From: Pseudoroseomonas ludipueritiae
Lineage (GTDB): Bacteria > Pseudomonadota > Alphaproteobacteria > Acetobacterales > Acetobacteraceae
Assembly: GCF_014490445.1 (NCBI RefSeq)
Contig: NZ_JACTUZ010000006.1
Coordinates: 30,337-94,336, forward strand
DNA length: 64,000 bases
Direction of reading: 5' to 3'
Positions 1 through 64,000 of the stretch are shown here, piece by piece. The notes beneath the pieces were generated by a model, which had not been told where the DNA came from, did not search any database, and was given only the letters and a program-made list of their open reading frames with translations. Position 1 is the first letter of the stretch. Each line of letters opens with the position of its first letter. The translations under genes and the position numbers were made by a program.

Positions 1-335
1 ATCGCCCTGAGTTCATTGCGTAGCGCCACCAAGCGGGCAATCCTGTCCTCGACCCCGGCAAGGTGTTCGCGTGCGATCGCGTCAGCTGCATCGCAGGGTT
101 CCTGAGGCAAACCAGCAAGGGCCAGAAGCTGCCGGACCGCGTCGATATCGAAACCAAGTTCGCGGGCGTGGCGGATAAATTTTAAACGTCGCACGTCTGC
201 TGCAACGTAGGTTCGTCGGTTGCCCGGCGTACGCGGCGGCAGCGGCAGAAGGCCAATACTTTCATAGTATCGGATGGTGGCGGCCTTGACGCCGGTGCGC
301 TTGGAAGCCTCTCCGATCACCATGTCGTGGGACAT
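1..335 (-). CDS. MerR-family metal regulator, 3' end cut by window edge
   Basis: About 111 residues are visible, reading leftward off the window. The N-terminus has the MerR winged-helix signature (ATIRYYESIGLLPLP, then RRLKFIRHARELGF), followed by the start of the dimerisation helix with a conserved Cys in QEPCDAADAIAREH. That Cys position is a metal ligand in MerR, CadR and PbrR. The start chosen is ATG at 333-335 (MSHDMVIGEASKRTG). A second Met four codons on is possible. It is divergent from a His-rich protein, with a MerR-type promoter between them, so it probably controls that gene. The C-terminal ligand region lies outside the window, so metal specificity cannot be assigned. The family call is secure. 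Confidence 0.9.
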   Translation of the reverse strand, partial: MSHDMVIGEASKRTGVKAATIRYYESIGLLPLPPRTPGNRRTYVAADVRRLKFIRHARELGFDIDAVRQLLALAGLPQEPCDAADAIAREHLAGVEDRIARLVALRNELRA

Positions 336-346
336 GTCCGCCTTCC

Positions 347-377
347 TTGCTCCTCTAGCTACTAGAGGATGTAGCCA
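347..377 (+). promoter_or_regulatory. MerR-type promoter/operator with 19-bp spacer
   Basis: TTGCTC (347-352) and TAGCCA (372-377) are separated by 19 bp, the over-long spacing typical of MerR-activated promoters. The spacer holds a near-perfect dyad, TCCTCTAG-CTA-CTAGAGGA (351-369). It reads rightward toward the His-repeat protein and sits 16 bp upstream of the divergent merR start. Confidence 0.7.
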
Positions 378-503
378 GTGATTCTCGGTTGGACCAGTCC
401 GTTGGTTTCCAGTCCGAGGCGTTACGTCTGAGAGCTGCACTCTGCCACGTGCTCGTGGACATATTGCAGCGCAACAGCAACAGAAATCGAGTGAGGACAG
501 ATC

Positions 504-776
504 ATGTCGCAGGAAAAGCCAGGCCCGCACCACGACCACCCGGGACATGTTCCAGGAGACCTAGACCAGCACGGTCATCGGGACCAAAGCGTGAAGGAAG
601 TTCCCGGCCAGCATCATGACCATCCAGGGCACACGCCGGGTGATCTCGACGAGCATGGGCATCGCGATAAGAGCGTGTCGGAGAAGCCCGGGCCGCATCA
701 TGACCATCCTGGCCATCAACCCGGTGACCTTGATGAGCATGGGCATCGCGACAAGAGCGCTCCGCCCAAGCCCTAA
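504..776 (+). CDS. Three-repeat His/Asp-rich small protein, putative metal chelator
   Basis: This 90-residue protein is almost entirely three tandem 28-residue repeats (DNA 513-596, 597-680, 681-764). Each repeat carries HHDHPGH followed by GDLDxHGHRD, giving six His per repeat and 18 in total, with no Cys. There is no signal peptide or membrane segment, so a cytoplasmic protein is most likely. GTGAGGACAGATC just before the ATG is a usable ribosome-binding site. A MerR-type promoter lies about 130 bp upstream and points at it. His/Asp clusters of this kind bind Ni, Co, Zn or Cu in other proteins. Metal buffering or storage here is inference. I do not recognise the family, and a translation this regular could also act as a sensor or adhesive peptide. 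Confidence 0.7.
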   Translation: MSQEKPGPHHDHPGHVPGDLDQHGHRDQSVKEVPGQHHDHPGHTPGDLDEHGHRDKSVSEKPGPHHDHPGHQPGDLDEHGHRDKSAPPKP

Positions 777-787
777 GTTCTGATACT

Positions 788-815
788 CAGGAAGGCCACT
801 GTTATGGCCTTCCTG
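788..815 (+). terminator. Hairpin terminator after the His-repeat gene
   Basis: A perfect 11-bp inverted repeat (CAGGAAGGCCA / TGGCCTTCCTG) with a 6-base loop lies 12 bp past the stop codon. No strong T-run follows, so termination efficiency is uncertain. Confidence 0.55.
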
Positions 816-1079
816 TCAGACCTCCTCAGAGGCGACTCGACTACGATATCGAGTCATTATCGCGCGCGATTTGCTGACCGGCATGGAGGCTCCGAAAGAA
901 GCCACTTCTGGGCTGTGCGACAAGCAGAACAGGCAGTCGGGCAAGGCTCTGCCCTGCTGACCGGGCAGCACGCCCTGTCTGCCGTGGGCTGTGTGGAACT
1001 TTTGGCGACGGCGACTCAAATCTATAGACGTCTCAGTGCGCATCCTCGGCCTGAACGCGAAAGTCATTCTTAACCTCAT
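816..1079 (-). CDS. Possible small CxxC protein or gene relic (doubtful)
   Basis: An 87-codon frame follows dsbA on the same strand. It contains GRALPDCLFCLSHSPEV, a CxxC context that recalls the short exported DUF2946-type proteins often found in copper clusters. However, it lacks the expected hydrophobic N-terminus and has no clear ribosome-binding site. It could be a truncated relic or chance. The other frames across this roughly 300-bp stretch show nothing recognisable. Confidence 0.25.
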   Translation of the reverse strand: MRLRMTFAFRPRMRTETSIDLSRRRQKFHTAHGRQGVLPGQQGRALPDCLFCLSHSPEVASFGASMPVSKSRAIMTRYRSRVASEEV

Positions 1080-1117
1080 TATCCAGGAATGAGGGTGCGT
1101 CGTCCGAACATGAACTC

Positions 1118-1762
1118 TCAGCGCTGAGCGTCCAACTCGCGCAGGATGAGCTCGTAGAGTTGGCGCGGGCCGAAGGACAGCAGCGGCCGCGAGTTCACGA
1201 AGAACGTCGGCGTTTGCCTGACTTGCAGGGCCTGGAGATCCGCCGTGTCGGCCTGTAGCACGCGGTCGACCTGTGGCCGCCGCCCGTCCTCCTTGGCCCT
1301 CCCGAGGTCGAGCCCCGCGGCCCCGGCGATCCGCCAGGCGGTCGCGAGGTTCGGCGCCCCATGGGCGGCCCACTCCGGCTGACGGGCGAAGAGGGCGTCC
1401 AGCACCTGCTCGAAGCGGCCCTGGAGCCGGGCCGCCTCGAGGATGCGGACGGCTTCGTCCGAGCCCTGGTGGAACGGCGCGTAGCGGAGCACCAGCCGGA
1501 CGTCCTCCGGATGGCGCGCTAGGATCTGCCCGAGGATCGGGTGGAACCCACGGCACGCCTCGCAGGAGGGATCGAAGAACTCGACGATGGTCACCCGGGC
1601 ATCGGCCTTGCCGATGACCGGCGAGTGCGGCCGGACGTAGGTGTCGTTCCGTCCGGTCGCCGCCGGTCCCGCGAGTTCGCCGTGCGGATACAGCCAGTAT
1701 CCCAAGCCGAACACCCCGAGGGCCAGGGCGCCGGTGCCGAGAGTGAGGGCGCGCCGGTTCAT
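1118..1762 (-). CDS. dsbA: DsbA-family periplasmic thiol oxidase
   Basis: This 214-residue thioredoxin-fold protein introduces disulfides into exported proteins. Residues 1-26 form an N-terminal membrane anchor or signal. The active site CEAC is at residues 67-70 in FFDPSCEACRGF, and the cis-proline loop is QTPTFF near the C-terminus. The start ATG (1760-1762) overlaps the stop of dsbB by four bases, so the two are translationally coupled and form an oxidase/re-oxidant pair. It is the last gene of the leftward lspA-sco-pcuAC-dsbB-dsbA operon. The CEAC dipeptide differs from the CPHC of classical DsbA, so isomerase-like or metalloprotein-specific roles are possible. The family call is secure and the exact substrate unknown. 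Confidence 0.88.
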   Translation of the reverse strand: MNRRALTLGTGALALGVFGLGYWLYPHGELAGPAATGRNDTYVRPHSPVIGKADARVTIVEFFDPSCEACRGFHPILGQILARHPEDVRLVLRYAPFHQGSDEAVRILEAARLQGRFEQVLDALFARQPEWAAHGAPNLATAWRIAGAAGLDLGRAKEDGRRPQVDRVLQADTADLQALQVRQTPTFFVNSRPLLSFGPRQLYELILRELDAQR

Positions 1763-2214
1763 GCCTTGCGCCCTCCCCGGGCGAGGAGGGTCATCAGGAT
1801 CAGGATGGCGGTGAAGGTCAGGAAGGACAGCATCGGAAGCGGCGCCCAGCCCAGCATCATGGCGTCGCCGGAGCACGACGGCCCGGAGGCGGCGCAAGGC
1901 TGGATGGCTTCCGACACCACGCCGTAGAAGAGCAAGCTGTGCCAGCCCGCGACCAGCCATCCGATGGTGGCCAGCGGCAGCACGTAGCGCCAGATGTCCG
2001 TGTCCGAGCGGTAGCAGGCCACCGCCAGGAGCACGGGCAGCGGGAACATGAAGGCGCGCTGGTGCCAGCACAGGGAGCACGGCGCCTGGCCCATCACCTC
2101 GCCGATGAATAGGGCGCCGAGGCTGGCGATGAGCGCCAGGGCCCATGCCGCGAAGAGGATAGCCCAAGCCCTGGTGCCGATGGCGTCATCCTCCGTCGTG
2201 GTGGCGGCGCTCAT
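1759..2214 (-). CDS. dsbB: DsbB-type disulfide bond formation protein
   Basis: This 151-residue four-helix inner-membrane protein re-oxidises DsbA and passes electrons to quinone. The first redox pair is in the loop APCSLCWHQR (C46/C49). The second periplasmic pair is C107 and C114 in QPCAASGPSC. The start at 2212-2214 was chosen because AGAAGGA lies about nine bases upstream. A longer start at 2256 would overlap the upstream gene by 20 bases and lacks a binding site. Downstream it shares ATGA with dsbA. Its presence in a MerR-controlled operon suggests disulfide repair as part of the metal response, which is inference. Confidence 0.9.
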   Translation of the reverse strand: MSAATTTEDDAIGTRAWAILFAAWALALIASLGALFIGEVMGQAPCSLCWHQRAFMFPLPVLLAVACYRSDTDIWRYVLPLATIGWLVAGWHSLLFYGVVSEAIQPCAASGPSCSGDAMMLGWAPLPMLSFLTFTAILILMTLLARGGRKA

Positions 2215-2236
2215 GGACGGTTTTCCTTCTGCCGCA

Positions 2237-2704
2237 TCAGTGTGAAGCTCCGCCATGACCCGCCACCGGCTCCCGCATCGTCACCTGAACCGGGACGGCG
2301 ACGGTTCCGCCGTCTTCCAGGTTCAAGGTCAGGGTGAAGTGCTGTCCGGCCTTGAGGTCGGCGTGTGGCTTCATCAGCATCAGGTGCAGGCCGTTCGGCT
2401 CGAAACGGATCACGCCGCCGGAGGGCACGGCCACGCCCTCCGGACGGGGGCGCATCCTGGCGACCCCGTCCTCGACGACGCTCTCGTGGATCTCGACCCT
2501 CTCGGCGACGGGCGTCGTGCCGCCGAGGATGCGCACGGGCTGGCCGCCTTCGTTGCGGAAGCTGAGGTAGGCGACCGCCGTGCCGATGCGCGCCAGCGCC
2601 GGGCGGGACCACGCGTTCTCGGCGACCACCGCGGGCTTTCCCTGCGCGAAGGCCGTTTCCGCCAGCACGCACGGCAGTGCGATGAGAAGAGCGCGGCGCC
2701 TCAT
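2237..2704 (-). CDS. PCu(A)C-type periplasmic copper chaperone
   Basis: This 155-residue exported protein has a signal peptide over residues 1-21. The Cu(I) motif is complete: H73, M84, H107 and M109 (EIHES, ARM and LHLML), matching the family spacing of His, ten residues, Met, about 22 residues, then His-x-Met. Family members deliver Cu(I) to the CuA site of cytochrome oxidase together with SCO proteins. Here the gene is coupled to sco by an ATGA overlap, which supports that partnership. A role in scavenging excess periplasmic copper is equally plausible in this resistance setting. Confidence 0.9.
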   Translation of the reverse strand: MRRRALLIALPCVLAETAFAQGKPAVVAENAWSRPALARIGTAVAYLSFRNEGGQPVRILGGTTPVAERVEIHESVVEDGVARMRPRPEGVAVPSGGVIRFEPNGLHLMLMKPHADLKAGQHFTLTLNLEDGGTVAVPVQVTMREPVAGHGGASH

Positions 2705-3354
2705 CACGAGCGTGCCTCCCCCTTTGTGGAACCCGGCGCGGTGTCGCCCAGCGCCAGCCGGATCTTGGCGACGGCGGTCGGAAGAGGCTCGTGGGTGTCG
2801 AGGAAGCCGCGCAGCGTCCCCTCCGGCCCGATCAGGTAGATGGAGGCGGTGTGCTCCATCACGTAGGAATCTCCGCCCGTGGGAACCTTGCTGTAGTAGG
2901 AGCGGAACGCCTTCGCCGCCCCCGCCACCTCCTCCTCCGTGCCGGTCAGACCGATAAGGGCGGGATGGAAGTTGGCTACGTAGCTGGCCAGCAACTCCGG
3001 GGAGTCTCGTCCGGCATCGACGCTGATGAACAGCGGGCGCACCGCCGCGGCTTCCTGCGGCGACAGGCCATCCAGCGCCTCGGCGATGTAGCCGAGGCCG
3101 GTCGGGCACACGTCGGGGCAGTGGGTGAAGCCGAAGAACACCAGCCGCACCCGCCCCGCGTAGGTCGCGTCGGTGACACGCTGGCCCGTGTGGTCGACCA
3201 GCGCGAAGGGCGATCCGATGGGCTGCTGCATGCCGCTGGATCGCGGCGCGGACGCTCTTCTGGCGCGCAGCATCCATTCGGACAGGCCCCACCCCAGCGC
3301 GCTCCCAGCCGGGATGCCGACGCCAAGGGCGACCAGCAATGTCCTGCGGTTCAT
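2704..3354 (-). CDS. SCO1/SenC-family copper-binding thioredoxin-like protein
   Basis: This 216-residue protein has an N-terminal anchor (residues 1-24, preceded by MNRRT) and a thioredoxin-like fold. The copper ligands are visible: C79 and C83 in THCPDVCP, and H168 in VMEHTA. SCO proteins insert copper into, or reduce the cysteines of, cytochrome oxidase subunit II. The gene is coupled by 4-base overlaps to lspA upstream and the PCu(A)C chaperone downstream. The association with DsbA/DsbB suggests a thiol and copper handling module at the outer face of the membrane. Confidence 0.92.
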   Translation of the reverse strand: MNRRTLLVALGVGIPAGSALGWGLSEWMLRARRASAPRSSGMQQPIGSPFALVDHTGQRVTDATYAGRVRLVFFGFTHCPDVCPTGLGYIAEALDGLSPQEAAAVRPLFISVDAGRDSPELLASYVANFHPALIGLTGTEEEVAGAAKAFRSYYSKVPTGGDSYVMEHTASIYLIGPEGTLRGFLDTHEPLPTAVAKIRLALGDTAPGSTKGEARS

Positions 3355-3974
3355 CCCCGTGTCCTTTCATGTCTGATGTCGCCGCCAGGCTTAGCCAGGA
3401 CCATGGGGGCGGCGTTTCGCGTGCGCGCGCCCAGCACCAGGAGTGCCGCGCCGAGGAAAATCAGCGTGTCCGCGATGTTGAAGGCAGGCCAGTGGTAGCC
3501 CGCCCAATGGAAGTCGAGGAAATCGGTCACGGCGCCTTGCCGCAGACGGTCGACCACGTTCCCGAGGGCGCCGCCCCCGATCAGCCCCGCGGCGAGCCCG
3601 TGCCGCGGCTGCGAGTCCCTGGCCAGCCAGATGCCGAAGCCCAGGAGCACCGCCAACGCGAAGCCGGAGAGCAGCCAGGGCGTGGCGGGGCTGTCCGCCG
3701 CCAGCAGGCCGAAGCTGACTCCGCGGTTGAACCCCAGGGTGAGATTGAAGAACGGCGCCACCGGGATGAGGCGGGGCGGGTCCATCACCGCGGTGAGGAT
3801 CCACCACTTTGAGGCTTGATCGAGTGCCAGCCCTAGGAGCGTGGCCGACGCGGCCAGTGCCCAGGTGCCCGGCCGTGATGAACCGCCGCCGTCAAACAGG
3901 GGCGCCGCCGACGCACCGCCTGGATTGCCCTGCCTTATGGTGCCGTCCTGCGGGCGCATGCCGCTGTCGCCCAT
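3351..3974 (-). CDS. lspA: Lipoprotein signal peptidase (metal-cluster copy)
   Basis: This 207-residue type II signal peptidase has four membrane helices. The catalytic aspartates are in GNVVDRLRQG and FNIADTLIF, and the conserved FNRGVSFG loop is present. The start at 3972-3974 is chosen because an upstream ATG at 4067 lies inside the promoter spacer and could not be on the transcript. About 38 residues still precede the first helix, longer than usual, so a later start is possible. It is the first gene of the operon and overlaps sco by four bases. A second, similar lspA lies at 42450. Both follow PbrR-type promoters, as pbrC does in lead-resistance operons. Confidence 0.9.
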   Translation of the reverse strand: MGDSGMRPQDGTIRQGNPGGASAAPLFDGGGSSRPGTWALAASATLLGLALDQASKWWILTAVMDPPRLIPVAPFFNLTLGFNRGVSFGLLAADSPATPWLLSGFALAVLLGFGIWLARDSQPRHGLAAGLIGGGALGNVVDRLRQGAVTDFLDFHWAGYHWPAFNIADTLIFLGAALLVLGARTRNAAPMVLAKPGGDIRHERTRG

Positions 3975-4047
3975 CCTCGCCGCCTTGCCGTCCACTCTGG
4001 CTCCTGCCTCCTGGGGATGCGCCTTGCGACGGCATGCCCACCCACCC

Positions 4048-4078
4048 AAGATGGACCCTGTAGTCACTACATGGTCAA
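4048..4078 (-). promoter_or_regulatory. PbrR/CadR-type promoter for the lspA-dsbA operon
   Basis: On the minus strand, TTGACC and CATCTT are separated by a 19-bp spacer holding ATGTAGTGACTACAGGGTC. It is nearly the same as the promoter at 39907-39937. The divergent merR start overlaps it. Confidence 0.8.
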
Positions 4079-4538
4079 TGCTTTGATTGCAGAAAGTTCA
4101 TTCAACATCGGCGCCTTGGCCCGGGCCACCGGCACCAAGGTGGAGACCGTCCGGTGGTACGAGAAGGTCGGTCTGCTGCCCACGCCAGCCCGCAGCGCGG
4201 GGAACTACCGCACCTACGGCGAGGCCCATCTCGGACGTCTGAGCTTCATCAGGCGGGCGCGCGAGCTTGGCTTCTCGCTGCAGCAGATCCGCGCCTTGCT
4301 TGGGCTCGTCGGCTAGCCGGACCTGCCCTGCGAGGCGGTCGACGCGATCGCCCGCGAGCACCTGGCCGAGGTCGAGCGCAAGATCGCGGACCTGCAGGCG
4401 CTCCGCCGGGAACTGGACTCCCTGGTCGGGCAGTGCGGCTGCGGCACCGTGTCCGAGTGCCGCATCGTCGAGGCCCTGGCGCCGACACTTGAGGCGCTCG
4501 CCGCGGTGGCCGGAACGCCCCTGTTCCACTCCCGCTGA
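4071..4538 (+). pseudogene. PbrR/CadR-like MerR regulator broken by in-frame TAG
   Basis: Reading from 4071, the frame codes a MerR DNA-binding domain (GTKVETVRWYEKVGLL, then RLSFIRRARELGFSLQQIR). It meets TAG at 4314-4316 after 81 codons, then continues in the same frame to TGA at 4536-4538. The downstream part is intact and homologous (PCEAVDAIAREHLAEVERKIADL, truncated here, then SECRIVEAL). The close relative at 39486-39902 has ordinary codons across this point. Only a truncated DNA-binding fragment can be made unless the TAG is read through. The metal-ligand Cys residues all lie after the stop. A sequencing error cannot be excluded from the sequence alone. Confidence 0.85.
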
Positions 4539-4593
4539 GCGCCTCGTCCGCTCTCCTGCTTCCGCATCGAGGATCGACCACGACGCGTCGTCC

Positions 4594-5346
4594 CTAGATC
4601 GGCGCCCGCTGGGCGCTGGGTTGCCGGGCGGCCTTGAAGCGGGTCAGTTCGTCGAGGAAGGTGGGGCAGGCGCGCTGCCCGGCCTCGAAGCCCGCGTTCG
4701 GCGGCGGGGGACGCGGCCCACCGTCCTCAGTGTGGAGCGTCTCCACGATGCCCAGCAAGCGTGGTCTCAACCAAGCGTCGAAAGCCTGTCTCGCGGCGAC
4801 TTCGCCGTTGGCGCCGGTTGAGCGGAATTCACCCAGGTACTGGCTGAGCCTGGGTGTGACACGCTGCCAGAACTCGCGCATCGAGGAGTGGATCCTGTTG
4901 TGGTCCTCGAGAGCGGACACGACCGCGCCGACATACAGGCAGGCGTTATCCGCAAACTCCTCCGGCACCTCCAGCCGTGCGGCCTCGACCTCCAGCCGCA
5001 CCTCGACGCCTGCGAGCCTCCAGCACGCTGAGCCGTTGCCTGCCGCGGATCCCGTCTCGAGGGCGGGGCGGAGGCGAGGCTTGATGATCTCGGGCGTGCC
5101 GTAAACGTTCTCGAGGCGGACCTCGCCATTCACCTCGCGTGTTCGCAGCGGCACGCGCGCCACGGGCAGCGGCGGATGCGGGACCTCGAGAACGACGACC
5201 TTCGGCGGCGCGAGAGAGTCCGTGGGGCATGCCGCGCTCGCTACGGATGGTATGGCTATCATGGCCCCAGCCAGGATGAGCAGGGCGGCAACCAGATGTC
5301 GTTGGCAAATCGACAACGGAGCAGCCATCGCTGGTGTCGAATGCAT
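4594..5346 (-). CDS. Exported hypothetical protein
   Basis: This 250-residue protein has a clear signal peptide (LVAALLILAGAM then SVASAAC). The mature part is rich in Arg and Glu, with several Cys (ACPTDS, SACWRL, NACLYVG, ACPTFL). A central segment, SALEDHNRIHSSMREFW, has spaced His residues faintly reminiscent of the DUF922 metalloprotease-like family, but the motif is not convincing. The start at 5344-5346 is the Met nearest the signal peptide. It is the last leftward gene of the first copper region. Function unknown. Confidence 0.6.
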   Translation of the reverse strand: MHSTPAMAAPLSICQRHLVAALLILAGAMIAIPSVASAACPTDSLAPPKVVVLEVPHPPLPVARVPLRTREVNGEVRLENVYGTPEIIKPRLRPALETGSAAGNGSACWRLAGVEVRLEVEAARLEVPEEFADNACLYVGAVVSALEDHNRIHSSMREFWQRVTPRLSQYLGEFRSTGANGEVAARQAFDAWLRPRLLGIVETLHTEDGGPRPPPPNAGFEAGQRACPTFLDELTRFKAARQPSAQRAPI

Positions 5347-5667
5347 TGTCCCTCGCGTTCCCCATGCCTGCTCGGAGCAGCCGCTCGTGCAGACATGGCT
5401 GACCGTAGTTCCTCCATCCCGAAGCGGACATCCCTTTCCTTGACCGCAACAAAAAGATGCAGTCGCTTCAGGGCTTGCATCACTGGAAGCAGGATGCCGT
5501 CCACGTCGATTGCCAAGCGCTAAGCTGGCGTGAAAGACCGAAAGCCGCCAATCCGCTTCGGGAGGTGAGGCAAGGCAAAGCGGACCTTCCCTGCTGAAGG
5601 TTTCGCGATGGATACCCTGCCGATGGCATGCGCCACCTGTGAGCCCGCGGGCGCCGCACAAACGCCA
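5347..5667. other. Intergenic region without a recognisable gene
   Basis: About 320 bp between the exported hypothetical protein and the DUF305 membrane protein. Open frames here have no family resemblance or ribosome-binding sites. I see no strong promoter or repeat. Confidence 0.5.
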
Positions 5668-6153
5668 TCAGCGCGCGGGCTGGAGCACCGGCGCAGAGGA
5701 TGCCGGAGGGTTGGCCTCCAGTTCGGCAACCAACTGCTTCATCTCGCCAATCTCCCGCACCTGGGCCTCGACGATGCTGTCGGCCAGTCGCCGGACGCGC
5801 GGGTCTCGGATCCGCGCCCTCTCACTGGTCATGATGGCGATGGAGTGGTGCGGGATCATCGCTTTCATGTAGGCCACGTCGCCCACCGTCTGCTGGCTCC
5901 TGACGAGCCACAGCGCCCCCGCGAACACCAGGACGCTGGCCACGAGAATGGCCATGTTGGCGGTACGGTTCCGGTACATGCCGAGCATGAACAGCAGCAT
6001 GATAATGGCCATGGTCGCCCCCATGACGAGGGCCATCCAAGTCCGGGTCTGGCTGTAGAAGACGTGCTCCAGGGCATAGGTGTTCAGGTACATCAGGCCG
6101 AACATGACCACGGTTGAGACCAGGATCATCAAACCGAAACGTGCGTAGCTCAT
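5668..6153 (-). CDS. DUF305-domain membrane protein
   Basis: This 161-residue protein has three hydrophobic segments in its first 90 residues, followed by a DUF305-like motif (MKAMIPHHSIAIMTSERA) and a charged C-terminal helix. DUF305 proteins are common in copper-resistance clusters and carry His/Met pairs suited to Cu(I), but their biochemical role is not established. A separate, soluble DUF305 protein lies at 10897. Transcription is leftward with the rest of the copper region, following the RTX gene after a 135-bp gap. Confidence 0.82.
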   Translation of the reverse strand: MSYARFGLMILVSTVVMFGLMYLNTYALEHVFYSQTRTWMALVMGATMAIIMLLFMLGMYRNRTANMAILVASVLVFAGALWLVRSQQTVGDVAYMKAMIPHHSIAIMTSERARIRDPRVRRLADSIVEAQVREIGEMKQLVAELEANPPASSAPVLQPAR

Positions 6154-6288
6154 GGCGGATTGCCTCTCTTCCAGGGCCGAGGGGGCTCAGACGCAACGAG
6201 CCTCGGAATTTCTGAAGGGGCGGCCGGTGCTCGGAAGCACCGGCCACGTTGAAAGGAGCTGTCCGGTCGGCGCTCCTTCCCCGGGAAC

Positions 6289-7788
6289 TCAGGCAATCAC
6301 GCCGCCGCTCTCCGGGAAGACGTACCACGAGCCGAAGTCGCCGATGCCCTCCACGAAGCCTGGCGCCTCGGCGAACATGAAGTCGCTCTGCCGCAGGTCG
6401 TCCTTGGCGATGCCCTCGAGGAGGATGGACCCCGCGAAGGTGCCATCCTCGCCCATGCCCCAGCCGACCAGGGCACCCTCGGCCGTGTCCTGGACCACGA
6501 CATCCGCGGGCTGGATGCCCTCCATGAAGGCGATGTGGTCGAAGGCGCCTTGGGCCTCGCCGGTCGCTTCGAAGTCCAGGACCACGTCGTGGCCGCTGTC
6601 CATCGACACCATGAAGGCGTCGGCGCCGGTGCCGCCGACCAGGGTGTCGTCGCCCATGCCGCCGTTCAGCATCCCGTGCGCGGCGCCTTCGTCGAGGTAG
6701 TCGTTCCCGTCGCCACCCATGAGCTCGTCGGACTCCGCCCCGCCGAAGAGCCTGTCGTCGCCAGCCTCACCCATCAGGCGGTCCATGCCATCGCCGCCCG
6801 CCATGGTGTCACGGCCGTCGCCACCCTGGAGATGGTCGTCCCCGGCCAGGCCTGAGATGGTGTCGTCTCCCGCCAGTCCGAAGATCGTGTCCGATTCCGA
6901 CGACCCCGTCAGGGTATCGGCACCAGCGGTGCCGCGGAGGACGGCATTCCCCTCGATGTCGAAGATCAAGGTGTGGTCATCGAAGACGTGGTCGGCCAGA
7001 AGGTCGAAGATGGCACCGGCCTGCGGCTCACCAGGCACCTCGGGGCCCGCTACGCTGGGCGTCGGTGCCTCGTCGGCTGGGCCGTCAGGCACCCGCAGGC
7101 CGGGAGGCAGGTCGGCCGCGTCGCCGAACATGAAGTCGTCCTGCGCCAGGTCCGCCTTGAAGACGCCTTCCAGCAGGACTGAACCCCCGTCCCAACTGAC
7201 CTGGACCCCATCTGCGGTGTCGGCAAAGGCAAGGTCTGTCCATTGGAGGCCGTCCATGACCGCCAGGTGGTCGAACATGCCGGGACCGGCGGTGAAGTCC
7301 TTGATGACGTCGTGGCCACTCATCCGACCGATCATGAAGGCGTCCGGGCCGCCTCCGCCAACCAGGGTGTCGTCGCCCATGCCGCCGTCGACGGTGCTGT
7401 GCCCTTCACCCTCGTCCAGGTAGTCATTCCCGGGTCCGCCGCGCACCGTGTCGGCGCCTGGGCCGCCGTAGAGGGTGTCATTGCCGTCACCACCTTCGAC
7501 CTCGTCGTCGCCCATATTGCCGGAGACCACGTCGGCGCCCGCACCGCCGTGGAGAACATCGTCCATGCCGCCCCCGCCAATGCGGTCGTCGCCTTCAAGG
7601 CCCCAGGTGAACTCGGCGCCGTCGGTGCCGCCCAAGGTGTCTGCGCTCTCACCGCCGAAGGTGACGTTGTGGACATGGCCACCGGCCTCGAAATTGAAGT
7701 GAAGCCCACCCAGCGCGCCGTGCAGGGTGTCAGCCAGCCGGTCCGTGAGGTTCGTGAGCAGGCTGCTGAGATGCTGATTCTGGCTCAT
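6289..7788 (-). CDS. Duplicated RTX (hemolysin-type Ca-binding) repeat protein
   Basis: This 499-residue protein has two related halves. Each half carries several nonapeptide repeats of the GGxGxDxLx type (for example GGDGNDTLYGGPGAD) and then a C-terminal-like module (GHDVIKDF in one half, GHDVVLDF in the other, each ending near DFMF). The family binds calcium in a beta-roll and is normally exported by type I secretion using an uncleaved C-terminal signal. No N-terminal signal peptide is present and no type I secretion genes are in the window. There is no enzymatic domain. Why such a protein sits inside a copper cluster is unclear. Extracellular metal binding or a surface layer are guesses. 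Confidence 0.85.
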   Translation of the reverse strand: MSQNQHLSSLLTNLTDRLADTLHGALGGLHFNFEAGGHVHNVTFGGESADTLGGTDGAEFTWGLEGDDRIGGGGMDDVLHGGAGADVVSGNMGDDEVEGGDGNDTLYGGPGADTVRGGPGNDYLDEGEGHSTVDGGMGDDTLVGGGGPDAFMIGRMSGHDVIKDFTAGPGMFDHLAVMDGLQWTDLAFADTADGVQVSWDGGSVLLEGVFKADLAQDDFMFGDAADLPPGLRVPDGPADEAPTPSVAGPEVPGEPQAGAIFDLLADHVFDDHTLIFDIEGNAVLRGTAGADTLTGSSESDTIFGLAGDDTISGLAGDDHLQGGDGRDTMAGGDGMDRLMGEAGDDRLFGGAESDELMGGDGNDYLDEGAAHGMLNGGMGDDTLVGGTGADAFMVSMDSGHDVVLDFEATGEAQGAFDHIAFMEGIQPADVVVQDTAEGALVGWGMGEDGTFAGSILLEGIAKDDLRQSDFMFAEAPGFVEGIGDFGSWYVFPESGGVIA

Positions 7789-7886
7789 GCCGAAACTCCT
7801 TCAGAACGTTTTGATCTGCTCAGGAAGCGTTTGCTTCCGGTGGAGGTGACAAGGACCAGACCTGCTGTCCGGTCCTTGTCCCGGCG

Positions 7887-8219
7887 TCAGGTGCTCATCT
7901 GGCGGCAGGACGCGGCGCACTTGCGGCACTGCGCGACGCAGTCCTCCATGCCCCCCACGGCCTCGCAGCTTTTGGCGCACTCCTCGCAGATCTCGGCGCA
8001 CTCGGCGCAGGTGTGCTTGTGGTGGGGCGTGCCGATCAGCATCATGTCGGCAGAAGTCTGGCAGATGGTGGCGCAGGCCATCATCAGCCTGAAGTGTTGC
8101 GGTTCCACATGCTTGCCGCCCACCTCCAGACAGTGGTTCATGGCCATGCCTAAGCAGGTGGAGTGACAGCGCAGGCATTCCTCAATGCAGGCCTGCATGG
8201 CGGGGGTCATCTGATGCAT
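7887..8219 (-). CDS. Four-helix-bundle copper storage protein (Csp-like)
   Basis: This 110-residue protein has about 13 Cys spaced along predicted helices (EECLRCHSTC, CAECAEICEECAKSCE, CVAQCRKCAASC) plus His and Met. The pattern is that of Csp or YhjQ four-helix bundles, which hold many Cu(I) ions on Cys thiolates. There is no signal peptide, so this is a cytosolic Csp3-like form. The start at 8217-8219 has GGAGAAG just upstream. A longer frame begins at 8339 but has no ribosome-binding site. It sits between the RTX gene and a Cys-rich exported protein, all read leftward. Confidence 0.88.
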   Translation of the reverse strand: MHQMTPAMQACIEECLRCHSTCLGMAMNHCLEVGGKHVEPQHFRLMMACATICQTSADMMLIGTPHHKHTCAECAEICEECAKSCEAVGGMEDCVAQCRKCAASCRQMST

Positions 8220-8345
8220 TTTTCTTCTCCGTTGGGATGTCCGTGAGGCGAGGTTCGCCAGCCCGTACGCCGGGCCGACGGCCGATCCTGGTGGAGCGCT
8301 GACGCGGTCCCGTGCCCTGTCAGCAGCGGTTCCGGGCAATGCTCC

Positions 8346-8377
8346 GCCACCCGCGGGCCATGGGCTCCGCGGGTGGC
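8346..8377 (-). terminator. Hairpin between the Cys-rich gene and the Csp gene
   Basis: A perfect 11-bp inverted repeat (GCCACCCGCGG / CCGCGGGTGGC) with a 10-base loop lies 10 bp past the stop of the upstream gene. No U-tract follows. It may be a terminator or an mRNA-stabilising structure. Confidence 0.45.
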
Positions 8378-8387
8378 CTGGGACGCC

Positions 8388-8804
8388 TTATCGGGGTGGT
8401 GGAGAAGGAAGGTCCGGCGTGATGCCCACAACTGACGCCGTCGGCATGGCGAAGAAGCCGCTGTCGCTGACCACCGGCACGGCCTGGAGCCTCATTGTCG
8501 GCAGCAGCGCGGCGCCGCTTCCGCAATGCCCGAAGGTGCAGCATCCGGGCCGCATGCCGCCGTCACCGCAATTCGGACAGCACTTCTTCCCGGCCCTCCT
8601 GGCCTTCATGGCAGGGCTGGATGGCCGCACCTCCAGGGAAGCAGGCGCCGGATGGCTCGCATGGGCGTAGATCCTTGCGGGGACGGGGACAGAGAATGCC
8701 GCATGGGCACCACCGTGGGCCCGCGCGGGCACGGCGAGCAGGGACACGCACAGGCCTAGCGCCAGAACAAGTACAGCTTGGATTGCGCTCGCCTTCAGGC
8801 GCAT
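8388..8804 (-). CDS. Exported Cys-rich hypothetical protein
   Basis: This 138-residue protein has an N-terminal signal peptide (VLVLALGLCVSLLAVPARA) followed by a His/Ala stretch and one tight cysteine cluster (KKCCPNCGDGG, then GCCTFGHCG). It resembles small exported metal-binding or CopL-like proteins of copper operons, but I cannot assign a family. The start at 8802-8804 gives the best signal peptide. An upstream Met at 8852 is possible. Neighbours are DUF2933 (upstream) and Csp (downstream). Confidence 0.65.
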   Translation of the reverse strand: MRLKASAIQAVLVLALGLCVSLLAVPARAHGGAHAAFSVPVPARIYAHASHPAPASLEVRPSSPAMKARRAGKKCCPNCGDGGMRPGCCTFGHCGSGAALLPTMRLQAVPVVSDSGFFAMPTASVVGITPDLPSPPPR

Positions 8805-9051
8805 CGGTCCGTCCGCTCCGCTGGTACCCCAGTAAGGCGTCAATCCCGGCATGGTTGCGCCTCGTATGCCGCAAGGTGGCGAACGAAGGCGGGCTTCCCG
8901 GAGCCCCGCAATCAGGGCGTCAAAGTGTCGGTTGCAGCCCCAACCAGCCGTGTCGCCAAGGTCCGCGCGCCGCGCCGTGCATGCCCGACGGCGATCGCCC
9001 CTCGGCGTCGGCTGCCCTAGCCCAGACGGCGGTGAGACCAGCGCCGGACAG

Positions 9052-9300
9052 CTAGATCCGCCCGCGCTCCGCCCCCGGCTTGGTCTCGTCGCGCACCTCC
9101 CCGTGCCCGGCGTGCCCGCCGTGGCCATGGTGCATGAACAGGTGCATCAGGGGGCAAGCCAGGAGGAGCAGATACGGCAGCACGCCGAAGACATGCGCGT
9201 AGTGTTCGCGGAGGACGTAGAACGCGGCCACGAGCGCGAGGCCGATGACCGCGATGCCGGTCCGGCTGCGCCACCAAGAGGTTTCCGCATGGTCATGCAT
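9052..9300 (-). CDS. DUF2933 small membrane protein
   Basis: This 82-residue protein has two membrane helices (IAVIGLALVAAFYVL and FGVLPYLLLLACPLMHLF) and then a His/Gly-rich tail (MHHGHGGHAGHGE). The arrangement is that of DUF2933 proteins, which accompany copper-resistance genes. The Cys, Met and His near the second helix could bind Cu(I), which is inference. A strong AAGGAG ribosome-binding site precedes the ATG at 9298-9300. It follows copD on the same strand after about 180 bp. Confidence 0.85.
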   Translation of the reverse strand: MHDHAETSWWRSRTGIAVIGLALVAAFYVLREHYAHVFGVLPYLLLLACPLMHLFMHHGHGGHAGHGEVRDETKPGAERGRI

Positions 9301-9479
9301 CTTGGATCTCCTTCCCACATCTGGATCATGCCTTGCCCACCACACCCTGGCCTTGATCTGGGACAAGGTGCCGGAGAGCGCCATCCGCCTCGGATGCCCG
9401 GCCGGGAGCAGCGGACCTGTGGTTCCCGTACGAAACGCCTCGCCGACATGGCCAGCGCTCCGCATCGGGACGCTGCTAA

Positions 9480-10370
9480 CTATACTCCCTCGGGACGAGG
9501 GCTGGTCGAGGTCATCTCGGCGACAGCCCAAAAGACCAGTACCATCACGACAATCTCCCAGCCGATGGAAGCCGCGAGGCGGGCGCCGGAACCCGGTGCT
9601 CCGGCCGCCAGGGCCGGAGTCAGCCGGAAGCGATGCCACGCCGCAAAGCCCAGCAGCGTGCCAACCAGTGCGACCTTGGCTAGCAGGGCGCCGCCGTAGG
9701 CGGTGGTCACGAGCAGGTCCAGTTGCCCGACCAGCAGCCACGCCAGCGTCACTCCGGCGAGGACGAGGCCAGCGACGATCCAGGAGGCGGCCCGCGCCCA
9801 TCCCTCGACCATGCGCGCGGCCTGCGGACCCGCACGTCTGGAGGCGATCGTGAGCGGCCACAGGCTGCCCGCCCAGAAGGCCGCCGCGAGCAGGTGCGCC
9901 ACCAACGCCGCGGCCAGCAGCCACCGTGGCTGGTGCTGGGTCGTGTGGCCGACCTGGGTGAAGCTGGCGGCGACCGCCAGCACGCCAGCGGCTCCGAGCA
10001 CCAGGGCCGCGCGTCCGACCCAGGTTGCCACCGCCACGGCAAGCAGGCCCGCCCAGGTGACCAACACGGAAATGCCGGGACGCGAACCCAGCATCATGTC
10101 CCAGATCTCGGCGTCAAACGGATCGCCGTCCGACGCCAAGGCGACCTGGGCCGTCAGCCAGGCAAGGCTCGAGCCCAACCCCACCGCCACCATGACCAAG
10201 GTCAGGCGGCGGCATGCGGCGATATCACCGGCCTCCTGGAGGCGTCCGAAGCCCATGGCGAAGATGGCGAGGCCCGCCGCACCGAGGCAGGACACGTAGT
10301 AGGCGAGGCGCAGCGCCACGGAGAGGGCACGCAGCAGGTCCGGCTCCGGCCCAAGCAGTTCGAGGATCAC
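9480..10370 (-). CDS. copD: CopD-family copper transport membrane protein
   Basis: This 296-residue protein has about eight membrane helices and conserved His residues (VGHTTQHQPRWLL, AAWHRFRL). CopD is thought to move copper across the inner membrane using copper delivered by periplasmic CopC. The start is GTG at 10368-10370, sharing GTGA with the copC stop, so the pair is coupled. A short hydrophobic C-terminal helix precedes the stop. Confidence 0.9.
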   Translation of the reverse strand: MILELLGPEPDLLRALSVALRLAYYVSCLGAAGLAIFAMGFGRLQEAGDIAACRRLTLVMVAVGLGSSLAWLTAQVALASDGDPFDAEIWDMMLGSRPGISVLVTWAGLLAVAVATWVGRAALVLGAAGVLAVAASFTQVGHTTQHQPRWLLAAALVAHLLAAAFWAGSLWPLTIASRRAGPQAARMVEGWARAASWIVAGLVLAGVTLAWLLVGQLDLLVTTAYGGALLAKVALVGTLLGFAAWHRFRLTPALAAGAPGSGARLAASIGWEIVVMVLVFWAVAEMTSTSPRPEGV

Positions 10371-10744
10371 CGGGCCGCGTTCACCGCGAACCGCACCGCC
10401 CCGCTCATGACGTGGCCGTCGTCACCCATCGCGCGCCACTCGAGCCGGTAGCCGCCGGGACGCAGTGGGCCCGCCAGCGTTGCGGTCACCTGGCTGGACG
10501 CGGCCCGGCCGCCCTCGCGGCGCACCTGCTGCTCCCGGCCGCTTTCGTCGAGCAGGCGCAGCGCCGTCACGCGGCAGTCCTCGGTGAAGGCCAGGTTGAG
10601 CGTGCGCGGGGACGCGTTCAGCGTCGCGCCGTCGGCCGGGTCCGACGAGTGCAGCATCGCGTGCGCGGAGGCGGCGCCGGGAACCAGGATGCTGAGGGCG
10701 GCGGCAAGGATGCCGTGGCGGAGGAAGGTGAGGCGAGAAAGCAT
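10367..10744 (-). CDS. copC: CopC-family periplasmic copper-binding protein
   Basis: This 125-residue protein has a signal peptide to about residue 26 (ASAHAMLHSSDP). The new N-terminus would begin with His, as in CopC proteins where the terminal amine and His bind Cu(II). The characteristic motifs HAMLHSSDPADG and SAHVMSG-like GDDGHVMSGAV (two distant His) are present. A good AGGAG lies upstream of the ATG at 10742-10744. It is coupled with copD. Confidence 0.92.
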   Translation of the reverse strand: MLSRLTFLRHGILAAALSILVPGAASAHAMLHSSDPADGATLNASPRTLNLAFTEDCRVTALRLLDESGREQQVRREGGRAASSQVTATLAGPLRPGGYRLEWRAMGDDGHVMSGAVRFAVNAAR

Positions 10745-10896
10745 GGGATCTCCTGTCAGCGCTCGCCGTGGCCTGCTGCCCCGGCGAACGTCCGACCTCT
10801 TCAATAAGCAGGCAGTTGACGCGGTGCAGCCGCGATTTCCCACCAATTTGTTGCTGCTGGCCACGACCTATGTCGGGGCCGCGGGCCGGGTGGATC

Positions 10897-11268
10897 TCAC
10901 TTCGCGGGCTGCCGGGACAGCCAGGTCCGCAGTTGGGCGATTTCCTGCTGCTGCTTCTGGACGACCTCCTCGGCCATCTTCCGCATCTCAGGGTCACGGC
11001 CATGCTCGAGTTCCACCCGCGCCATGTCGATGGCGGCCTGGTGATGCTTGGCCATCATGCTCGCGAAGTCCCGGTCCGCGTTGCCGGAAGGGGCTTCGGC
11101 AGCCATCTCCCGGTTCATTTTCTCCATCGCCGCGTGGTACCCGGCCGTGGCTTCCTGGGCCGTTGTCGGGTGGCTGGCGCCCTGGGCCAGCGAGGGCGCA
11201 GCCCACAGGAGCGGGGCAGCAAGGATGGCCAGGGCGGCCACATGGGCTGCACGACGGTCGATCGTCAT
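10897..11268 (-). CDS. Exported DUF305 protein
   Basis: This 123-residue protein has a signal peptide (AALAILAAPLLWAAPSLAQG). The mature domain carries the DUF305 core MMAKHHQAAIDMARVELEHG with adjacent His and Met, followed by an amphipathic helix (EEVVQKQQQEIAQL). DUF305 proteins are ferritin-like helical bundles linked to copper and other metals, with no proven activity. It lies between copC and the sensor kinase in the leftward series. Confidence 0.88.
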   Translation of the reverse strand: MTIDRRAAHVAALAILAAPLLWAAPSLAQGASHPTTAQEATAGYHAAMEKMNREMAAEAPSGNADRDFASMMAKHHQAAIDMARVELEHGRDPEMRKMAEEVVQKQQQEIAQLRTWLSRQPAK

Positions 11269-11394
11269 CGGCTTCGGTCCTTTCCTCTGATCGGAAGCGA
11301 TGCCCCAGGACCGCGCCGCGCGCGACGCGGCCGGTGAACATCGTTCCCGACGTCTGCCTCAACGCTCGCTGCAGCCGCCGGGGCCACCAGCGGA

Positions 11395-12744
11395 TTACAA
11401 CGTTTTATTGCAGTCCGAGCCGACGGTCCGGCGAGGGAGCCGCACCGTCACCACCGTTCCACGTCCCACGGCGCTCTCGATCGTCAGCCCGCCGCCGTGA
11501 GCCTCGACGATGGCCCGTGCGGTCGAGAGGCCGAGGCCGCTCCCGCCGCCCGCCGTGCGCGTCCGGTCGCCGCGGAAGAACGGCTCGGTGACCCGCGACA
11601 GGTCCTCGCGTGGAATGCCGGGGCCGTGGTCGCCGACCCGCACCAGCACCTCGTCGGCAAGGGCCTCGACCTCCACCCAGGGATCGCGCCCGTGCCGCGC
11701 GGCGTTGGCCACCAGATTCGTCATGGCCCGCTTGACGGCGACGCGCCGTCCCGGCGCGACGGCCTCCTCGTCCATGCGCCCTTCCCGGACGGGAATGGCC
11801 GCTTCGGCGAACTCGTCCACGATGGTGCGGAGGAGCGCGGTGAACGCCAGCGGCTGGATGGCCTCACCGGCATGCCCCCCGCGCAGGTAGGCGAGGACGT
11901 CGGAAACCATGGTCTCCATCTCCGCGAGGTCGCGCCGGACCGGCTCCCGGACCTCGTCAGGCATCTCCTCGGCGCGCAGGCGCAGGCGGGCGATGGGCGA
12001 CATCAGATCGTGCGAGAGCGCACCCAATGCCAGCGTCCGCTGCCGGAACGCGTCGCGTGTCCTGGCGGCCATGTCGTTCAGCGCCTCGGCCAACTGCCTC
12101 ACCTCGCGCGGGCCGGAGGTCACCAGGACCGGCATCGCGCGCTCGATGTCCATGCTGGAGACAACCTTTGCCAAAGCGGTGACCGGCGCCGAGACCGAGC
12201 GCACGGCGATGCCCACGGCCAGCAGCAGCGCGAGGCCGATGGCGGCCGCGTAGAGGTGCAGCGCGCTCTGGTCGGCGGACAGGACGTTGAGGGAGGCGAT
12301 ATCCACATCCAGCCACGAACCATCCTGGAGGCGCGCCATGGCGCCCACGTCGACGATCCGGTCCGAGGCCGCGTCCTGGCGCCCGGAACGTACGCGCACC
12401 TCGCTGGCGAGTCCGGACAGCGCCAGGGTGCGAGCCGCTACCGTGCTCCAATCTCCCTTGAGGGGGTGTTCCGGCGTCGGCAACGGGTCGGGCCGCCAGT
12501 GCACGCTCAGGTCCACCCGGGACAGGGCATGCGCCACCTGGTCGCGGTCTGCTTCGGGCGCCGCGGCCACGGCATCCATCAGCGTTGCGAGACGATGGGC
12601 CAGCAGTTCCTCGGTCCCGCGCTCCACCGCCTGCCGGAGGAGGATGTCGTGGATCCCCACCATGGCCGCGAAGAGGACCGCGAAGCCGATCGTCAGCGCC
12701 GCGAGCGTCCGCGCGGCCAGGGATTGCGGGACAAGGCGCCTCAC
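11395..12744 (-). CDS. Sensor histidine kinase of copper-type two-component system
   Basis: This 449-residue kinase has a first membrane helix near residues 13-35, a periplasmic sensor of about 130 residues, a second helix (AAAIGLALLLAVGIAV) and a HAMP linker. It then has the H-box (ALSHDLMSPIARLRLR), N-box (NLVANAARHG) and G-boxes (DHGPGIP, GSGLGLSTA). The start GTG at 12742-12744 is preferred because it shares GTGA with the regulator stop, just as the paralogous kinase at 18074 shares ATGA with its regulator. ATG at 12753 is the alternative. Copper sensing is inferred from location. Confidence 0.88.
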   Translation of the reverse strand: MRRLVPQSLAARTLAALTIGFAVLFAAMVGIHDILLRQAVERGTEELLAHRLATLMDAVAAAPEADRDQVAHALSRVDLSVHWRPDPLPTPEHPLKGDWSTVAARTLALSGLASEVRVRSGRQDAASDRIVDVGAMARLQDGSWLDVDIASLNVLSADQSALHLYAAAIGLALLLAVGIAVRSVSAPVTALAKVVSSMDIERAMPVLVTSGPREVRQLAEALNDMAARTRDAFRQRTLALGALSHDLMSPIARLRLRAEEMPDEVREPVRRDLAEMETMVSDVLAYLRGGHAGEAIQPLAFTALLRTIVDEFAEAAIPVREGRMDEEAVAPGRRVAVKRAMTNLVANAARHGRDPWVEVEALADEVLVRVGDHGPGIPREDLSRVTEPFFRGDRTRTAGGGSGLGLSTARAIVEAHGGGLTIESAVGRGTVVTVRLPRRTVGSDCNKTL

Positions 12745-13475
12745 GCCGACCATTCCACGGGGCTGGAGAGCAGGTAGCCGATGCCCCGCACGGTCTTGAT
12801 CAGGCCCGGCTCGCCATCCTCGTGCGGGCGGGGACCCAGCTTGGCGCGCAACCGGCTGATCTGCACGTCCATGGAGCGGTCCAGCCCGCCGTAGGGGCGG
12901 TTCCGGGCAAGGTCCAGGAGTTGGTCCCGCGTCAAAATCCGCTGCGGCCGCTCGACGAAGGCGAGCAGGAGGTCGTACTCGCCGCTCGTCAATTCGACGG
13001 CCACCCCGTCCGGCCGGAGCAGCTCGCGCCGCCGGGTGTGCAGGGACCACCCGGCGAAGCGTGCCATCTCGCGCCCTTGGGCACCCGGGGAGCCCTCCGG
13101 GTTCTCAGCGCGGCGCAGGACCGCGCGGATGCGCGCGACCAGTTCGCGAGGGTCAGCTGGCTTCACGACGAAATCGTCGGCACCGAGTTCCAGACCGATG
13201 ACCCGGTCGGACGTCTCGCCCAGGGCCGTGAGGATGATCACCGGCACCCGATCCTCGGTTCGGAGATCGCGGCAGAGTTCGAACCCCGACTTGCCGGGCA
13301 GCATCACGTCGAGCAGGACGAGGTCCACCGGCGCCGCCGCGACGAGGCGCCGCATCTCCACGCCGTCCCGGGCGCCGGTGGCACGGAACCCGTTCCGGCG
13401 CAGCAGGGAGAGCAGGAGCCTGCGGAGGTCCTCGTCGTCCTCGACGACCAGGATGTGCCTGCCTTCGCCGGACAT
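12741..13475 (-). CDS. OmpR-family response regulator
   Basis: This 244-residue regulator has a receiver domain (ILVVEDDEDLRR, phospho-acceptor Asp in LVLLDVMLPGKSG, Lys in DDFVVKPADP) and a winged-helix DNA-binding domain (LTSGEYDLLLAFVERP, SRLRAKLG, TVRGIGYLL). The chosen ATG is at 13473-13475. An upstream TTG would add 20 residues unlike the family. It is coupled to the kinase downstream. It probably regulates the copC/copD and DUF305 genes, but no operator could be defined by eye. Confidence 0.9.
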   Translation of the reverse strand: MSGEGRHILVVEDDEDLRRLLLSLLRRNGFRATGARDGVEMRRLVAAAPVDLVLLDVMLPGKSGFELCRDLRTEDRVPVIILTALGETSDRVIGLELGADDFVVKPADPRELVARIRAVLRRAENPEGSPGAQGREMARFAGWSLHTRRRELLRPDGVAVELTSGEYDLLLAFVERPQRILTRDQLLDLARNRPYGGLDRSMDVQISRLRAKLGPRPHEDGEPGLIKTVRGIGYLLSSPVEWSA

Positions 13476-13664
13476 CGGGGGCAGGTCCGCGGGCGACGTG
13501 CCCCGGAGTCCGCCGTTGCCGGAGCAGCCCGTCAACCCAAGTCCCCCTCAACCTTGCCCAGGCAAGCCGGTACACGCGCGGATGCCCAGGTTGGAAGAAG
13601 AGCCGGGTCTCGGACATGAATTCCCATCGGCACCATCAGCTTTCGAACTGCCCCGCTGGTTCCG

Positions 13665-16037
13665 TCAGATGCGCGTGGTCCGCAGGCGCAGTGCGTTGCC
13701 GATCACCGAGACCGAGCTCAGCGCCATAGCCAGGGCCGCCACGATCGGGCTAAGCAGCAGGCCCAGCACCGGGTAGAGCACGCCCGCCGCCAGCGGCACA
13801 CCGGCCGCGTTGTAGACGAAGGCGAAGAACAGGTTCTGCCGGATGTTGCGCATCACCGCGCGCGACAGGAGCCGCGCCCGCGCGATGCCCGCGAGGTCGC
13901 CCTTCACCAGGGTCACACCGGCGCTCTGCATGGCGACGTCCGTCCCGGTGCCCATGGCGATGCCGACGTCGGCCTCCGCCAGCGCCGGGGCGTCGTTCAC
14001 GCCGTCGCCCGCCATGGCGACGACCTTCCCCTTGGCGCGGAGCTCCCGGACGATGCGGTGCTTGTCCTCGGGCAGGACGTCGCCCTGGAAGTCCTCGATG
14101 CCGAGCCTGCGGGCCACCGCCTCCGCCGTCGTGCGGTTGTCGCCCGTCAGCATGACGATGTGGATACCGCTGGCGCGCAGGCTCTCCAGCGCCGCGGGCG
14201 TGCTCTGCTTGACCGGGTCGGCCACGGCGATGACGCCGCCCGGCCCGCCGTCCACAGCCAGGAAGAGCGCCGTGCCGCCCTCACGCCGGAGCTCGTCGGC
14301 CCGGGCGGCGAGACCACCCAGGTCGACGCCAAGCTCCTGCATCAGGCGCGCGTTGCCCAGTGCCACCTGGCGCCCCTCCACCGTGCCGGTCACGCCCTTG
14401 CCGGTGACGGAGGCAAAGTCGGCCGGTTCCCCGAAGGCCATGCCACGTTCCTTGGCGGCGGCCACGACCGCGGCCGCCAGCGGGTGCTCGCTGGACCGCT
14501 CCAGGCTGGCGGCCAGCGGCAGCACCTCGGCCTCGGTCAGGCCGGGTGCCGGGACCACGGCCACGACCTTTGGCTTGCCCTCCGTCAAGGTGCCGGTCTT
14601 GTCCACGACCAGGGTGTCGACCTTCTCCATGTGCTCGAGCGCCTCGGCGTTCTTGATGAGCACGCCCGCGGACGCGCCCTTGCCGACGCCGACCATGATG
14701 CTCATGGGCGTCGCCAGGCCGAGCGCGCAGGGGCAAGCGATGATGAGCACCGAGACGGCGGCGATCAGTCCGTAGGAGAGCGCCGGGCTCGGACCCCAGG
14801 CTGCCCAAGCGACGAAGGCCAGCGCCGCCACGGCGATGACCGCGGGGACGAACCAGCCCGCCACCGTGTCGGCCATGCGCTGGATGGGCGCCCGGCTGCG
14901 CTGCGCCTCGGCCACCATGGCGACGATGCGCGAGAGCATGGTGTCCGAGCCGACCTTGTCCGCCCGCATCACCAAGGCGCCGGTGCCGTTCACGGTGCCG
15001 CCGATGACCTTGGAGCCGGGCGCCTTCTCCACGGGCAAGGATTCGCCGGTGACCATGGACTCGTCCACGGCGCCGCTCCCCTCCAGCACCTCGCCGTCCA
15101 CCGGCACGCTCTCGCCCGGCCGCACCCGCAGCCGGTCGCCCGCATGCACCTCGGCCAGCGGAATCTCCTCGTCCTCGCCGCTTTCCTTGAGGCGCCGTGC
15201 CGTCTTGGGCGCCATGTTCAGCAGGGCGCGGATGGCGCCGCCGGTCTGCTCGCGGGCCCGGAGCTCCAGCACCTGCCCGAGCAGGACAAGCACCGTGATG
15301 ACGGCGGCCGCCTCGAAGTAGACGGCGACAGTGCCGTCCATGCCGCGGAAGCCCTCGGGGAAGACGCCGGGCGCGAAGGTCGCGACTAGGCTGTAGAGGT
15401 AGGCCGCGCCGGTCCCAAGGGCGATCAGGCTGAACATGTTCAGGCTGCGGTTCCTGAACGACTGCCAGCCGCGCACGAAGAAAGGCCAGCCCGCCCAGAG
15501 CACGACGGGCGTCCCGAGCAGGAACTGGACCCACACGGAGACCCTGGGCGGCACCAGGTGATGGATGCCGAGGCCCGGGATGTGGGCGCCCATCTCCAGG
15601 ACGAGGATGGGCAGGGTCAGCACGAGGCCGATCCAGAACCGCCGCGTCATGTCGGCGAGCTCCGCGTTGGGGGCGGCCTCGGCGGTGATCTCCAGCGGCT
15701 CCAGGGCCATGCCGCAGATGGGGCAGCTGCCCGGGCCCTGCTGCCGGATCTCCGGGTGCATCGGGCAGGTGTAGATGGCGGCCTTCTCCGCCGCCGTCGG
15801 CGCAGCCACCTTCTCCGCCTTCAGGTACTTGCCCGGGTCAGCTTCGAACTTCGATTTGCAGCCCGCCGAGCAGAAGTGGAAGGCGGTGCCGTGATGTTGG
15901 GCATGGTGCGGCGTCTTGGCAGGGTCAACAGCCATGCCGCAGACCGGATCGCGGACCTTGGCTTCCATGTCGTTGGCTGGCTTATGCCCACCATGATGGG
16001 CGCCGTGACCGTGATGATGGTGTTGATGCTCGTCCAT
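13665..16037 (-). CDS. copA: Cu(I)-exporting P1B-type ATPase with N-terminal YHS domain
   Basis: This 790-residue pump exports Cu(I) from the cytoplasm using ATP. Domains in order: a His-rich N-terminus ([15 protein letters not shown]), a YHS domain ([12 protein letters not shown], about residues 28-70), a heavy-metal binding segment (YTCPMHPEI and [10 protein letters not shown], about 89-112) and eight membrane helices with the ion-binding motif [10 protein letters not shown]. These are followed by the phosphorylation site DKTGTLTEG and the hinge [10 protein letters not shown]. The C-terminal YN...[15 protein letters not shown] helices match the Cu type. It has no HMA domain of its own. CopZ is divergent, with CueR-type promoters between. 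A fragmentary copy of a related ATPase lies at 45547. Confidence 0.95.
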
Positions 16038-16085
16038 CAGCGGGGTTCCTCCGCGGCTGCTGTGCCCGACACTCGGCTGTTCTCG

Positions 16086-16116
16086 GACGTGGGGTCTCCC
16101 ATTGTGGGAAGGTCAA
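16086..16116 (-). promoter_or_regulatory. CueR-type promoter for the copper ATPase
   Basis: On the minus strand, TTGACC and CACGTC are separated by 19 bp. The spacer TTCCCACAATGGGAGACCC contains the TTCCC half-site characteristic of CueR promoters. It lies 50 bp before the ATPase start. Confidence 0.75.
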
Positions 16117-16143
16117 GGGCGCCGGTCGGATATAGCGCTGGCC

Positions 16144-16174
16144 TTGACCTTCCCATGGCGGCAAGCCCCACCTG
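16144..16174 (+). promoter_or_regulatory. CueR-type promoter for copZ
   Basis: TTGACC (16144-16149), a 19-bp spacer beginning TTCCC, then CACCTG. The left half-site matches the minus-strand promoter 30 bp away and the one at 58108-58138. The right half-site is degenerate. Confidence 0.65.
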
Positions 16175-16202
16175 TTATGCGGTCATTGAGGAGGAGAGCA
16201 CG

Positions 16203-16406
16203 ATGTATCGCTTTGACGTTCCGGGCATGAAGTGCGGCGGCTGCGCCAAGAAGGTGGAGCAGGCCGTCAAGTCCAAGGACGCCTCGGCCGAGTTCAGCGC
16301 CGACGTGGAGAACAGGCGCGTGACCGTGACCTCCTCGGTGTCCCAGGCGGAGTTCGCCGCGGCCATCCAGGAAGCGGGCTACGCGAACCAGCTCGTCGCT
16401 GCCTGA
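16203..16406 (+). CDS. copZ: CopZ-like HMA copper chaperone
   Basis: This 67-residue ferredoxin-like HMA protein has the Cu(I) motif GMKCGGCAKKVE and the conserved C-terminal GYANQ turn. It carries Cu(I) in the cytoplasm to the ATPase, which itself lacks an HMA domain and so may depend on this partner. A strong GGAGGAG precedes the ATG at 16203. It is divergent from the ATPase with its own CueR-type promoter. No CueR-like gene is adjacent, so the regulator must act in trans. Confidence 0.92.
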   Translation: MYRFDVPGMKCGGCAKKVEQAVKSKDASAEFSADVENRRVTVTSSVSQAEFAAAIQEAGYANQLVAA

Positions 16407-16501
16407 GCCTTCTCGGACAGGCCGCCGCCCGGGACACTCCCGCCGGAGCTGGGCCGCCCCGGTGGCGGTGACGCCGTCCTGATCCCGTTGGCGCCTGACG
16501 G

Positions 16502-16864
16502 CTACATGTGGTGCCGGACGTGCGGGTTGCTCATCACCTCGGCCGTCTTCGCACCGTAGTGATGGTCAGGCTGGACGTAGGCGACGCCGCCCGACTCTCC
16601 ACCGGTCGGAACCGGAACGCCGGGGACCGGGTGCGCGGCGCCGGGATCGAGGTAGCGAATCCTCAGGTTCTCCCCGTTCCCGGCAACGGCGACACGCCCG
16701 CCACCCACGACGTTCTCGTCATGGCCAGGCGGGTAGACCACGGCGAAGTTCTCGCCCTGCCCAACAACCTCGATGGGCCCGTTGGCGTGCGCCACCGCGG
16801 CGGAACCGCCGACCGCCGCAAACAGGGAGAGGGCGAAAAGCGCGGATTGGAAGCGGGGTGTCAT
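16502..16864 (-). CDS. Exported hypothetical protein
   Basis: This 120-residue protein has a signal peptide (SALFALSLFAAVGGSAAVAHA). The mature part has Gly/Val-rich segments and ends in a His-rich tail (HHYGAKTAEV then HVRHHM) suited to metal binding. GAGGATCTCGCT precedes the ATG at 16862-16864. It closes the second copper region on the leftward strand. I do not recognise the family. Confidence 0.65.
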   Translation of the reverse strand: MTPRFQSALFALSLFAAVGGSAAVAHANGPIEVVGQGENFAVVYPPGHDENVVGGGRVAVAGNGENLRIRYLDPGAAHPVPGVPVPTGGESGGVAYVQPDHHYGAKTAEVMSNPHVRHHM

Positions 16865-17033
16865 AGCGAGATCCTCAATCAGGTTTGCCGGTTCTCGTCC
16901 GGCACCTGGAGAGGATGGGCCGCCAGTGTGTCCGCCCGCTTGCGCCATCTTATCAATTGATGTCAGCGGAACTGCACCCTGGCTTCCACGCGAGTGCGAG
17001 GCGGGGCGTCCTGGGACGCCCCGCCTCATCTCG

Positions 17034-17411
17034 TCAGTGGTTCATTGCCTGACACTGCTGCATCATCTGCTGCATCTGCGGCGACAGCGAGCCTTGCTGG
17101 CCCTGGGCCCGCATCTGCTGGCAGTGCTGCATCATCTGCTGCATGTTCATGCTGCCCATGCCCCCCATGTTGTGGCCCTGCATGCTGGACATGTCGTGGC
17201 CGGGCATGGAGCCCATGCTGCCTTGCGAGCTAGTGGTGGCCGTGGCGGCGGACGAGCCCGACGGGGTGCTCAGCGCCGGGGACAAGGACATCTGCGATGA
17301 GGTCGGCGTCGCCGCAGGCGGGCCGCCGGGCTGCGCGCAAGCGGCAAGGCCCAGCAGCAGCGTTGCAGCGAGCGCGACCTTCCCGAACGCGTTCCGTGTA
17401 GTGTGGGTCAT
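17034..17411 (-). CDS. Met/Gln-rich putative lipoprotein
   Basis: This 125-residue protein has a lipobox (LLLGLAAC) at residues 18-25, so it is probably anchored by lipid after LspA processing. Two lspA genes lie in this window. The mature part is Met-rich (SMGSMPGHDMSSMQGHNM, then MQQMMQHCQQM), a composition typical of periplasmic Cu(I)-binding proteins. TTAGGAGGACAC gives an ideal ribosome-binding site before the ATG at 17409-17411. Copper buffering is inference from composition and context. Confidence 0.78.
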   Translation of the reverse strand: MTHTTRNAFGKVALAATLLLGLAACAQPGGPPAATPTSSQMSLSPALSTPSGSSAATATTSSQGSMGSMPGHDMSSMQGHNMGGMGSMNMQQMMQHCQQMRAQGQQGSLSPQMQQMMQQCQAMNH

Positions 17412-17589
17412 GTGTCCTCCTAAGGTGGCAGGGGTTCGGCAGGCACCCCGGCCCGCCGCGGCGGGCCGGGGCGACGACACCGCGAGGCGGGTCTCAGACC
17501 GCAGGCCATGACCGGCCCGCCTCGCAGCACGTAGGGTGGCGACATGTTTCCATGCGGCATGTCGCGATTGGCAATGGCGCGACTTCCGG

Positions 17590-18063
17590 TCATGCGGTCT
17601 CCAACCCTCGGAAGCGCATCCACCTCCGCCAGGCGCCGTCAGCCCCGAAGGCGATGACGTCGTAGGTGGAGGGCTCCGATCCCGGCACTTCCATGCCCGG
17701 CACGCCGACCGGCATGACGGGCACGGACAGCCCGGTGATACCTGCGGGTTCCTCCCGAAGTAGGCGCCGGATGGCTGCGGCCGGAACGTGGCCCTCAAGC
17801 GCATAGCGTCCGACCTTCCCCGCGTGGCAGGACATCAGGTCCGATGGCGTGCCGAGCGCCTGTCGATGCGGTCCGACGGCGTCCACGAGCTTGTCGTCCA
17901 CTTCGAAGCCCTCGGCCCGCAGATGCTCGACCCAGCCGCCGCAGCAGCCGCATGTGCGGTCCCGCCAGGCTTCCACCTTGGGTGGGCCACCGCAAGCCGC
18001 TGGCAGCAGGGCCGCCGCTATCGAGCCGTACAGGAAGCTCCTACGAGAGGTGATGACACGCAT
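17590..18063 (-). CDS. DUF411 metal-binding lipoprotein-like protein
   Basis: This 157-residue protein has a Tat-like and lipobox-like N-terminus (SRRSFLYGS, LLPAAC at residue 24). The DUF411 core has C38, C40 and C41 in RTCGCCGGWVEHL, a second Cys in LMSCHAGKVGRYALEGHVPA, and the conserved GVPGMEVPGSE. DUF411 proteins, also called CopG, are periplasmic Cu(I)/Cu(II)-handling proteins found with copper efflux genes. It lies directly after the second sensor kinase (10-bp gap). Confidence 0.88.
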   Translation of the reverse strand: MRVITSRRSFLYGSIAAALLPAACGGPPKVEAWRDRTCGCCGGWVEHLRAEGFEVDDKLVDAVGPHRQALGTPSDLMSCHAGKVGRYALEGHVPAAAIRRLLREEPAGITGLSVPVMPVGVPGMEVPGSEPSTYDVIAFGADGAWRRWMRFRGLETA

Positions 18064-18073
18064 GCTCGCGCTC

Positions 18074-19309
18074 CTAAGCTTGCCGTGGCAGGCGGATGCT
18101 GGCGCGCAGGCCGCCGCCCGCGAGGTTCTCGAGGGTCACCGACCCGCCATGGCGGCCGACAGCTTGGCGCGCGATGGCCAGCCCGAGGCCAGAGCCGCCG
18201 GTCTGGCGGTTGCGGGAGTGCTCCAGGCGATAGAAGGGCTGGAAGACGCTCTCCAATTGCTCCTCGGGCACCCCCGGTCCCACATCGTCAACGTGGACCA
18301 TAAGTTCTCTCCCCTGGTCGGCCAGCATTACCCGGGCCGAGGTGCCGTACTTCACCGCGTTGTCAATGATGTTGGCGAAGGCGCGCTTGAGCGCGATGGC
18401 CCGGCACGGCAGCCGCGCCTGGGCTGGTCCCTCATAGATCACCGATTTGCCCATGTCCTCGGCGTCACCGCAGAGCGTCTGGAGAATCGCTGCAATGTCG
18501 GCGGACCGCACCTCCTCCTGCTCCTCGTCGCCCCGCAGGTAGGCCAGTGTGGAGCCGATCATGGCGTCCATCTCATCGAGGTCCGCGTCGATCTGCCGCT
18601 GCACCTCGGCGTCGTCCAGGAAGCCCGCGCGCAGGCGCAGGCGCGCCAAGGGCGTACGGAGGTCATGGCTGACAGCTGCCAGCGCCTGGGTCCGGTCGGC
18701 GATGAGGCGGTCGATGCGTGCCTGCATGCGGTTGAAGGCCTGCGCCGCCTGCCGGACCTCGCGGGGCCCTTCCTCGGGCACGGTGACCGTTTGCCCTGGC
18801 CTGCCAATGCGATCGGCCGCGCTGGAGAGTTCTCGTAGCGGTCGCGCGATGATGCGCACCACCAGCAGGCCCAGCACCAGGATGCCGACTGCCATCGCCG
18901 TGGTGGACAGAAGCGTGGCGTGCTCCGGCTGCGCTTGCAGCGGGTCGGCATGGTACCAGAGATGGCTTCCGTCCGGCAGGTTGACAGTGCCTTCGGTCTC
19001 CAGGTGGCCGGTGGCAGCGAGGTCCTGGGCCGACCCCGCGCCCGTTGCGGCGCCGGATTGCCAGCTCACCTGAAATCCCGGCGAGGACAGGGCTTGGGCC
19101 ACGGCCTCGCGGACATCCGGCGGCACCATGCCGATGGCGCGGGCGGCTGCGGCAACCCGCTCTCCGGTCACTTTCTGTTGCGTGCTGCCCAGCAGGAGGT
19201 CGCTGCCCGTCTGGTGCAGCCACAGGCTGCCAACGTGGAAGGCCATCAGGCCAACCAGCAGCACCAAGATGATACGTCCGGCCAGGGTGCTGGGGAGCAG
19301 CCGCCTCAT
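18074..19309 (-). CDS. Sensor histidine kinase, second copper two-component system
   Basis: This 411-residue kinase shares its layout with the one at 11395. It has an N-terminal helix after MRRLLPSTLAGR, a short periplasmic sensor, a second helix (MAVGILVLGLLVVRIIA) and HAMP. It then has the H-box VSHDLRTPLARLRLR, N-box NIIDNAVKYG and G-boxes DVGPGVP and GSGLGLAIA. The ATG (19307-19309) overlaps the regulator stop. The periplasmic part is shorter and not obviously similar to its paralogue, so the stimulus may differ. Confidence 0.9.
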   Translation of the reverse strand: MRRLLPSTLAGRIILVLLVGLMAFHVGSLWLHQTGSDLLLGSTQQKVTGERVAAAARAIGMVPPDVREAVAQALSSPGFQVSWQSGAATGAGSAQDLAATGHLETEGTVNLPDGSHLWYHADPLQAQPEHATLLSTTAMAVGILVLGLLVVRIIARPLRELSSAADRIGRPGQTVTVPEEGPREVRQAAQAFNRMQARIDRLIADRTQALAAVSHDLRTPLARLRLRAGFLDDAEVQRQIDADLDEMDAMIGSTLAYLRGDEEQEEVRSADIAAILQTLCGDAEDMGKSVIYEGPAQARLPCRAIALKRAFANIIDNAVKYGTSARVMLADQGRELMVHVDDVGPGVPEEQLESVFQPFYRLEHSRNRQTGGSGLGLAIARQAVGRHGGSVTLENLAGGGLRASIRLPRQA

Positions 19310-20088
19310 CGACGCGCGACCGCTGGGACGAACATGTAGCCTGCGCCCCGGACGGTCTTGATCATGGCGGGGCTGTCCGGCAGCGGTTCCAGCTTGCGGC
19401 GGAGGCGGCTGACCATGACGTCCACCGAGCGGTCGATGCTGTCCGAGATCCGGTTGCGGGCCAGATCCAGCAGCTGGTCGCGAGACAGGACGCGCTGCGG
19501 GTGCTCGCAGAAGGCCAGCAGCAGGTCGTACTCGCCGCTGGACAGGTCGACCGCCGAGCCGTCGGGAGCCGCCAGCTCACGACGCCGGGTGTCGAGCACC
19601 CAGTCGGCGAAGACCATCCTATCGCCAGTGACGAGCCCCGTCCGGGCTGCCCCGGCCTGGGCGCGCCGCAGCACGGCCCGGATGCGGGCCAGGAGTTCCG
19701 GACGGCTGAACGGTTTGGGGAGGTAGTCGTCGGCGCCGAGTTCGAGGCCCACCACGCGGTCGGCCTCCTCACCGCGGGCCGTCACCATGATGATCGGGAC
19801 CTCGGACCTCGCGCGGAGCATCCGACACAGGTCGAGCCCCGACTGGCCCGGCAGCATCACGTCCAGCAGCACCAGGTCCACCGGGGCTAGTGAGATCGTG
19901 TCCCACATCTCGGCGCCGTTGCGTGCCCCCGAGACCCGGAAGCCGTTCTGGCGCAGGAACTTGGCGATGAGCGTGCGCATCTCCCCGTCGTCCTCGACGA
20001 CGAGGATGTGAGCCTCGGGGGGAAGCGGGCTGGCGGCCCGGGCCTCCCGCTCGGCGTCAGGATCGACCGGCGGCACCGGCGAGGACAC
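19306..20088 (-). CDS. OmpR-family response regulator, second copper system
   Basis: A regulator of up to 260 residues. Receiver motifs are ILVVEDDGEMRT, LVLLDVMLPGQSG and DDYLPKPFSRPE. The DNA-binding domain shows LSSGEYDLLLAFCEHP, SRLRRKLE and TVRGAGYMF. The start is uncertain: GTG at 20086-20088 lies 32 bp inside the pseudoazurin gene, and later GTG codons are possible. It is close to the regulator at 12741 (very similar recognition-helix region), so the two systems may share targets. Confidence 0.88.
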   Translation of the reverse strand: MSSPVPPVDPDAEREARAASPLPPEAHILVVEDDGEMRTLIAKFLRQNGFRVSGARNGAEMWDTISLAPVDLVLLDVMLPGQSGLDLCRMLRARSEVPIIMVTARGEEADRVVGLELGADDYLPKPFSRPELLARIRAVLRRAQAGAARTGLVTGDRMVFADWVLDTRRRELAAPDGSAVDLSSGEYDLLLAFCEHPQRVLSRDQLLDLARNRISDSIDRSVDVMVSRLRRKLEPLPDSPAMIKTVRGAGYMFVPAVARR

Positions 20089-20509
20089 CCAGCTTCGCCC
20101 GTGCCTTCGGAGTGAGGCCCGGGGCGGATGCAGCCTTCGCTGCGAACTCGTCCATGTCGGCGTCTCCCACCACGATCAGGGCCACCATGCCCAACCCAGT
20201 GTGGGGTGTGCACTGCACCGGATAAACGCCGGGGCGGTCGAAGGTCGCCGTCGCCTCGCTGTTGAACGGCACGTTGAGCGGCGGCACCCCGGCGGGCCAC
20301 AGCGAGGCGATCGGGGTGACGTTGTGGCCCTTGTCGGTGGGCTCGAAGCGGACGGAACCGCCCACCGGCACCCGGACCAGGGCGGGGTCGTAGGCGAACG
20401 TCTCCCCCGCTACCAGTCCCCGGTTCAGCTCCCGGACCGTCGCGGCGGGCTCGGCGGCCGCCGCCAGCCCGGTCATCGTGAGCAGCGCCGCGAGGGACAT
20501 GCGGATCAT
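20057..20509 (-). CDS. Pseudoazurin-type blue copper protein
   Basis: This 150-residue cupredoxin has a signal peptide over residues 1-19. The type 1 copper ligands are in place: H62 (KGHNVTP), and C100, H103 and M108 in QCTPHTGLGM. Pseudoazurins are small periplasmic electron carriers. In this setting it may carry electrons from the multicopper oxidase or arsenite oxidase, or simply bind copper. It lies between CopB and the second response regulator, whose start it overlaps. Confidence 0.9.
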   Translation of the reverse strand: MIRMSLAALLTMTGLAAAAEPAATVRELNRGLVAGETFAYDPALVRVPVGGSVRFEPTDKGHNVTPIASLWPAGVPPLNVPFNSEATATFDRPGVYPVQCTPHTGLGMVALIVVGDADMDEFAAKAASAPGLTPKARAKLGVLAGAAGRS

Positions 20510-20520
20510 CGTGGTTGCCC

Positions 20521-21279
20521 TTAGAAGAACAGGCGGATGCCGGTCAGGAAGGCCCAGCCGCCGACGTCCTCGCCCTCGTTGCGGGCGTAGCGGGCCGTGT
20601 CGCCCAGCTTCCGCTCGTAGCTGACGCCGATGTAGGGCGATACCTTGCGGGTGACCTCGTAGCGCAGGCGCAGCCCGGCCTCGATATCGTTGAAGCCGCT
20701 GCCGACGCCGAGCTCGGGCACCTTCTGGAGCGCGAGGTTGACCTCGACGTTGGGCTGGAGCACCAGCCGCTGGGTGATGTAGGCATCGTAGGATACCTCG
20801 GCGCGCGCCGAGAGGTCGCCCTTCTCGCTGACGAAGCCCTGGACGTCGACCTCGAACATGCCAGGCGCCAGCCCCTGCAGCCCGATGACGCCGTAGAAGC
20901 GGTCCGGGCGCGGGCGGATGTCGTAGCGGACACCGGCCTGGAAGTCCCAGTAGTAGCCGAGCAGGCGGGAATAGAGCAGCTGGACCTCGGCGCCCTCAAC
21001 CGTTCCGTTCCGGGCCGTCTCGCCCTCGGTCTTCAGCCAGACGCGGTTGACGTCGCCGCCGTACCAAGCCTGCCCATCCCAGCGGCCGATGTTGGGGCCG
21101 TCCAGCCCCCAGCCGTACTCCAGCTTCTCGAACAGCACGGCGCCGGTGAACACCTCGTGGCTGAAGGGCGGCTCGGTGCTGTGCTGCATGGCCTGAGCGT
21201 GCGCCGGTGCGGCCTGGAGGGCGCCCAAGGTCAGGACAGCCAGGGAGGCGGCGGCGGTCAGGATGCTCTTGGTCTTCAT
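20521..21279 (-). CDS. copB: CopB outer-membrane copper resistance protein
   Basis: This 252-residue protein has a signal peptide (SLAVLTLGALQAAPAHAQ) and alternating beta-strand sequence ending in Phe (FLTGIRLFF), as expected for an outer-membrane barrel. CopB-type motifs include EPPFSHEVF, EKLEYGWG and WLKTEGE. The N-terminal Met/His-rich region found in longer CopB proteins is nearly absent (only QAMQHSTEP). The start ATG is at 21277-21279, five bases after the copA stop, so the pair is co-transcribed. Confidence 0.92.
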   Translation of the reverse strand: MKTKSILTAAASLAVLTLGALQAAPAHAQAMQHSTEPPFSHEVFTGAVLFEKLEYGWGLDGPNIGRWDGQAWYGGDVNRVWLKTEGETARNGTVEGAEVQLLYSRLLGYYWDFQAGVRYDIRPRPDRFYGVIGLQGLAPGMFEVDVQGFVSEKGDLSARAEVSYDAYITQRLVLQPNVEVNLALQKVPELGVGSGFNDIEAGLRLRYEVTRKVSPYIGVSYERKLGDTARYARNEGEDVGGWAFLTGIRLFF

Positions 21280-21284
21280 GGCGG

Positions 21285-23249
21285 TCACCGCGCCGAAACC
21301 GACTGCCGCGGCGCGACCACCGACACCTTGCGCATCATCCCAGTCTCCATGTGGTAAAGCATGTGGCAGTGGAAGGCCCAGCCGCCGGGCGCGTCGGCCT
21401 CGATGTCCACGTCGACCGTCGAGCCGGGCTTGATGTTGACCGTGTGCAGCAAGGGGTTCTCGGCCCCGTTGCCCACCTGGGGCATCATCCACATGCCGTG
21501 CAGGTGCATCGGGTGGTTCATCATGGTCTCGTTGACGAAGCGGAAGCGCGCCCGTTCGCCGAGGTGCAGTTGGATAGGCTGCGCCTGGCTGAAGCTGTTG
21601 CCGTTGATGGACCAGAAGTACCGCTCCATGTTGCCGGTCAGCCGAATCTCGATCACGCGGGTGGGCTCGCGCACCGGGTAGAGCGGCTTGGCAGCCCGGA
21701 GGTCGCGGTAGGACAGCACGCGGGCACCCGGCGGCGCGCCGACGTCATTCACCAGCGGGTCCGGCATCGCCATGCCGCCATGGTCCATTCCGGCCATGGC
21801 ACCGGCGCCCGCCGCGCCATTGTTCATGCCGGGCATGTTGCCGTGGTCCATGCCCGCCATGCCGCCCATGGCACCGTGGTTCATGCCAGTCATCCCGCCA
21901 TGGTCCATCCCGGCCATGCCCGAGTGGTCCATCCCGGGCATGGAGGAGTGGTCCATGCCAGCCATGGAGCCCTGCTGCATGCCCTGCGAGCCCCCGGCTG
22001 GCATCTGCATGGCGGAATGGTCCATGCCAGCCATGCTTCCATGGTTCATGCCGCCCATGTCCATGGGCGCGACGTGGCCGGGCGCGTCCACCTCCGGCAT
22101 CTGCGTGCCGCGGTCCAGCCCCTTGGGCCCGTAGTTCATGCCCATGTCGGCCATAGTCAGGACGGGGCGCGGGCGGTGTGGCGGCAGGGGCAGGGCGGGC
22201 AGGCCCTCCTGGGTGGCCAGGCTGAACTGCGCGAAGCCCTGACGGCCCATGGATTCCGCCAGCACCTGGTACTGGCGCCCGTCGCGCGGGCGAACCAGCA
22301 CGTCGAAGGTCTCGGCCGGGGCAATGCGGAATTCGTCGATAGTGACAGGGCGGACGTTGTTGCCGTGCGCCTGGACCACGGTCATCTCGAGCCCGGGGAT
22401 GCGCACGTCGAAATGCGTCATGGCGCCGCTGTTGATGAAGCGCAGGCGCACCGTCTCGCCCGGCCGGAACACCCCGGTGAAGTTCTGCGCCGGGGTGTGG
22501 CCGTTGACGAGGTAGGTGTAGCCGCCGACATCCTCGATGTCGGTCGGGTCCATCCGCATGTCGCCCCACATGACGCGGTCGGAGACGATGGCCGACCGCG
22601 CGGCGCCGTCCGGCGCGCGGCGGAGCTCGCCGATCAGGCTGGCCAGGGTGCGTTTGTTGTAGTTGTAGTAGCCGGGATCGCGCTTGAGGTTGGCGATGAC
22701 GTGGCTCGGCGTCTCGTCCGTCCAGTCCGACAACTGGACGATGTAGTCGCGGTCGTAGCCGAAGGGCTCCGGCGTCGCGGGGTCGATGACGATGGACCCG
22801 TAGATGCCGGACTGCTCCTGCAGGCCCGAATGGCTGTGGTACCAGTAGGTCCCGGCCTGGACGAGCGGGAAGCGGTACTGGTGCGTGCCGCCCGCGTCGA
22901 TGCCCTGGAAGCCGTCGCTGATGCCCGGCACGCCGTCCTGGCTGCTCGGCAGGATCAGGCCGTGCCAGTGGATCGAGGTGTGCTCGCGCAGCCGGTTGGT
23001 GACGTTGATCACCACCTCCTCGCCCTCGCGGAAGCGCAGCACGGGACCCGGGATCTGCCCGTTGATGGCCATGGCCGGGCGGCGGCGCCCGGTGATGTTG
23101 GCCGTCACGTGGGACAGGGTCAGGTTGAACTCGCGCGGCATCGCCCGGCCGACGGCGGGCTGCGCCAGGGCGCCGGACGCGGCCGGGAACGCCAGGGCGG
23201 CGACCCCGAGGCCCAGCGCCTGCCGCCTGCTCAGCTTGTCATTGGTCAT
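21285..23249 (-). CDS. copA: CopA multicopper oxidase with long Met/His-rich insert
   Basis: This 654-residue periplasmic copper oxidase has a Tat signal (LSRRQALGLG). Copper sites: HWHG and HSH in the first domain, HPMHLHG and HCHMLYHMETGM in the last, giving full type 1, 2 and 3 ligands. Residues about 366-497 form a low-complexity insert of repeated MAGMDHSSM and MPGMDHSGM units that would bind many Cu(I) ions. The protein oxidises Cu(I) to less toxic Cu(II) and sequesters it. It is followed at once by copB and preceded by a cupredoxin, all in one leftward unit. Confidence 0.95.
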   Translation of the reverse strand: MTNDKLSRRQALGLGVAALAFPAASGALAQPAVGRAMPREFNLTLSHVTANITGRRRPAMAINGQIPGPVLRFREGEEVVINVTNRLREHTSIHWHGLILPSSQDGVPGISDGFQGIDAGGTHQYRFPLVQAGTYWYHSHSGLQEQSGIYGSIVIDPATPEPFGYDRDYIVQLSDWTDETPSHVIANLKRDPGYYNYNKRTLASLIGELRRAPDGAARSAIVSDRVMWGDMRMDPTDIEDVGGYTYLVNGHTPAQNFTGVFRPGETVRLRFINSGAMTHFDVRIPGLEMTVVQAHGNNVRPVTIDEFRIAPAETFDVLVRPRDGRQYQVLAESMGRQGFAQFSLATQEGLPALPLPPHRPRPVLTMADMGMNYGPKGLDRGTQMPEVDAPGHVAPMDMGGMNHGSMAGMDHSAMQMPAGGSQGMQQGSMAGMDHSSMPGMDHSGMAGMDHGGMTGMNHGAMGGMAGMDHGNMPGMNNGAAGAGAMAGMDHGGMAMPDPLVNDVGAPPGARVLSYRDLRAAKPLYPVREPTRVIEIRLTGNMERYFWSINGNSFSQAQPIQLHLGERARFRFVNETMMNHPMHLHGMWMMPQVGNGAENPLLHTVNIKPGSTVDVDIEADAPGGWAFHCHMLYHMETGMMRKVSVVAPRQSVSAR

Positions 23250-23296
23250 CGTTCGATCCTTGGCCGCGATCGGCGCGGCATGGTCATGCTCGCTGG

Positions 23297-23875
23297 TCAG
23301 CGCTGGAAGACGACGTTGCCCACCATGCCGGACTCGTAGTGGCCCGGGACGTTGCAGGCGAACTCGAGCTCGGTGGCCTTGGTGAACTGGAAGACCATCT
23401 CCTCGGTCTGGCCGGGGTTCACCAGGACGGCGTTCGGGTCGTCGTGGCTCATCGGCGCGCCACCGTGGTTCATGCCGCCGTGCCCCATGGCACCATGGTT
23501 CATTCCCGGCATCTTGGAGTGGTCCATGCCAGCCATGGCATCCTTGCTGGTCGCCGACATCATGCCGCTGTCGAACATGGCCTGCATCTCGCGCTGGTGC
23601 TGCTGGTGCATGACCGCAGTGCCGATGTTGAACTCGTGCAGCAGCTCGCCCGCGTTGCGCACCCGGAAGCGGACAGTCTCCCCGGCCCGGACCTGGAGGC
23701 GCTGCGGCTGGTAGCTGTTGTCGCGCATGACGATGTCGACCGTCCGCTTGACCTCCTGGGCGCGGCCGCGGTCACCGAACGCCTGGTAGGCGGAATCCGC
23801 GGCTGCGGGCAGGGTCTGCGCCGCGACGGCGACAGCGGCCAGGGCAGCGGCCGCGATGGAGGTGGCAAGGCGCAT
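23297..23875 (-). CDS. CopI-like cupredoxin with Met/His-rich loop
   Basis: This 192-residue protein has a signal peptide (residues 1-26) and one cupredoxin domain. Type 1 ligands are H80 (LLHEFN), C174, H179 and M184 (ACNVPGHYESGM). Between strands lies a Met/His loop (GMDHSKMPGMNHGAMGHGG) like the insert of the neighbouring CopA. GAGGAAGCTCAAAG precedes the ATG at 23873-23875. It is the first gene of the copA-copB unit. Homologues confer periplasmic copper tolerance. Confidence 0.88.
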   Translation of the reverse strand: MRLATSIAAAALAAVAVAAQTLPAAADSAYQAFGDRGRAQEVKRTVDIVMRDNSYQPQRLQVRAGETVRFRVRNAGELLHEFNIGTAVMHQQHQREMQAMFDSGMMSATSKDAMAGMDHSKMPGMNHGAMGHGGMNHGGAPMSHDDPNAVLVNPGQTEEMVFQFTKATELEFACNVPGHYESGMVGNVVFQR

Positions 23876-23986
23876 CTTTGAGCTTCCTCGGTCTAGGCAA
23901 GCACGGGCAGGCTGGTGGCCCGCCCGCGTGAACTCGATGGCACCAAAGTGGCCTTCGAGTGCGAGCCAGAGATTGCCCAAGTGTGA

Positions 23987-24465
23987 CAAGATATTTCAGG
24001 TTCGGCGCAGCAGCGGTCTGCGGCCCATGGGTACGAAGTCGCGGCCCACGAGCGCGAGCACGACCATGGACATGATCATGACCACAGTCATGAAGGACTA
24101 GGCATGTCGCCATCTGGCTTCCAGGTTGCGCATGAGCGGGCGCACACTGAGGAGATCCGGCGCCGCTTCACCGGCCGCCCTGTGACCACTTGGCAGATCG
24201 TCCTGTTCGGTCTGATCGGTGGTCTGATCCCGTGCCCGGCGGCCATCACCGTCCTGCTGCTCTGCTTCCCGGGCGGCCTCGCCGTGGCGATGGCCTCCGT
24301 CGGCATTGCGGCGGCAATCGGCATGCGCCACGCGGAGCGCCGCTGGTCCGGCCCGCTCGACCTTGTCGCGCGTCGGCGCCGTATGCCTCGGCGGCACTGA
24401 TCCTGCTGGTCGGCCTCTATATTGGCTGGAGCGGCTGGTCACCGCTGCCGCCCAGCACCCTGTAA
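23987..24465 (+). pseudogene. rcnA: Decayed RcnA/NiCoT nickel-cobalt exporter fragment
   Basis: From 23987 one frame reads a His-rich loop (HEREHDHGHDHDHSHEG) and then the hallmark of RcnA exporters (RPVTTWQIVLFGLIGGLIP, then CPAAITVLLLC). It has no N-terminal helices, appears to have lost a block after LLLC, and shifts frame near 24370. The C-terminal helix (YASAALILLVGLYIGWSGW) is found in the +2 frame. Nickel/cobalt efflux is therefore almost certainly lost. The remnant marks the boundary between the copper and arsenic regions. Confidence 0.85.
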
Positions 24466-24801
24466 CAACGGAGCGGACCCAGGTCCGCTCCCCGCCTCTT
24501 ACCGTGCACCGGCGGGCCGAGGAGACCTTCGTTCAGAGAGGATTAGCCTAGACGGGCCGGGCCCTCGGGAGGTGCTGCTCTGCAAGGTTCATGTCGCGCA
24601 AGAATACTCTGCTGCTGACCCCGACGCGCTGTTGCGCCGCCTCTACGGCCTTACCGGCCAGAAGGCGGCGCCCTTCAAGACACTGAAGTTTCATAATTCT
24701 GAAACAGACACCTTGAATTCCTTACGCTACGATGTTTCTGCAATTATCGAAATATCCACGGCGAGCTCGAGCCGACCGGCCACAATCAAGGTTGAGAAGC
24801 G
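24466..24801. other. Intergenic region upstream of the arsenic operon
   Basis: About 335 bp with lower GC than its surroundings. It holds a perfect inverted repeat GTTTCA-TAATTC-TGAAAC at 24688-24705, which could be an operator (ArsR-like AT-rich dyad). No gene is evident. A weak promoter-like TTGAAT follows at 24713. Confidence 0.5.
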
Positions 24802-25926
24802 ATGTCCGATCCCTCCTTGAGCCAAGGTTCTGCATACCCAGTCGCCAGCGACCGACGTGGGCCGCAGAGGCGGCCGGAGTTCCTTCGACCGCTACTGGCG
24901 ACGGCGCTACTCGCAGCAGTGGCATGGGCCCCGGCGCCTGCCGCGGCGCAGCCACGGGAGACAGTCCTCGTCACCGGGAGCTCCACGGTCTACCCCTTCA
25001 GCAGCGCCGTCGCCGAGAGTATGGCGGAAGCCGCTGGCGGCCAGCGGGTCAAGGTCGCCAGCACCGGCACCGTGCACGGGTTTGCCCAGTTTTGCCGGGG
25101 ACCGGGCTTGGAGCACCCTGACGTTCAAAATGCCTCGCGCCGGATGACCGCAGGCGAGTTCTCGCTGTGCGTGCGGAACGGCGTGAACGAGATCATGGAG
25201 GTGCCGATCGGCTTCGACGGCATCGTCGTTGCCCACCGGAAGGGGCTGCCGTCGCCGAACTTCTCCCTCACCCAACTCTGGCTGGGCGTCGCCAAGGAGG
25301 TTCCGCAGAACGGCCGCATGGTGCCCAACCCCTATACCTCGTGGCGCCAGGTGTCGGCCGACCTGCCGGATTGGCCTATCCGGGTCATCGGTCCGCCGCG
25401 AACCTCGGGCACGCGCGACAGCTTCACCGAACTCGCGATGATGGCGGGCTGCCGCTCCGCTCCCGAGGTGGTTGCCATCAGCGATACGGCCGAGCGCAAC
25501 CGCATCTGCACCACCGTCCGGGAAGACGGCCGCTGGGTGGACGCCGGGGAGGACGACGAAGCTATCGTACGACGCATCACCACTGACGCTGACGGCACGC
25601 TCGGCATCTTCGGCTTCAGCTTCCTCGACGCCGCCCGCGACCGCGTCGAGGGTTCGCATATCGAAGGGGTCGATGACACGCCGGAGACGATCGCGTCCGG
25701 CCGATACCCGCTGTCTCGGCCACTCTTCCTCTACGCGAAGCGGCCGAACCTGGAGCGCATCCCCGCCCTGAAGGACTACCTGGCCGAGTATGTGTCCGAC
25801 CGTGCGCTGGGCAGCGGTGGCTACCTGGCTCAGCGCGGGCTGGTGCCTCTGGATGCCGGACGCCTGCGGGAGGTCCAGAACGTGGTCCGCGAGCGCACCG
25901 TCATGAACCGTCGGCCGAACGGCTGA
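24802..25926 (+). CDS. PstS-like phosphate/oxyanion-binding protein
   Basis: This 374-residue periplasmic binding protein has a signal peptide (LLATALLAAVAWAPAPAAAQ) and the PstS fold. The anion-binding signatures are VTGSSTVYPFSSAVAE and PPRTSGTRDSFTELAM. No permease or ATPase genes accompany it. It is the first gene of a likely operon with arsR-arsC, GAPDH and arsJ. Related PstS-like proteins occur in arsenic islands and could discriminate phosphate from arsenate, raise phosphate uptake under arsenate, or act in sensing. The fold is secure and the role is inference. Confidence 0.82.
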   Translation: MSDPSLSQGSAYPVASDRRGPQRRPEFLRPLLATALLAAVAWAPAPAAAQPRETVLVTGSSTVYPFSSAVAESMAEAAGGQRVKVASTGTVHGFAQFCRGPGLEHPDVQNASRRMTAGEFSLCVRNGVNEIMEVPIGFDGIVVAHRKGLPSPNFSLTQLWLGVAKEVPQNGRMVPNPYTSWRQVSADLPDWPIRVIGPPRTSGTRDSFTELAMMAGCRSAPEVVAISDTAERNRICTTVREDGRWVDAGEDDEAIVRRITTDADGTLGIFGFSFLDAARDRVEGSHIEGVDDTPETIASGRYPLSRPLFLYAKRPNLERIPALKDYLAEYVSDRALGSGGYLAQRGLVPLDAGRLREVQNVVRERTVMNRRPNG

Positions 25927-25957
25927 CGCAGCGGATTACGAGGACCAGATCGGAAAC

Positions 25958-26818
25958 ATGGAATCACCGGACGCCGCCGCCGTCTTTGCAGCCTTGGGAC
26001 AGGAATCCCGCCTGGACCTCCTCCGCACCCTTCTGGAGGCGGGTCCGAACGGTTTGTCCGCGGGCGCTATTGGAACGGCTCTCAGCATCGTCCCATCGAC
26101 CCTGTCATTCCACCTGCGCGCTTTGGAGCAGGTCGGGCTGGTCCGCCCGACCCGGCAGGGCCGCAGCCTGATCTACGCCGCCCAGATCGAGCGCCTGCGC
26201 CATCTTGTCACCTTCCTGTCGCAGGACTGCTGCGGCGGGCGACCCGAGCTTTGCGGCGACCTGACGCGGGCTTGGCCCACCAGCCCTCCGGAGAACGGTC
26301 CCATGACCCCGGCCTTCAACGTCCTCTTCCTGTGCACGCGCAACTCCGCCCGTTCGCTGATGGCCGAGGCCATCCTGAACAAGCTCGGCGGTGAGCGCTT
26401 TCGGGCCTACTCGGCGGGATCGGACCCGGCGCCCCAGCCGATGCCCGAGGTCGTCGAGAAGCTGAAGAGCCTCGGGCACGACGTTTCGAGCGTCCGCAGC
26501 AAGCCGTACCGGGAGTTCCAGAAGGCCGATGCGCCCCGGATGGACTTCGTCATCACGCTCTGCGACGAACTCCAGGGCCAGCAGTGCCCTGACTTCGGCG
26601 GCCATGCCATCACGGCTTCCTGGCCGCTCCCCGGACCCGGCCGATACGCTGTGGGCTCCCACGAGCGCACCCTGATGCTCAACGAGCTCTACGCCAGCCT
26701 GTTCCGCCGCCTCGGGATTTTCACCAGCCTCAAGATGGAGGCGCTGGACCGCATGTCGCTGCGGCACCGGCTGGACGACCTCAGCGAGGCTCCTCTCACC
26801 GTCGCCAAGGAGCACTGA
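25958..26818 (+). CDS. ArsR repressor fused to LMW-type arsenate reductase ArsC
   Basis: This 286-residue fusion has an N-terminal ArsR winged helix at about residues 1-100 ([16 protein letters not shown]) with an As(III)-type Cys cluster (QDCCGG, C91/C92, then C99). The C-terminal domain from M116 is a low-molecular-weight phosphatase-like arsenate reductase. It has C126 in LCTRNSARS (CX5R loop), Cys 202 and 210 for thiol relay, and an Asp-Pro-like acid loop region. The frame is continuous. It may couple sensing of arsenite directly to the enzyme that makes it. GAPDH follows after one base. Confidence 0.88.
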
Positions 26819-26819
26819 C

Positions 26820-27869
26820 ATGCGCGTCGGCATCAACGGCATGGGCCGTATCGGCAGGCTGGCGGTCCGGGCCGCGCTGGGTGGTGTGTTCCGGGAAGCG
26901 AGCGACCCGCGCGGCGCGAACCGCCTCGACATCGTCCACGTCAACGAGCTCAAGGGCGCCGCCGCCGCAACGGCCCACCTCCTCGAGTTCGACAGCATCC
27001 ACGGTCGCTGGCGTGAGCGGATCGCCGTGGAAGGCGAGGACGCCATCGTCGTCGGCGACCGGCGCGTCGGCTTCAGCGCGGCGGCCGCGCCTGCTGACGT
27101 GCCCTGGGGCGACCTGGGCTGCGACGTCGTCCTGGAGTGCACCGGCAAGTTCCTGAAGCAGGAGCAATTGCAGGGCTACTTCGACCGCGGTGTCAGGCGG
27201 GTCATCGTGGCCGCGCCGGTCAAGGACCCGGCGGCCGCGGCCCTGAATATCGTGGTGGGCGTCAACGACGACCGCTACGATCCGGCGCAGCACCGGCTGC
27301 TGACGGCAGCGTCCTGCACCACCAACTGCTTGGCGCCGGTGGTCAAGGTCGTCCACGAGGCCATCGGCATCCGGCATGGCCAGATCACCACCATCCACGA
27401 CCCGACCAACACCAACGTGGTCGTTGACGCCCCACACAAGGACCTGCGGCGTGCCCGCTCCGCCATGCTGTCCCTCCAGCCGACCACGACCGGCAGCGCC
27501 ACGGCCATCGCGCTCATCTACCCGGAACTCCAGGGCCGCCTGAACGGCCACGCCGTCCGGGCGCCGGTGCTGAACGCCTCCCTGACGGACGCCGTCTTCG
27601 AGATGCAGCGCGAGACCACCGCGACCGAGGTAAACGAGTTGTTCCGCTCGGCCGCCGCCGGGCCGCTGGCGGGCATCCTCGGCTACGAAGAACGCCCGCT
27701 GGTCTCGGCCGACTATGCCAACGACACCCGCAGCGCAATCGTCGACGCCGCCAGCACCATGGTCACCGACGGCACCATGCTGAAGGTGTACGCGTGGTAC
27801 GACAACGAGATGGGCTACGCCTGCCGCATGGTCGACCTGGCCTGCATCGTCCGGGAACGGGGTGTCTGA
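26820..27869 (+). CDS. ArsJ-associated glyceraldehyde-3-phosphate dehydrogenase
   Basis: This 349-residue GAPDH has an NAD-binding start ([19 protein letters not shown]), active-site Cys in [11 protein letters not shown], and family motifs [15 protein letters not shown] and DTRSA. In arsenic operons such enzymes use arsenate in place of phosphate to make 1-arseno-3-phosphoglycerate, which ArsJ exports. The GGAGCAC before the ATG is at the 3' end of the preceding gene, and the stop overlaps the arsJ start (TGATG). This linkage supports the arsenate role over glycolysis. Confidence 0.93.
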
Positions 27870-29095
27870 TGTCCGCCGTCCGTAACTACCTCATCGTGAC
27901 CGGCGCCTACTGGGGCTTCACGCTCACCGATGGCGCGTTGCGGATGCTGGTGCTGCTGCACTTCTACCAGCTCGGCTACACCCCGTTCACGCTGGCCTTC
28001 CTGTTCCTGCTCTACGAGGCGGCGGGCATCTTCGCCAACTTGGGCGGCGGCTGGCTGGCCTCGAAGTTCGGCATCCCCCGCATGCTGGCGATCGGCCTGA
28101 CGCTCCAGATCGGCGGCCTGCTGATGCTGTCGGCGCTTGACCCTGCCTGGAGCGCCGCAGCGTCGGTTGCCTGGGTGGTCTGCGCCCAGGGTATCTCCGG
28201 CGTGGCCAAAGACCTGACCAAGACAGCCTCGAAATCGGCCATCAAGGCGTCCTCGCAGCAGGGTGCCGGTCAGTTGTTCCGCTGGGTCGCCTGGTTCACC
28301 GGCTCGAAGAACGCCATGAAGGGTTTCGGCTTCTTCCTCGGTGGCTTCCTACTCCAGGCCGTCGGCTTCCGCCCGGCGCTCTGGCTGCTGGTGCTGCTGC
28401 TCGCAGTCGCCCTGGTGGGCGTGCTGCTGTCCCTGCCGCGCGAACTCGGCAAGGCCAAGGCGTCCAAGAGCTTCAAGGAACTCTTCGCCAAGAACCGCGG
28501 CGTCAACCTGCTGGCGGGCGCTCGGGTCTTCATGTTCGGCTCGCGGGACGTCTGGTTCGTCGTGGGCCTGCCGGTGTTCCTCTACAGCCAGGGCTGGAAC
28601 TACGTCGGCGTGTCCACCTTCCTGGCGGCCTGGACAATCGGCTACGGCGGCGTGCAGGCCCTGGCGCCGCAGGTGGTCCGCCGCAGCCCGGACGGGCTGT
28701 CCCGCGAGGTGCCGGAGGCGCGCCTCTGGGGAGTGGCGCTGGCCATCATCCCCATCGCCCTCGGCTTGATGCTGGCGACCGGCGCCGTCGGCCGCCCGGA
28801 CTTGGTGGTCGTGGCCGGGCTGGCCATCTTCGGCTTCGCGTTCGCGGTGAACTCGTCACTGCACTCCTACCTCATCCTGGCCTACGCGGGATCGGAGAAG
28901 GCCGCCGAAGACGTCGGCTTCTACTATGCCGCCAACGCCGCCGGGCGCCTGTTCGGCATCCTGCTCTCAGGCGTCCTGACGCAGTACGCCGGGCTGCAAG
29001 GCTGCCTGTGGGGTTCGGCCGCCATGCTCGCCACCTGCGCAGCCCTGACATTCATGCTGCCGATGGGCGCCGGGGGACGGCAGGTGGCGGCCTGA
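27869..29095 (+). CDS. arsJ: ArsJ organoarsenical efflux permease (MFS)
   Basis: This 408-residue MFS protein has about 12 helices. Its N-terminus (NYLIVTGAYWGFTLTDGALR) is typical of ArsJ. The internal segments KDLTKTASKSAIK and GSKNAMKGFGFFLGG are also ArsJ-like. It exports 1-arseno-3-phosphoglycerate made by the adjacent GAPDH, a net arsenate efflux route. The ATG at 27869 overlaps the GAPDH stop by one base, so the two are coupled. It converges on aioA. Confidence 0.93.
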   Translation: MSAVRNYLIVTGAYWGFTLTDGALRMLVLLHFYQLGYTPFTLAFLFLLYEAAGIFANLGGGWLASKFGIPRMLAIGLTLQIGGLLMLSALDPAWSAAASVAWVVCAQGISGVAKDLTKTASKSAIKASSQQGAGQLFRWVAWFTGSKNAMKGFGFFLGGFLLQAVGFRPALWLLVLLLAVALVGVLLSLPRELGKAKASKSFKELFAKNRGVNLLAGARVFMFGSRDVWFVVGLPVFLYSQGWNYVGVSTFLAAWTIGYGGVQALAPQVVRRSPDGLSREVPEARLWGVALAIIPIALGLMLATGAVGRPDLVVVAGLAIFGFAFAVNSSLHSYLILAYAGSEKAAEDVGFYYAANAAGRLFGILLSGVLTQYAGLQGCLWGSAAMLATCAALTFMLPMGAGGRQVAA

Positions 29096-29103
29096 CACGG
29101 CGA

Positions 29104-29128
29104 GCCGCCCGGCCGTTACTCGGGTGGC
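29104..29128. terminator. Possible bidirectional terminator between arsJ and aioA
   Basis: GCCGCCCG and CGGGTGGC form an 8-bp stem (one G-T pair) in the 45-bp gap between the convergent stop codons. There is no T-run on either side. Confidence 0.35.
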
Positions 29129-29140
29129 CGCATCTCCTCC

Positions 29141-31759
29141 TCAGGACGCTGGGTATTCTTGGCTTTTGAAGGACAGCTTCCGTGTGGCCTCTGGCGCGTC
29201 CGCGATCTTCCGGATGCTCCCCCAGGTCTGCTTGTAATTCGGGATGACGAACTCGTTCACGCCCTTGGAGACCACGTTGCCCTGCACGCCGGTCGGGTAG
29301 GCGAAGAGCATGAACGTCTCGTTCCGACGCGCTGACGGCGTGGGCCAGACCATGGCCTGAGTGCTGCCATTGTCGTTGTAGACCTCGACGAGGTCGCCCT
29401 CCCTCAGGCCAAGCTCGGCCACGTCCGCCGGATGCATCTGGATGTAGGGAAACGGGAAGCGGTCGCGGACGAACTCGTTGTGCTGGTCGAGGTAGACCGA
29501 CTGCCAGACGTGGTTGGCGCGGCCATTGTTCACCAGGAAGCGGAACTTGTCCTTCTCCGCCTGCTTGCCCTCGGCCTGGAGCCCACGCCACTGCGCGGCG
29601 GCGAACCTGGCCCTGCCGTCCGGCGTGTTGAACCTGCCGTCGGCGTAGAGCCGCTTGGTCCCGACGATCCGCTCCGTGCCGCCGGTTGGGGGCGCCGCGG
29701 CCGCGGATGGCCCGGTGCCCGGCCCGGCCTGCTGCACCGGTTCCTTTCCGCGGGTGCTCTCGACGGCCGGACCCTGGACGACCATGCCAGGTGTGCCGCC
29801 CGTGGTGGTCCCGGCGGCTGCCGGACCCGAGCCCTCCAGGCCTGTCGCGGGCTCCTGGAAGCCATTGGTTCCCATCGCGCGCAAGCGGGCGTAGGTGACG
29901 AACTCGCCGCCCTTCTCGTGCTGGCGGTAGCCGTCGTTGAAGGAATCCTCCTCGGTCCGCCAGTCGTATCCCTTGAAGCGGTCGGCGACGTCCGGCTTGC
30001 CCGCCGCCCGCCAACTCCGCTCCAGCGCTTGCGCAAGGCGGGCGACGATGAGGCAGTCCGGCAGGGCGCTGCCTGGCGGGTCCATGTAGCGGTCGGTCAG
30101 CCGCATCCGACGTTCGCCGTTCATCGAGGTGAGGTTCATCTCGCCCGAGGTCGCGGCCGGAAGCATGACATGGGCGCAGGAGCCAATCTGCGTCGGCACG
30201 ATGTCCACATCCACGACGAACAGGCCACCCTGGCGGATTGCATCCATGACCGCCCGGACTTGGCCCTCGCGGTCCCCCGCCGGGACGGAGTCCATGGCCG
30301 CCTTCACGAGGTCTGTCCGGCGCTTGTAGGCCCGCTTGAACTCGCTGGCGTTCAGTGTCGTCTTGAAGTGATCGCACCCCCACACGTGGTGCACGCCGCC
30401 CTGGCCGCCGATCAGAAGCTGGTCGACGTAGGGCGCCGGGCGCCCGCCCGGGTAGTCCGGCCGCGAGTAGCCCTCCTGGTGGCCGCCGAGGCGCACGCAG
30501 CCGCCGCCGGGCCTGCCGACGTTGCCGGTCGCCAGCGCGACGTTCACCAGGGCCTGGTTCGTCCGGTAGTTGTCGTTCCCCCAGATGAGCCCCTTCTCGT
30601 AGGCGAACATCGTCCGCCGCCGGGCACCGCCCTGCTTGGGCTCGGCGATCCAGGCCGCCGCCTTGCGGATGTCCTCCGGCGCCAGGCCGGTGATCCGCGC
30701 CGCCTCGTCGATGCCGGTCTGGTTGGCGCGGACCGCTTCCTGGAAGCCGGAGGTGCTGGCCTCGATGAAGCCCCGGTCCACCCAGCCCCTGGCGGCGATC
30801 TCCGTCAGGAGGGCGTTGAACAGCGCGAGGTCGGTGCCGGAGTTAATGGCGAGGTGCAGGACGTTGTCCTTGCCTGCCTCGACCTCGCAGGCCGCGGTGG
30901 TCGGGGTGCGCCGCAGGTCGACGATGACGATCCGGCCGCGGTCGACCGGCTCGCCGCCGAACTCCGCCTTCTTCTTGTCCAGGCTCGTGCCGCGCAGGTT
31001 CGGCACCCAGTGGTTCAGGAAGTAGTTGGTCTGCGTCTCGAGGGGATTGGCGCCGACCACGAAGATGGTGTCGGCGAGCTCGGCGTCCTCGTAGCAGTTG
31101 TTGAGCTCGCCCACGCCCATGTCGCGCGTGCCGTGGACCTCGCTGTTGTAGGCAGGGCGGTTGTGGATCCGGATGTTCCGGACCTTCATGCTCCCGAAGT
31201 AGAGCTTGCCGGTCGCCCAGGTGTTCTCGTAGCCGCCGCCCGCGCCGCCGTGGTCGTAGGCGGAGACGATCAGCCCATCCTCACCCTGCGCCTCTACGAC
31301 CCGCCGCGTCACCTCGGCGACGAGGCTGACGGCATCGTCCCAGGATGTGGGCGAGAGCGTGCCGTAGCGCCATACCATCGGTTCGGTCAGGCGGTCACGC
31401 AGGGTGCCGGTCACCGTCGAGTAGGAGAGCTCACCGATGCGGGCGCCACGGATGGACCCGAGACCTGAGTTCACCACGCAGCCCTTGTCCGGCATGACGA
31501 CCAGGTGCACGTCCCGGCCGTCCTGCTTGACGACGTTGTACATGGAGGGGCTGAACCAGGCCGCGCTCTCGGCACCCTGCTGCTGCGTCAGATCCTCGCC
31601 GAACAGGTTCCGGTCCGGTTGCGGGCCGCCCTGCCGGTCCACCGGCCAGGAAACGGCGTGATAGCCGCAGCCGACGATGCAGAAGTGGCAGACGACGTTC
31701 TGGACCTTGGCGTCGCGCGGCGGAATGGGGAGCCGGTCGACGTTGCGCTTGTAGGCCAT
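29141..31759 (-). CDS. aioA: Arsenite oxidase large (molybdopterin) subunit
   Basis: This 872-residue subunit of the DMSO-reductase superfamily oxidises arsenite to arsenate in the periplasm. The [3Fe-4S] ligands are C24, C27 and C31 in VVCHFCIVGCGYH, with a Ser in place of the fourth Cys further on, as is usual for AioA. Cofactor-binding motifs include VVGANPLETQTNYF and GNVGRPGGGC. A Pro/Gly/Ala-rich low-complexity insert lies near residues 650-710. It has no signal peptide and is carried out with AioB by the Tat route. It follows aioB by 11 bp. Confidence 0.95.
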   Translation of the reverse strand: MAYKRNVDRLPIPPRDAKVQNVVCHFCIVGCGYHAVSWPVDRQGGPQPDRNLFGEDLTQQQGAESAAWFSPSMYNVVKQDGRDVHLVVMPDKGCVVNSGLGSIRGARIGELSYSTVTGTLRDRLTEPMVWRYGTLSPTSWDDAVSLVAEVTRRVVEAQGEDGLIVSAYDHGGAGGGYENTWATGKLYFGSMKVRNIRIHNRPAYNSEVHGTRDMGVGELNNCYEDAELADTIFVVGANPLETQTNYFLNHWVPNLRGTSLDKKKAEFGGEPVDRGRIVIVDLRRTPTTAACEVEAGKDNVLHLAINSGTDLALFNALLTEIAARGWVDRGFIEASTSGFQEAVRANQTGIDEAARITGLAPEDIRKAAAWIAEPKQGGARRRTMFAYEKGLIWGNDNYRTNQALVNVALATGNVGRPGGGCVRLGGHQEGYSRPDYPGGRPAPYVDQLLIGGQGGVHHVWGCDHFKTTLNASEFKRAYKRRTDLVKAAMDSVPAGDREGQVRAVMDAIRQGGLFVVDVDIVPTQIGSCAHVMLPAATSGEMNLTSMNGERRMRLTDRYMDPPGSALPDCLIVARLAQALERSWRAAGKPDVADRFKGYDWRTEEDSFNDGYRQHEKGGEFVTYARLRAMGTNGFQEPATGLEGSGPAAAGTTTGGTPGMVVQGPAVESTRGKEPVQQAGPGTGPSAAAAPPTGGTERIVGTKRLYADGRFNTPDGRARFAAAQWRGLQAEGKQAEKDKFRFLVNNGRANHVWQSVYLDQHNEFVRDRFPFPYIQMHPADVAELGLREGDLVEVYNDNGSTQAMVWPTPSARRNETFMLFAYPTGVQGNVVSKGVNEFVIPNYKQTWGSIRKIADAPEATRKLSFKSQEYPAS

Positions 31760-31770
31760 GGCACCCTCCC

Positions 31771-32298
31771 TCAGGCCTGAAGCACGTTGGAGAGGCGGCC
31801 GTAGATAAGCTCGTCGACCGCTTCGGCGTGGATGTCGCCCGCCTCGTCCACCCGCAGCTTGAACTGGGCGAGGTTCTGCGTCGCCTGGCCCCAGATCTCC
31901 AGGCCGCCCCGTTCGCAGTCGAAGCGGCTGTAATGGCCGGGGCAGTTCAGCGTCCGGTCGGCGGCCGAGTAGTTCAAGGGGTAGCCCTTGTGCGGGCAGA
32001 GGGTGCTGAAGGCGACGATGTCGCCGTCCGGTCCCACACCTCCCTCGACGCGGGTGCCGAGCTTCAGCAGGACGCCCGGACTGTCACCGTCCGGATAACC
32101 GATGTCGAGCGGCTCGTTGACCTTGAGGTCCTTGACGTTGGCCAACTTCATGACGGGGTAGCTGACCAGGGCGAGGGCGGGAGCCGCTTTGGCGGGCGCA
32201 CCGGGTATCGCGGTTGCCGCCGCCGCCCCGGCAGCGACCGCCGCCGTACGCGTGAAGAAAGCCCTTCGCCCGGTATCGATGAGCGCGTCGCACTTCAT
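31771..32298 (-). CDS. aioB: Arsenite oxidase small Rieske subunit
   Basis: This 175-residue protein has a Tat signal (GRRAFFTRTAAVAAGAA). The Rieske [2Fe-2S] ligands are C101 and H103 (CPHKGYP) and C119 and H122 (CPGHYSRFD). The extra Cys pair that forms a disulfide in high-potential Rieske proteins is absent (Gly follows CPHK). It passes electrons from AioA to a periplasmic carrier. Candidates in this window are the pseudoazurin and cupredoxin. It is divergent from arsR over a 214-bp gap. No aioX, aioS or aioR genes are nearby. Confidence 0.95.
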   Translation of the reverse strand: MKCDALIDTGRRAFFTRTAAVAAGAAAATAIPGAPAKAAPALALVSYPVMKLANVKDLKVNEPLDIGYPDGDSPGVLLKLGTRVEGGVGPDGDIVAFSTLCPHKGYPLNYSAADRTLNCPGHYSRFDCERGGLEIWGQATQNLAQFKLRVDEAGDIHAEAVDELIYGRLSNVLQA

Positions 32299-32431
32299 GA
32301 TTCCGCCCTCCCTGACCTCTGTTGGATCGAGGTTTCCCGAAAGAACGTAGCCTAGTGTTCAGACCATTTGTATCGGAAACGAATCGAGACACCGTGACGC
32401 GCCGCACCCGATCCGCCGCACTGCCTGACAT

Positions 32432-32496
32432 TTCGATAAAACCCGTAGGAACAATTGACCCGGCGCCTGCGGAACATTATTTTGAGTTTTATCGAA
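32432..32496 (+). promoter_or_regulatory. Promoter flanked by 11-bp inverted half-sites before arsR
   Basis: TTGACC (32455-32460), a 17-bp spacer, then TATTTT (32478-32483) make a good sigma-70 promoter. TTCGATAAAAC (32432-32442) and GTTTTATCGAA (32486-32496) are exact inverted copies that bracket it, 43 bp apart, and are probably ArsR operator half-sites. The left copy also lies in the aioBA leader, so both directions may be controlled. Confidence 0.7.
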
Positions 32497-32512
32497 GAGT
32501 GAGGCCGACCAG

Positions 32513-32863
32513 ATGGACGCCAGTTCAGCCGTCACTGCCCTTTCCGCCCTGGCGCACGAGCACCGGCTCGCCGCCTACCGCATGTTGGTCGAGGCGGGGC
32601 CGGATGGGCTCGCCGCAGGCGTCATCGCGGAGCGGCTTGGCCTGCCGCCGTCGAGCTTGACCTTCCACCTCCAGGCGCTGCTGCAAGCCGGGCTGGCGAC
32701 GCAGCGCCGGGTCAGCCGCCAGATCATCTACGCAATGGTCCCGGCCGCCATGAACGGGCTCGTAGCCTACCTCACCGAACACTGCTGCGGCGGCCAGGGC
32801 GGTTGCGGTCCGGCCTGCGAACCCGTGGCGCCCAGCGCGCCCGAGGGAGCTTCCGCCGCCTGA
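32513..32863 (+). CDS. arsR: ArsR-family arsenite-responsive repressor
   Basis: This 116-residue winged-helix repressor (SSLTFHLQALLQAGLA) has a C-terminal Cys cluster HCCGGQGGCGPACEP (C91, C92, C98, C102). The paired Cys after the last helix resembles the As(III) site of the ArsR domain in the fusion protein at 25958. It presumably represses arsC-arsB-arsH, and perhaps aioBA, through the inverted half-sites just upstream. GAGTGAGG lies before the ATG. Confidence 0.92.
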   Translation: MDASSAVTALSALAHEHRLAAYRMLVEAGPDGLAAGVIAERLGLPPSSLTFHLQALLQAGLATQRRVSRQIIYAMVPAAMNGLVAYLTEHCCGGQGGCGPACEPVAPSAPEGASAA

Positions 32864-32891
32864 CATCCTCCGATCACGTTTGGAGCCCGTC

Positions 32892-33314
32892 GTGACCGTC
32901 ACGATCTACCATAATCCGGCCTGCGGGACGTCCCGCAACACGCTGGCCCTGATCCGCAACAGCGGGGAGGAGCCGGAGGTCATCGAGTACCTGAAGACGC
33001 CGCCGACGCGGGAGGAGCTCAAGAGCCTTATCCAACGCATGGGCATCTCCGTGCGTGATGCCTTGCGTCAGAAGGGCACGCCATACGAGGAGCTTGGCCT
33101 CGCCGACCCGTCCCTCACGGACGGCGAGTTGCTGGATGCCATGATGGCGCACCCCATCCTCATCAACCGTCCCATCGTGGTGACGCCGCTCGGCGTGAAG
33201 CTGTGCAGGCCCTCCGAGGCGGTGCTGGACATCCTGCCGAACCCGCAGCAGGGCGCCTATGCCAAGGAGGACGGCGAGAAGGTCGTCGATGAGCAAGGCC
33301 GCCGCCTGATCTGA
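32892..33314 (+). CDS. arsC: Glutaredoxin-type arsenate reductase
   Basis: This 140-residue enzyme of the ArsC/Spx fold has the catalytic Cys in NPACGTSRN. The Arg-containing loop is INRPIVVTPLGVKLCRPSE. The start GTG at 32892 is preferred, with GGAG eight bases upstream; a TTG four codons earlier is unlikely. It reduces arsenate with glutathione and glutaredoxin. The cluster thus carries two unrelated arsenate reductases, the other being fused to ArsR. Confidence 0.93.
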   Translation: MTVTIYHNPACGTSRNTLALIRNSGEEPEVIEYLKTPPTREELKSLIQRMGISVRDALRQKGTPYEELGLADPSLTDGELLDAMMAHPILINRPIVVTPLGVKLCRPSEAVLDILPNPQQGAYAKEDGEKVVDEQGRRLI

Positions 33315-33349
33315 GCCGGGCGCCCGCGCCCTCCTTTCCTGAGCACGAC

Positions 33350-33389
33350 GAGCTAGGCCGCTGACCAATCATGGTCAGCGGCCTAGCTC
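33350..33389 (+). promoter_or_regulatory. Perfect 17-bp-arm hairpin between arsC and arsB
   Basis: GAGCTAGGCCGCTGACC and its exact reverse complement flank a 6-base loop (AATCAT). No T-run follows, so it is less likely to be a simple terminator. It may attenuate read-through into arsB or protect the upstream mRNA. Confidence 0.6.
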
Positions 33390-33422
33390 CGCGGGTTCTG
33401 AGCCCTGAGAGAACACGCCTGC

Positions 33423-34736
33423 ATGCTGGCCTTGGCTATCTTTGTCTTCACCCTCATCCTGGTCATTTGGCAGCCACGGGGCCTTGGTATTGGCTGGTCC
33501 GCCATGGGCGGCGCCGTGCTCGCCTTAGCGACCGGCGTCATCGGCTGGGCCGACGTGCCGGTGGTCTGGGACATCGTCTGGGACGCCACCTTCACCTTCG
33601 TGGCGCTGATCATCATCTCGCTGCTGCTGGACGAGGCTGGGTTCTTCCAGTGGGCCGCGCTGCACGTGGCGCGCTGGGGCGGCGGGAACGGGCGGCGGCT
33701 GTTCCCGCTCGTCGTGGTGCTGGGCGCGCTCATCGCCGCCTTCTTCGCCAATGACGGCGCGGCCCTGCTGCTGACGCCCATCGTCATGGCCGTCCTGCTC
33801 AGGCTGAACTTCTCCGCGGGCGCCACGCTGGCCTTCATCGTCGCCTGCGGCTTCGTGGCCGACACCACCAGCCTGCCGCTGGTGATCTCGAACCTCGTCA
33901 ACATCGTCTCGGCCAACTACTTCGGCATCGAGTTCGGCCGCTATGCAGCGGTCATGGTGCCGGTGAACCTGGTGGCTCTGGCAGCGACGCTGGCCGTGCT
34001 CTGGGCCTATTACGGCCGCCAGGTGCCTGCCACCTACGCGATGGACCAGCTTGAGCGGCCCGGCGCCGCCATCCGCGACCACCTCGTCTTCCGGGCAGCC
34101 TTCCCACTGCTGGCCGTACTGCTGCTGGCCTACTTCGTCCTGGCGCCGCTCGGCGTGCCCGTGGCGGCCGTGACCGGTGCCGCCGCCCTGGTCCTGCTGG
34201 CGCTGGCCGGACGCTGGCACCAGGGCGGCCGCGGCGGCGTGGTGCCCGTCCGCAAGGTGCTGGCGGGTGCGCCCTGGCAGATCGTCATTTTCTCCTTGGG
34301 CATGTACCTGGTGGTCTACGGCCTGCGGAACGCCGGGCTGACGGATCACCTCGCTGGCGCGCTGGAATGGCTGGCCGGGCACGGCCTCTGGGCCGCCACC
34401 ATCGGCACCGGCGTCGGCGCCGCGCTGATCTCCTCGGTGATGAACAACATGCCCAGCGTGCTGGTCGGCGCCCTGGCCATCGAGCAGGCTCAGGGCATCC
34501 CGCCTGCCATCCGCGAGGCCATGGTCTACGCCAACGTCATCGGCTGCGACCTCGGCCCCAAGTTCACGCCCATCGGCAGCCTGGCGACGCTGCTCTGGCT
34601 GCACGTGCTGGCGCGCAAGGGCACCACCATCACCTGGGGGCAATACATGAAGGTCGGTCTCGTCATCACGCCGCCGGTGCTTCTGGCCGTGTTGGCCGCC
34701 CTGGCGCTCTGGCTGCCCGTGGTGGGCCAGCCGTGA
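33423..34736 (+). CDS. arsB: ArsB arsenite efflux pump
   Basis: This 437-residue membrane protein of the ArsB/NhaD fold has about 12 helices. Conserved features include [39 protein letters not shown] and [21 protein letters not shown]. It expels arsenite and antimonite using the proton gradient. No arsA ATPase is present. arsH follows after 52 bp. The gene lies 108 bp downstream of arsC with a strong hairpin between. Confidence 0.95.
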
Positions 34737-34788
34737 GCGTAGTGACCGCCAGCGCCATCCATCCATTCCTGACGACGGGGAAACCCTG

Positions 34789-35532
34789 ATGAGTTCCGAC
34801 CTCGACCTCTCGCTGCCCAACGTGGACGACGACCATCTCCAGATGCCGGACCTCACCCGGCTCGGCATTCCCGGCGCCAGCACGCACCAGCCGCGCATCC
34901 TGCTGCTCTACGGCTCGCTGCGGGAGCGCTCGTACAGCCGCCTGCTGACACTGGAGGCCGAGCGCATCCTGCGCCGCTTCGGCGCCGAGACGCGGGTCTT
35001 CGATCCCCGCGAGCTTCCGGTGGTCGACAGCGTATCAGCCGACCATCCCAAGGTGGTGGAACTACGGGAACTGTCGCTGTGGTCTGAGGGCCAGGTCTGG
35101 TGCAGCCCGGAGCGGCACGGCGCCGTCACCGGTATCCTCAAGAACCAGATCGACTGGCTGCCACTGGAAAGCCGCGGCGTCCGGCCGACGCAGGGGCGCA
35201 CGTTGGCGGTGATGCAGGTCTCCGGCGGCAGCCAGAGCTTCAACAGCGTCAACACGCTCCGCCTGCTCGGCCGCTGGATGCGGATGGTCACCATCCCCAA
35301 CCAATCCTCCGTGCCCAAGGCGTACGAGCAGTTCGACGAGGCTGGCCGCATGCTGCCGGGGCCGCTCTACGACCGCGTGGTGGACGTCATGGAGGAACTG
35401 GTGAAGTTCACCTTGCTGACGCGCGACATCTCCGCTCACCTGACCGACCGCTATAGCGAGCGCAAGGAGCGGGCCGAGAAGCAGGCCAGGGCCGACCTCG
35501 CCACTCTGTCGGGCGCGGCCAGCGCCCGGTGA
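34789..35532 (+). CDS. arsH: ArsH NADPH-dependent FMN oxidoreductase
   Basis: This 247-residue flavoprotein has the FMN-phosphate loop [13 protein letters not shown] and the ArsH-specific segments [20 protein letters not shown] and [10 protein letters not shown]. ArsH oxidises trivalent organoarsenicals to the less toxic pentavalent forms and can reduce other substrates. GGGGAAACCC precedes the ATG at 34789. It is the last gene of the rightward arsR-arsC-arsB-arsH unit. Confidence 0.94.
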
Positions 35533-35604
35533 CGCCAACCACATCATCGAAGACTTTGTTCGCTTTGGCCTGAGGGTGACCGTGTGCTGACGGTGTCGAG
35601 TCCC

Positions 35605-35927
35605 TCAATCAGGGCCGGGTACAGGCACGAATTGCTGGAAGGCGGCCGCGGCCTCGACGCCTACGGGTGCGATGATGGTCAGATGGACGGTGTCTGCGGT
35701 TTCCCGCAGGCTGAAGGTCAGGAAGCCGCAGCACGCCTGTTCGCGCCGGACAAGTTCCCGCACCTGGGGCGCGGCTTCGGCGTCATAGACCAAGTGCAGG
35801 GTCAGACCGTCGCGGCGGTAGTCGCAGAGGGACCGTGTTATCAGTTCGTGGATCCAGGCCATCCGGTCTCGGTAGGCGCCTGGCGCCAGCGAGCAGACGA
35901 TGGGCGCGCCTCGGCGGCCGTGGTCAT
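35605..35927 (-). pseudogene. Frameshifted small Cys-pair protein of mercury-type cluster
   Basis: The ATG at 35925-35927 shares ATGA with the upstream membrane protein, so it is the natural start. It reads MTTAAEARP and then leaves the conserved frame at a GCGCGC run. The rest continues in another frame (PIVCSLAPGAYRDRMAWIHE, then RREQACCGFLTFSL) to the stop at 35605. Two extra bases in the GC run would explain the break. An internal ATG at 35862 could still make an 85-residue product. The EQACCGFLTF motif suggests thiol metal binding. The function is unknown. Confidence 0.7.
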
Positions 35928-36250
35928 GACCGACCTCCGGAAACGGCGCCGGACGGCATGGAGCCACATCCGCAGGCACTGACGCTGCAAGCCGGTCCAG
36001 TCGAAGGGGCGCAGGCGCCAGCCGCCGCCCGGTGACGGACAATGACCAGCCCAATGGTCGCCGCGAGCAGCAGAACGGCCAGCCCGACCACCCACCCGAC
36101 CGCCACAGTGCCGAGACCCGCAAGACCGATGGCGGCCAGGACGGAGCCGAGGACGGGAACGGCGCAGCACGTCGCGCAGGCGGTGACGACGGCGCCCGTG
36201 GTGGCGGTGGCACCGGCGGTCAGGCCCAGGACCTTTGTGGCGAGACGCAT
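35924..36250 (-). CDS. MerF/MerT-like small membrane transporter
   Basis: This 108-residue protein has two membrane helices, a Cys trio at the first helix (TACATCCAVPVLG: C25, C28, C29) and a Cys-rich tail (GACAPSTGPACSVSACGCG). Vicinal Cys next to Pro in a first helix is the pattern of mercuric ion transporters (MerF, MerT). The ATG is at 36248-36250. A MerR-type promoter lies immediately upstream, with a divergent merR. No merA or merP is present, so mercury uptake for reduction cannot be complete here. Confidence 0.7.
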   Translation of the reverse strand: MRLATKVLGLTAGATATTGAVVTACATCCAVPVLGSVLAAIGLAGLGTVAVGWVVGLAVLLLAATIGLVIVRHRAAAGACAPSTGPACSVSACGCGSMPSGAVSGGRS

Positions 36251-36299
36251 GGAGGGATCCCTCGTGGCTGTTGCGGGGCGCTCCGCCCCTCGTTGCCGC

Positions 36300-36330
36300 A
36301 AGGTAGTTCTTCAAGTAACTTGAGGTTCAA
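36300..36330 (-). promoter_or_regulatory. MerR-type promoter for the MerF-like gene
   Basis: On the minus strand, TTGAAC and TACCTT are separated by 19 bp (CTCAAGTTACTTGAAGAAC), with the dyad CTCAAGT-T-ACTTGAAG inside the spacer. It is 21 bp before the divergent merR start. Confidence 0.75.
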
Positions 36331-36350
36331 GAGGTTTCTGAGGCGATGCC

Positions 36351-36803
36351 ATGCCACGCTCTGCACCCGGCCTGACCATCGGCGCGCTGGCCGAGCGCAC
36401 CGGCTGCAACCCGCCGACCATCCGCTACTACGAGGAGATCGGCCTGCTGCCGCGCCCCGGGCGGCGGGCGAGCGGGCACCGCAGCTACGGCGACGAGGAC
36501 CTGCGGCGCCTGACCTTCATCCGACGCTGCCGTGATTTCGGCTTCCCGGTCGAGCAGGTCCGCGCCCTGGTGGCGCTGACGGAATCCCCGGACCGGGACT
36601 GCGCCGAGGCCCGTGACGTCGCGCAGACGCATCTCGAGGCCGTCCGGGAGAAGCTGGCCGAGCTCCACGCGCTCGAGCGGACGCTGGCCGAGTTCGTGGA
36701 CACCTGCACGGCAGCCTGCGCCGGAGGCCCGGCCAGCCGGTGCACCATGCTGGAAGACCTGTCCATTCCCGCCCCCGCGAAGCGGGCTGCCTGCTGCGGC
36801 TGA
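36351..36803 (+). CDS. MerR-family regulator
   Basis: This 150-residue protein has a DNA-binding domain (TGCNPPTIRYYEEIGLLP, RRLTFIRRCRDFGFPVEQ) and a dimerisation helix. A C-terminal Cys-rich metal site (DTCTAACAGGPASRC, ending AACCG) is present. Ligands DRDCAEARDV, TCTAAC and SRC match the three-Cys layout of Hg, Cd or Pb sensors, with an added terminal CC pair. It is divergent from the MerF-like gene and 70 bp ahead of the ACR3-like exporter. Confidence 0.9.
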   Translation: MPRSAPGLTIGALAERTGCNPPTIRYYEEIGLLPRPGRRASGHRSYGDEDLRRLTFIRRCRDFGFPVEQVRALVALTESPDRDCAEARDVAQTHLEAVREKLAELHALERTLAEFVDTCTAACAGGPASRCTMLEDLSIPAPAKRAACCG

Positions 36804-36872
36804 CGAAGCCGACCCCCATGACCATCCGCGGCGTGACACTGGTTGCCCGCTCACCACGGAGGAGCCGACAAC

Positions 36873-37850
36873 TTGGCCATCACCCGCCCCGGCCTGGAAG
36901 AGAACCAGGTTGCCATCTACTTCGCCGCCGTCCTGGCGGGCGCGATCGCGGCCGTCGTTGCGCCCGGGGACGCGTGGGGCGCGGTCATCAACCCGGCCAT
37001 CGCGGCCCTGCTGTACGTGACCTTCCTCCAGGTGCCGCTGGCGGACCTGCGGAAGAGCCTGGCCAATGGGCGCTTCCTGCTGACGTTGCTGGCGGTGAAC
37101 TTCGTCGCGGCCCCTCTCGTGGCGTTCGCCCTGGCTTCCCTGCTGCCCGGTGAGCAGTGGGTGCTGCGCCTGGGTGTCCTGATGGTGCTGCTGGCGCCCT
37201 GCATCGACTACGTGGTCGTGTTCACCCACCTGGGCCGCGGGGACGCCCGCCTGATCCTGGCTGCGACCCCGGTGCTGCTGGTGGCGCAGATGCTGCTGCT
37301 GCCCGTCTACCTCGGCCTGTTCATCGGCGAGCAGGCCATGGCGATGATGCAGCCTGGCCCCTTCATCGAAGCCTTCGTCTGGCTGATCGCCGTCCCTCTG
37401 GCTCTGGCCGCGGCGACGCAGGCATGGGCGGCACGCTCCGGTGCCGGGAAGGCGGTTGCCGACGCCATGGGATGGCTGCCCGTGCCGCTGATGGCCGTGG
37501 TGCTGCTGGTGGTCATCGCGGCCGTCGCCCCGGACGTGGCGGCCCAAGCGGGCTCCGTCGCCATGCTGGTGCCGATCTACGTCGCCTTCGCGGCGCTGAT
37601 GCCGGTCGTGGGCAGCGTCATCTCCAGGTATGCGGGCCTTGAGGCGGGCGCGGCGCGAGCCATCACCTTCAGCGGTGGCACCCGGAACTCCCTGGTCGTC
37701 CTGCCGCTGGCCTTCGCCCTCCCGGAGGCCGGGGCCCTGCTGCCCGCCGCCGTGGTGACGCAGACGCTCGTCGAGCTCGCCGCCATGCTGGTCTACATCC
37801 GCTGGGTACCCAGGCTGGTGCCCGCCAACCCCGGCATTGCGGCGGAGTGA
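36873..37850 (+). CDS. ACR3/bile-acid-symporter-like exporter (arsenic resistance protein)
   Basis: This 325-residue protein has about ten helices. The conserved LAPCIDYVVVFTHLGRGDAR in helix 4 has the Cys used by ACR3 pumps, and FSGGTRNSLVVLPLAFALP is the second family motif. The start TTG at 36873 is chosen because GGAGGAG lies eight bases upstream. A TTG at 36843 has none. ACR3 proteins export arsenite, and this divergent branch could take another oxyanion or thiol complex. It sits between two merR genes rather than ars genes. Confidence 0.8.
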   Translation: MAITRPGLEENQVAIYFAAVLAGAIAAVVAPGDAWGAVINPAIAALLYVTFLQVPLADLRKSLANGRFLLTLLAVNFVAAPLVAFALASLLPGEQWVLRLGVLMVLLAPCIDYVVVFTHLGRGDARLILAATPVLLVAQMLLLPVYLGLFIGEQAMAMMQPGPFIEAFVWLIAVPLALAAATQAWAARSGAGKAVADAMGWLPVPLMAVVLLVVIAAVAPDVAAQAGSVAMLVPIYVAFAALMPVVGSVISRYAGLEAGAARAITFSGGTRNSLVVLPLAFALPEAGALLPAAVVTQTLVELAAMLVYIRWVPRLVPANPGIAAE

Positions 37851-37887
37851 CGGTCATCCCGCCTTTGCTGACCACGCGGGGAAAGGA

Positions 37888-38121
37888 TCAGCCAGCCGCT
37901 GGCGACGGATCCCCGGCGTGGCAGCAACCCTTCCCGTCCACCTGTACAGGCGGGCACGGCACCGTTCCGTAGGAGCAGAACACACAGCAATCCCCTTGCT
38001 TGGGCCGGAGCAGCGTTCCGCAGCCGGTGCAGTCGTAGAAATACTGGCAGGCGTCTGTTGGCATCGTCTCGGTTTTTGCCGTGCCACAGTGCGGACAGGT
38101 GATTGTCGACTCCAGGATCAT
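37888..38121 (-). CDS. GDCCVxC-domain small zinc-ribbon-like protein
   Basis: This 77-residue protein has ten Cys arranged as ITCPHCG, YDCTGCG, GDCCVFCSYGTVPCP and GKGCCHAG. The GDCCVFC core defines a small family found in mercury-resistance operons. Some members have selenocysteine in the core, but here it is Cys. GAGGACCTG precedes the ATG at 38119-38121. It lies downstream of a frameshifted membrane peptide and a divergent merR. Cytosolic binding of thiophilic metal is likely. Confidence 0.85.
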   Translation of the reverse strand: MILESTITCPHCGTAKTETMPTDACQYFYDCTGCGTLLRPKQGDCCVFCSYGTVPCPPVQVDGKGCCHAGDPSPAAG

Positions 38122-38128
38122 CAGGTCC

Positions 38129-38327
38129 TCACACGTACGCGTAACCGAGCACCAACAGGATGACTCCGACCGCCAAACCTGCCGGAACGACAAGCTGGAG
38201 GGCCGGGTTGGGGGAGCAGGCGGAACCCGGCTTGCAAGCGACTGCTGCCCGTCGCGGTCAGCAGCACAGCACCCGTTTCCCTGACGGGCCGATGTGCCGG
38301 GGGAGCGTTCGCTGGGGTGTCGGACAT
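38129..38327 (-). pseudogene. Small one-helix membrane peptide with two frameshifts
   Basis: A strong AAGGAGGCCGACC precedes the ATG at 38325-38327. The reading starts MSDTPANAPPAHRPVRET, then appears to continue in the second frame (GCCAADRDGQQSLA) and ends in the third (ACSPNPALQLVVPAG, then LAVGVILLVLGYAYV, stop at 38129). Joined, these give a Cys-rich head and one membrane helix, a typical small mercury-cluster protein. No single frame gives this product, so it is probably broken. Confidence 0.6.
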
Positions 38328-38357
38328 GGTCGGCCTCCTTGTCTCGGTTATGCAGCG

Positions 38358-38388
38358 CACCTACCGTCTGTAGCGACTACAGGCTCAA
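38358..38388 (-). promoter_or_regulatory. MerR-type promoter for the GDCCVxC unit
   Basis: On the minus strand, TTGAGC and TAGGTG are separated by 19 bp (CTGTAGTCGCTACAGACGG). The inner dyad CTGTAG-TCG-CTACAG is shared with the promoters at 4048 and 39907. Confidence 0.78.
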
Positions 38389-38410
38389 GTCCTTTCTGGA
38401 GGCACATGGA

Positions 38411-38815
38411 ATGGGGCAGAGCGGCGTTGCCATCGGCGAACTCTCGCGGCGCACGGGCTGCAACATCGAAACAATTCGCTACTATGAGCGGATTGGCCTG
38501 CTTCCGATACCGGCTCGCCGGGGACGCTATCGCCTGTTCGGTGACGAGGACATCAGACGGCTGAGGTTCGTGCGGCGTGCGCGGGAGCTTGGCTTCACCC
38601 TGAAAGAGGTTAGCACTTTGTTAGGACTGGGCGCAGGCGCCTGCGCCGAGGTTCATGGCATGGCCGCAACACACCTCGCGGATGTCCGAACACGGATTGC
38701 TGACCTACAGGCGATGGAGCGTGCACTGGCAGATGCTGTGCAGCAATGTGAGCCGGGCGAGAAGGCTGTATGCCCATTGGTCGGGACCCTGTCGCGTCCA
38801 GCGGCTGTTACCTGA
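38411..38815 (+). CDS. MerR-family regulator, Hg/Pb/Cd type
   Basis: This 134-residue protein has its DNA-binding domain in IETIRYYERIGLLP and RLRFVRRARELGFTLKEV. Three metal ligands are visible: Cys in GACAEVHGM, and the C-terminal pair VQQCEPGEKAVCPL, close to the spacing of MerR and PbrR. The ATG at 38411 lies just after the divergent operator. It probably controls the GDCCVxC unit and itself. Confidence 0.9.
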   Translation: MGQSGVAIGELSRRTGCNIETIRYYERIGLLPIPARRGRYRLFGDEDIRRLRFVRRARELGFTLKEVSTLLGLGAGACAEVHGMAATHLADVRTRIADLQAMERALADAVQQCEPGEKAVCPLVGTLSRPAAVT

Positions 38816-39485
38816 TTGTGCCTCAAAACCTGCTCAGAGTGCGTTGAGGCTGATGGAAGGAGCAGGCGAATGCGCTGGCGTTGAGGTGGATGTCGAGCCT
38901 GCACTCCTGGCGGGGGATTCGGTTCAGTTAAGCAAAATCGCCCTCGATAACATACAGGGTCGACTCTCTTGCAGTCGGCCTAACGCAAGCGGCGCAACAT
39001 TCCATCGTGCAGCCGGTCCCATATAGTGGATTCCTTCCAGTTAAGCACAGATGTCGCCAACAGGTTATACCAAGCCCCTGTGACTGGAACCTATTGCTAC
39101 ACGGTCGAGGGGCCAACATCCCCGACCGGCTCCACGGTGCGATATCATGTAAGGGTATCGGTCACAGGGACTTGGAATTACTCCTAAGACACAGCCCGTC
39201 TCCCGCGACAGTATTTCTCCGATACGTGCCTGAGTTCAGGACGAAGAGGATGCTGCTCAAGGCGGCGTCGAAGCGGCACCATTAGCCGTCCACCTCCAGG
39301 TTCAGCCCGCCCCAGCGGCAACAACGGTGGCCGGAGCTCTGGTGTGGACAGTAAGCAGGAGAGGACGACCCTGGCTCCTCCTCCCGCACCGTGAGCAGAC
39401 GGAAGCTTCCACTGACGCCAGGCCCACAAGAAGACTGGGCTCAGGCGTTGGGCGGGATGCCACGGCGCGGACGGGCGCCGCCTGG
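38816..39485. other. Gene-poor 670-bp region
   Basis: The left 450 bp is less GC-rich than its neighbours and has no frame that resembles a protein. It contains the short inverted-repeat element described separately. The right 200 bp (39290-39485) is GC-rich, again without a convincing gene or ribosome-binding site. Confidence 0.5.
39066..39180. repeat. MITE-like element with terminal inverted repeats
   Basis: CCAAGCCCCTGTGAC (39070-39084) and the complement of CCAAGTCCCTGTGAC (39161-39175) form a 15-bp inverted pair with one mismatch. The pair bounds about 110 bp, with TA near both outer ends (TATACC on the left, AATTA on the right). No transposase is inside. The ends look like those of IS630-type elements, which target TA. 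Confidence 0.45.
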
Positions 39486-39902
39486 TCAGGCGCCAGCACT
39501 GGGACCGAGGGCTTCGATGATGCGGCACTCCGCCACCTTGCCGTGGCGGCACTGTCCGATTAGCGAATCCAGTTCGCGCCGCAGTGCCTGGAGGTCGGCA
39601 ATCTTCCGGTCCACCTCATCCCGGTGCCCTCGGGCGATGACGTCCACCGCGTCGCAGGAGCGCTCGCGGTCCTCGGCCAGGTCGAGCAGTGTGCGGATCT
39701 GTTCCAGCGAGAAGCCGAGGTCCCGCGCGCGCCGGATGAAGCTCAGGCGGCCGAGGTGGGCCTCGCCGTAGGTCCGATAGTTCCCGGCGCTGCGGGCCGG
39801 TGCCGGGAGCAGCCCCACGCGCTCATACCAGCGGATGGTCTCCACCTTCGTGCCGGTCGCCCTGGCGAGAGCGCCGATGTTCAGCAGGTTGTCTAAAGAC
39901 AT
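39486..39902 (-). CDS. PbrR/CadR-like MerR regulator
   Basis: This 138-residue regulator has the DNA-binding signature GTKVETIRWYERVGLLPA and Cys ligands ERSCDAVDV, then GQCRHGKVAECRI. The spacing fits Pb/Cd/Zn sensors of the PbrR and CadR type. The ATG at 39900-39902 lies at the edge of the divergent promoter for the HMA-ATPase operon. Its DNA-binding half is almost identical to the broken regulator at 4071, so it may control that operon as well. Confidence 0.92.
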   Translation of the reverse strand: MSLDNLLNIGALARATGTKVETIRWYERVGLLPAPARSAGNYRTYGEAHLGRLSFIRRARDLGFSLEQIRTLLDLAEDRERSCDAVDVIARGHRDEVDRKIADLQALRRELDSLIGQCRHGKVAECRIIEALGPSAGA

Positions 39903-39906
39903 CGCC

Positions 39907-39937
39907 TTGACCCTGTAGCGACTACAGGGTCCATATA
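39907..39937 (+). promoter_or_regulatory. PbrR/CadR-type promoter of the ATPase operon
   Basis: TTGACC (39907-39912), a 19-bp spacer CTGTAGCGACTACAGGGTC, then CATATA (39932-39937). The dyad CCTGTAG-CGA-CTACAGG is nearly perfect. Confidence 0.85.
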
Positions 39938-39992
39938 GGACGTCATCAACCCCCGGCAACTGGCGGGGACCCACCTGCAAAGGAGGCTAGCG

Positions 39993-40241
39993 ATGGCGAA
40001 TGGTGACACCACGGCGACAGGAACGTCGGTCGACCTGCGTTACCGGGTGGAAGGCATGGATTGCTCCGGCTGCGCTCTCAAGGTCGAGGGCGCGGTCGAG
40101 CAGATCAACGGCGCAGAGGACATCCAGGTCAACTACAAGACGCAAACCCTGGAGTTCCGCCTGAATGAGGCGACCACGCCGCGCTCGGCCGTCGAGGAGA
40201 AGATCAGCGGTCTGGGCTACGGCGTCGCGGCCCTGGCGTAA
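39993..40241 (+). CDS. Stand-alone HMA metallochaperone
   Basis: This 82-residue HMA-domain protein has the metal motif GMDCSGCALKVE and GYGVAAL at the C-terminus. It is closely similar to the HMA domain at the start of the ATPase that follows after 23 bp (GMDCPSCASKIE, shared LDEAATPRS-like segment). A duplication within the operon is likely. It would deliver divalent metal to, or regulate, the pump. AAAGGAGGC precedes the ATG. Confidence 0.9.
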   Translation: MANGDTTATGTSVDLRYRVEGMDCSGCALKVEGAVEQINGAEDIQVNYKTQTLEFRLNEATTPRSAVEEKISGLGYGVAALA

Positions 40242-40264
40242 CTAACAAGAACAGGGTGACAGCC

Positions 40265-42449
<2,185 letters not shown>

Positions 42450-42457
<8 letters not shown>

Positions 42458-42968
42458 GGGCCTGCCCAGGGCGCGCCTCGCCTGGACCTGGGGCGCGGCG
42501 ACGGCCGCGCTGGCCTTCGCGCTGGACCAGGCGACGAAGTGGTGGGTGCTGGCCCATCTCATGGATCCGCCCCGCGTCATCCCTGTCGCCCCGTTCTTCA
42601 ACCTAGTGCTGGCATGGAACCGGGGCGTCAGCTTCGGCCTGCTGTCGGCGGACCACCCCGCGACGCCCTGGCTCCTGTCCTCCCTCGCGCTCGCCGTCGT
42701 CGCGGGCCTCGTCGTCTGGACGACGCGTGACCGGCGCTCCGGCATGGCGGCCTCGGTCGGGTTCATCGCCGGAGGCGCCCTGGGCAACGTCGTCGACCGG
42801 CTGCAGCACGGCGCCGTGACGGACTTTCTGGACTTCCACGTGGCTGGCTACCACTGGCCCGCCTTCAACCTCGCCGATACCGCGATCTTCGTCGGCGTCG
42901 CGCTCCTGCTCATCGTCGGAGGGCGGCGCGAACCGGCGGGCGCGCCGCCCTCCGCGGCGCGGCCCTAG
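42450..42968 (+). CDS. lspA: Lipoprotein signal peptidase (pbrC-like)
   Basis: This 172-residue enzyme has four helices, with catalytic Asp in GNVVDRLQHG and FNLADTAIF. It is highly similar to the copy at 3351, including NRGVSFGLL and YHWPAFN. In pbr operons this gene (pbrC) is needed for maturation of a lead-binding lipoprotein or phosphatase. No pbrB phosphatase is present here. Its start overlaps the ATPase gene. Confidence 0.93.
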
Positions 42969-42980
42969 GGCGGGACCGCC

Positions 42981-43718
42981 GTGAACCCGCTCCTCCAGAT
43001 GTCCGGCCTCCTGACGGCCTTCCTGGCAGGGATGGTCTCGTTCCTCTCGCCCTGCGTGCTGCCGCTGGTGCCCGGCTACGTCTCCTACGTCGCCGGTCGC
43101 TCGGTCGCCGCCGAGCGCGCGACGCCGGGTCGTCTCGCCACGGTCGGCCTTGGCCTCTGCTTCGTCCTGGGCTTCGCGACCGTCTTCGTGGCGATGGGCG
43201 CGGGTGCCTCGGCGCTGAGCCAGACCCTGTTGCGCTACCGCTACGAGGCCGGGATCGTGGGCGGGGTGGTCGTGATCCTGTTCGGCCTGATGACCGCGGG
43301 CGTCCTGCGGCTGATGCCGCTGCAACGCGACCTCCGCTTCATGCCAACGCTCAGCGGCGGCACGCCGCTCTCCGCCTACGTGCTCGGGCTGGCCTTCGCC
43401 TTCGGCTGGACGCCCTGCATCGGTCCGGTGCTCGGCGCCATCCTGGCGCTGACCGCCACCAGCGAGATCAGCCACCTCGGCATCGTGCTCCTGGCCGCCT
43501 ACGCGGCCGGGCTGGGCGTGCCCTTCCTGCTGGTGGCCGCCTTCGCAGACGCATTCCTGCGCGGCCCGTTCCGCAGCCTGCGGCGCGTCGGCCGCGTTCT
43601 TCAGGTCTTGGCGGGTGGCGTCATGGTGGCGATGGGGGTGGCCATGATCACGGGTCACCTGACCGACTTCGCCATCCTGATGCTCCAGCTCTTCCCCTGG
43701 CTCGGGAGCATCGGATGA
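42981..43718 (+). CDS. CcdA/DsbD-type thiol-reductant membrane protein
   Basis: This 245-residue protein has six or seven helices. The two reactive Cys are in SFLSPCVLPLVPGYVSY and GWTPCIGPVLGAI. CcdA moves reducing equivalents from cytoplasmic thioredoxin to the periplasm. The start is GTG at 42981, 12 bp after lspA. It shares ATGA with the CDF gene. Together with dsbA and dsbB in the other lspA operon it suggests that both arms of envelope thiol redox are tied to metal stress. Confidence 0.9.
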   Translation: MNPLLQMSGLLTAFLAGMVSFLSPCVLPLVPGYVSYVAGRSVAAERATPGRLATVGLGLCFVLGFATVFVAMGAGASALSQTLLRYRYEAGIVGGVVVILFGLMTAGVLRLMPLQRDLRFMPTLSGGTPLSAYVLGLAFAFGWTPCIGPVLGAILALTATSEISHLGIVLLAAYAAGLGVPFLLVAAFADAFLRGPFRSLRRVGRVLQVLAGGVMVAMGVAMITGHLTDFAILMLQLFPWLGSIG

Positions 43719-44332
43719 GCGACGATGATGACCTGCCCAAGGACCTCGCCCACATCACGCCCGCCTATCGCCGGGCGCTCTGGATCGTGGTCGGCCTCAA
43801 CGTCGGCTACGGGCTGGTGGAGATGGTCGGCGGCTTCATCTCCGGTAGCCAGGCGCTCAAGGCAGATGCCCTCGACTTCCTCGGGGATGGCCTGATCAGC
43901 TTCCTCGGCCTGCTGGCAATCGGCTGGAGCCTCGCCTGGCGCGCCCGCTCCGCCCTCATCCAGGGCCTGTTCCTTGCCGTGCTTGGCTTGGGCGTGCTTG
44001 CCACCACCGGTTATCGGGTGCTGGTGCTGAACCAGCCCGAGGCCGAACTCATGGGCCTCTTCGCCATCGTCGCGCTGGTGGTCAACGTGGCCTCCGCGGC
44101 GGTCCTCATGCCTCACCGCGAGGGTGACGCCAACGTCCGGGCCGTCTGGTTGTTCAGCCGCAACGATGCCATCGGCAACCTGGCCGTGGTGGTCGCGGCG
44201 GGCCTCGTCTGGTGGACGGAAACGGCATGGCCCGACCTCGCCGTGGCATTCGTCATCGCCGGGCTGTTCCTGCAGTCGGCTTGGTCGATCATCCGCGACG
44301 CGCGGGCGGACCTGAGGGCGGCGCATGACTGA
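43715..44332 (+). CDS. Short cation-diffusion-facilitator-like transporter
   Basis: This 205-residue protein has six helices of the CDF type. The metal-site signature is variant: KADALDFLGDGLISF in helix 2 and SRNDAIGNLAVVV in helix 5, with Asp in the usual ligand places. The cytoplasmic C-terminal domain of typical CDF exporters is missing. It overlaps ccdA upstream and the NAD synthase fragment downstream. Export of a divalent metal is likely. Confidence 0.82.
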   Translation: MSDDDDLPKDLAHITPAYRRALWIVVGLNVGYGLVEMVGGFISGSQALKADALDFLGDGLISFLGLLAIGWSLAWRARSALIQGLFLAVLGLGVLATTGYRVLVLNQPEAELMGLFAIVALVVNVASAAVLMPHREGDANVRAVWLFSRNDAIGNLAVVVAAGLVWWTETAWPDLAVAFVIAGLFLQSAWSIIRDARADLRAAHD

Positions 44333-45296
44333 CGGCGTTCCCGACAGCCCTGTCGAGGTCCAGGCAGTCGGATCGAGCGGCCCCGGCGCCACGGTGCGGG
44401 TCGCCGCCTGCACGACCCCGGTCCGCCTCGCGGATCCCGCCGCGAACGCCGACTCCCTGCTGGAGGTCGCATGCACCTGCGCCGAGCGGTCGGTGTCGCT
44501 GGTCGCCTTCCCCGAACTGGCGCTGACCGGGTACTCCATCGACGACCTCTTTCTCCAGGACGTCGTCCTGGACGCTGCCGAGGCCGCCGTGGAGCGGATC
44601 GTGGAGACGTCGGCCCGCTTGCCCTCTGCCATGGTGCTGGGCGTCCCCCTGCGCCATGCGGGCCGCGTCTACAACACGGCCGTCATCATCCACCGCGGGA
44701 GGCTGCTGGGCGTCGTGCCCAAGGTCCACCTGCCGAACTACCAGGAGTTCTACGAGCGCCGCTACTTCGCATCCGGGAACGGGACCGACGGAAGCGTCAT
44801 CCGCGTGGGGCGGCACTCCGCCCCGTTCGGCCCCGATCTTCTCTTCGTGGCCGAGGCCCGCCCGGGGCTCGTCGTCCATGTCGAAATCTGCGAGGACATG
44901 TGGGTGCCGATGCAGCCGAGCGCCTTTGGTGCATTGGCCGGAGCCACCGTCCTGGTGAACCTGTCGGCCAGCAACATCACCGTCGGGAAGGCCGACACCC
45001 GGCGGATGCTGTGCCGGGCCCAGTCGGCTCGGTGCACGGCAGCCTACCTGTACACGGCGTCGGGCGAGGGTGAATCGACGACCGACCTCGCGTGGGACGG
45101 CCAGACCTCAATCTACGAGGACGGGGTCCTTCTCGCGGAGACCTCTCGCTTCGAACCCGGAGCCCGGTTTGCCGTCGCGGATGTCGATGTCGACCGTCTG
45201 AACGACGCACGGGCCCGCTCTGACATCTTCGCGCAATGTCGGGCGAGTCATGAGGCCCAGGTGGCCCGCTTCCGCCGCATCGTCCTCAGCTCGTAG
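44325..45296 (+). CDS. Glutaminase-domain-only NAD synthase homologue (nitrilase fold)
   Basis: This 323-residue protein matches the N-terminal CN-hydrolase domain of glutamine-dependent NAD synthase. The catalytic triad is Glu in FPELALTGYS, Lys in VPKVHLPNYQEFYERRYF and Cys in EICEDMWVP. The whole C-terminal ammonia-using NAD synthase domain is absent: the frame ends with RRIVLSS and a stop. The gene overlaps the CDF gene by eight bases, so it is transcribed with the metal operon. It may be a repurposed amidase or a truncated remnant. Confidence 0.8.
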   Translation: MTDGVPDSPVEVQAVGSSGPGATVRVAACTTPVRLADPAANADSLLEVACTCAERSVSLVAFPELALTGYSIDDLFLQDVVLDAAEAAVERIVETSARLPSAMVLGVPLRHAGRVYNTAVIIHRGRLLGVVPKVHLPNYQEFYERRYFASGNGTDGSVIRVGRHSAPFGPDLLFVAEARPGLVVHVEICEDMWVPMQPSAFGALAGATVLVNLSASNITVGKADTRRMLCRAQSARCTAAYLYTASGEGESTTDLAWDGQTSIYEDGVLLAETSRFEPGARFAVADVDVDRLNDARARSDIFAQCRASHEAQVARFRRIVLSS

Positions 45297-45469
45297 CGGA
45301 GACGGATGCCGCTCCACGCCGATCGCCGCGACGCTGATGCAAGTTCGCGGGGCGGGGGTGAGGCGCAGCGGGGCAGCCTCTGCCACCGCGAAGTCCCGCA
45401 ACCCGGCCACCAGCAAACCGCTGCCTGCCAGGGCCCGTGCCACACGGGAGATCATCGCATGGCCTGAAC

Positions 45470-45500
45470 TTGAAAGGGAGCACTCCCTCTTGAACCTCTG
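45470..45500 (+). promoter_or_regulatory. MerR-type promoter before the ATPase relic
   Basis: TTGAAA (45470-45475), a 19-bp spacer GGGAGCACTCCCTCTTGAA and CCTCTG. The dyad AAGGGAG-CA-CTCCCTC resembles CueR sites. It probably once drove the ATPase that is now decayed. Confidence 0.55.
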
Positions 45501-45546
45501 ACGACTGGAGGTCCCATCCAGGAGGCCGCCAGCAGGAGATCGCTCG

Positions 45547-46054
45547 ATGGACGGCACACACGCAGCGGCAGCAAGGGGAAATCCGTGTTCTGGCGTGTGG
45601 AAGGCATGGACTGCGCCTCGTAGGTCGCCAAGGTCGAGAGCGCCATGAGGCCGTTGCCTGGCGTCTCCGAGGTGTCCGTGAACCTCATGGCGGAGCGCCT
45701 GACGCTGCGCCTGGATCAGGGCGGGGCGGACCCCGCCAGCATCGACCGCTCGCGTGACCGGCACGGTGGACTGGCGTCAGGTCGCGCTGGGCAACGCGCG
45801 GGCGTGACGCTCTGAAGGGAGACCTCGCGGGCATCGCGCGGGCGCGGACGTTGTCGCGCGCGGTGATGCGGAACATTCGGCAGAACCTATTCCTCGCCTT
45901 CGTCTACAACTCACTCGGCGTGCCGCTGGCGGCGGGCGTGCTCTACCCGTTCACCGGGATGCTGCTCAGCTCAATCGTCGCCGCCCTGGCGATGGCGCTG
46001 AGCTCAGCGTCGGTTATCGGCAACGCCCTGCGGCTGCGGGCGGTGCGGCTTTAG
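45547..46054 (+). pseudogene. Decayed Cu-type P-type ATPase
   Basis: Three pieces of one ATPase are strung together. First is an HMA domain (WRVEGMDCAS, stop TAG at 45621, then VAKVESAMRPLPGVSEVSV). Second is a short mid-protein scrap ([16 protein letters not shown]). Third is the C-terminal end ([20 protein letters not shown] through [16 protein letters not shown], stop at 46054). The last two match the intact ATPase at 13665. Most of the core, including DKTGT and CPC, is deleted. It cannot be functional. Confidence 0.9.
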
Positions 46055-46156
46055 GCGCGGGGTTCGGAGCGCTTGCGGCCCCGGGCCGCAGGGCGCTTGA
46101 CCCTCCCACGACGGAGGGGCGCACAGTCCCGACGGCGCTGATTCCTGGAGGCCGAA

Positions 46157-46306
46157 ATGCCGCTCGCAAACCTCGAAGAGCAGGTACTGGCTGTGCTCAA
46201 GCGGGCCCTGGAGGAGGGCCGAGCGGAGGCGGCCGAGCACCTGCTGCGCGCCCTGGAGACGCTCTGCGAGGACGCGTCGCCGGGGTCGGCGCTGGCCGAC
46301 GCCTAA
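46157..46306 (+). CDS. Small helical hypothetical protein
   Basis: A 49-residue frame (MPLANLEEQVLAVLKRALE at the start, ending ALADA) has GGAGG seven bases upstream. The sequence is one amphipathic, Glu/Leu/Ala-rich helix (EEGRAEAAEHLLRALETLCE) with a single Cys. It might be a small partner for a membrane protein or a chance frame left beside the ATPase relic. No family recognised. Confidence 0.5.
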   Translation: MPLANLEEQVLAVLKRALEEGRAEAAEHLLRALETLCEDASPGSALADA

Positions 46307-46344
46307 CGCGCACTGGCGGCTCCTCGGCGGAGCCGCCGTCGCCG

Positions 46345-46974
46345 TCACCCCGGTCGGGCCCGGCCCTCGTAGATGAAGGTGAGCGGCTTCGGGCCCGGCA
46401 GATAGCCGGTCTTCAGGTCGTCCACCCGGAACCCGGCTGCCAGGACGAGGTCGTCCATATTGCGGTTCAGATGGCAGCCTCCTGTGACGCGCTTCCAGGC
46501 GGGCGTCAGGCGGTCCTGCCACCAGCGGACACCCGGGTCCGGCGCGAGGCCGTGCTCCACGAACAGCAGCGCGCCGCCGGGCCGTAGGACGCGGCGCGCC
46601 TCCCGCAGCGCCGCGGCGGGATCGCCGACGCTGCACATTGTCCAGGTGGTCACCACGGTGTCGACGCTGCGGTCGCCCAAGGGCAGTCGCTCGCCCGCCG
46701 CCTCGACCAACTCGACCGGGACGCGTCCGCCCCGGGACCGTGCCTCCGCCATTCGCAGGAGCGCGGGCGACGGATCGATCCCGACGACGGAGGTCACGTC
46801 CGGGCCGTAGAAACCGAGGTTCAGGCCGGAGCCGACGCCGAGCTCCAGCACCCGTCCCGAGGCGGCGAGCCCGACCCGCTGGCGGAAGGGCACGAGTTCG
46901 CGGTTCCGCATGGCGAGCGCGAGCAGCCGGGGAAGGACGAAGCGTTCGTACACACCCATCGCGGAGCCCTTCAT
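46345..46974 (-). CDS. Class I SAM-dependent methyltransferase
   Basis: This 209-residue protein has the SAM-binding motif VLELGVGSGLNLGF, then VVGIDPSPALLRMA and GGALLFVEHGL. Family relatives act on lipids or small thiol compounds and are often annotated near metal genes. It lacks the conserved Cys set of the arsenite methyltransferase ArsM. The start at 46972-46974 is chosen because it shares ATGA with the upstream gene. A Met five codons later is the alternative. Confidence 0.82.
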   Translation of the reverse strand: MKGSAMGVYERFVLPRLLALAMRNRELVPFRQRVGLAASGRVLELGVGSGLNLGFYGPDVTSVVGIDPSPALLRMAEARSRGGRVPVELVEAAGERLPLGDRSVDTVVTTWTMCSVGDPAAALREARRVLRPGGALLFVEHGLAPDPGVRWWQDRLTPAWKRVTGGCHLNRNMDDLVLAAGFRVDDLKTGYLPGPKPLTFIYEGRARPG

Positions 46975-47510
46975 CCCCGTCCGGCGCCGGAGATCAGGCC
47001 GAACGCCACGGCGGGGAAGCCGCTGACTTCCCTGATGACGCGGTAGGCCACTCCCGTCCCGGCCAAATGCCGAGACGACCGCCAGGGCCGAACAGGCTCG
47101 GCACGCCGCGCACGCGCGGCAACATTGAAGTCGAGAGGCCCTGGCCGACTTCCCGGCCGGAAGTGTCGGCGTTGGCCACCGGACCACTGGCTCTCGCGGA
47201 CGACGGCGTTCAGCCATTCGCTGAAGGCGGTGTAGCCGAGCCCGAACGCCACGGTGAGCGCGGCGACCGCCCCGAACCGCCGGACGGGCCAGTCCCGGTG
47301 CCCGGCGAGCACGAGGCCGAGGCCGCGGGCGAGCGAGGCGAGCGCGATGAGGAGGTCGCCGAGGACCACCGCGAACAGCTTTTCTCCCGCGGTCCCGGTA
47401 CGCCAGAGCGTGTAGAGCGGGAGGTGGGCCGCCTCCCGCGCGAGGTCGCCCGCGGCGACGGTCAGCAGGTGGACGCGCATCGCGGAGAGCCAGTTCGGAT
47501 AGCCGGTCAC
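46971..47510 (-). CDS. Small membrane protein of unknown function
   Basis: This 179-residue frame is started by GTG at 47508-47510 with AAGGAG upstream. The first 110 residues hold three hydrophobic helices (LFAVVLGDLLIALASLARGL, AAVAALTVAFGLGYTAF). The last 70 residues are Arg-rich and unlike a membrane protein, so a frameshift inside the gene near 47190 is possible. It couples to the methyltransferase by ATGA. Family not recognised. Confidence 0.55.
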   Translation of the reverse strand: MTGYPNWLSAMRVHLLTVAAGDLAREAAHLPLYTLWRTGTAGEKLFAVVLGDLLIALASLARGLGLVLAGHRDWPVRRFGAVAALTVAFGLGYTAFSEWLNAVVRESQWSGGQRRHFRPGSRPGPLDFNVAARARRAEPVRPWRSSRHLAGTGVAYRVIREVSGFPAVAFGLISGAGRG

Positions 47511-47572
47511 AAGCTTCAGCTCCTTCCGGGGAGCTCCCGCCGCCCATGCCTTGGGCGGCGGGAGCCGTTCGG

Positions 47573-47866
47573 TCAACCGTGGTCGGGCTGCGTGTCGCGC
47601 GGGGCGGACGGGGAGCGCTGCATGCCCTCCATCATCCGGTTGCAGTTCTCCATCATGCGGTTCATCTGCTCTGGGTCCATCCGGCCCATCATCCCGCCGT
47701 GACCCATCATGCCACCCCGTCCCATCATGCCCTGGTCGGGAGCGTGCTGCGGTGTCTGGGCCTGCGGCGTCTGGGCTTGGCTTCCCTGCGCGAGGGACGC
47801 TCCGGCGCCGACGGCAGTGGCGAGCACGGCCGTGGCGGCGGCCATGGAAATGCGCTTCGTCATCAT
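47573..47866 (-). CDS. Exported Met-rich protein
   Basis: This 97-residue protein has a signal peptide (ISMAAATAVLATAVGAGASLAQ). The mature part is Gln/Met-rich (QGMMGRGGMMGHGGMMGRMD, then MMENCNRMMEGM) with one Cys, a composition suited to Cu(I) binding. AAGGAGACCAGAC precedes the ATG at 47864-47866. It resembles the Met-rich lipoprotein at 17034 in composition only. Confidence 0.75.
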   Translation of the reverse strand: MMTKRISMAAATAVLATAVGAGASLAQGSQAQTPQAQTPQHAPDQGMMGRGGMMGHGGMMGRMDPEQMNRMMENCNRMMEGMQRSPSAPRDTQPDHG

Positions 47867-47928
47867 GTCTGGTCTCCTTGAACGCGGTTCTGGCGCAGGC
47901 GGCGCCTTCGGAACCGCAGTTGCACACG

Positions 47929-48264
47929 TCAGTAGGACGGGCCGCCGTCTGGGCTCGGGGCGATGCCCGGCTTTGCCAGGGCGCTCCCGTCGGAGCCGCC
48001 GTGGCCCTTCATGCACAGCGCCATCATCACGGCGCAGGGCAGGGTGTAGAGCAGCGGCAGCACCGCCGCCGCTCCGAGCCAAGCCCATCCGGCCAGGAGG
48101 CCGGTCGCCGCGATCGCGGCCGCCAGGATGAGGAGGCCACCGCGCCCGCGCAGGAACGCTGGAGCATGGGCCCAGACGGCGGAAAGCCTCGATGGTCGGC
48201 CGCCGTCGTCGCGCGGGACGGGCGCGCTCAGGGCGAGGTCCCGCGTGGGGGTGGAGGTGTTCAT
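47929..48264 (-). CDS. Small two-helix membrane protein (DUF2933-like)
   Basis: This 111-residue protein has two hydrophobic segments (GLLILAAAIAATGLLAGWAW and VLPLLYTLPCAVMMALCMKG). The second one carries Cys and Met followed by HGG, as in DUF2933 proteins. The N-terminal 40 residues are soluble. It lies between two exported small proteins in a leftward set upstream of nothing else metal-specific. Copper linkage is inference. Confidence 0.6.
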   Translation of the reverse strand: MNTSTPTRDLALSAPVPRDDGGRPSRLSAVWAHAPAFLRGRGGLLILAAAIAATGLLAGWAWLGAAAVLPLLYTLPCAVMMALCMKGHGGSDGSALAKPGIAPSPDGGPSY

Positions 48265-48429
48265 CTCTCGAATCCGTTCGCTGTGCCGCGTGGCGCGGCG
48301 TGTGAGAGTGGGCGCCCCGGGGAACCGGTGGCGCGTCTCGGCCCGCAGCGTCCGCGTGGCCCGGGCGTGGCGCGCCGGATCGGGCGGACGGCGTCCGACC
48401 GGAACTGCCCAAGTGGGCGGCCCCGGCGG

Positions 48430-48894
48430 TCAGGCGACCCGGATGGGAGGATCGAGGATGGGTTTGATGGACAGCCCCTCGCGCGCGTCGGCGGCGGCCC
48501 CATAGGCGACCGCGATCCAGGTCAGCGGCCCCGACGCCGAGAGCGCGGGGGCGGGCAGGCTGACGAGGGAGGCGCAGCCGATTGCGTCGATGCAAGCGGG
48601 CGTCATCTTGCAAGGTGCAGGTGCCTGGGCGTCGCCGGAGGAAGCCTGGTGCTCCGTGTTGGCCATGTGCATCGTGTCGCACGGGACCGCGGAGCTCGCC
48701 TGGACTGCTGGCGCCCCGATGAGTGCGACGGCGACCAGGATGGCCAGCAGCGGCCTGAAAAGGCGGAGCACCATGGCTGCCACCTGGGCAGAGGGTGCGA
48801 GCGGTTCAAGGCACCGGCCGATGGCCGCCCGCCCTTCGGCTGGACACGCCGACGCCGCGAAGGGCATCCCATGCGGGATCCTGGAACCGCTCAT
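48430..48894 (-). CDS. Exported Cys/Met-containing protein (Cus-associated)
   Basis: A 154-residue frame starts at ATG 48892-48894 with a strong AGGAGG. An inner ATG at 48774 would give 114 residues with a normal N-terminal signal (LLAILVAVALIGAPAVQA), and is equally likely. The mature part has PCDTMHMANTEHQ, then APCKMTPACIDAIGCAS and a C-terminal PILDPPIRV. The same pattern (PCKDxxPGCMTDFGC, VEPPIHF) occurs in the protein at 55764, so the two are paralogues flanking cusCBA. Confidence 0.68.
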   Translation of the reverse strand: MSGSRIPHGMPFAASACPAEGRAAIGRCLEPLAPSAQVAAMVLRLFRPLLAILVAVALIGAPAVQASSAVPCDTMHMANTEHQASSGDAQAPAPCKMTPACIDAIGCASLVSLPAPALSASGPLTWIAVAYGAAADAREGLSIKPILDPPIRVA

Positions 48895-49137
48895 TCGGAC
48901 CTCCTGCGGCCACGGGGCGACGCCCACCGACGGCCACGAGACTGGACCGGCGGCGCGAGGTGAAATGCCGTGCGCTTCCAGCTTCGATGCGCCGCGCACA
49001 TCTCGGCCTTCCGTCGTCGGCCATGCCGTCCTCCGTGCCGGTCCTGCGACCGCGGCAGGAGCATCCGGCCTTCCCACCTGGCAAGGTCAACAGGGCTTCG
49101 TGGCGGCCACGTGTTCGTGTCCCCGACGGCGGCAACC

Positions 49138-52100
49138 TCATTCCGCCGCCCTCGCCAGCGGTTGCGCCCCATGAGCCGTCGCCGCCTCGGCCCGAGGCAG
49201 GCCCCATCCCTTGACCAGGCCGTAGATCGCCGGGATCACCAGAAGGGTCAGCACGGTCGAGGACACCATGCCGCCGACCATGGGGACGGCGATGCGCTGC
49301 ATGAGTTCCGAGCCCGTGCCGGTGCTCCAGAGGATGGGCAGCAACCCTGCCATGATGGCGGTCACGGTCATCATCTTGGGCCGCACCCGCTCGACCGCGC
49401 CCTCCATGATGGCGTGGCGCAGATCCTCCCGCGTCAGGCGCCGCCCTTCAGCCCGGCAATGCTCCCCGACTGCGGCGAGGGCGTGGTCCAGGTAGATCAG
49501 CATGATGACGCCGGTCTCTGCCGCGACCCCGGCGAGCGCGATGAACCCGACCGCGACGGCGACCGACATGTTGAAGCCCATCAGGAACATGAGCCAGACG
49601 CCCCCGACGAGCGCGAAAGGCACCGAGAGCATGACGATGAGCGTCTCGGCCAGGCGCCCGAAGTTCAGGTAGAGCAGCACGAAGATGATGAGCAGCGTGA
49701 CCGGCACGACGATGGCCAGCTTGGCCTTGGCGCGCTGCATGTACTCGAACTGGCCGCTCCATTCGAGGTGGTAGCCGGGCGGCATCTGGACCCGCTCGGC
49801 CACGGCACGCTGCGCGTCGGCCACGTAGCCGCCGATGTCGCGGCCGTGCATGTCAACATAGACGTAGTTCACCAGCTGGGCGTTTTCCGTCCGGATGGTC
49901 GGCGGACCGCGCCGTAGCTGGACGGTCGCCAACTGCCCCAGGGGAATGGCGGCGCCCTGCGTGTTCTGCACGAGGACCTGCGCCGCGATTCCCTGCGGGT
50001 CGCTGCGGAGACCGCGCGGGTACCGCACGTTGACCGTGTAGCGTGCGCGACCCTCCACGGTGGTAGTGACCGGCTCGCCTCCAAGGGCGGTCGCTATGGT
50101 TTCCTGGAGGTCGCCGACCATCAGGCCGTGCCGCGCCAGAGCCGCCCGGTCGGGTTCGACCTCCAGGTAGTATCCGCCCTCGACCCGCTCGGCGAAGGCG
50201 CTGGTCGTCCCGGGCACCGTTCGGACGGCGGCCTCCACCTCGCGGGACAGCCGGTCGATGCCCGCCAGGTCCGGCCCGTAGACCTTGACGCCCACCGGGG
50301 TGCGGATGCCGGTCGAGAGCATGTCGGTGCGGGCCTTAATGGGCATGGTCCAGGCGTTGCTGACCCCGGGCATCCGGAGCGCCGCGTCCATCTCGGCAAT
50401 CAGGGAATCCACGGTGACGCCCGGCCGCCACTCGCTCTCCGGCTTGAGGTTGATGATGGTCTCGAACATCTCGGTCGGTGCCGGATCCGTCGCGGTCGCC
50501 GCGCGGCCCGCCTTGCCGTAGACGCTCGCCACTTCAGGAAAGCTCCGGATCACCCGGTTCTGCGTCTGCAGGAGCTCGGCCGCCTTGGTGACGGACAGCC
50601 CGGGCAGGCTGACCGGCATGTACATTAGCGTCCCCTCGTTCAGGGTCGGCATGAACTCGCTGCCGAGGCGCGCCAGGGGCCAAGCGCTCGCGCCGACTGC
50701 GATGACCGCGACCAGGATCGTCAGCGTCTTGGCCCGGAGGACGCCTGCGATCAGGGGGCGATAGAGCCAGATGAGCAGCCGGTTCACCGGGTTGCGGCGC
50801 TCCGGCATGATGCGGCCGCGGACGAACAGCACCATCAGCACCGGCACCAGGGTCACCGACAGCAGCGCGCCCGCCGCCATGGCGAAGGTCTTGGTGAAGG
50901 CGAGCGGCCGGAACATCCGCCCCTCCTGATCCTCCAGCGTGAAGACCGGCAGGAAGGAAACGGTGATGACGGCCAGGCTGAAGAACAGCGCGGGGCCGAC
51001 CTCGACCGCGGCCTCTGTCAACACCTGCACCCGGGACGCCCTCGGTTCCGCCTGCTCGAGCCGCTTGTGGGCGTTCTCGATCATCACGATGGCCGCGTCG
51101 ACCATGGCGCCGAGCGCGATGGCGATGCCGCCGAGCGACATGATGTTCGAGCTCAGCCCGAGCAGGTGCAGCAGCGTCATGGCGATGAGCACGCCGACCG
51201 GCAGCATCAGGATGGCCACGAGCGCGCTGCGGACATGCAGAAGGAAAACCACGCAAACCACCGCGACGATGAGGCTCTCCTCGAGGAGCGTGTGCTTCAG
51301 CGTCTCGATGGCCCGTTCGATCAGCGCGGAGCGGTCGTAGACGGAGGAGACGGTCACCCCATCAGGCAGGCTGCCTGCGATCTCGGCGATCCGGCGCTTG
51401 ACGCTATCGATGACGGAGAGCGCGTTCTGCCCCTCGCGCTGGAGCACAACGCCGCTGACCACCTCGCCCTCGCCGTTCAGCTCGGTGATGCCGCGGCGCT
51501 CCTCGGGGCCGAGCTCCACCCGGGCGACGTCGCGGAGCAGGACGGGAACCCCGTTCTGCATAGCGAGGACGATCTGCTCGATGTCCGGGATGCCTCGCAG
51601 GTAGCCGCGTCCGCGGACCAGGTACTCCGTCTCGGACATCTCGACCGAACGGCCGCCGACGTCGCGGTTGCTGGCGCGGATGGCCTCGGTGATCCGCGAG
51701 AGCGGGATGCGGTACGCCTGCAGGCGCTGGGGGTCGACGACCACCTGGTACTGCTGGACGAAGCCGCCGACGCTGGCCACCTCGGCCACGCCGTCGGCCC
51801 GGGCGAGCTGGTAGCGAAGGAACCAGTCCTGGACGGACCGCAGCTCGGCCAGGGTACGCTGCGCCCCCGTGACAACATACTGGTAGACCCAGCCCACGCC
51901 GGTGGCGTCCGGCCCCAGCGACGGCGTCACGCCTTCCGGGAGGCGCCGTGCAGCTTGGCTGAGGTACTCGAGCACCCGGCTGCGGGCCCAGTAGAGGTCG
52001 GTGCCGTCCTCGAAGACCACGTAGACGAAGGACGAGCCGAAAAAGGAGAAACCGCGGACCGTCTTCGACCGCGGGACGGTCAGGAGGGCCGTGGTCAAGG

Positions 52101-52302
52101 GATAGGTGACCTGGTCCTCGACTACCTGCGGCGCCTGGCCCGGGTAGTCGGTGTAGACGATGACCTGGACGTCGGAGAGGTCCGGGACGGCGTCCAGCGG
52201 CGTGTTGCGGACAGCCCAGATGCCAGTTCCGATCAGGAACAGGGTCGCGAGCAGCACCAGGAAGGGGTTGGCCACCGACCAACGGATGACGCGGGCGATC
52301 AT
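49138..52302 (-). CDS. cusA: CusA/CzcA-type heavy-metal RND efflux pump
   Basis: This 1054-residue RND transporter has 12 helices and two large periplasmic loops. The CusA-type Met region (NAWTMPIKARTDMLSTGIRT) indicates monovalent metal (Cu/Ag) export. Other landmarks are SLGGIAIALGAMVDAAIVMIE and the C-terminal GMVSSTVLTLLVIPAIYGL. The ATG at 52300-52302 overlaps the cusB stop by four bases. It takes copper from the periplasm and cytoplasm and drives it out through CusC. Confidence 0.94.
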   Translation of the reverse strand: MIARVIRWSVANPFLVLLATLFLIGTGIWAVRNTPLDAVPDLSDVQVIVYTDYPGQAPQVVEDQVTYPLTTALLTVPRSKTVRGFSFFGSSFVYVVFEDGTDLYWARSRVLEYLSQAARRLPEGVTPSLGPDATGVGWVYQYVVTGAQRTLAELRSVQDWFLRYQLARADGVAEVASVGGFVQQYQVVVDPQRLQAYRIPLSRITEAIRASNRDVGGRSVEMSETEYLVRGRGYLRGIPDIEQIVLAMQNGVPVLLRDVARVELGPEERRGITELNGEGEVVSGVVLQREGQNALSVIDSVKRRIAEIAGSLPDGVTVSSVYDRSALIERAIETLKHTLLEESLIVAVVCVVFLLHVRSALVAILMLPVGVLIAMTLLHLLGLSSNIMSLGGIAIALGAMVDAAIVMIENAHKRLEQAEPRASRVQVLTEAAVEVGPALFFSLAVITVSFLPVFTLEDQEGRMFRPLAFTKTFAMAAGALLSVTLVPVLMVLFVRGRIMPERRNPVNRLLIWLYRPLIAGVLRAKTLTILVAVIAVGASAWPLARLGSEFMPTLNEGTLMYMPVSLPGLSVTKAAELLQTQNRVIRSFPEVASVYGKAGRAATATDPAPTEMFETIINLKPESEWRPGVTVDSLIAEMDAALRMPGVSNAWTMPIKARTDMLSTGIRTPVGVKVYGPDLAGIDRLSREVEAAVRTVPGTTSAFAERVEGGYYLEVEPDRAALARHGLMVGDLQETIATALGGEPVTTTVEGRARYTVNVRYPRGLRSDPQGIAAQVLVQNTQGAAIPLGQLATVQLRRGPPTIRTENAQLVNYVYVDMHGRDIGGYVADAQRAVAERVQMPPGYHLEWSGQFEYMQRAKAKLAIVVPVTLLIIFVLLYLNFGRLAETLIVMLSVPFALVGGVWLMFLMGFNMSVAVAVGFIALAGVAAETGVIMLIYLDHALAAVGEHCRAEGRRLTREDLRHAIMEGAVERVRPKMMTVTAIMAGLLPILWSTGTGSELMQRIAVPMVGGMVSSTVLTLLVIPAIYGLVKGWGLPRAEAATAHGAQPLARAAE

Positions 52303-53858
52303 GGCCGCTGCCCCTCCTGCTGTGTGGGCGCCGGAGGTGCCGCGAAGGTCTGCAGCGCAGCCCTCAGGTTGCTCTCGGCGTCGATCAGGAAGTTGGCGCC
52401 GACCACGACCCGCTCGCCCGCCTTGATTCCTTGCCGGATCTCCACCAGGCCGTCGGCCCGGCGGCCTGTCTGGACGGAGCGCGGCTCGTAGCGGCCCGGG
52501 GCGCGCTCCACGAGCACGGCCTGCCGCGTGCCGCTGTCGAGCACCGCGGAGTCCGGGACCGCGACCATGGGGGTGGAGCCCAGGGGTGCCGCGATCTCCA
52601 CCGTCGCATACATGTCTGGCTTGAGCAGTTGCTCCGGGTTGAGGATCTCGATCCGCACCCTGGCCGTGCGCGTGGCCGCGTTCAGGGTCGGGTAGACGAA
52701 GGTGACCTTTCCGGTGAACCGCCGGTCTGGGTAGGCAGTCAGGCCGATGCTGGCCTCCTGGCCAGGTCCGACAAGACCCAGGTCCTGCTCGAAGACATCG
52801 GCGAGCAGCCAAACGGTCGAGAGGTCGCCGATGCGGAAGAGCGTCTCGCCGGGCGCGAAGCGCATGCCCTGCAACGCCGCCTTCTCCAGGACGACGCCGT
52901 CCATCGGCGAGGTCAGCGTGAGCGTGCGGGCGACGGTGCCGGTGCGCCGCAGGCGGGCGACCTCCTCCTCCGGGAGATCGAAATTGCGCAGCCGCGCCAG
53001 GGCGGCCGCGGCGACGCCTGCGTCCAATCGGCGGGCCACGACGTACTCCTGCTCGGCGAGCGCCAAGTCGGGGCTGTAGACCTCGAACAGCGGCTGGCCA
53101 CGGCGCACCGGCTGGCCTGTCTCGTTGACGAGCAGCCGCTGGATCCAGCCCTCGAAGCGGGGAGAGACGACCACGAGGCGCCGCTCGTCGACGGCGATCG
53201 TGCCGACCGCCCGGATGGAGCGGGTCATCGTGCGCTCGGTCGCCAAAGCGGTGCGGACGCCGAGCATCTGCACCCGTTCCGGGCTGACGGTGACGGTGCC
53301 CGCGGGCTGGTTGGCCTCGTCCTCGTAGACGGGGATGTAGTCCATCCCCATCGAGTCCTTCTTGGGCACCGGTGAGGTGTCGGGCAGGCCCATCGGGTTC
53401 CGGTAGTAGAGGATGCGCCCACGGCCCCCGGCCGACGAGGGTGCGGGCGCCGGAGCGGGACCGGGGGCACCGGCGTCCTCGTAGACGGGGACGAAGCCGC
53501 GTCCGTCGGCGCTTTTCCTTGGGACGGCGGAGTACTCGGGCCTGCCGGACGGGTCCTGGTAGTAGAGCGGCGGCCGCGCCGGTGACGCGGGGGGCGCCGC
53601 CGATGCCGCAGGCGTTTGGTCGCCTTCCTCGTAGACCGGCACGTAGTCGCGGCCTTGTTCGTCCTTCTTTGGTGCCGGTGAGAAATCGGTGCCGGAGGGA
53701 GCCTGGTAATAGAGGGGTTGCCGCGCGGCGGGCGGCTGCTGCGCCACTGCGGCGCCGGTGACCAGTCCGCGGGGCTGGCCACCGGCGAGCCAGAGAACGC
53801 CCAGAGCGGCGGCTGTCGCGAGCGCGCCTGAGGCCAGGAGGATGCGGGGCGCGCTCAC
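52299..53858 (-). CDS. cusB: CusB-type membrane fusion protein with three metal-binding-like repeats
   Basis: This 519-residue periplasmic adaptor starts at GTG 53856-53858 (GTGA overlap with cusC). After an N-terminal anchor, three related segments (residues about 47-77, 96-127 and 149-180) follow the pattern LYYQ-PSG then PAPKKDEQGRDYVPVYEE. They correspond to the heavy-metal-binding domain usually containing CPMHP and CGM, but the Cys are gone and only Met and acids remain. The lipoyl/barrel hairpin domains follow (VGTIAVDERRLVVVSPRFEG). CusB normally passes Cu(I) to CusA through Met residues. Confidence 0.93.
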   Translation of the reverse strand: MSAPRILLASGALATAAALGVLWLAGGQPRGLVTGAAVAQQPPAARQPLYYQAPSGTDFSPAPKKDEQGRDYVPVYEEGDQTPAASAAPPASPARPPLYYQDPSGRPEYSAVPRKSADGRGFVPVYEDAGAPGPAPAPAPSSAGGRGRILYYRNPMGLPDTSPVPKKDSMGMDYIPVYEDEANQPAGTVTVSPERVQMLGVRTALATERTMTRSIRAVGTIAVDERRLVVVSPRFEGWIQRLLVNETGQPVRRGQPLFEVYSPDLALAEQEYVVARRLDAGVAAAALARLRNFDLPEEEVARLRRTGTVARTLTLTSPMDGVVLEKAALQGMRFAPGETLFRIGDLSTVWLLADVFEQDLGLVGPGQEASIGLTAYPDRRFTGKVTFVYPTLNAATRTARVRIEILNPEQLLKPDMYATVEIAAPLGSTPMVAVPDSAVLDSGTRQAVLVERAPGRYEPRSVQTGRRADGLVEIRQGIKAGERVVVGANFLIDAESNLRAALQTFAAPPAPTQQEGQRP

Positions 53859-55177
53859 AGGTCACCTCCGACAAGGCGCTCGATGGCCGCCACTTGTCGC
53901 TGGCCGTCGAACTCGGCGGAGAGGAGCTGCAGGCGGAAGCCGACGAGGTCGGCCTGCGCCCGCAGAACGGTTCCGAGGTCCACCCTGCCCACCGCGTACC
54001 CGGCGGTCCCGGAGCGCACGAGCGCCTCGGCCTGGGGCAGCAGGCGCCGACGGATCAGGTCGACCGTCCGGCGGCTGCCCTCGGCGCCTGCCGCGGCGTC
54101 GGCGAGGTCGCCCCGGATCTGCTGCTCGCGCGCCTCGTAGCGCGCGCGGGCGGCGCCCGCCTGGGCTCCCGCCTCGCGCTGCTGCGCCTCCCGCAAGCCC
54201 CACTGGAGGGGCACCTTCATGCCGATCCAGGCCTGGTAGCCGGTCGGCCCGTAGCTTCCCCGGTCGATGGCCGAGGCGCCGAGGGTCACGTCCGGGTACC
54301 AGTTCCGCTCGGTCAGTACCCGGTTAGTCTCGGCCCCGCCCACGGCCGCCGCATCCGCGGCCAGGGAAGGGCTCGAGGCTCGCGCCCGCTCAATCAGGCG
54401 CGCAACGTCCAGCGCACGGGCATCGGGGAGCGGCCGCAGCCGTTCCGGCGCGGCCAGGGACGCGTCCGGCGACCGGTTCAGCAGGGCGTTCAGCTGGCCC
54501 TGCGCGCTCCGGAGCGATGCCTCCAGGCGAAGGATCTCGGCCGAGACGCGTGTGGCCTCCACCTCCGCCCTGAAGACCTCGGTCTGCTCGCCGCGGCCCT
54601 GGGCGTAGCGTTCGCGGGCGACCTGCGCGACGCCTTGGAGGGCTTGCCGCTGGTCTGCCGCCCGGCGGGCCGCCTGGTAGGCGGCGTAATAGCGGGCGAA
54701 GGCGACCTTGACCTTCTCGACCAGTTCGGCGTCCGCGGCCTGCGCCTGTGCCGTCATCTGGCTGACCTCGGCGCGGGCGGCCTGACGACGCAGATCGCGC
54801 CTGCCCCAGAGCGGGATCTCCTGCTCGAAGCTGTAGATCATCATGTTCTCGCGGCGGCCCGAGCTGCGGGGCATCTCGTCCGACATCACCCGGACAGTCG
54901 GGTCGGGAAGGGACCCGGCGATCCCCACGCGCGCCCGGGCCGCGTCCGCGTCGAGCGCGCGGGCGGCGAGTTCGGGGCTGAGTTGGCGGGCGACGCCCAG
55001 GACGCTCTCCAGGGTGGCCCCGGGGAGTGTTCCCCCCGGGGTCTGCTGGGTGCCTCTGGTCTGGGCGTGGCCCGGCCCGCCCAGGAGGGTGACGGTCAGG
55101 CCGAGCGCGAGGGCCGCGGCGGACCTTCGTCCGGCGCGCGCCGGGGGCGTGGAGCCCCCCGTTGTCCAGGGGCGCAT
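53855..55177 (-). CDS. cusC: CusC/TolC-type outer-membrane channel
   Basis: This 440-residue outer-membrane factor has a signal peptide (ALALGLTVTLLGGPGHAQ) and two repeats of the TolC coiled-coil fold (for example ARALDADAARARVGIAGS and LPDPTVRVMSDEM). There is no lipobox Cys. It completes the CusCBA export channel from inner membrane to outside. It is coupled to cusB and starts one base after the YtkA-like gene. Confidence 0.9.
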   Translation of the reverse strand: MRPWTTGGSTPPARAGRRSAAALALGLTVTLLGGPGHAQTRGTQQTPGGTLPGATLESVLGVARQLSPELAARALDADAARARVGIAGSLPDPTVRVMSDEMPRSSGRRENMMIYSFEQEIPLWGRRDLRRQAARAEVSQMTAQAQAADAELVEKVKVAFARYYAAYQAARRAADQRQALQGVAQVARERYAQGRGEQTEVFRAEVEATRVSAEILRLEASLRSAQGQLNALLNRSPDASLAAPERLRPLPDARALDVARLIERARASSPSLAADAAAVGGAETNRVLTERNWYPDVTLGASAIDRGSYGPTGYQAWIGMKVPLQWGLREAQQREAGAQAGAARARYEAREQQIRGDLADAAAGAEGSRRTVDLIRRRLLPQAEALVRSGTAGYAVGRVDLGTVLRAQADLVGFRLQLLSAEFDGQRQVAAIERLVGGDL

Positions 55178-55178
55178 T

Positions 55179-55586
55179 TCATCGGGCCGCGCTGAAGGTC
55201 ACCGTGGCCCGCACGGTCTCGGGTTCGCCCTGGACCTTGGCGCTCAGCGCCAACGCCCAGTTCCCGGCCATGCCTGTTTCGACCACGAAGCGGTAGGTGC
55301 CCGGCCGCTGCCCGGGTTGCGCGGCGACGCTGCCGGTCATCGTGGGCATGCCCGCCGGGGCCATGTCGGCCCGGGTCTGGAAGATGACCGCGTCCGGCAC
55401 CGGCCTGCCGTCCGAGGCCCGTACGAGGCGGAGGGTCACGTCCGTCTTGCCAGGCCCCGCGGAGCGGGCCTCGGCCAGTTCGAAGCGGTAATCGCTGGCA
55501 GCAGCGAAGGCACCGTGGCCCGGAGGGGAGGTCGCAACGACGGTGACGGCGCCGAGCGCGCCAGCGCGCAGGAGCTTAGAAAGCAT
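55179..55586 (-). CDS. YtkA/FixH-like exported protein
   Basis: This 135-residue protein has an N-terminal signal segment and an immunoglobulin-like beta domain (RFELAEARSAGPGKTDVTLRL, truncated here, then ADMAPAGMPTMTG and PGTYRFVVETGMAGNWAL). The domain is found in YtkA and FixH proteins and in many CusB leaders. The Met-rich loop may bind Cu(I). It is the first gene of the cus operon. Confidence 0.82.
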   Translation of the reverse strand: MLSKLLRAGALGAVTVVATSPPGHGAFAAASDYRFELAEARSAGPGKTDVTLRLVRASDGRPVPDAVIFQTRADMAPAGMPTMTGSVAAQPGQRPGTYRFVVETGMAGNWALALSAKVQGEPETVRATVTFSAAR

Positions 55587-55763
55587 GATGGTATCCTATC
55601 CGTGGGCCACCCAAGCGTTCGCAATGAGTGGCTGATGTCGTCTGAATGCCCGCTCGCTCCCTGTCGGCAGCGACGCCCCGAACCAGTTGGAGGCGGACGC
55701 ACTGGGACCATCGGAGAACGGCGGATGAAGCGGCGTCGGCCCAATGGGCGCGTACGGCTCAGC

Positions 55764-56132
55764 TCAGACGAAGTGGATGGGAGGTTCTACGGAGGGCTCG
55801 GGCGAGATGCCGCCGGTGGGGCCTATCGCTGACCAGTAGGTGACCGGGTTCCATTCCAGACGCCCGGCAACGCGTATGGAAAGAGCAGGGAGCGCAACCG
55901 TGAAGACGCAGCCGAAGTCAGTCATACAACCAGGTATCTGATCCTTGCAGGGCGGTACGGAAGTGTCGTGGCAAGGCATCGATGCACTGTCCTCGCTCCC
56001 CTGGTCGGCCATCATGGTCATTCCTAGCGAGGCCGCATGCGCGGGCAGCGGCAGGTTCTGCACCAGGCCCGCACCGACAAAGGCACAGATCGTGATGGCA
56101 ACGACGACGAGCCTGAGCAGGCAGCGAGACAT
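55764..56132 (-). CDS. Exported Cys/Met-containing protein, paralogue of the one at 48430
   Basis: This 122-residue protein has a signal peptide (LVVVAITICAFVGAGLVQ). The mature part has SMPCHDTSVPPCKDQIPGCM and TDFGCVFTVALPAL, ending VEPPIHFV. The Cys spacing and C-terminal motif match the protein at 48430. Such proteins may be exported metal scavengers. No family name is known to me. The start at 56130-56132 has only a weak ribosome-binding site. Confidence 0.7.
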   Translation of the reverse strand: MSRCLLRLVVVAITICAFVGAGLVQNLPLPAHAASLGMTMMADQGSEDSASMPCHDTSVPPCKDQIPGCMTDFGCVFTVALPALSIRVAGRLEWNPVTYWSAIGPTGGISPEPSVEPPIHFV

Positions 56133-56281
56133 TTCATTATCATAGCGGCGAACGGAGGTGAGTTGAAGAAGGTTTGCAGTCGGCCTCGCAGGCCAGCCGC
56201 CACACCTTATCAACCTGGGCCACAAGGTGTCTGGGGAGTGCGGCTGCTGGGCGAAGGCAATGCGGTACTGGGGCATGTGCG

Positions 56282-57292
56282 TCACCGACCAGACGCCCCT
56301 TCAAAGTTGCTGGCTGGACCTTGCACCAATTGAAGGAAGACGTCTTCCAGGTCCGGCTGCTTGGTGGTCACGCTGGCCACACGCAGCCCTGCGGCGCGAA
56401 TGGCGGCGAGCATCTCGTCAACATTGCCGCTCGCCTGCGCGAACCGGAACACCAGCCGCTGTGGAGCCGCCAGGATGGGGTTGAAGGGAAGAAGGTTGTC
56501 TGGGATGGCGCCGAGGGGCGCAGAGACATCGACCACGAGTTCCTGGTCCTCCACGCGCCGGAACAGGGCGTCCGTGGTGTCATGCGCGACGATCTGGCCG
56601 TCAGCCAGGACGGCGATCCGGTCGCACAGGGCCTCTGCCTCCTGGAGGTAGTGGGTCGTGAGCAGGACGGTGGTGCCGCGTTGGTTGAGCAGGCGGACGT
56701 AGTCCCAAAGCTGCTGGCGCAGGGCGACATCGACGCCTGCGGTGGGCTCGTCCAGGACGAGGACGGGCGGGCTGTGGACCAGTGCCTTGCCCACCATTAG
56801 CCGCCGCCGCATGCCACCGGATAGGCTGCGAGCAGGTGCCGTGGCCTTGTCCGCCAGCCCCAGGACCTCGAGGAGCTCGTCCGTCCGTCGGGCGGCCTTG
56901 GGAATCCCGAAGAGCCCTGCCTGGAGTTCCAGCGCGGCGCGAGCCGGGAAGTAGGGATCCAGGGTGAGTTCCTGGGGGACGACACCGATCGCAGCCCTTG
57001 CCGCCCGGGGCGCCTTGTCGATGTCGATGCCCCAGACGCGCGCTGTCCCGCCCGATTTCCGCACCAGTCCGGCCAGGATGTTGATGAGGGTCGACTTCCC
57101 TGCGCCGTTTGGCCCGAGCAGGCCGAAGATGCTGCCCCGTGGGATGGTCAGGTTCACCCCCTTGAGGGCGTGCTTGGCTGCCCGGCCGCCAGTACCCGGA
57201 TAGACCTTCTCGAGGCCTTCCACCGCGATGGCCGCTGCGGGCTGGTCACGGTCGGTCATCGCGGAGCTCGTTCTGGATGTCGGCCGGGTCAC
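56282..57292 (-). CDS. ABC transporter ATP-binding protein
   Basis: This 336-residue ATPase has Walker A (GLLGPNGAGKSTLINIL), the Q-loop VVPQELTLDP, signature LSGGMRRRLMVGKAL, Walker B (VLVLDEPTAGVD) and the switch His (TTHYLQEAEAL). The C-terminal 80 residues are extra. GTG at 57292 shares GTGA with the permease. ATG at 57259 is the alternative. The pair belongs to the drug/metabolite-type exporters (YadG/CcmA-like), and its CueR-type promoter implies copper control. Confidence 0.92.
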   Translation of the reverse strand: MTRPTSRTSSAMTDRDQPAAAIAVEGLEKVYPGTGGRAAKHALKGVNLTIPRGSIFGLLGPNGAGKSTLINILAGLVRKSGGTARVWGIDIDKAPRAARAAIGVVPQELTLDPYFPARAALELQAGLFGIPKAARRTDELLEVLGLADKATAPARSLSGGMRRRLMVGKALVHSPPVLVLDEPTAGVDVALRQQLWDYVRLLNQRGTTVLLTTHYLQEAEALCDRIAVLADGQIVAHDTTDALFRRVEDQELVVDVSAPLGAIPDNLLPFNPILAAPQRLVFRFAQASGNVDEMLAAIRAAGLRVASVTTKQPDLEDVFLQLVQGPASNFEGASGR

Positions 57293-58089
57293 TGGCGCAG
57301 CCGCCAGCCCGACGCGAGCAGCCGATGGCAGAGGACGCCGAGCAGGCCGTTGGCGACGAGCACCACGAGGATTCCGGCGAGCGGTGAGGCTTCCGAGTGG
57401 CCGGTGATGCCGTGCCGGAAACCGTCGACGATGTAGAAGACGGGATCGGCGTAGGCGATGGAGCGGAATGGCTCAGACAGAGTGCTGACCGCATAGAAGG
57501 TGCCGGACAGCAGCGTCAGCGGCGCGATGATGAAGTTCGTGACGGCAGCCTGGTGGTCCATCTTCTGGGCCCACAATCCACCCAACACGCCCAGCAGTGC
57601 GAACAGCAGGGAGCCGCCGACGGCGTAGAACAGGCAGAGGGCAAGGTTCGCGAGCGGCAGCGGCACGAAGAGCGCAGCGGCAAGGGCAGTCAGCGCGCCC
57701 ACCAGGATGCCTCGTGTGACGCCCCCGAGTGCCATGCCGGTCAGGAACTCCCCCGGCCCGAGCGGCGCCAGCAGGAGGTCGACGATGTTTCCCTGGACCT
57801 TCGCGACAAGGAGAGATGATGAGGTATTGGCATATGCGTTCTGCAACATCGCCATCATGACGAGACCCGGAGTGACGAAGACCAAGTAGGGCACGCCGCC
57901 CGGCGCCGGTGCATGGCGGCCGAGCGCGACGCCGAAGACCGCCAGGAAGAGCAGCGTGCTCACGACCGGGCCGCCCACGGTTTGGGCTGCGACAGCAAGG
58001 AATCTCTGCACCTCGCGTCGGTAGAGGGTGGTCACCCCTATCCAGTTCACCCCTTCGCCAAGCCGTGTAGCCGACAAACCGCTCTCCAT
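57289..58089 (-). CDS. ABC-2 type permease
   Basis: This 266-residue permease has six helices (TLLFLAVFGVALGRHA, YLVFVTPGLVMMAMLQNAYA, LTLLSGTFYAVSTL). The start at 58087-58089 is used because an earlier ATG at 58116 lies within the promoter spacer and upstream of the expected RNA start. It overlaps the ATPase by four bases. The substrate is unknown. Confidence 0.88.
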   Translation of the reverse strand: MESGLSATRLGEGVNWIGVTTLYRREVQRFLAVAAQTVGGPVVSTLLFLAVFGVALGRHAPAPGGVPYLVFVTPGLVMMAMLQNAYANTSSSLLVAKVQGNIVDLLLAPLGPGEFLTGMALGGVTRGILVGALTALAAALFVPLPLANLALCLFYAVGGSLLFALLGVLGGLWAQKMDHQAAVTNFIIAPLTLLSGTFYAVSTLSEPFRSIAYADPVFYIVDGFRHGITGHSEASPLAGILVVLVANGLLGVLCHRLLASGWRLRQ

Positions 58090-58107
58090 CACTGCGTCTG
58101 ACCTAGC

Positions 58108-58138
58108 AGCCTGCATCCTACTTCCGTGGGAAGGTCAA
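58108..58138 (-). promoter_or_regulatory. CueR-type promoter of the ABC exporter
   Basis: On the minus strand, TTGACC, then 19 bp starting TTCCCACGG, then CAGGCT. The first 13 bases (TTGACCTTCCCAC) equal those of the copper ATPase promoter at 16116. The element overlaps the stop codon of the MFS gene. Confidence 0.72.
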
Positions 58139-59388
58139 GGCGCATGCCGGGCGTCGGCGCGCTGCCGCCGGAGCGCGTATGGCACGAGCGCCAGCACCAT
58201 CAGGATGTTCAGCACCGCTACCCCGCACAGGACAGCCAGCGTCACCTGCGTCCCGAAGCTGTTCAGCAGCCAGGCGCCGACAAAGGGCGAGGCCGCCTGC
58301 GCGATGAGGGTCGGCATCGCGATGCGGCCCATCAGCACGGCGTAGCCTTCCTTGCCGAAGAGGGCCAAGGGCACTGTCCCGCGAGCGATGGAGCGGATGC
58401 CGCTGCCCATCCCATACATGACAATGCCCGCGGCCACGACGCCCGGCGCGCCGACCAGCATGCCCAGGCCGACGGCCACCAGCACCGCCGAGGCGACCAG
58501 GCTCCAGATCGGGTGCGCCTTTCTGCCGAAGAGCATCTCCAGCACGCGAGCGCCAACCTGGGCAGGGCCAATCAGCGTGCCCAAGGCGACGGCGGCGGCC
58601 AGCGCTAGCCCCTGCGACTGGAGCAGGGTCAGCAGGTGAACGGCGATGATCGTCATGATGATCGCGGCCAGGGTGAACCCTGCCGCCAGCATGACGAAGG
58701 CATAGCGCTGGCCCGCCTGCACATGGCCTGGCGCCGCAGCAGCCTTGGTGGCCGTGGGTGCTGCCGCTGGCTTGGCTACCTCGCGCGGCACCCCGAACAG
58801 GTAGAGCGGCAGCACCACCGCGAGGTGGATGGCGGCGTAGGTCAGGCAGGCGCCGCGCCAGCCCAGGTGGTCGACCAGGAAGGCGCTGAGGGGCCAGCAG
58901 ACCGTGCTGGCGAATCCGCCGAACAGGGTGACGTGGGTGATGGCCGACCGTGCCTGCTCGCCATACAGCCGCCCCAGCGTCGAGAAAGCCGGGTCGTAGA
59001 GCCCGGCGCCCATGGCCAGCCCGAGGACGATCCAGGCCAGCACAAACACTGGCAGGCTGGGTGCCAGCCCGAGCAGCAGCAGGCCTGCGGAGAGCAGGAC
59101 GGCGCTGGCGGCCAGCACGGGTCGGCCGCCGTGCCGGTCAATCAGGTGGCCGATGCGTGGCGAGGCCAGACCGGACACCAGCATGCCGATGGACAAGGCG
59201 CCCATCAGCCAGGTCAGCGGCCAGCCGGTGTCCGTAGCAATCGGCCCGGCCAGCACGGCGAGCAGGTAGTAGGAGGAACCCCAGGCGAGGATCTGGCCCA
59301 CGCCGATGGCCGAGACGACCGTAAGTCTGTTCCGGCGCGCCGCGGCGTCGGTGGGAACGGCATGCCCTGGTACCGCAGCCTGGCTCAT
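58135..59388 (-). CDS. MFS transporter of arsenic-type FAD-oxidoreductase cluster
   Basis: This 417-residue MFS protein has 12 helices (GVGQILAWGSSYYLLAVLAG, GHLIDRHGGRPVLAASAVLL). It overlaps the FAD-oxidoreductase gene by four bases. In other proteobacteria such MFS genes pair with ArsO-like flavoproteins in ars operons. The substrate is probably a modified or organic arsenical, which is inference. Confidence 0.82.
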   Translation of the reverse strand: MSQAAVPGHAVPTDAAARRNRLTVVSAIGVGQILAWGSSYYLLAVLAGPIATDTGWPLTWLMGALSIGMLVSGLASPRIGHLIDRHGGRPVLAASAVLLSAGLLLLGLAPSLPVFVLAWIVLGLAMGAGLYDPAFSTLGRLYGEQARSAITHVTLFGGFASTVCWPLSAFLVDHLGWRGACLTYAAIHLAVVLPLYLFGVPREVAKPAAAPTATKAAAAPGHVQAGQRYAFVMLAAGFTLAAIIMTIIAVHLLTLLQSQGLALAAAVALGTLIGPAQVGARVLEMLFGRKAHPIWSLVASAVLVAVGLGMLVGAPGVVAAGIVMYGMGSGIRSIARGTVPLALFGKEGYAVLMGRIAMPTLIAQAASPFVGAWLLNSFGTQVTLAVLCGVAVLNILMVLALVPYALRRQRADARHAP

Positions 59389-60833
59389 TCGGCGGGCTCG
59401 GCTGGGAGGGACACCTTCTGATCAGCGGTCCCGCAGCACGGCGCGTCCTCCGCCAATTCAGGCTTGGGCGCGCAGCAAGTGTCCTGGGTCGTCGTCGGCG
59501 TGCAGCATGCGGCATCGAGTGCCGCCACCACGCGGTTGCTGCTGCACACGCCGGTCTGCGGCAGGTCGAGCTCTACCCGGCGTGCGGCTTCCATGTCGCC
59601 TGCCAGGAAGGCGGCGATCGAGCGCACCTGCTCGTAGCCGGTGGCCAGCAGGAAGGTCGGGGCCCGGCCGTAGGAGGTCATGCCCGCCAGGAAGAGACCG
59701 CTGTCGGGCTGCTGAAGTTCCAGGGCGCCGTGAGGCCTAACGGTCCCGCAGGAGTGCAGGTTGGGATCGATGAGGGGCGCCAGGACGCGCGGGCATTCCA
59801 GCGCCGGGTCCAGGTCGAGGCGGACCTCGCGCAGGATGGAGAACTCAGGGCGCAGTCCGGTGGCCACCACCATCTCGTCGGCTTCCGCCATCCTGCCCTC
59901 GAGGCTCATGACCTGTAGGGAGCCGTCGGCACCCCTGCGGATCTCGTCCACGGAGAAGGGCGCGAGCAGCTCGATGGCACCAGACTCCACGAGGTGGCGC
60001 AGCCGCTGTCCTAGGGCACCACGTTCCGGCAGCTGGTCGGCCGCCCCGCCCCCGTAGGCCCGCGTCAGGTCCGCGCTGCGGGCCACCCAGAGGACGGTCG
60101 TGCCCGGCGCTTGCTCGGCCAGGCTGGCGAGGTCGATCAGGGTGCCGACGGCCGAGTGGCCCGAGCCAACGACGAGGACGCGCTTGCCCGCATAGCGGCC
60201 GCGCTCGTCGCCGAGGACGTCGGACATGCCATAGCGGATGCGGTCAGCGGCCTGGCGCTCGCCGATGGCGGGCAGGCCGGAGGCGCCCGCCGGGTTGGGA
60301 TGGCCCCAGGTGCCGGTGGCGACGAGGACGGCCTGGACCAGGAGGCGGTCCTCCTTGCCCTCAGCCTGGAACCTGACCTCGAAGGGCTGCCGCTCACGAC
60401 CGGCATCGCGAACCTTGCCAGCGCGCTGCCGGGCGACGCCGGTCACCAGGGTGTTCAGACGCAGGCGCCCAGCCATCTCCGGCAGGGCGGCCAGAGGTGC
60501 CAGGTAGCCCTCCACGAGCTCACGGCCGGTCGGGAAGGCATCGGCGTCCGGCACCGTCCATCCATGCCGCTCCAGGAGCGTGCGGCAGGCGCGGTCCACG
60601 TTGTACCGCCAAGGGGAGAAGGTGTGGACGTGTCCCCAGTCCAGCGGCGCCGTGCCAACCGAAGGACCGGCTTCGAACACCACCGGCTTCAGGCCGCGCT
60701 CCAGCAGGTGCGCCGCGGCGGCGAGGCCGACAGGGCCGCCGCCAATGATGGCGACGGGCAACGATTCAGGGCTCGGGAAGCCCTCAGGGCCTCTGTTCTG
60801 AGGGCCGGGTTTGGCGGAGCAGCAGGAGCTCAT
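59385..60833 (-). CDS. ArsO-like FAD-dependent oxidoreductase with Cys-rich tail
   Basis: This 482-residue flavoprotein has the FAD motif VAIIGGGPVGLAAAAHL and a second nucleotide motif (VLVVGSGHSAVGTLIDL), as in monooxygenases. The C-terminal tail is Cys-rich (AACCTPTTTQDTCCAPKP and APCCGTAD, six Cys), as in flavoproteins of arsenic operons, and the N-terminus also begins SSCCSAKP. These vicinal Cys pairs would bind trivalent arsenic. It is followed by MFS. AGGAAG lies before its ATG. Confidence 0.85.
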   Translation of the reverse strand: MSSCCSAKPGPQNRGPEGFPSPESLPVAIIGGGPVGLAAAAHLLERGLKPVVFEAGPSVGTAPLDWGHVHTFSPWRYNVDRACRTLLERHGWTVPDADAFPTGRELVEGYLAPLAALPEMAGRLRLNTLVTGVARQRAGKVRDAGRERQPFEVRFQAEGKEDRLLVQAVLVATGTWGHPNPAGASGLPAIGERQAADRIRYGMSDVLGDERGRYAGKRVLVVGSGHSAVGTLIDLASLAEQAPGTTVLWVARSADLTRAYGGGAADQLPERGALGQRLRHLVESGAIELLAPFSVDEIRRGADGSLQVMSLEGRMAEADEMVVATGLRPEFSILREVRLDLDPALECPRVLAPLIDPNLHSCGTVRPHGALELQQPDSGLFLAGMTSYGRAPTFLLATGYEQVRSIAAFLAGDMEAARRVELDLPQTGVCSSNRVVAALDAACCTPTTTQDTCCAPKPELAEDAPCCGTADQKVSLPAEPAE

Positions 60834-60851
60834 CTGACGGCTTCCTTCCTA

Positions 60852-60872
60852 ATACCTCGGTGGGCGATGTAT
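60852..60872. promoter_or_regulatory. Putative PadR operator, site 1
   Basis: ATACCTCG-GTGGG-CGATGTAT, an inverted repeat with one mismatch and 5-bp centre. It lies 19 bp before the flavoprotein start, and its twin is upstream of padR. Confidence 0.6.
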
Positions 60873-60888
60873 AGGGATAAGCCAAAGG

Positions 60889-61311
60889 TCAGCATTGGCA
60901 GGCGCCCTTGGCCTTGCCGCGGGCCGTGGCGGCGCGGCCAGTCTCCGTCAGGGCGGTGGTGGCATCCATCCAGGCCTCTAGGCCGACCTTGAAGGCTTCT
61001 CGGCCCTTGTCGGTCAGGGTGTAGACCTTGCGCTCGCGGCCGGAGACGACCTCGGCTTCCGAGGTCAGGTAGCCGCCCTGCTTGAACTCCCGGAGCGTCG
61101 GATACAGGGCGCCCTCGGACGGGGAGCAGCAGCCGTTGGTGGTCCGCTCCACGGCGCGGGCGATGTCGTAGCCGTGCGCCGGGCCGTCGTGGAGCACCTG
61201 GAGGACGAAGAAGCGGCTGAGGGCCATCTTGATGGTCCCGGCCCAATACGCTCGGTCCGTGAAGTCCGGAGAGGGACGCAGGACAGCTTGGAGAGCGGAC
61301 GGCTTGGACAT
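60889..61311 (-). CDS. PadR-family regulator with Cys cluster
   Basis: This 140-residue winged-helix protein has the PadR core ALSRFFVLQVLHDGPAHGYD, TLREFKQGGYLTSE and KVYTLTDKGREAF. A CC pair (TNGCCSPSEGALYP) at the DNA-reading helix and a terminal CQC could bind arsenite or another soft metal. ATG at 61311 gives a 28-residue extension. ATG at 61227 is possible. It probably represses itself and the flavoprotein/MFS pair via two matching operators. Confidence 0.85.
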   Translation of the reverse strand: MSKPSALQAVLRPSPDFTDRAYWAGTIKMALSRFFVLQVLHDGPAHGYDIARAVERTTNGCCSPSEGALYPTLREFKQGGYLTSEAEVVSGRERKVYTLTDKGREAFKVGLEAWMDATTALTETGRAATARGKAKGACQC

Positions 61312-61322
61312 GTCGAGAGGTT

Positions 61323-61343
61323 ATGCCTTGGGGGGCGAGGTAT
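61323..61343. promoter_or_regulatory. Putative PadR operator, site 2
   Basis: ATGCCTTG-GGGGG-CGAGGTAT has the same half-sites and 5-bp spacing as site 1, two mismatches. It lies just upstream of the padR start, so autoregulation is likely. Confidence 0.6.
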
Positions 61344-61367
61344 CAAGATGCCTCAGCACCCTTGTGG

Positions 61368-61375
61368 GCATCTAT
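61368..61375. repeat. Left 8-bp target-site duplication
   Basis: GCATCTAT abuts the left terminal repeat and is repeated exactly at 63108-63115 after the right one. Confidence 0.9.
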
Positions 61376-63107
61376 GGATCTCCCGCAATTCCCGTGCTGC
61401 TGGATAGCAGGTAGGGCGCCAGAGGCGCAGATCAGTTGCTGCTCCTCCCTCTCCCGAGATCTGCCATGCTAAGCATCTGCTGCCCCTGATCCCGGCGGGG
61501 TTGCTGGTCCGGCAAATTCTGCCGGCGCCGGATGGCCTCGTTATCGTCGCAGCATCCCGGAACCGAACGGTCGCCTGCCCGGATTGCGGCTTCCTGTCCG
61601 CTTTGGTGCACAGCCGCTATGAGCGCCGGCTGCAGGATTTGCCCTGGCAGGGCCGCCCCGTGACCCTGCGGATTCAGGCACGCCGGCTGCGATGCCGCAA
61701 TCCGGAGTGCCGGCGTCAGACCTTTGCCGAGCGCCTGGCAGCGGGCGCCGCCGCTGCGGCACGCCGCACCCTTCGGTTGGCCGATCTGCAACGGCATCTC
61801 GGCCTCGCCCTGGGCGGTGAGGCCGGCGCACGGCTCGCGTCGAGACTGGCCATTGCTATCAGCGCCGACACGCTGATCCGCATGACCCGCCGGGATCATC
61901 CGCCACCGGAACCCAGCCCACCTCCGCGTGTGCTTGGCGTGGATGACTGGGCTTGGCGCCGCGGCCATCGGTACGGCAGCATCCTCCTCGACCTGGAGCG
62001 CAACCGGGTGCTCGATCTCCTGCCTGATCGCCAGGCCGAGACCCTGAGCCACTGGCTGAGGCAGCACCCTGGCGTGGAGGTTGTCGCCCGGGACCGGGCC
62101 TGCACCTACGCGGATGGCGCGCGCCAAGGGGCACCGGGCGCCGTGCAGGTCGCCGACCGCTGGCATCTGCTGCGCAATCTCGGTGATGCTGTCCAGGCCG
62201 TGGTGGGGCGCCACCACGCCGCCATCCGGCGGATCGGACGAGAGGTGGCGGCCGGCTGCGCCATCAGGGCGGCGGCCGCTGTTCCCATGCAGGCCAGACC
62301 CTCGGCAGCCCAGCAGCGCCAGGAGACGGGACGGGCGCGGCGGCAGGCCCGTTACGAGGAAGCCGCCCACATGCAGGCGGCCGGCGCCTCGATCAGCGAC
62401 ATGTCGCGCCAGCTGAACGCCGATCGCAAGACGCTCCGCCGCTGGCTGCAGGCCGGGGCGGCCCCGAGCTGGCCCAGGATACCTCGGGGCAGCATCCTGG
62501 ATCGCCATCGCACCACCCTGGAGCAGCGCTGGGCGGAGGGCTGCCACAATGCGGTTCGGCTTTGGCGTGAACTGGCTGGCGCCGGCTTTCCGGGTCGCCC
62601 CTCGACAGTCAGGGCCTGGGCCACCGAGCGGCGCAGGCGTGATCCCGCAGACTCCCAGCCAGGAGCAGCCAGGGGGCAGATCTGGCAACCGCCAACACTC
62701 CGACGCACCACGCGTCTCCTCATGGCAGATGGCGAGCTACCATCCGACACCGACCGCACATTCGCCGCGCGCCTGCTGGAGATGCCGGCACTGCTGGCCA
62801 CAGTCGTGGCCGCCAGGCGCATTGCCCGCCTGCTGCGGCGGGAAGGGGATGACAGGCTTGAGGAGGCGCTGGATGAAGCTGCCGCCAGTCCCCTCGCAAG
62901 CTTTGTCACCGAACTGCGCAAGGACATCGCGGCGGTGCGGGCCGCACTTGAGCTGCCCTGGACCACCAGTCCCGTTGAGGGCCAGATTAACCGGCTGAAG
63001 ATGATCAAGCGCACCATGTATGGCCGCGCGGGCTTTGAACTGCTCCGTGCCCGCGTTCTCTGCGTCTCATGAGGCCAAGACAGCAGCACGGGAATTGCGG
63101 GAGATCC
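61376..63107 (+). mobile_element. ISL3-family insertion sequence, complete
   Basis: A 1732-bp element with perfect 27-bp terminal inverted repeats (left 61376-61402, starting GGATCTCCCGCAATTC; right 63081-63107). It is bordered by 8-bp direct repeats, as expected for ISL3. It carries a single full-length transposase. Intact ends and duplication show recent insertion, just upstream of padR. Confidence 0.95.
61501..63072 (+). CDS. tnpA: ISL3-family transposase
   Basis: This 523-residue DDE transposase has an N-terminal zinc-ribbon-like part (ACPDCGF and CRNPECRRQTF). The catalytic core begins VLGVDDWAWRRGHRYGSIL, with VVARDRACTYADG and the C-terminal PVEGQINRLKMIKRTMYGR. The start at TTG 61501 is uncertain because the frame is open upstream to about 61410. 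No frameshift is seen. Confidence 0.93.
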   Translation: MLVRQILPAPDGLVIVAASRNRTVACPDCGFLSALVHSRYERRLQDLPWQGRPVTLRIQARRLRCRNPECRRQTFAERLAAGAAAAARRTLRLADLQRHLGLALGGEAGARLASRLAIAISADTLIRMTRRDHPPPEPSPPPRVLGVDDWAWRRGHRYGSILLDLERNRVLDLLPDRQAETLSHWLRQHPGVEVVARDRACTYADGARQGAPGAVQVADRWHLLRNLGDAVQAVVGRHHAAIRRIGREVAAGCAIRAAAAVPMQARPSAAQQRQETGRARRQARYEEAAHMQAAGASISDMSRQLNADRKTLRRWLQAGAAPSWPRIPRGSILDRHRTTLEQRWAEGCHNAVRLWRELAGAGFPGRPSTVRAWATERRRRDPADSQPGAARGQIWQPPTLRRTTRLLMADGELPSDTDRTFAARLLEMPALLATVVAARRIARLLRREGDDRLEEALDEAAASPLASFVTELRKDIAAVRAALELPWTTSPVEGQINRLKMIKRTMYGRAGFELLRARVLCVS

Positions 63108-63115
63108 GCATCTAT
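63108..63115. repeat. Right 8-bp target-site duplication
   Basis: GCATCTAT, identical to 61368-61375. Confidence 0.9.
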
Positions 63116-63602
63116 CTCGGCCACTGGGCGATCGGTTGAACTATGTCCGGTTTCGGGAAGTCGCCCGCGGTAAAAGCGCGACTGCTGTGGGCGCGAAGCA
63201 GCCCTCGACGGCTCCGCAGCAGCCCCCGTCTCGCACGATAACTCGCGCTTATCGTGCTGACGCGCAGCAGCCTGCACGGCTTGCCGTAATCCCACCCCTC
63301 GCAGGGCATGGCTCGAGCCGCCCAGGAACCTTGCCGGCCCCGGCCGGTTGAGGAGGGCATCACCCGAAGTGGCAGGATCCCGAGCGGCGGTGCCGGCCCT
63401 TCCGCAGCAGCGCGCCGGTGCCGCCATGCTCTCCCCTCTCAGCGACCTATAGGCTTCGATGATTGTGCTGGCTTTGCTGGCGCTCCCGTGTTGCCGGATT
63501 CACGCTCCTCCCCTGCCGCGCTATACAGCGTAGGCCCGCCGCGAGCCGTCAGGCTGCGTATGGTGGGGGGTCGTCGCGATCTGGGCCTTGTGGCGGCTCC
63601 CC
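63116..63602. other. Intergenic region with a 25-bp palindrome
   Basis: No gene is recognisable in nearly 490 bp. At 63233-63257 GCACGATAA-CTCGCGC-TTATCGTGC forms a perfect 9-bp inverted repeat around a 7-bp core. It could be an operator, resolution site or part of a replication or partition locus. Confidence 0.5.
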
Positions 63603-64000
63603 CTACCCAGCTGAGCCCTCCAGCAGCCCCCATTTCGCCGCCAGCGTTGCGCGCTCAGCCGCCGGCAGGGCGCTGCCCTCCCCTTCCCTCCCCTTCTCCA
63701 TAGCTTTCTTTTTCACTGCAGAGACTTCGGCTGACCGAGTCTCGGTATCGCTTACGGCCCACTGCGCCGGCGCGGCGAAAAGGTAAGCGCTGGTCCACTG
63801 GCACCAGCGGCCGGCCACCACCAGGCCGCGCCGCACATGGCCCATGATGCCGGCCGCCTCGATGCGCCGCAGGGCCAGCTGCACGGTGGAGCGGGCGCAG
63901 CCGGCCCATTCCGCCAGCTGGCCGAGGCTGGGGTCACAGACGCCGTGGCGGGACGGGCCGCGGTAGAGCAGCGTCCACAGCACCAGGATGCCGGTGCGGC
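63603..64000 (-). CDS. Helix-turn-helix protein, 5' end beyond window
   Basis: At least 132 residues are visible, open to the right edge. A winged-helix segment (GQLAEWAGCARSTVQLALRR, truncated here, then AGIMGHVRRGLVVAGRW) is followed by a charged tail. The type is common on alphaproteobacterial plasmids. Its start lies outside, and the function is unknown. Confidence 0.6.
   Translation of the reverse strand, partial: RTGILVLWTLLYRGPSRHGVCDPSLGQLAEWAGCARSTVQLALRRIEAAGIMGHVRRGLVVAGRWCQWTSAYLFAAPAQWAVSDTETRSAEVSAVKKKAMEKGREGEGSALPAAERATLAAKWGLLEGSAG

Follow-up and report, generated by a model that had tools for sequence, protein, structure and literature searches.

Bacteria are usually held to buffer metals in the cytosol by means of small thiols and a handful of proteins rich in Cys. 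Bacterial metallothioneins of the SmtA/BmtA type are small cytosolic metal buffers that bind via Cys clusters. In Helicobacter, the small and very His-rich proteins Hpn and Hpn-2 (Hpn-like) serve metal homeostasis, with sequestration put forward as an idea for Hpn (parts of PMC4671568). The mammalian histidine-proline-rich glycoprotein carries tandem His/Pro/Gly repeats whose number varies by species, and it has been proposed as a zinc chaperone (parts of PMC4101493). Hydrophilins and histidine-rich dehydrins are hydrophilic, Gly-rich and probably disordered, and some of them bind metals (parts of PMC7448490 and PMC6275027).

The window, i.e. the whole stretch of DNA that was analyzed (64,000 nucleotides), starts at base 30337 of a 94-kb contig in a draft genome of 5.35 Mb. 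At its left end it holds the following features:

1..335, minus strand: MerR-family regulator, N-terminal 111 of 141 residues (Pfam MerR_1, E 4e-20; MerR-DNA-bind, E 7e-20)
347..377, plus strand: MerR-type promoter/operator, TTGCTC (347-352), 19-bp spacer, TAGCCA (372-377) (promoter scan; same element in L008, L009, L018, L019, L021)
504..776, plus strand: His/Asp/Gly/Pro-rich protein, 90 aa (ORF list with translation; repeats, codon test, alignment with 24 further rows)
788..815, plus strand: perfect 11-bp hairpin directly 3′ of the stop codon (stem search)
1038..1325, no strand: right-hand copy of a direct repeat of 288 bp with the 3′ ends of mntH and dsbA (repeat comparison)

The 90-aa protein contains 18 His, 14 Pro, 12 Gly and 12 Asp, no Cys and no aromatic residue. 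Its GRAVY is −1.9, and the high His content in a small soluble protein (18/90) is of the Hpn/Hpn-2 type. Units of exactly 28 residues occur three times (starts at residues 4, 32, and 60; first unit EKPGPHHDHPGHVPGDLDQHGHRDQSVK), show pairwise protein identities of 79-82%, and each comprise two His clusters, HHDHPGH and HGH, plus conserved Asp residues. The first-pass annotation had described 90 residues in three 28-residue repeats with 18 His and no Cys; the reading frame at 504-776 and its composition bear this out. Composition also suggests that the protein is disordered.

Between the units, first and second codon positions were 82-89% identical, and third positions 36-54%. Because third positions have diverged while first and second positions have been conserved, the repeats are old and have been kept as protein; the window gene is under strong protein-level selection. 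The three units were absent from the output of a DNA repeat finder run on the window, since they are conserved more as protein than as DNA. The same codon-position test refutes the suspicion that there is no gene here and that the frame arose merely through repetition of the DNA or as an antisense artefact. Such a suspicion could draw on records that lack an annotation at the site or carry one on the other strand, and on a simple gene caller that also picked antisense frames in several loci. Against it stand third codon positions that are scrambled while the protein is kept, dN/dS values of 0.06-0.17 wherever estimable (14 of the 21 pairs among seven 90-residue members, with dS saturated in the other 7), and 30 distinct proteins that are open frames differing mostly by whole units. 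We therefore give an artefact hardly any credence.

The family set was assembled from a scan of genome contigs with short exact peptide patterns (25 loci, close relatives only), a search of 193 relatives that added one more locus (2/193 including the own genome; L003/L066), and tblastn of plasmids, in which 8 records matched and 6 were examined. It has 34 rows including the own locus, with 30 distinct proteins of 1-5 units each and 79 units in total. Cys is absent from all 30 proteins, which have a single aromatic residue among them. All 79/79 units carry His at position 7, Asp at positions 11, 13, and 19, and Gly at position 16, and 78/79 carry His at position 17; the search pattern had fixed positions 1, 2, and 4. 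With 79 units in 30 distinct homologues, a chance origin is excluded. The first-pass annotation had staked its reading on repeats conserved as protein in relatives, and both codon positions and homologues show them to be so conserved.

As far as these searches reach, the family is rare, unnamed, and alphaproteobacterial. Counting the own genome each time, it was found in 4/299 genomes of the order, 1/385 of the class, and 1/299 of the phylum sample. The window protein had no match in Pfam at E up to 1, and searches of NCBIfam, PADLOC, and PDB sequences gave none either. Pfam searches with 25 aligned members returned only MarR (best E 0.12, 6/25) and DUF1075 (best E 0.14, 3/25), and homology to either was dismissed as chance given these values and the few members. 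The letters of the repeat were not found in the open-licence PMC literature, and among the titles and abstract starts listed by topic searches, none named the family. The earlier remark that no described metal-resistance peptide of this build was known thus came through the protein database search that had been proposed for it, with no described family matched. The family is easily missed by annotation: of the 8 matching plasmid records, 5 have nothing annotated at the site (their gene table being incomplete by its own description), and one annotates a gene on the strand opposite to the His gene.

Roseomonas sp. KE2513 has two intact copies on one contig with a decayed unit remnant between them (L045:1471-1689), and a third copy on another contig. 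The remnant, a weak match (E 2.7e-4), consists of one short, degraded unit within a stop-to-stop frame of 72 residues and was left outside the 34 rows. Of the carriers, four either bear the name metallidurans or were isolated from mine spoil; for STM 2683 and STM 4661 the mine-spoil origin is given in the part of PMC3668242 used here.

We think it probable, with real room for doubt, that the window protein is a soluble, intrinsically disordered, cytosolic metal-buffering protein for ions of the Zn/Cd/Co class, Hpn-like in action and MerR-switched. That the protein is disordered, resides in the cytosol, is induced, and binds and buffers metal is what we infer; composition and gene neighborhood are the support for a metal sponge. 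With its two His clusters (HHDHPGH, HGH) and conserved Asp residues, each 28-residue unit is predicted to take up one or two divalent ions of borderline character (Zn, Cd, Co, Ni, or Cu(II)). The adjacent MerR, with a candidate C81/H118/C124 site, would sense excess cytosolic metal and untwist the 19-bp-spacer promoter to switch on only the His gene and MerR itself. The His protein would then lower free metal until neighboring exporters (CadA/ZntA-type P1B-ATPase, CDF, Czc RND) remove it. Metal buffering is favored because of the His/Asp composition, purifying selection, the exporter neighborhood, the conserved operator with its single perfect place in the genome, and carriers named metallidurans or from mine spoil; it is weakened by the half of the groups in which no exporter gene was found within ~4 kb, by the EcfG-type copies, and by the absence from the Mesorhizobium data, all considered below.

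For the neighborhood analysis, near-copies were collapsed by hand (L003 into L066; L046 and L047 into L004; L019 and L021 into L018; L023 into L017; L051 into L048; L028 into L026), giving 26 groups, of which 13 have a P1B-ATPase or CDF gene at most ~4 kb away (L002, L004, L005, L006, L007, L008, L010, L011, L014, L016, L027, L050, and L066), with loci having less than 4 kb on a side counted as misses; in the remaining 13, no such gene was found within that distance. The own genome has 13 PF00122 and 4 CDF places, i.e. a ~3% chance of one being near a random site. Set against this value, 13/26 has a binomial P of ~1e-13, which is a guide only, because a single genome supplied the expected value and metal genes tend to sit together in islands. 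In two annotated plasmids, the His gene sits in a metal-efflux run, directly before CDF and P1B genes. The order on the Pararoseomonas plasmid is CzcA, two-component system, small proteins, His gene, CDF, P1B-ATPase, MerR; a Roseomonas mucosa plasmid is arranged in much the same way, and there an insertion-sequence transposase precedes the His gene. An annotated two-component system precedes the His gene in one of the two. A zinc-ribbon protein is encoded nearby in 8/34 rows.

In three czc-linked copies (L004, L007, L010), a shared TTTACAAAA[CG]TAAA element followed by a GGAAC box was seen ~130-140 bp upstream of the His gene. The two together may represent a site for a response regulator and an EcfG-like promoter.

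In 4/26 groups, an Nramp gene lies nearby (own mntH, the L018 group, L020, and L027). The protein might on that account be a carrier or store linked to uptake, which holds Mn/Fe/Zn-class ions from Nramp or passes ions to an exporter, with delivery and not mere detoxification as its task. The other 22 groups, some of which have little flank, gave no Nramp match, and no partner gene turned up at every locus. The own MntH matches as a standard Mn transporter, and a His-rich site is a poor fit for hard Mn(II). There is precedent in Helicobacter Hpn, which sequesters nickel and which its authors place in nickel transfer to urease (parts of PMC4671568). On balance, a carrier or store of this kind is improbable.

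The regulator that faces the window gene is encoded by a frame running past the left edge of the window; the full gene lies at L002:8247-8672 in the contig and encodes 141 aa. Its MerR HTH and MerR-DNA-bind domains, together with a dyad-bearing promoter whose spacer falls in the 19-20 bp range, place it in the MerR superfamily. The best solved structure was CadR (PDB 6jgv; residues 5-135 aligned, E 1.5e-23). Its scores were too low to pass any of the 13 listed NCBIfam models, including the CadR/PbrR model TIGR02047 (96.2 bits against a cut-off of 151.45), and it lacks the Cys that the CadR/PbrR type has at CadR position 112: the alignment puts Ser117 there, followed by His118. The candidate sensor residues are C81, H118, and C124. 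Cys81 and Cys124 are present in all eight aligned MerR rows. In six of the eight, a Ser, Thr, or Asp takes the place of CadR Cys112 and is followed by His118; in the L027 and L010 regulators this His is missing, and the residue just before the Cys112 position is a Cys (C-x7-C spacing). A Cys/His/Cys site would favor Zn/Co/Ni-class ions over Cu(I) or Hg.

The MerR-type promoter points toward the His gene and carries the dyad TCCTCTAG-CTA-CTAGAGGA (window 351-369). A MerR facing the His protein across such a promoter had been proposed from the start, and the divergent MerR gene, the TTGCTC/TAGCCA boxes, and the dyad confirm it. The operator scan (TTGNNN, 19-20 bp, TANNNN, dyad arm of at least 6 bp) covered the 34 family rows, 33 of which have upstream DNA. 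The 19-bp-spacer operator was intact in 6/33 (window gene, L008, L009, L018, L019, and L021), compared with 0.04 expected from order-1 Markov copies, and a divergent MerR adjoins the gene in all six. The MerRs of the other five rows are 63-69% identical to the window MerR. In L018, L019, and L021, the two dyad arms are altered in concert (CTCTAG/CTAGAG to CTCAAG/CTTGAG). A weakened copy of the operator is present in L006; in L005 and L011 the dyad is whole or partial and the −35 box is missing.

Within the 5.35-Mb draft genome, the pattern CCTCTAGNNNCTAGAGGATGTA has a single place without mismatch, the window operator. With up to 3 mismatches, forward and reverse searches gave 3 places: the window operator, its palindrome on the other strand, and a site on another contig ~1 kb before a P-type ATPase match. 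A reversed control pattern likewise gave 3 places, so only the perfect match is informative. Because the operator occurs once without mismatch in its own genome, the MerR looks dedicated to the window His gene. The label "MerR-controlled" from the first-pass annotation therefore fits the window gene, with its divergent MerR and 19-bp operator, but does not define the family: a MerR adjoins the His gene in only 7/34 rows.

Control in some relatives appears to be of another kind. The sequence GGAAC-N16/17-CGTT is found in 6/33 upstream regions (0.085 expected from order-1 Markov copies), i.e. in L016, L017, L022, L023, L025, and L049, all without an adjacent MerR; L017 and L023 are near-copies, which leaves at least 5 independent copies, and L024 has no upstream DNA. 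The motif of sigma-EcfG is given as GGAAC-N16-CGTT (parts of PMC3892343 and PMC7083833), and CATT is a used −10 box (PMC7083833, same part). Counting in a relaxed form (spacing 15-18, C[GA]TT), 10/33 regions have a site, with 0.35 expected; of the four rows gained in this way, L003 and L066 represent a single place, and in L027 a MerR is next to the gene. The sites are positioned at −56 to −79. The upstream region of the window copy has no EcfG site, and EcfG control was rejected for it. GGAAC in the leaders of L005, L008, and L009 has no CGTT at EcfG spacing. As judged from these promoters, some bacteria appear to have put this protein under a metal switch and others to have tied it to the general stress response; this is new and our most unexpected result.

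These promoters, which fit stress induction in some relatives, also bring in the main rival explanation. The protein might be a hydrophilin-type protectant: disordered, very hydrophilic, Gly-rich, made in general stress (drying, osmotic, oxidants), and shielding macromolecules. Any metal binding would then serve to restrain redox metals, as in plant dehydrins rich in histidine, whose binding of metals is described in parts of PMC6275027. With the hydrophilicity index taken as minus GRAVY, the window protein (12/90 Gly or 13%, GRAVY −1.9) lies beyond the hydrophilin thresholds of Gly >6% and index >1 (given in the part of PMC7448490 used). Genes of the TerD/TerF type lie beside some of the non-exporter loci (by Pfam on L017; TerD-like by similarity in five loci), and universal stress protein and phosphoketolase genes adjoin the copy in L025. 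The window copy itself, however, is preceded by a MerR promoter and lacks an EcfG site, the surroundings of the family are enriched in exporter genes, and the strict HHDHPGH...DLD...GHRD pattern exceeds what bulk hydrophilicity needs. To our knowledge, MerR control and a metal-gene context are not typical of hydrophilins or dehydrins. We consider a protectant of this type unlikely, though less so than the uptake-linked carrier.

Expression data bearing on metal control come from Mesorhizobium carriers, for which Zn/Cd RNA-seq has been reported, with cadA and ccdA among the regulated CDS (parts of PMC3668242). A His gene lies 6-8 kb from cadA on a contig of STM 2683 (cadA, ccdA, lspA) and on one of STM 4661 (cadA, ccdA, CDF). 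Among the Zn/Cd-regulated CDS in the part of PMC3668242 used here, neither of these two placeable copies has a fitting label, the matching of contigs to labels being based on gene order. The STM 2683 contig would correspond to labels 74xxxx, with the His gene at ~25 kb, beyond 740031, the last label listed there following cadA; the STM 4661 contig would correspond to 36xxxx, with the His gene at its very start, ahead of 360013, the first one listed there. The Mesorhizobium gene may be un-annotated there, or EcfG-controlled and not metal-controlled. MerR control, as first assumed, thus does not extend to relatives in general, given an EcfG-type promoter in its place in six upstream regions and two placeable copies absent from the Zn/Cd list.

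The remaining Mesorhizobium copies, L014 (STM 4661) and L024 (STM 2683), are not mappable to labels. L014 has a three-unit copy 1.4 kb before a P1B-ATPase (L014:4001-8194); this ATPase may be the Zn-induced MESS4v1_610026 of PMC3668242. The gene MESS2v1_1280026 (Zn and Cd induced, function unknown, Table 4 of the same paper) was considered as a His copy and dropped on the contig-label mapping.

The hairpin at 788-815 is a probable transcription end. It is without a T run, and a terminator scan called no terminator-like site. A perfect stem of at least 9 bp occurs within 100 bp after the stop codon in 18/34 family rows, with 0.12 expected; one other row has a 7-bp stem, and the other 15 have none of 6 bp or more. 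The segment with merR and the His gene (L002:8239-9374, ~1.1 kb) lies between two 288-bp direct repeats that are 86% identical, the left copy being at L002:7952-8238, outside the window. Since these repeats flank both sides, as a likely trace of the event, they suggest that the merR-His cassette was inserted between mntH and dsbA with duplication of the flank.

Several other genes of the window were noted. Genes for DsbA-like, DsbB-like, PCuAC copper chaperone, and SCO1/SenC proteins (Pfam) adjoin the cassette on the minus strand at 1118-3354 and are likely a copper-delivery cluster. A second MerR gene with an in-frame stop (4017-4538) is divergent from a signal peptidase II gene; its frame covers 4017-4316, and similarity to an intact relative goes on past the stop. 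A minus-strand frame of 499 residues (6289-7788) has many GGxGxD-type repeats, which we take to be RTX-like. A Cys-rich frame of 111 residues (7887-8222) has a weak DUF326 match (E 0.036) and presumably resembles four-helix copper-storage proteins.

A wider reading is attractive but tentative, and we hold it with less than even confidence. The family would be a horizontally moving, undescribed alphaproteobacterial one, a Cys-free modular metal-binding repeat of 1-5 units that was independently placed under MerR, into Czc-type two-component exporter loci, and under sigma-EcfG. Metal buffering would be part of general stress in some bacteria and metal-specific in others, and the MerR would be a new Cys/His/Cys type of sensor. 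A Cys-free repeat protein delivered in a ~1.1-kb cassette together with a dedicated sensor, a promoter, and a probable terminator would make a metal buffer that is compact and immune to oxidation, and it would lend itself to studying how metal capacity depends on the number of units. The EcfG link of some copies leads to a testable claim on metal release during stress.

Compared with known systems, the window MerR shares the MerR-type promoter geometry of CadR, CueR, and ZntR, and CadR aligns with it. It differs from CadR in having Ser117 for Cys112, with a His next, and from all three in that its sole perfect genomic operator faces a His-rich protein and not an exporter. Hydrophilins and histidine-rich dehydrins are likened to the family by composition. 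The histidine-proline-rich glycoprotein is an analogy only, as it is a multi-domain plasma protein with repeats of 5 or 10 residues (parts of PMC4101493). Metallothioneins have the buffer role proposed here, but the Cys clusters that define them have no counterpart in the family, with 0 Cys in 30/30 proteins. Claiming membership in neither, we suggest by analogy that the family would work like Hpn or metallothionein. Helicobacter belongs to a different phylum from the carriers of the family, which by description is set apart from Hpn and Hpn-2 by its regular 28-residue units, its Asp and Pro-Gly, and its MerR or EcfG promoters.
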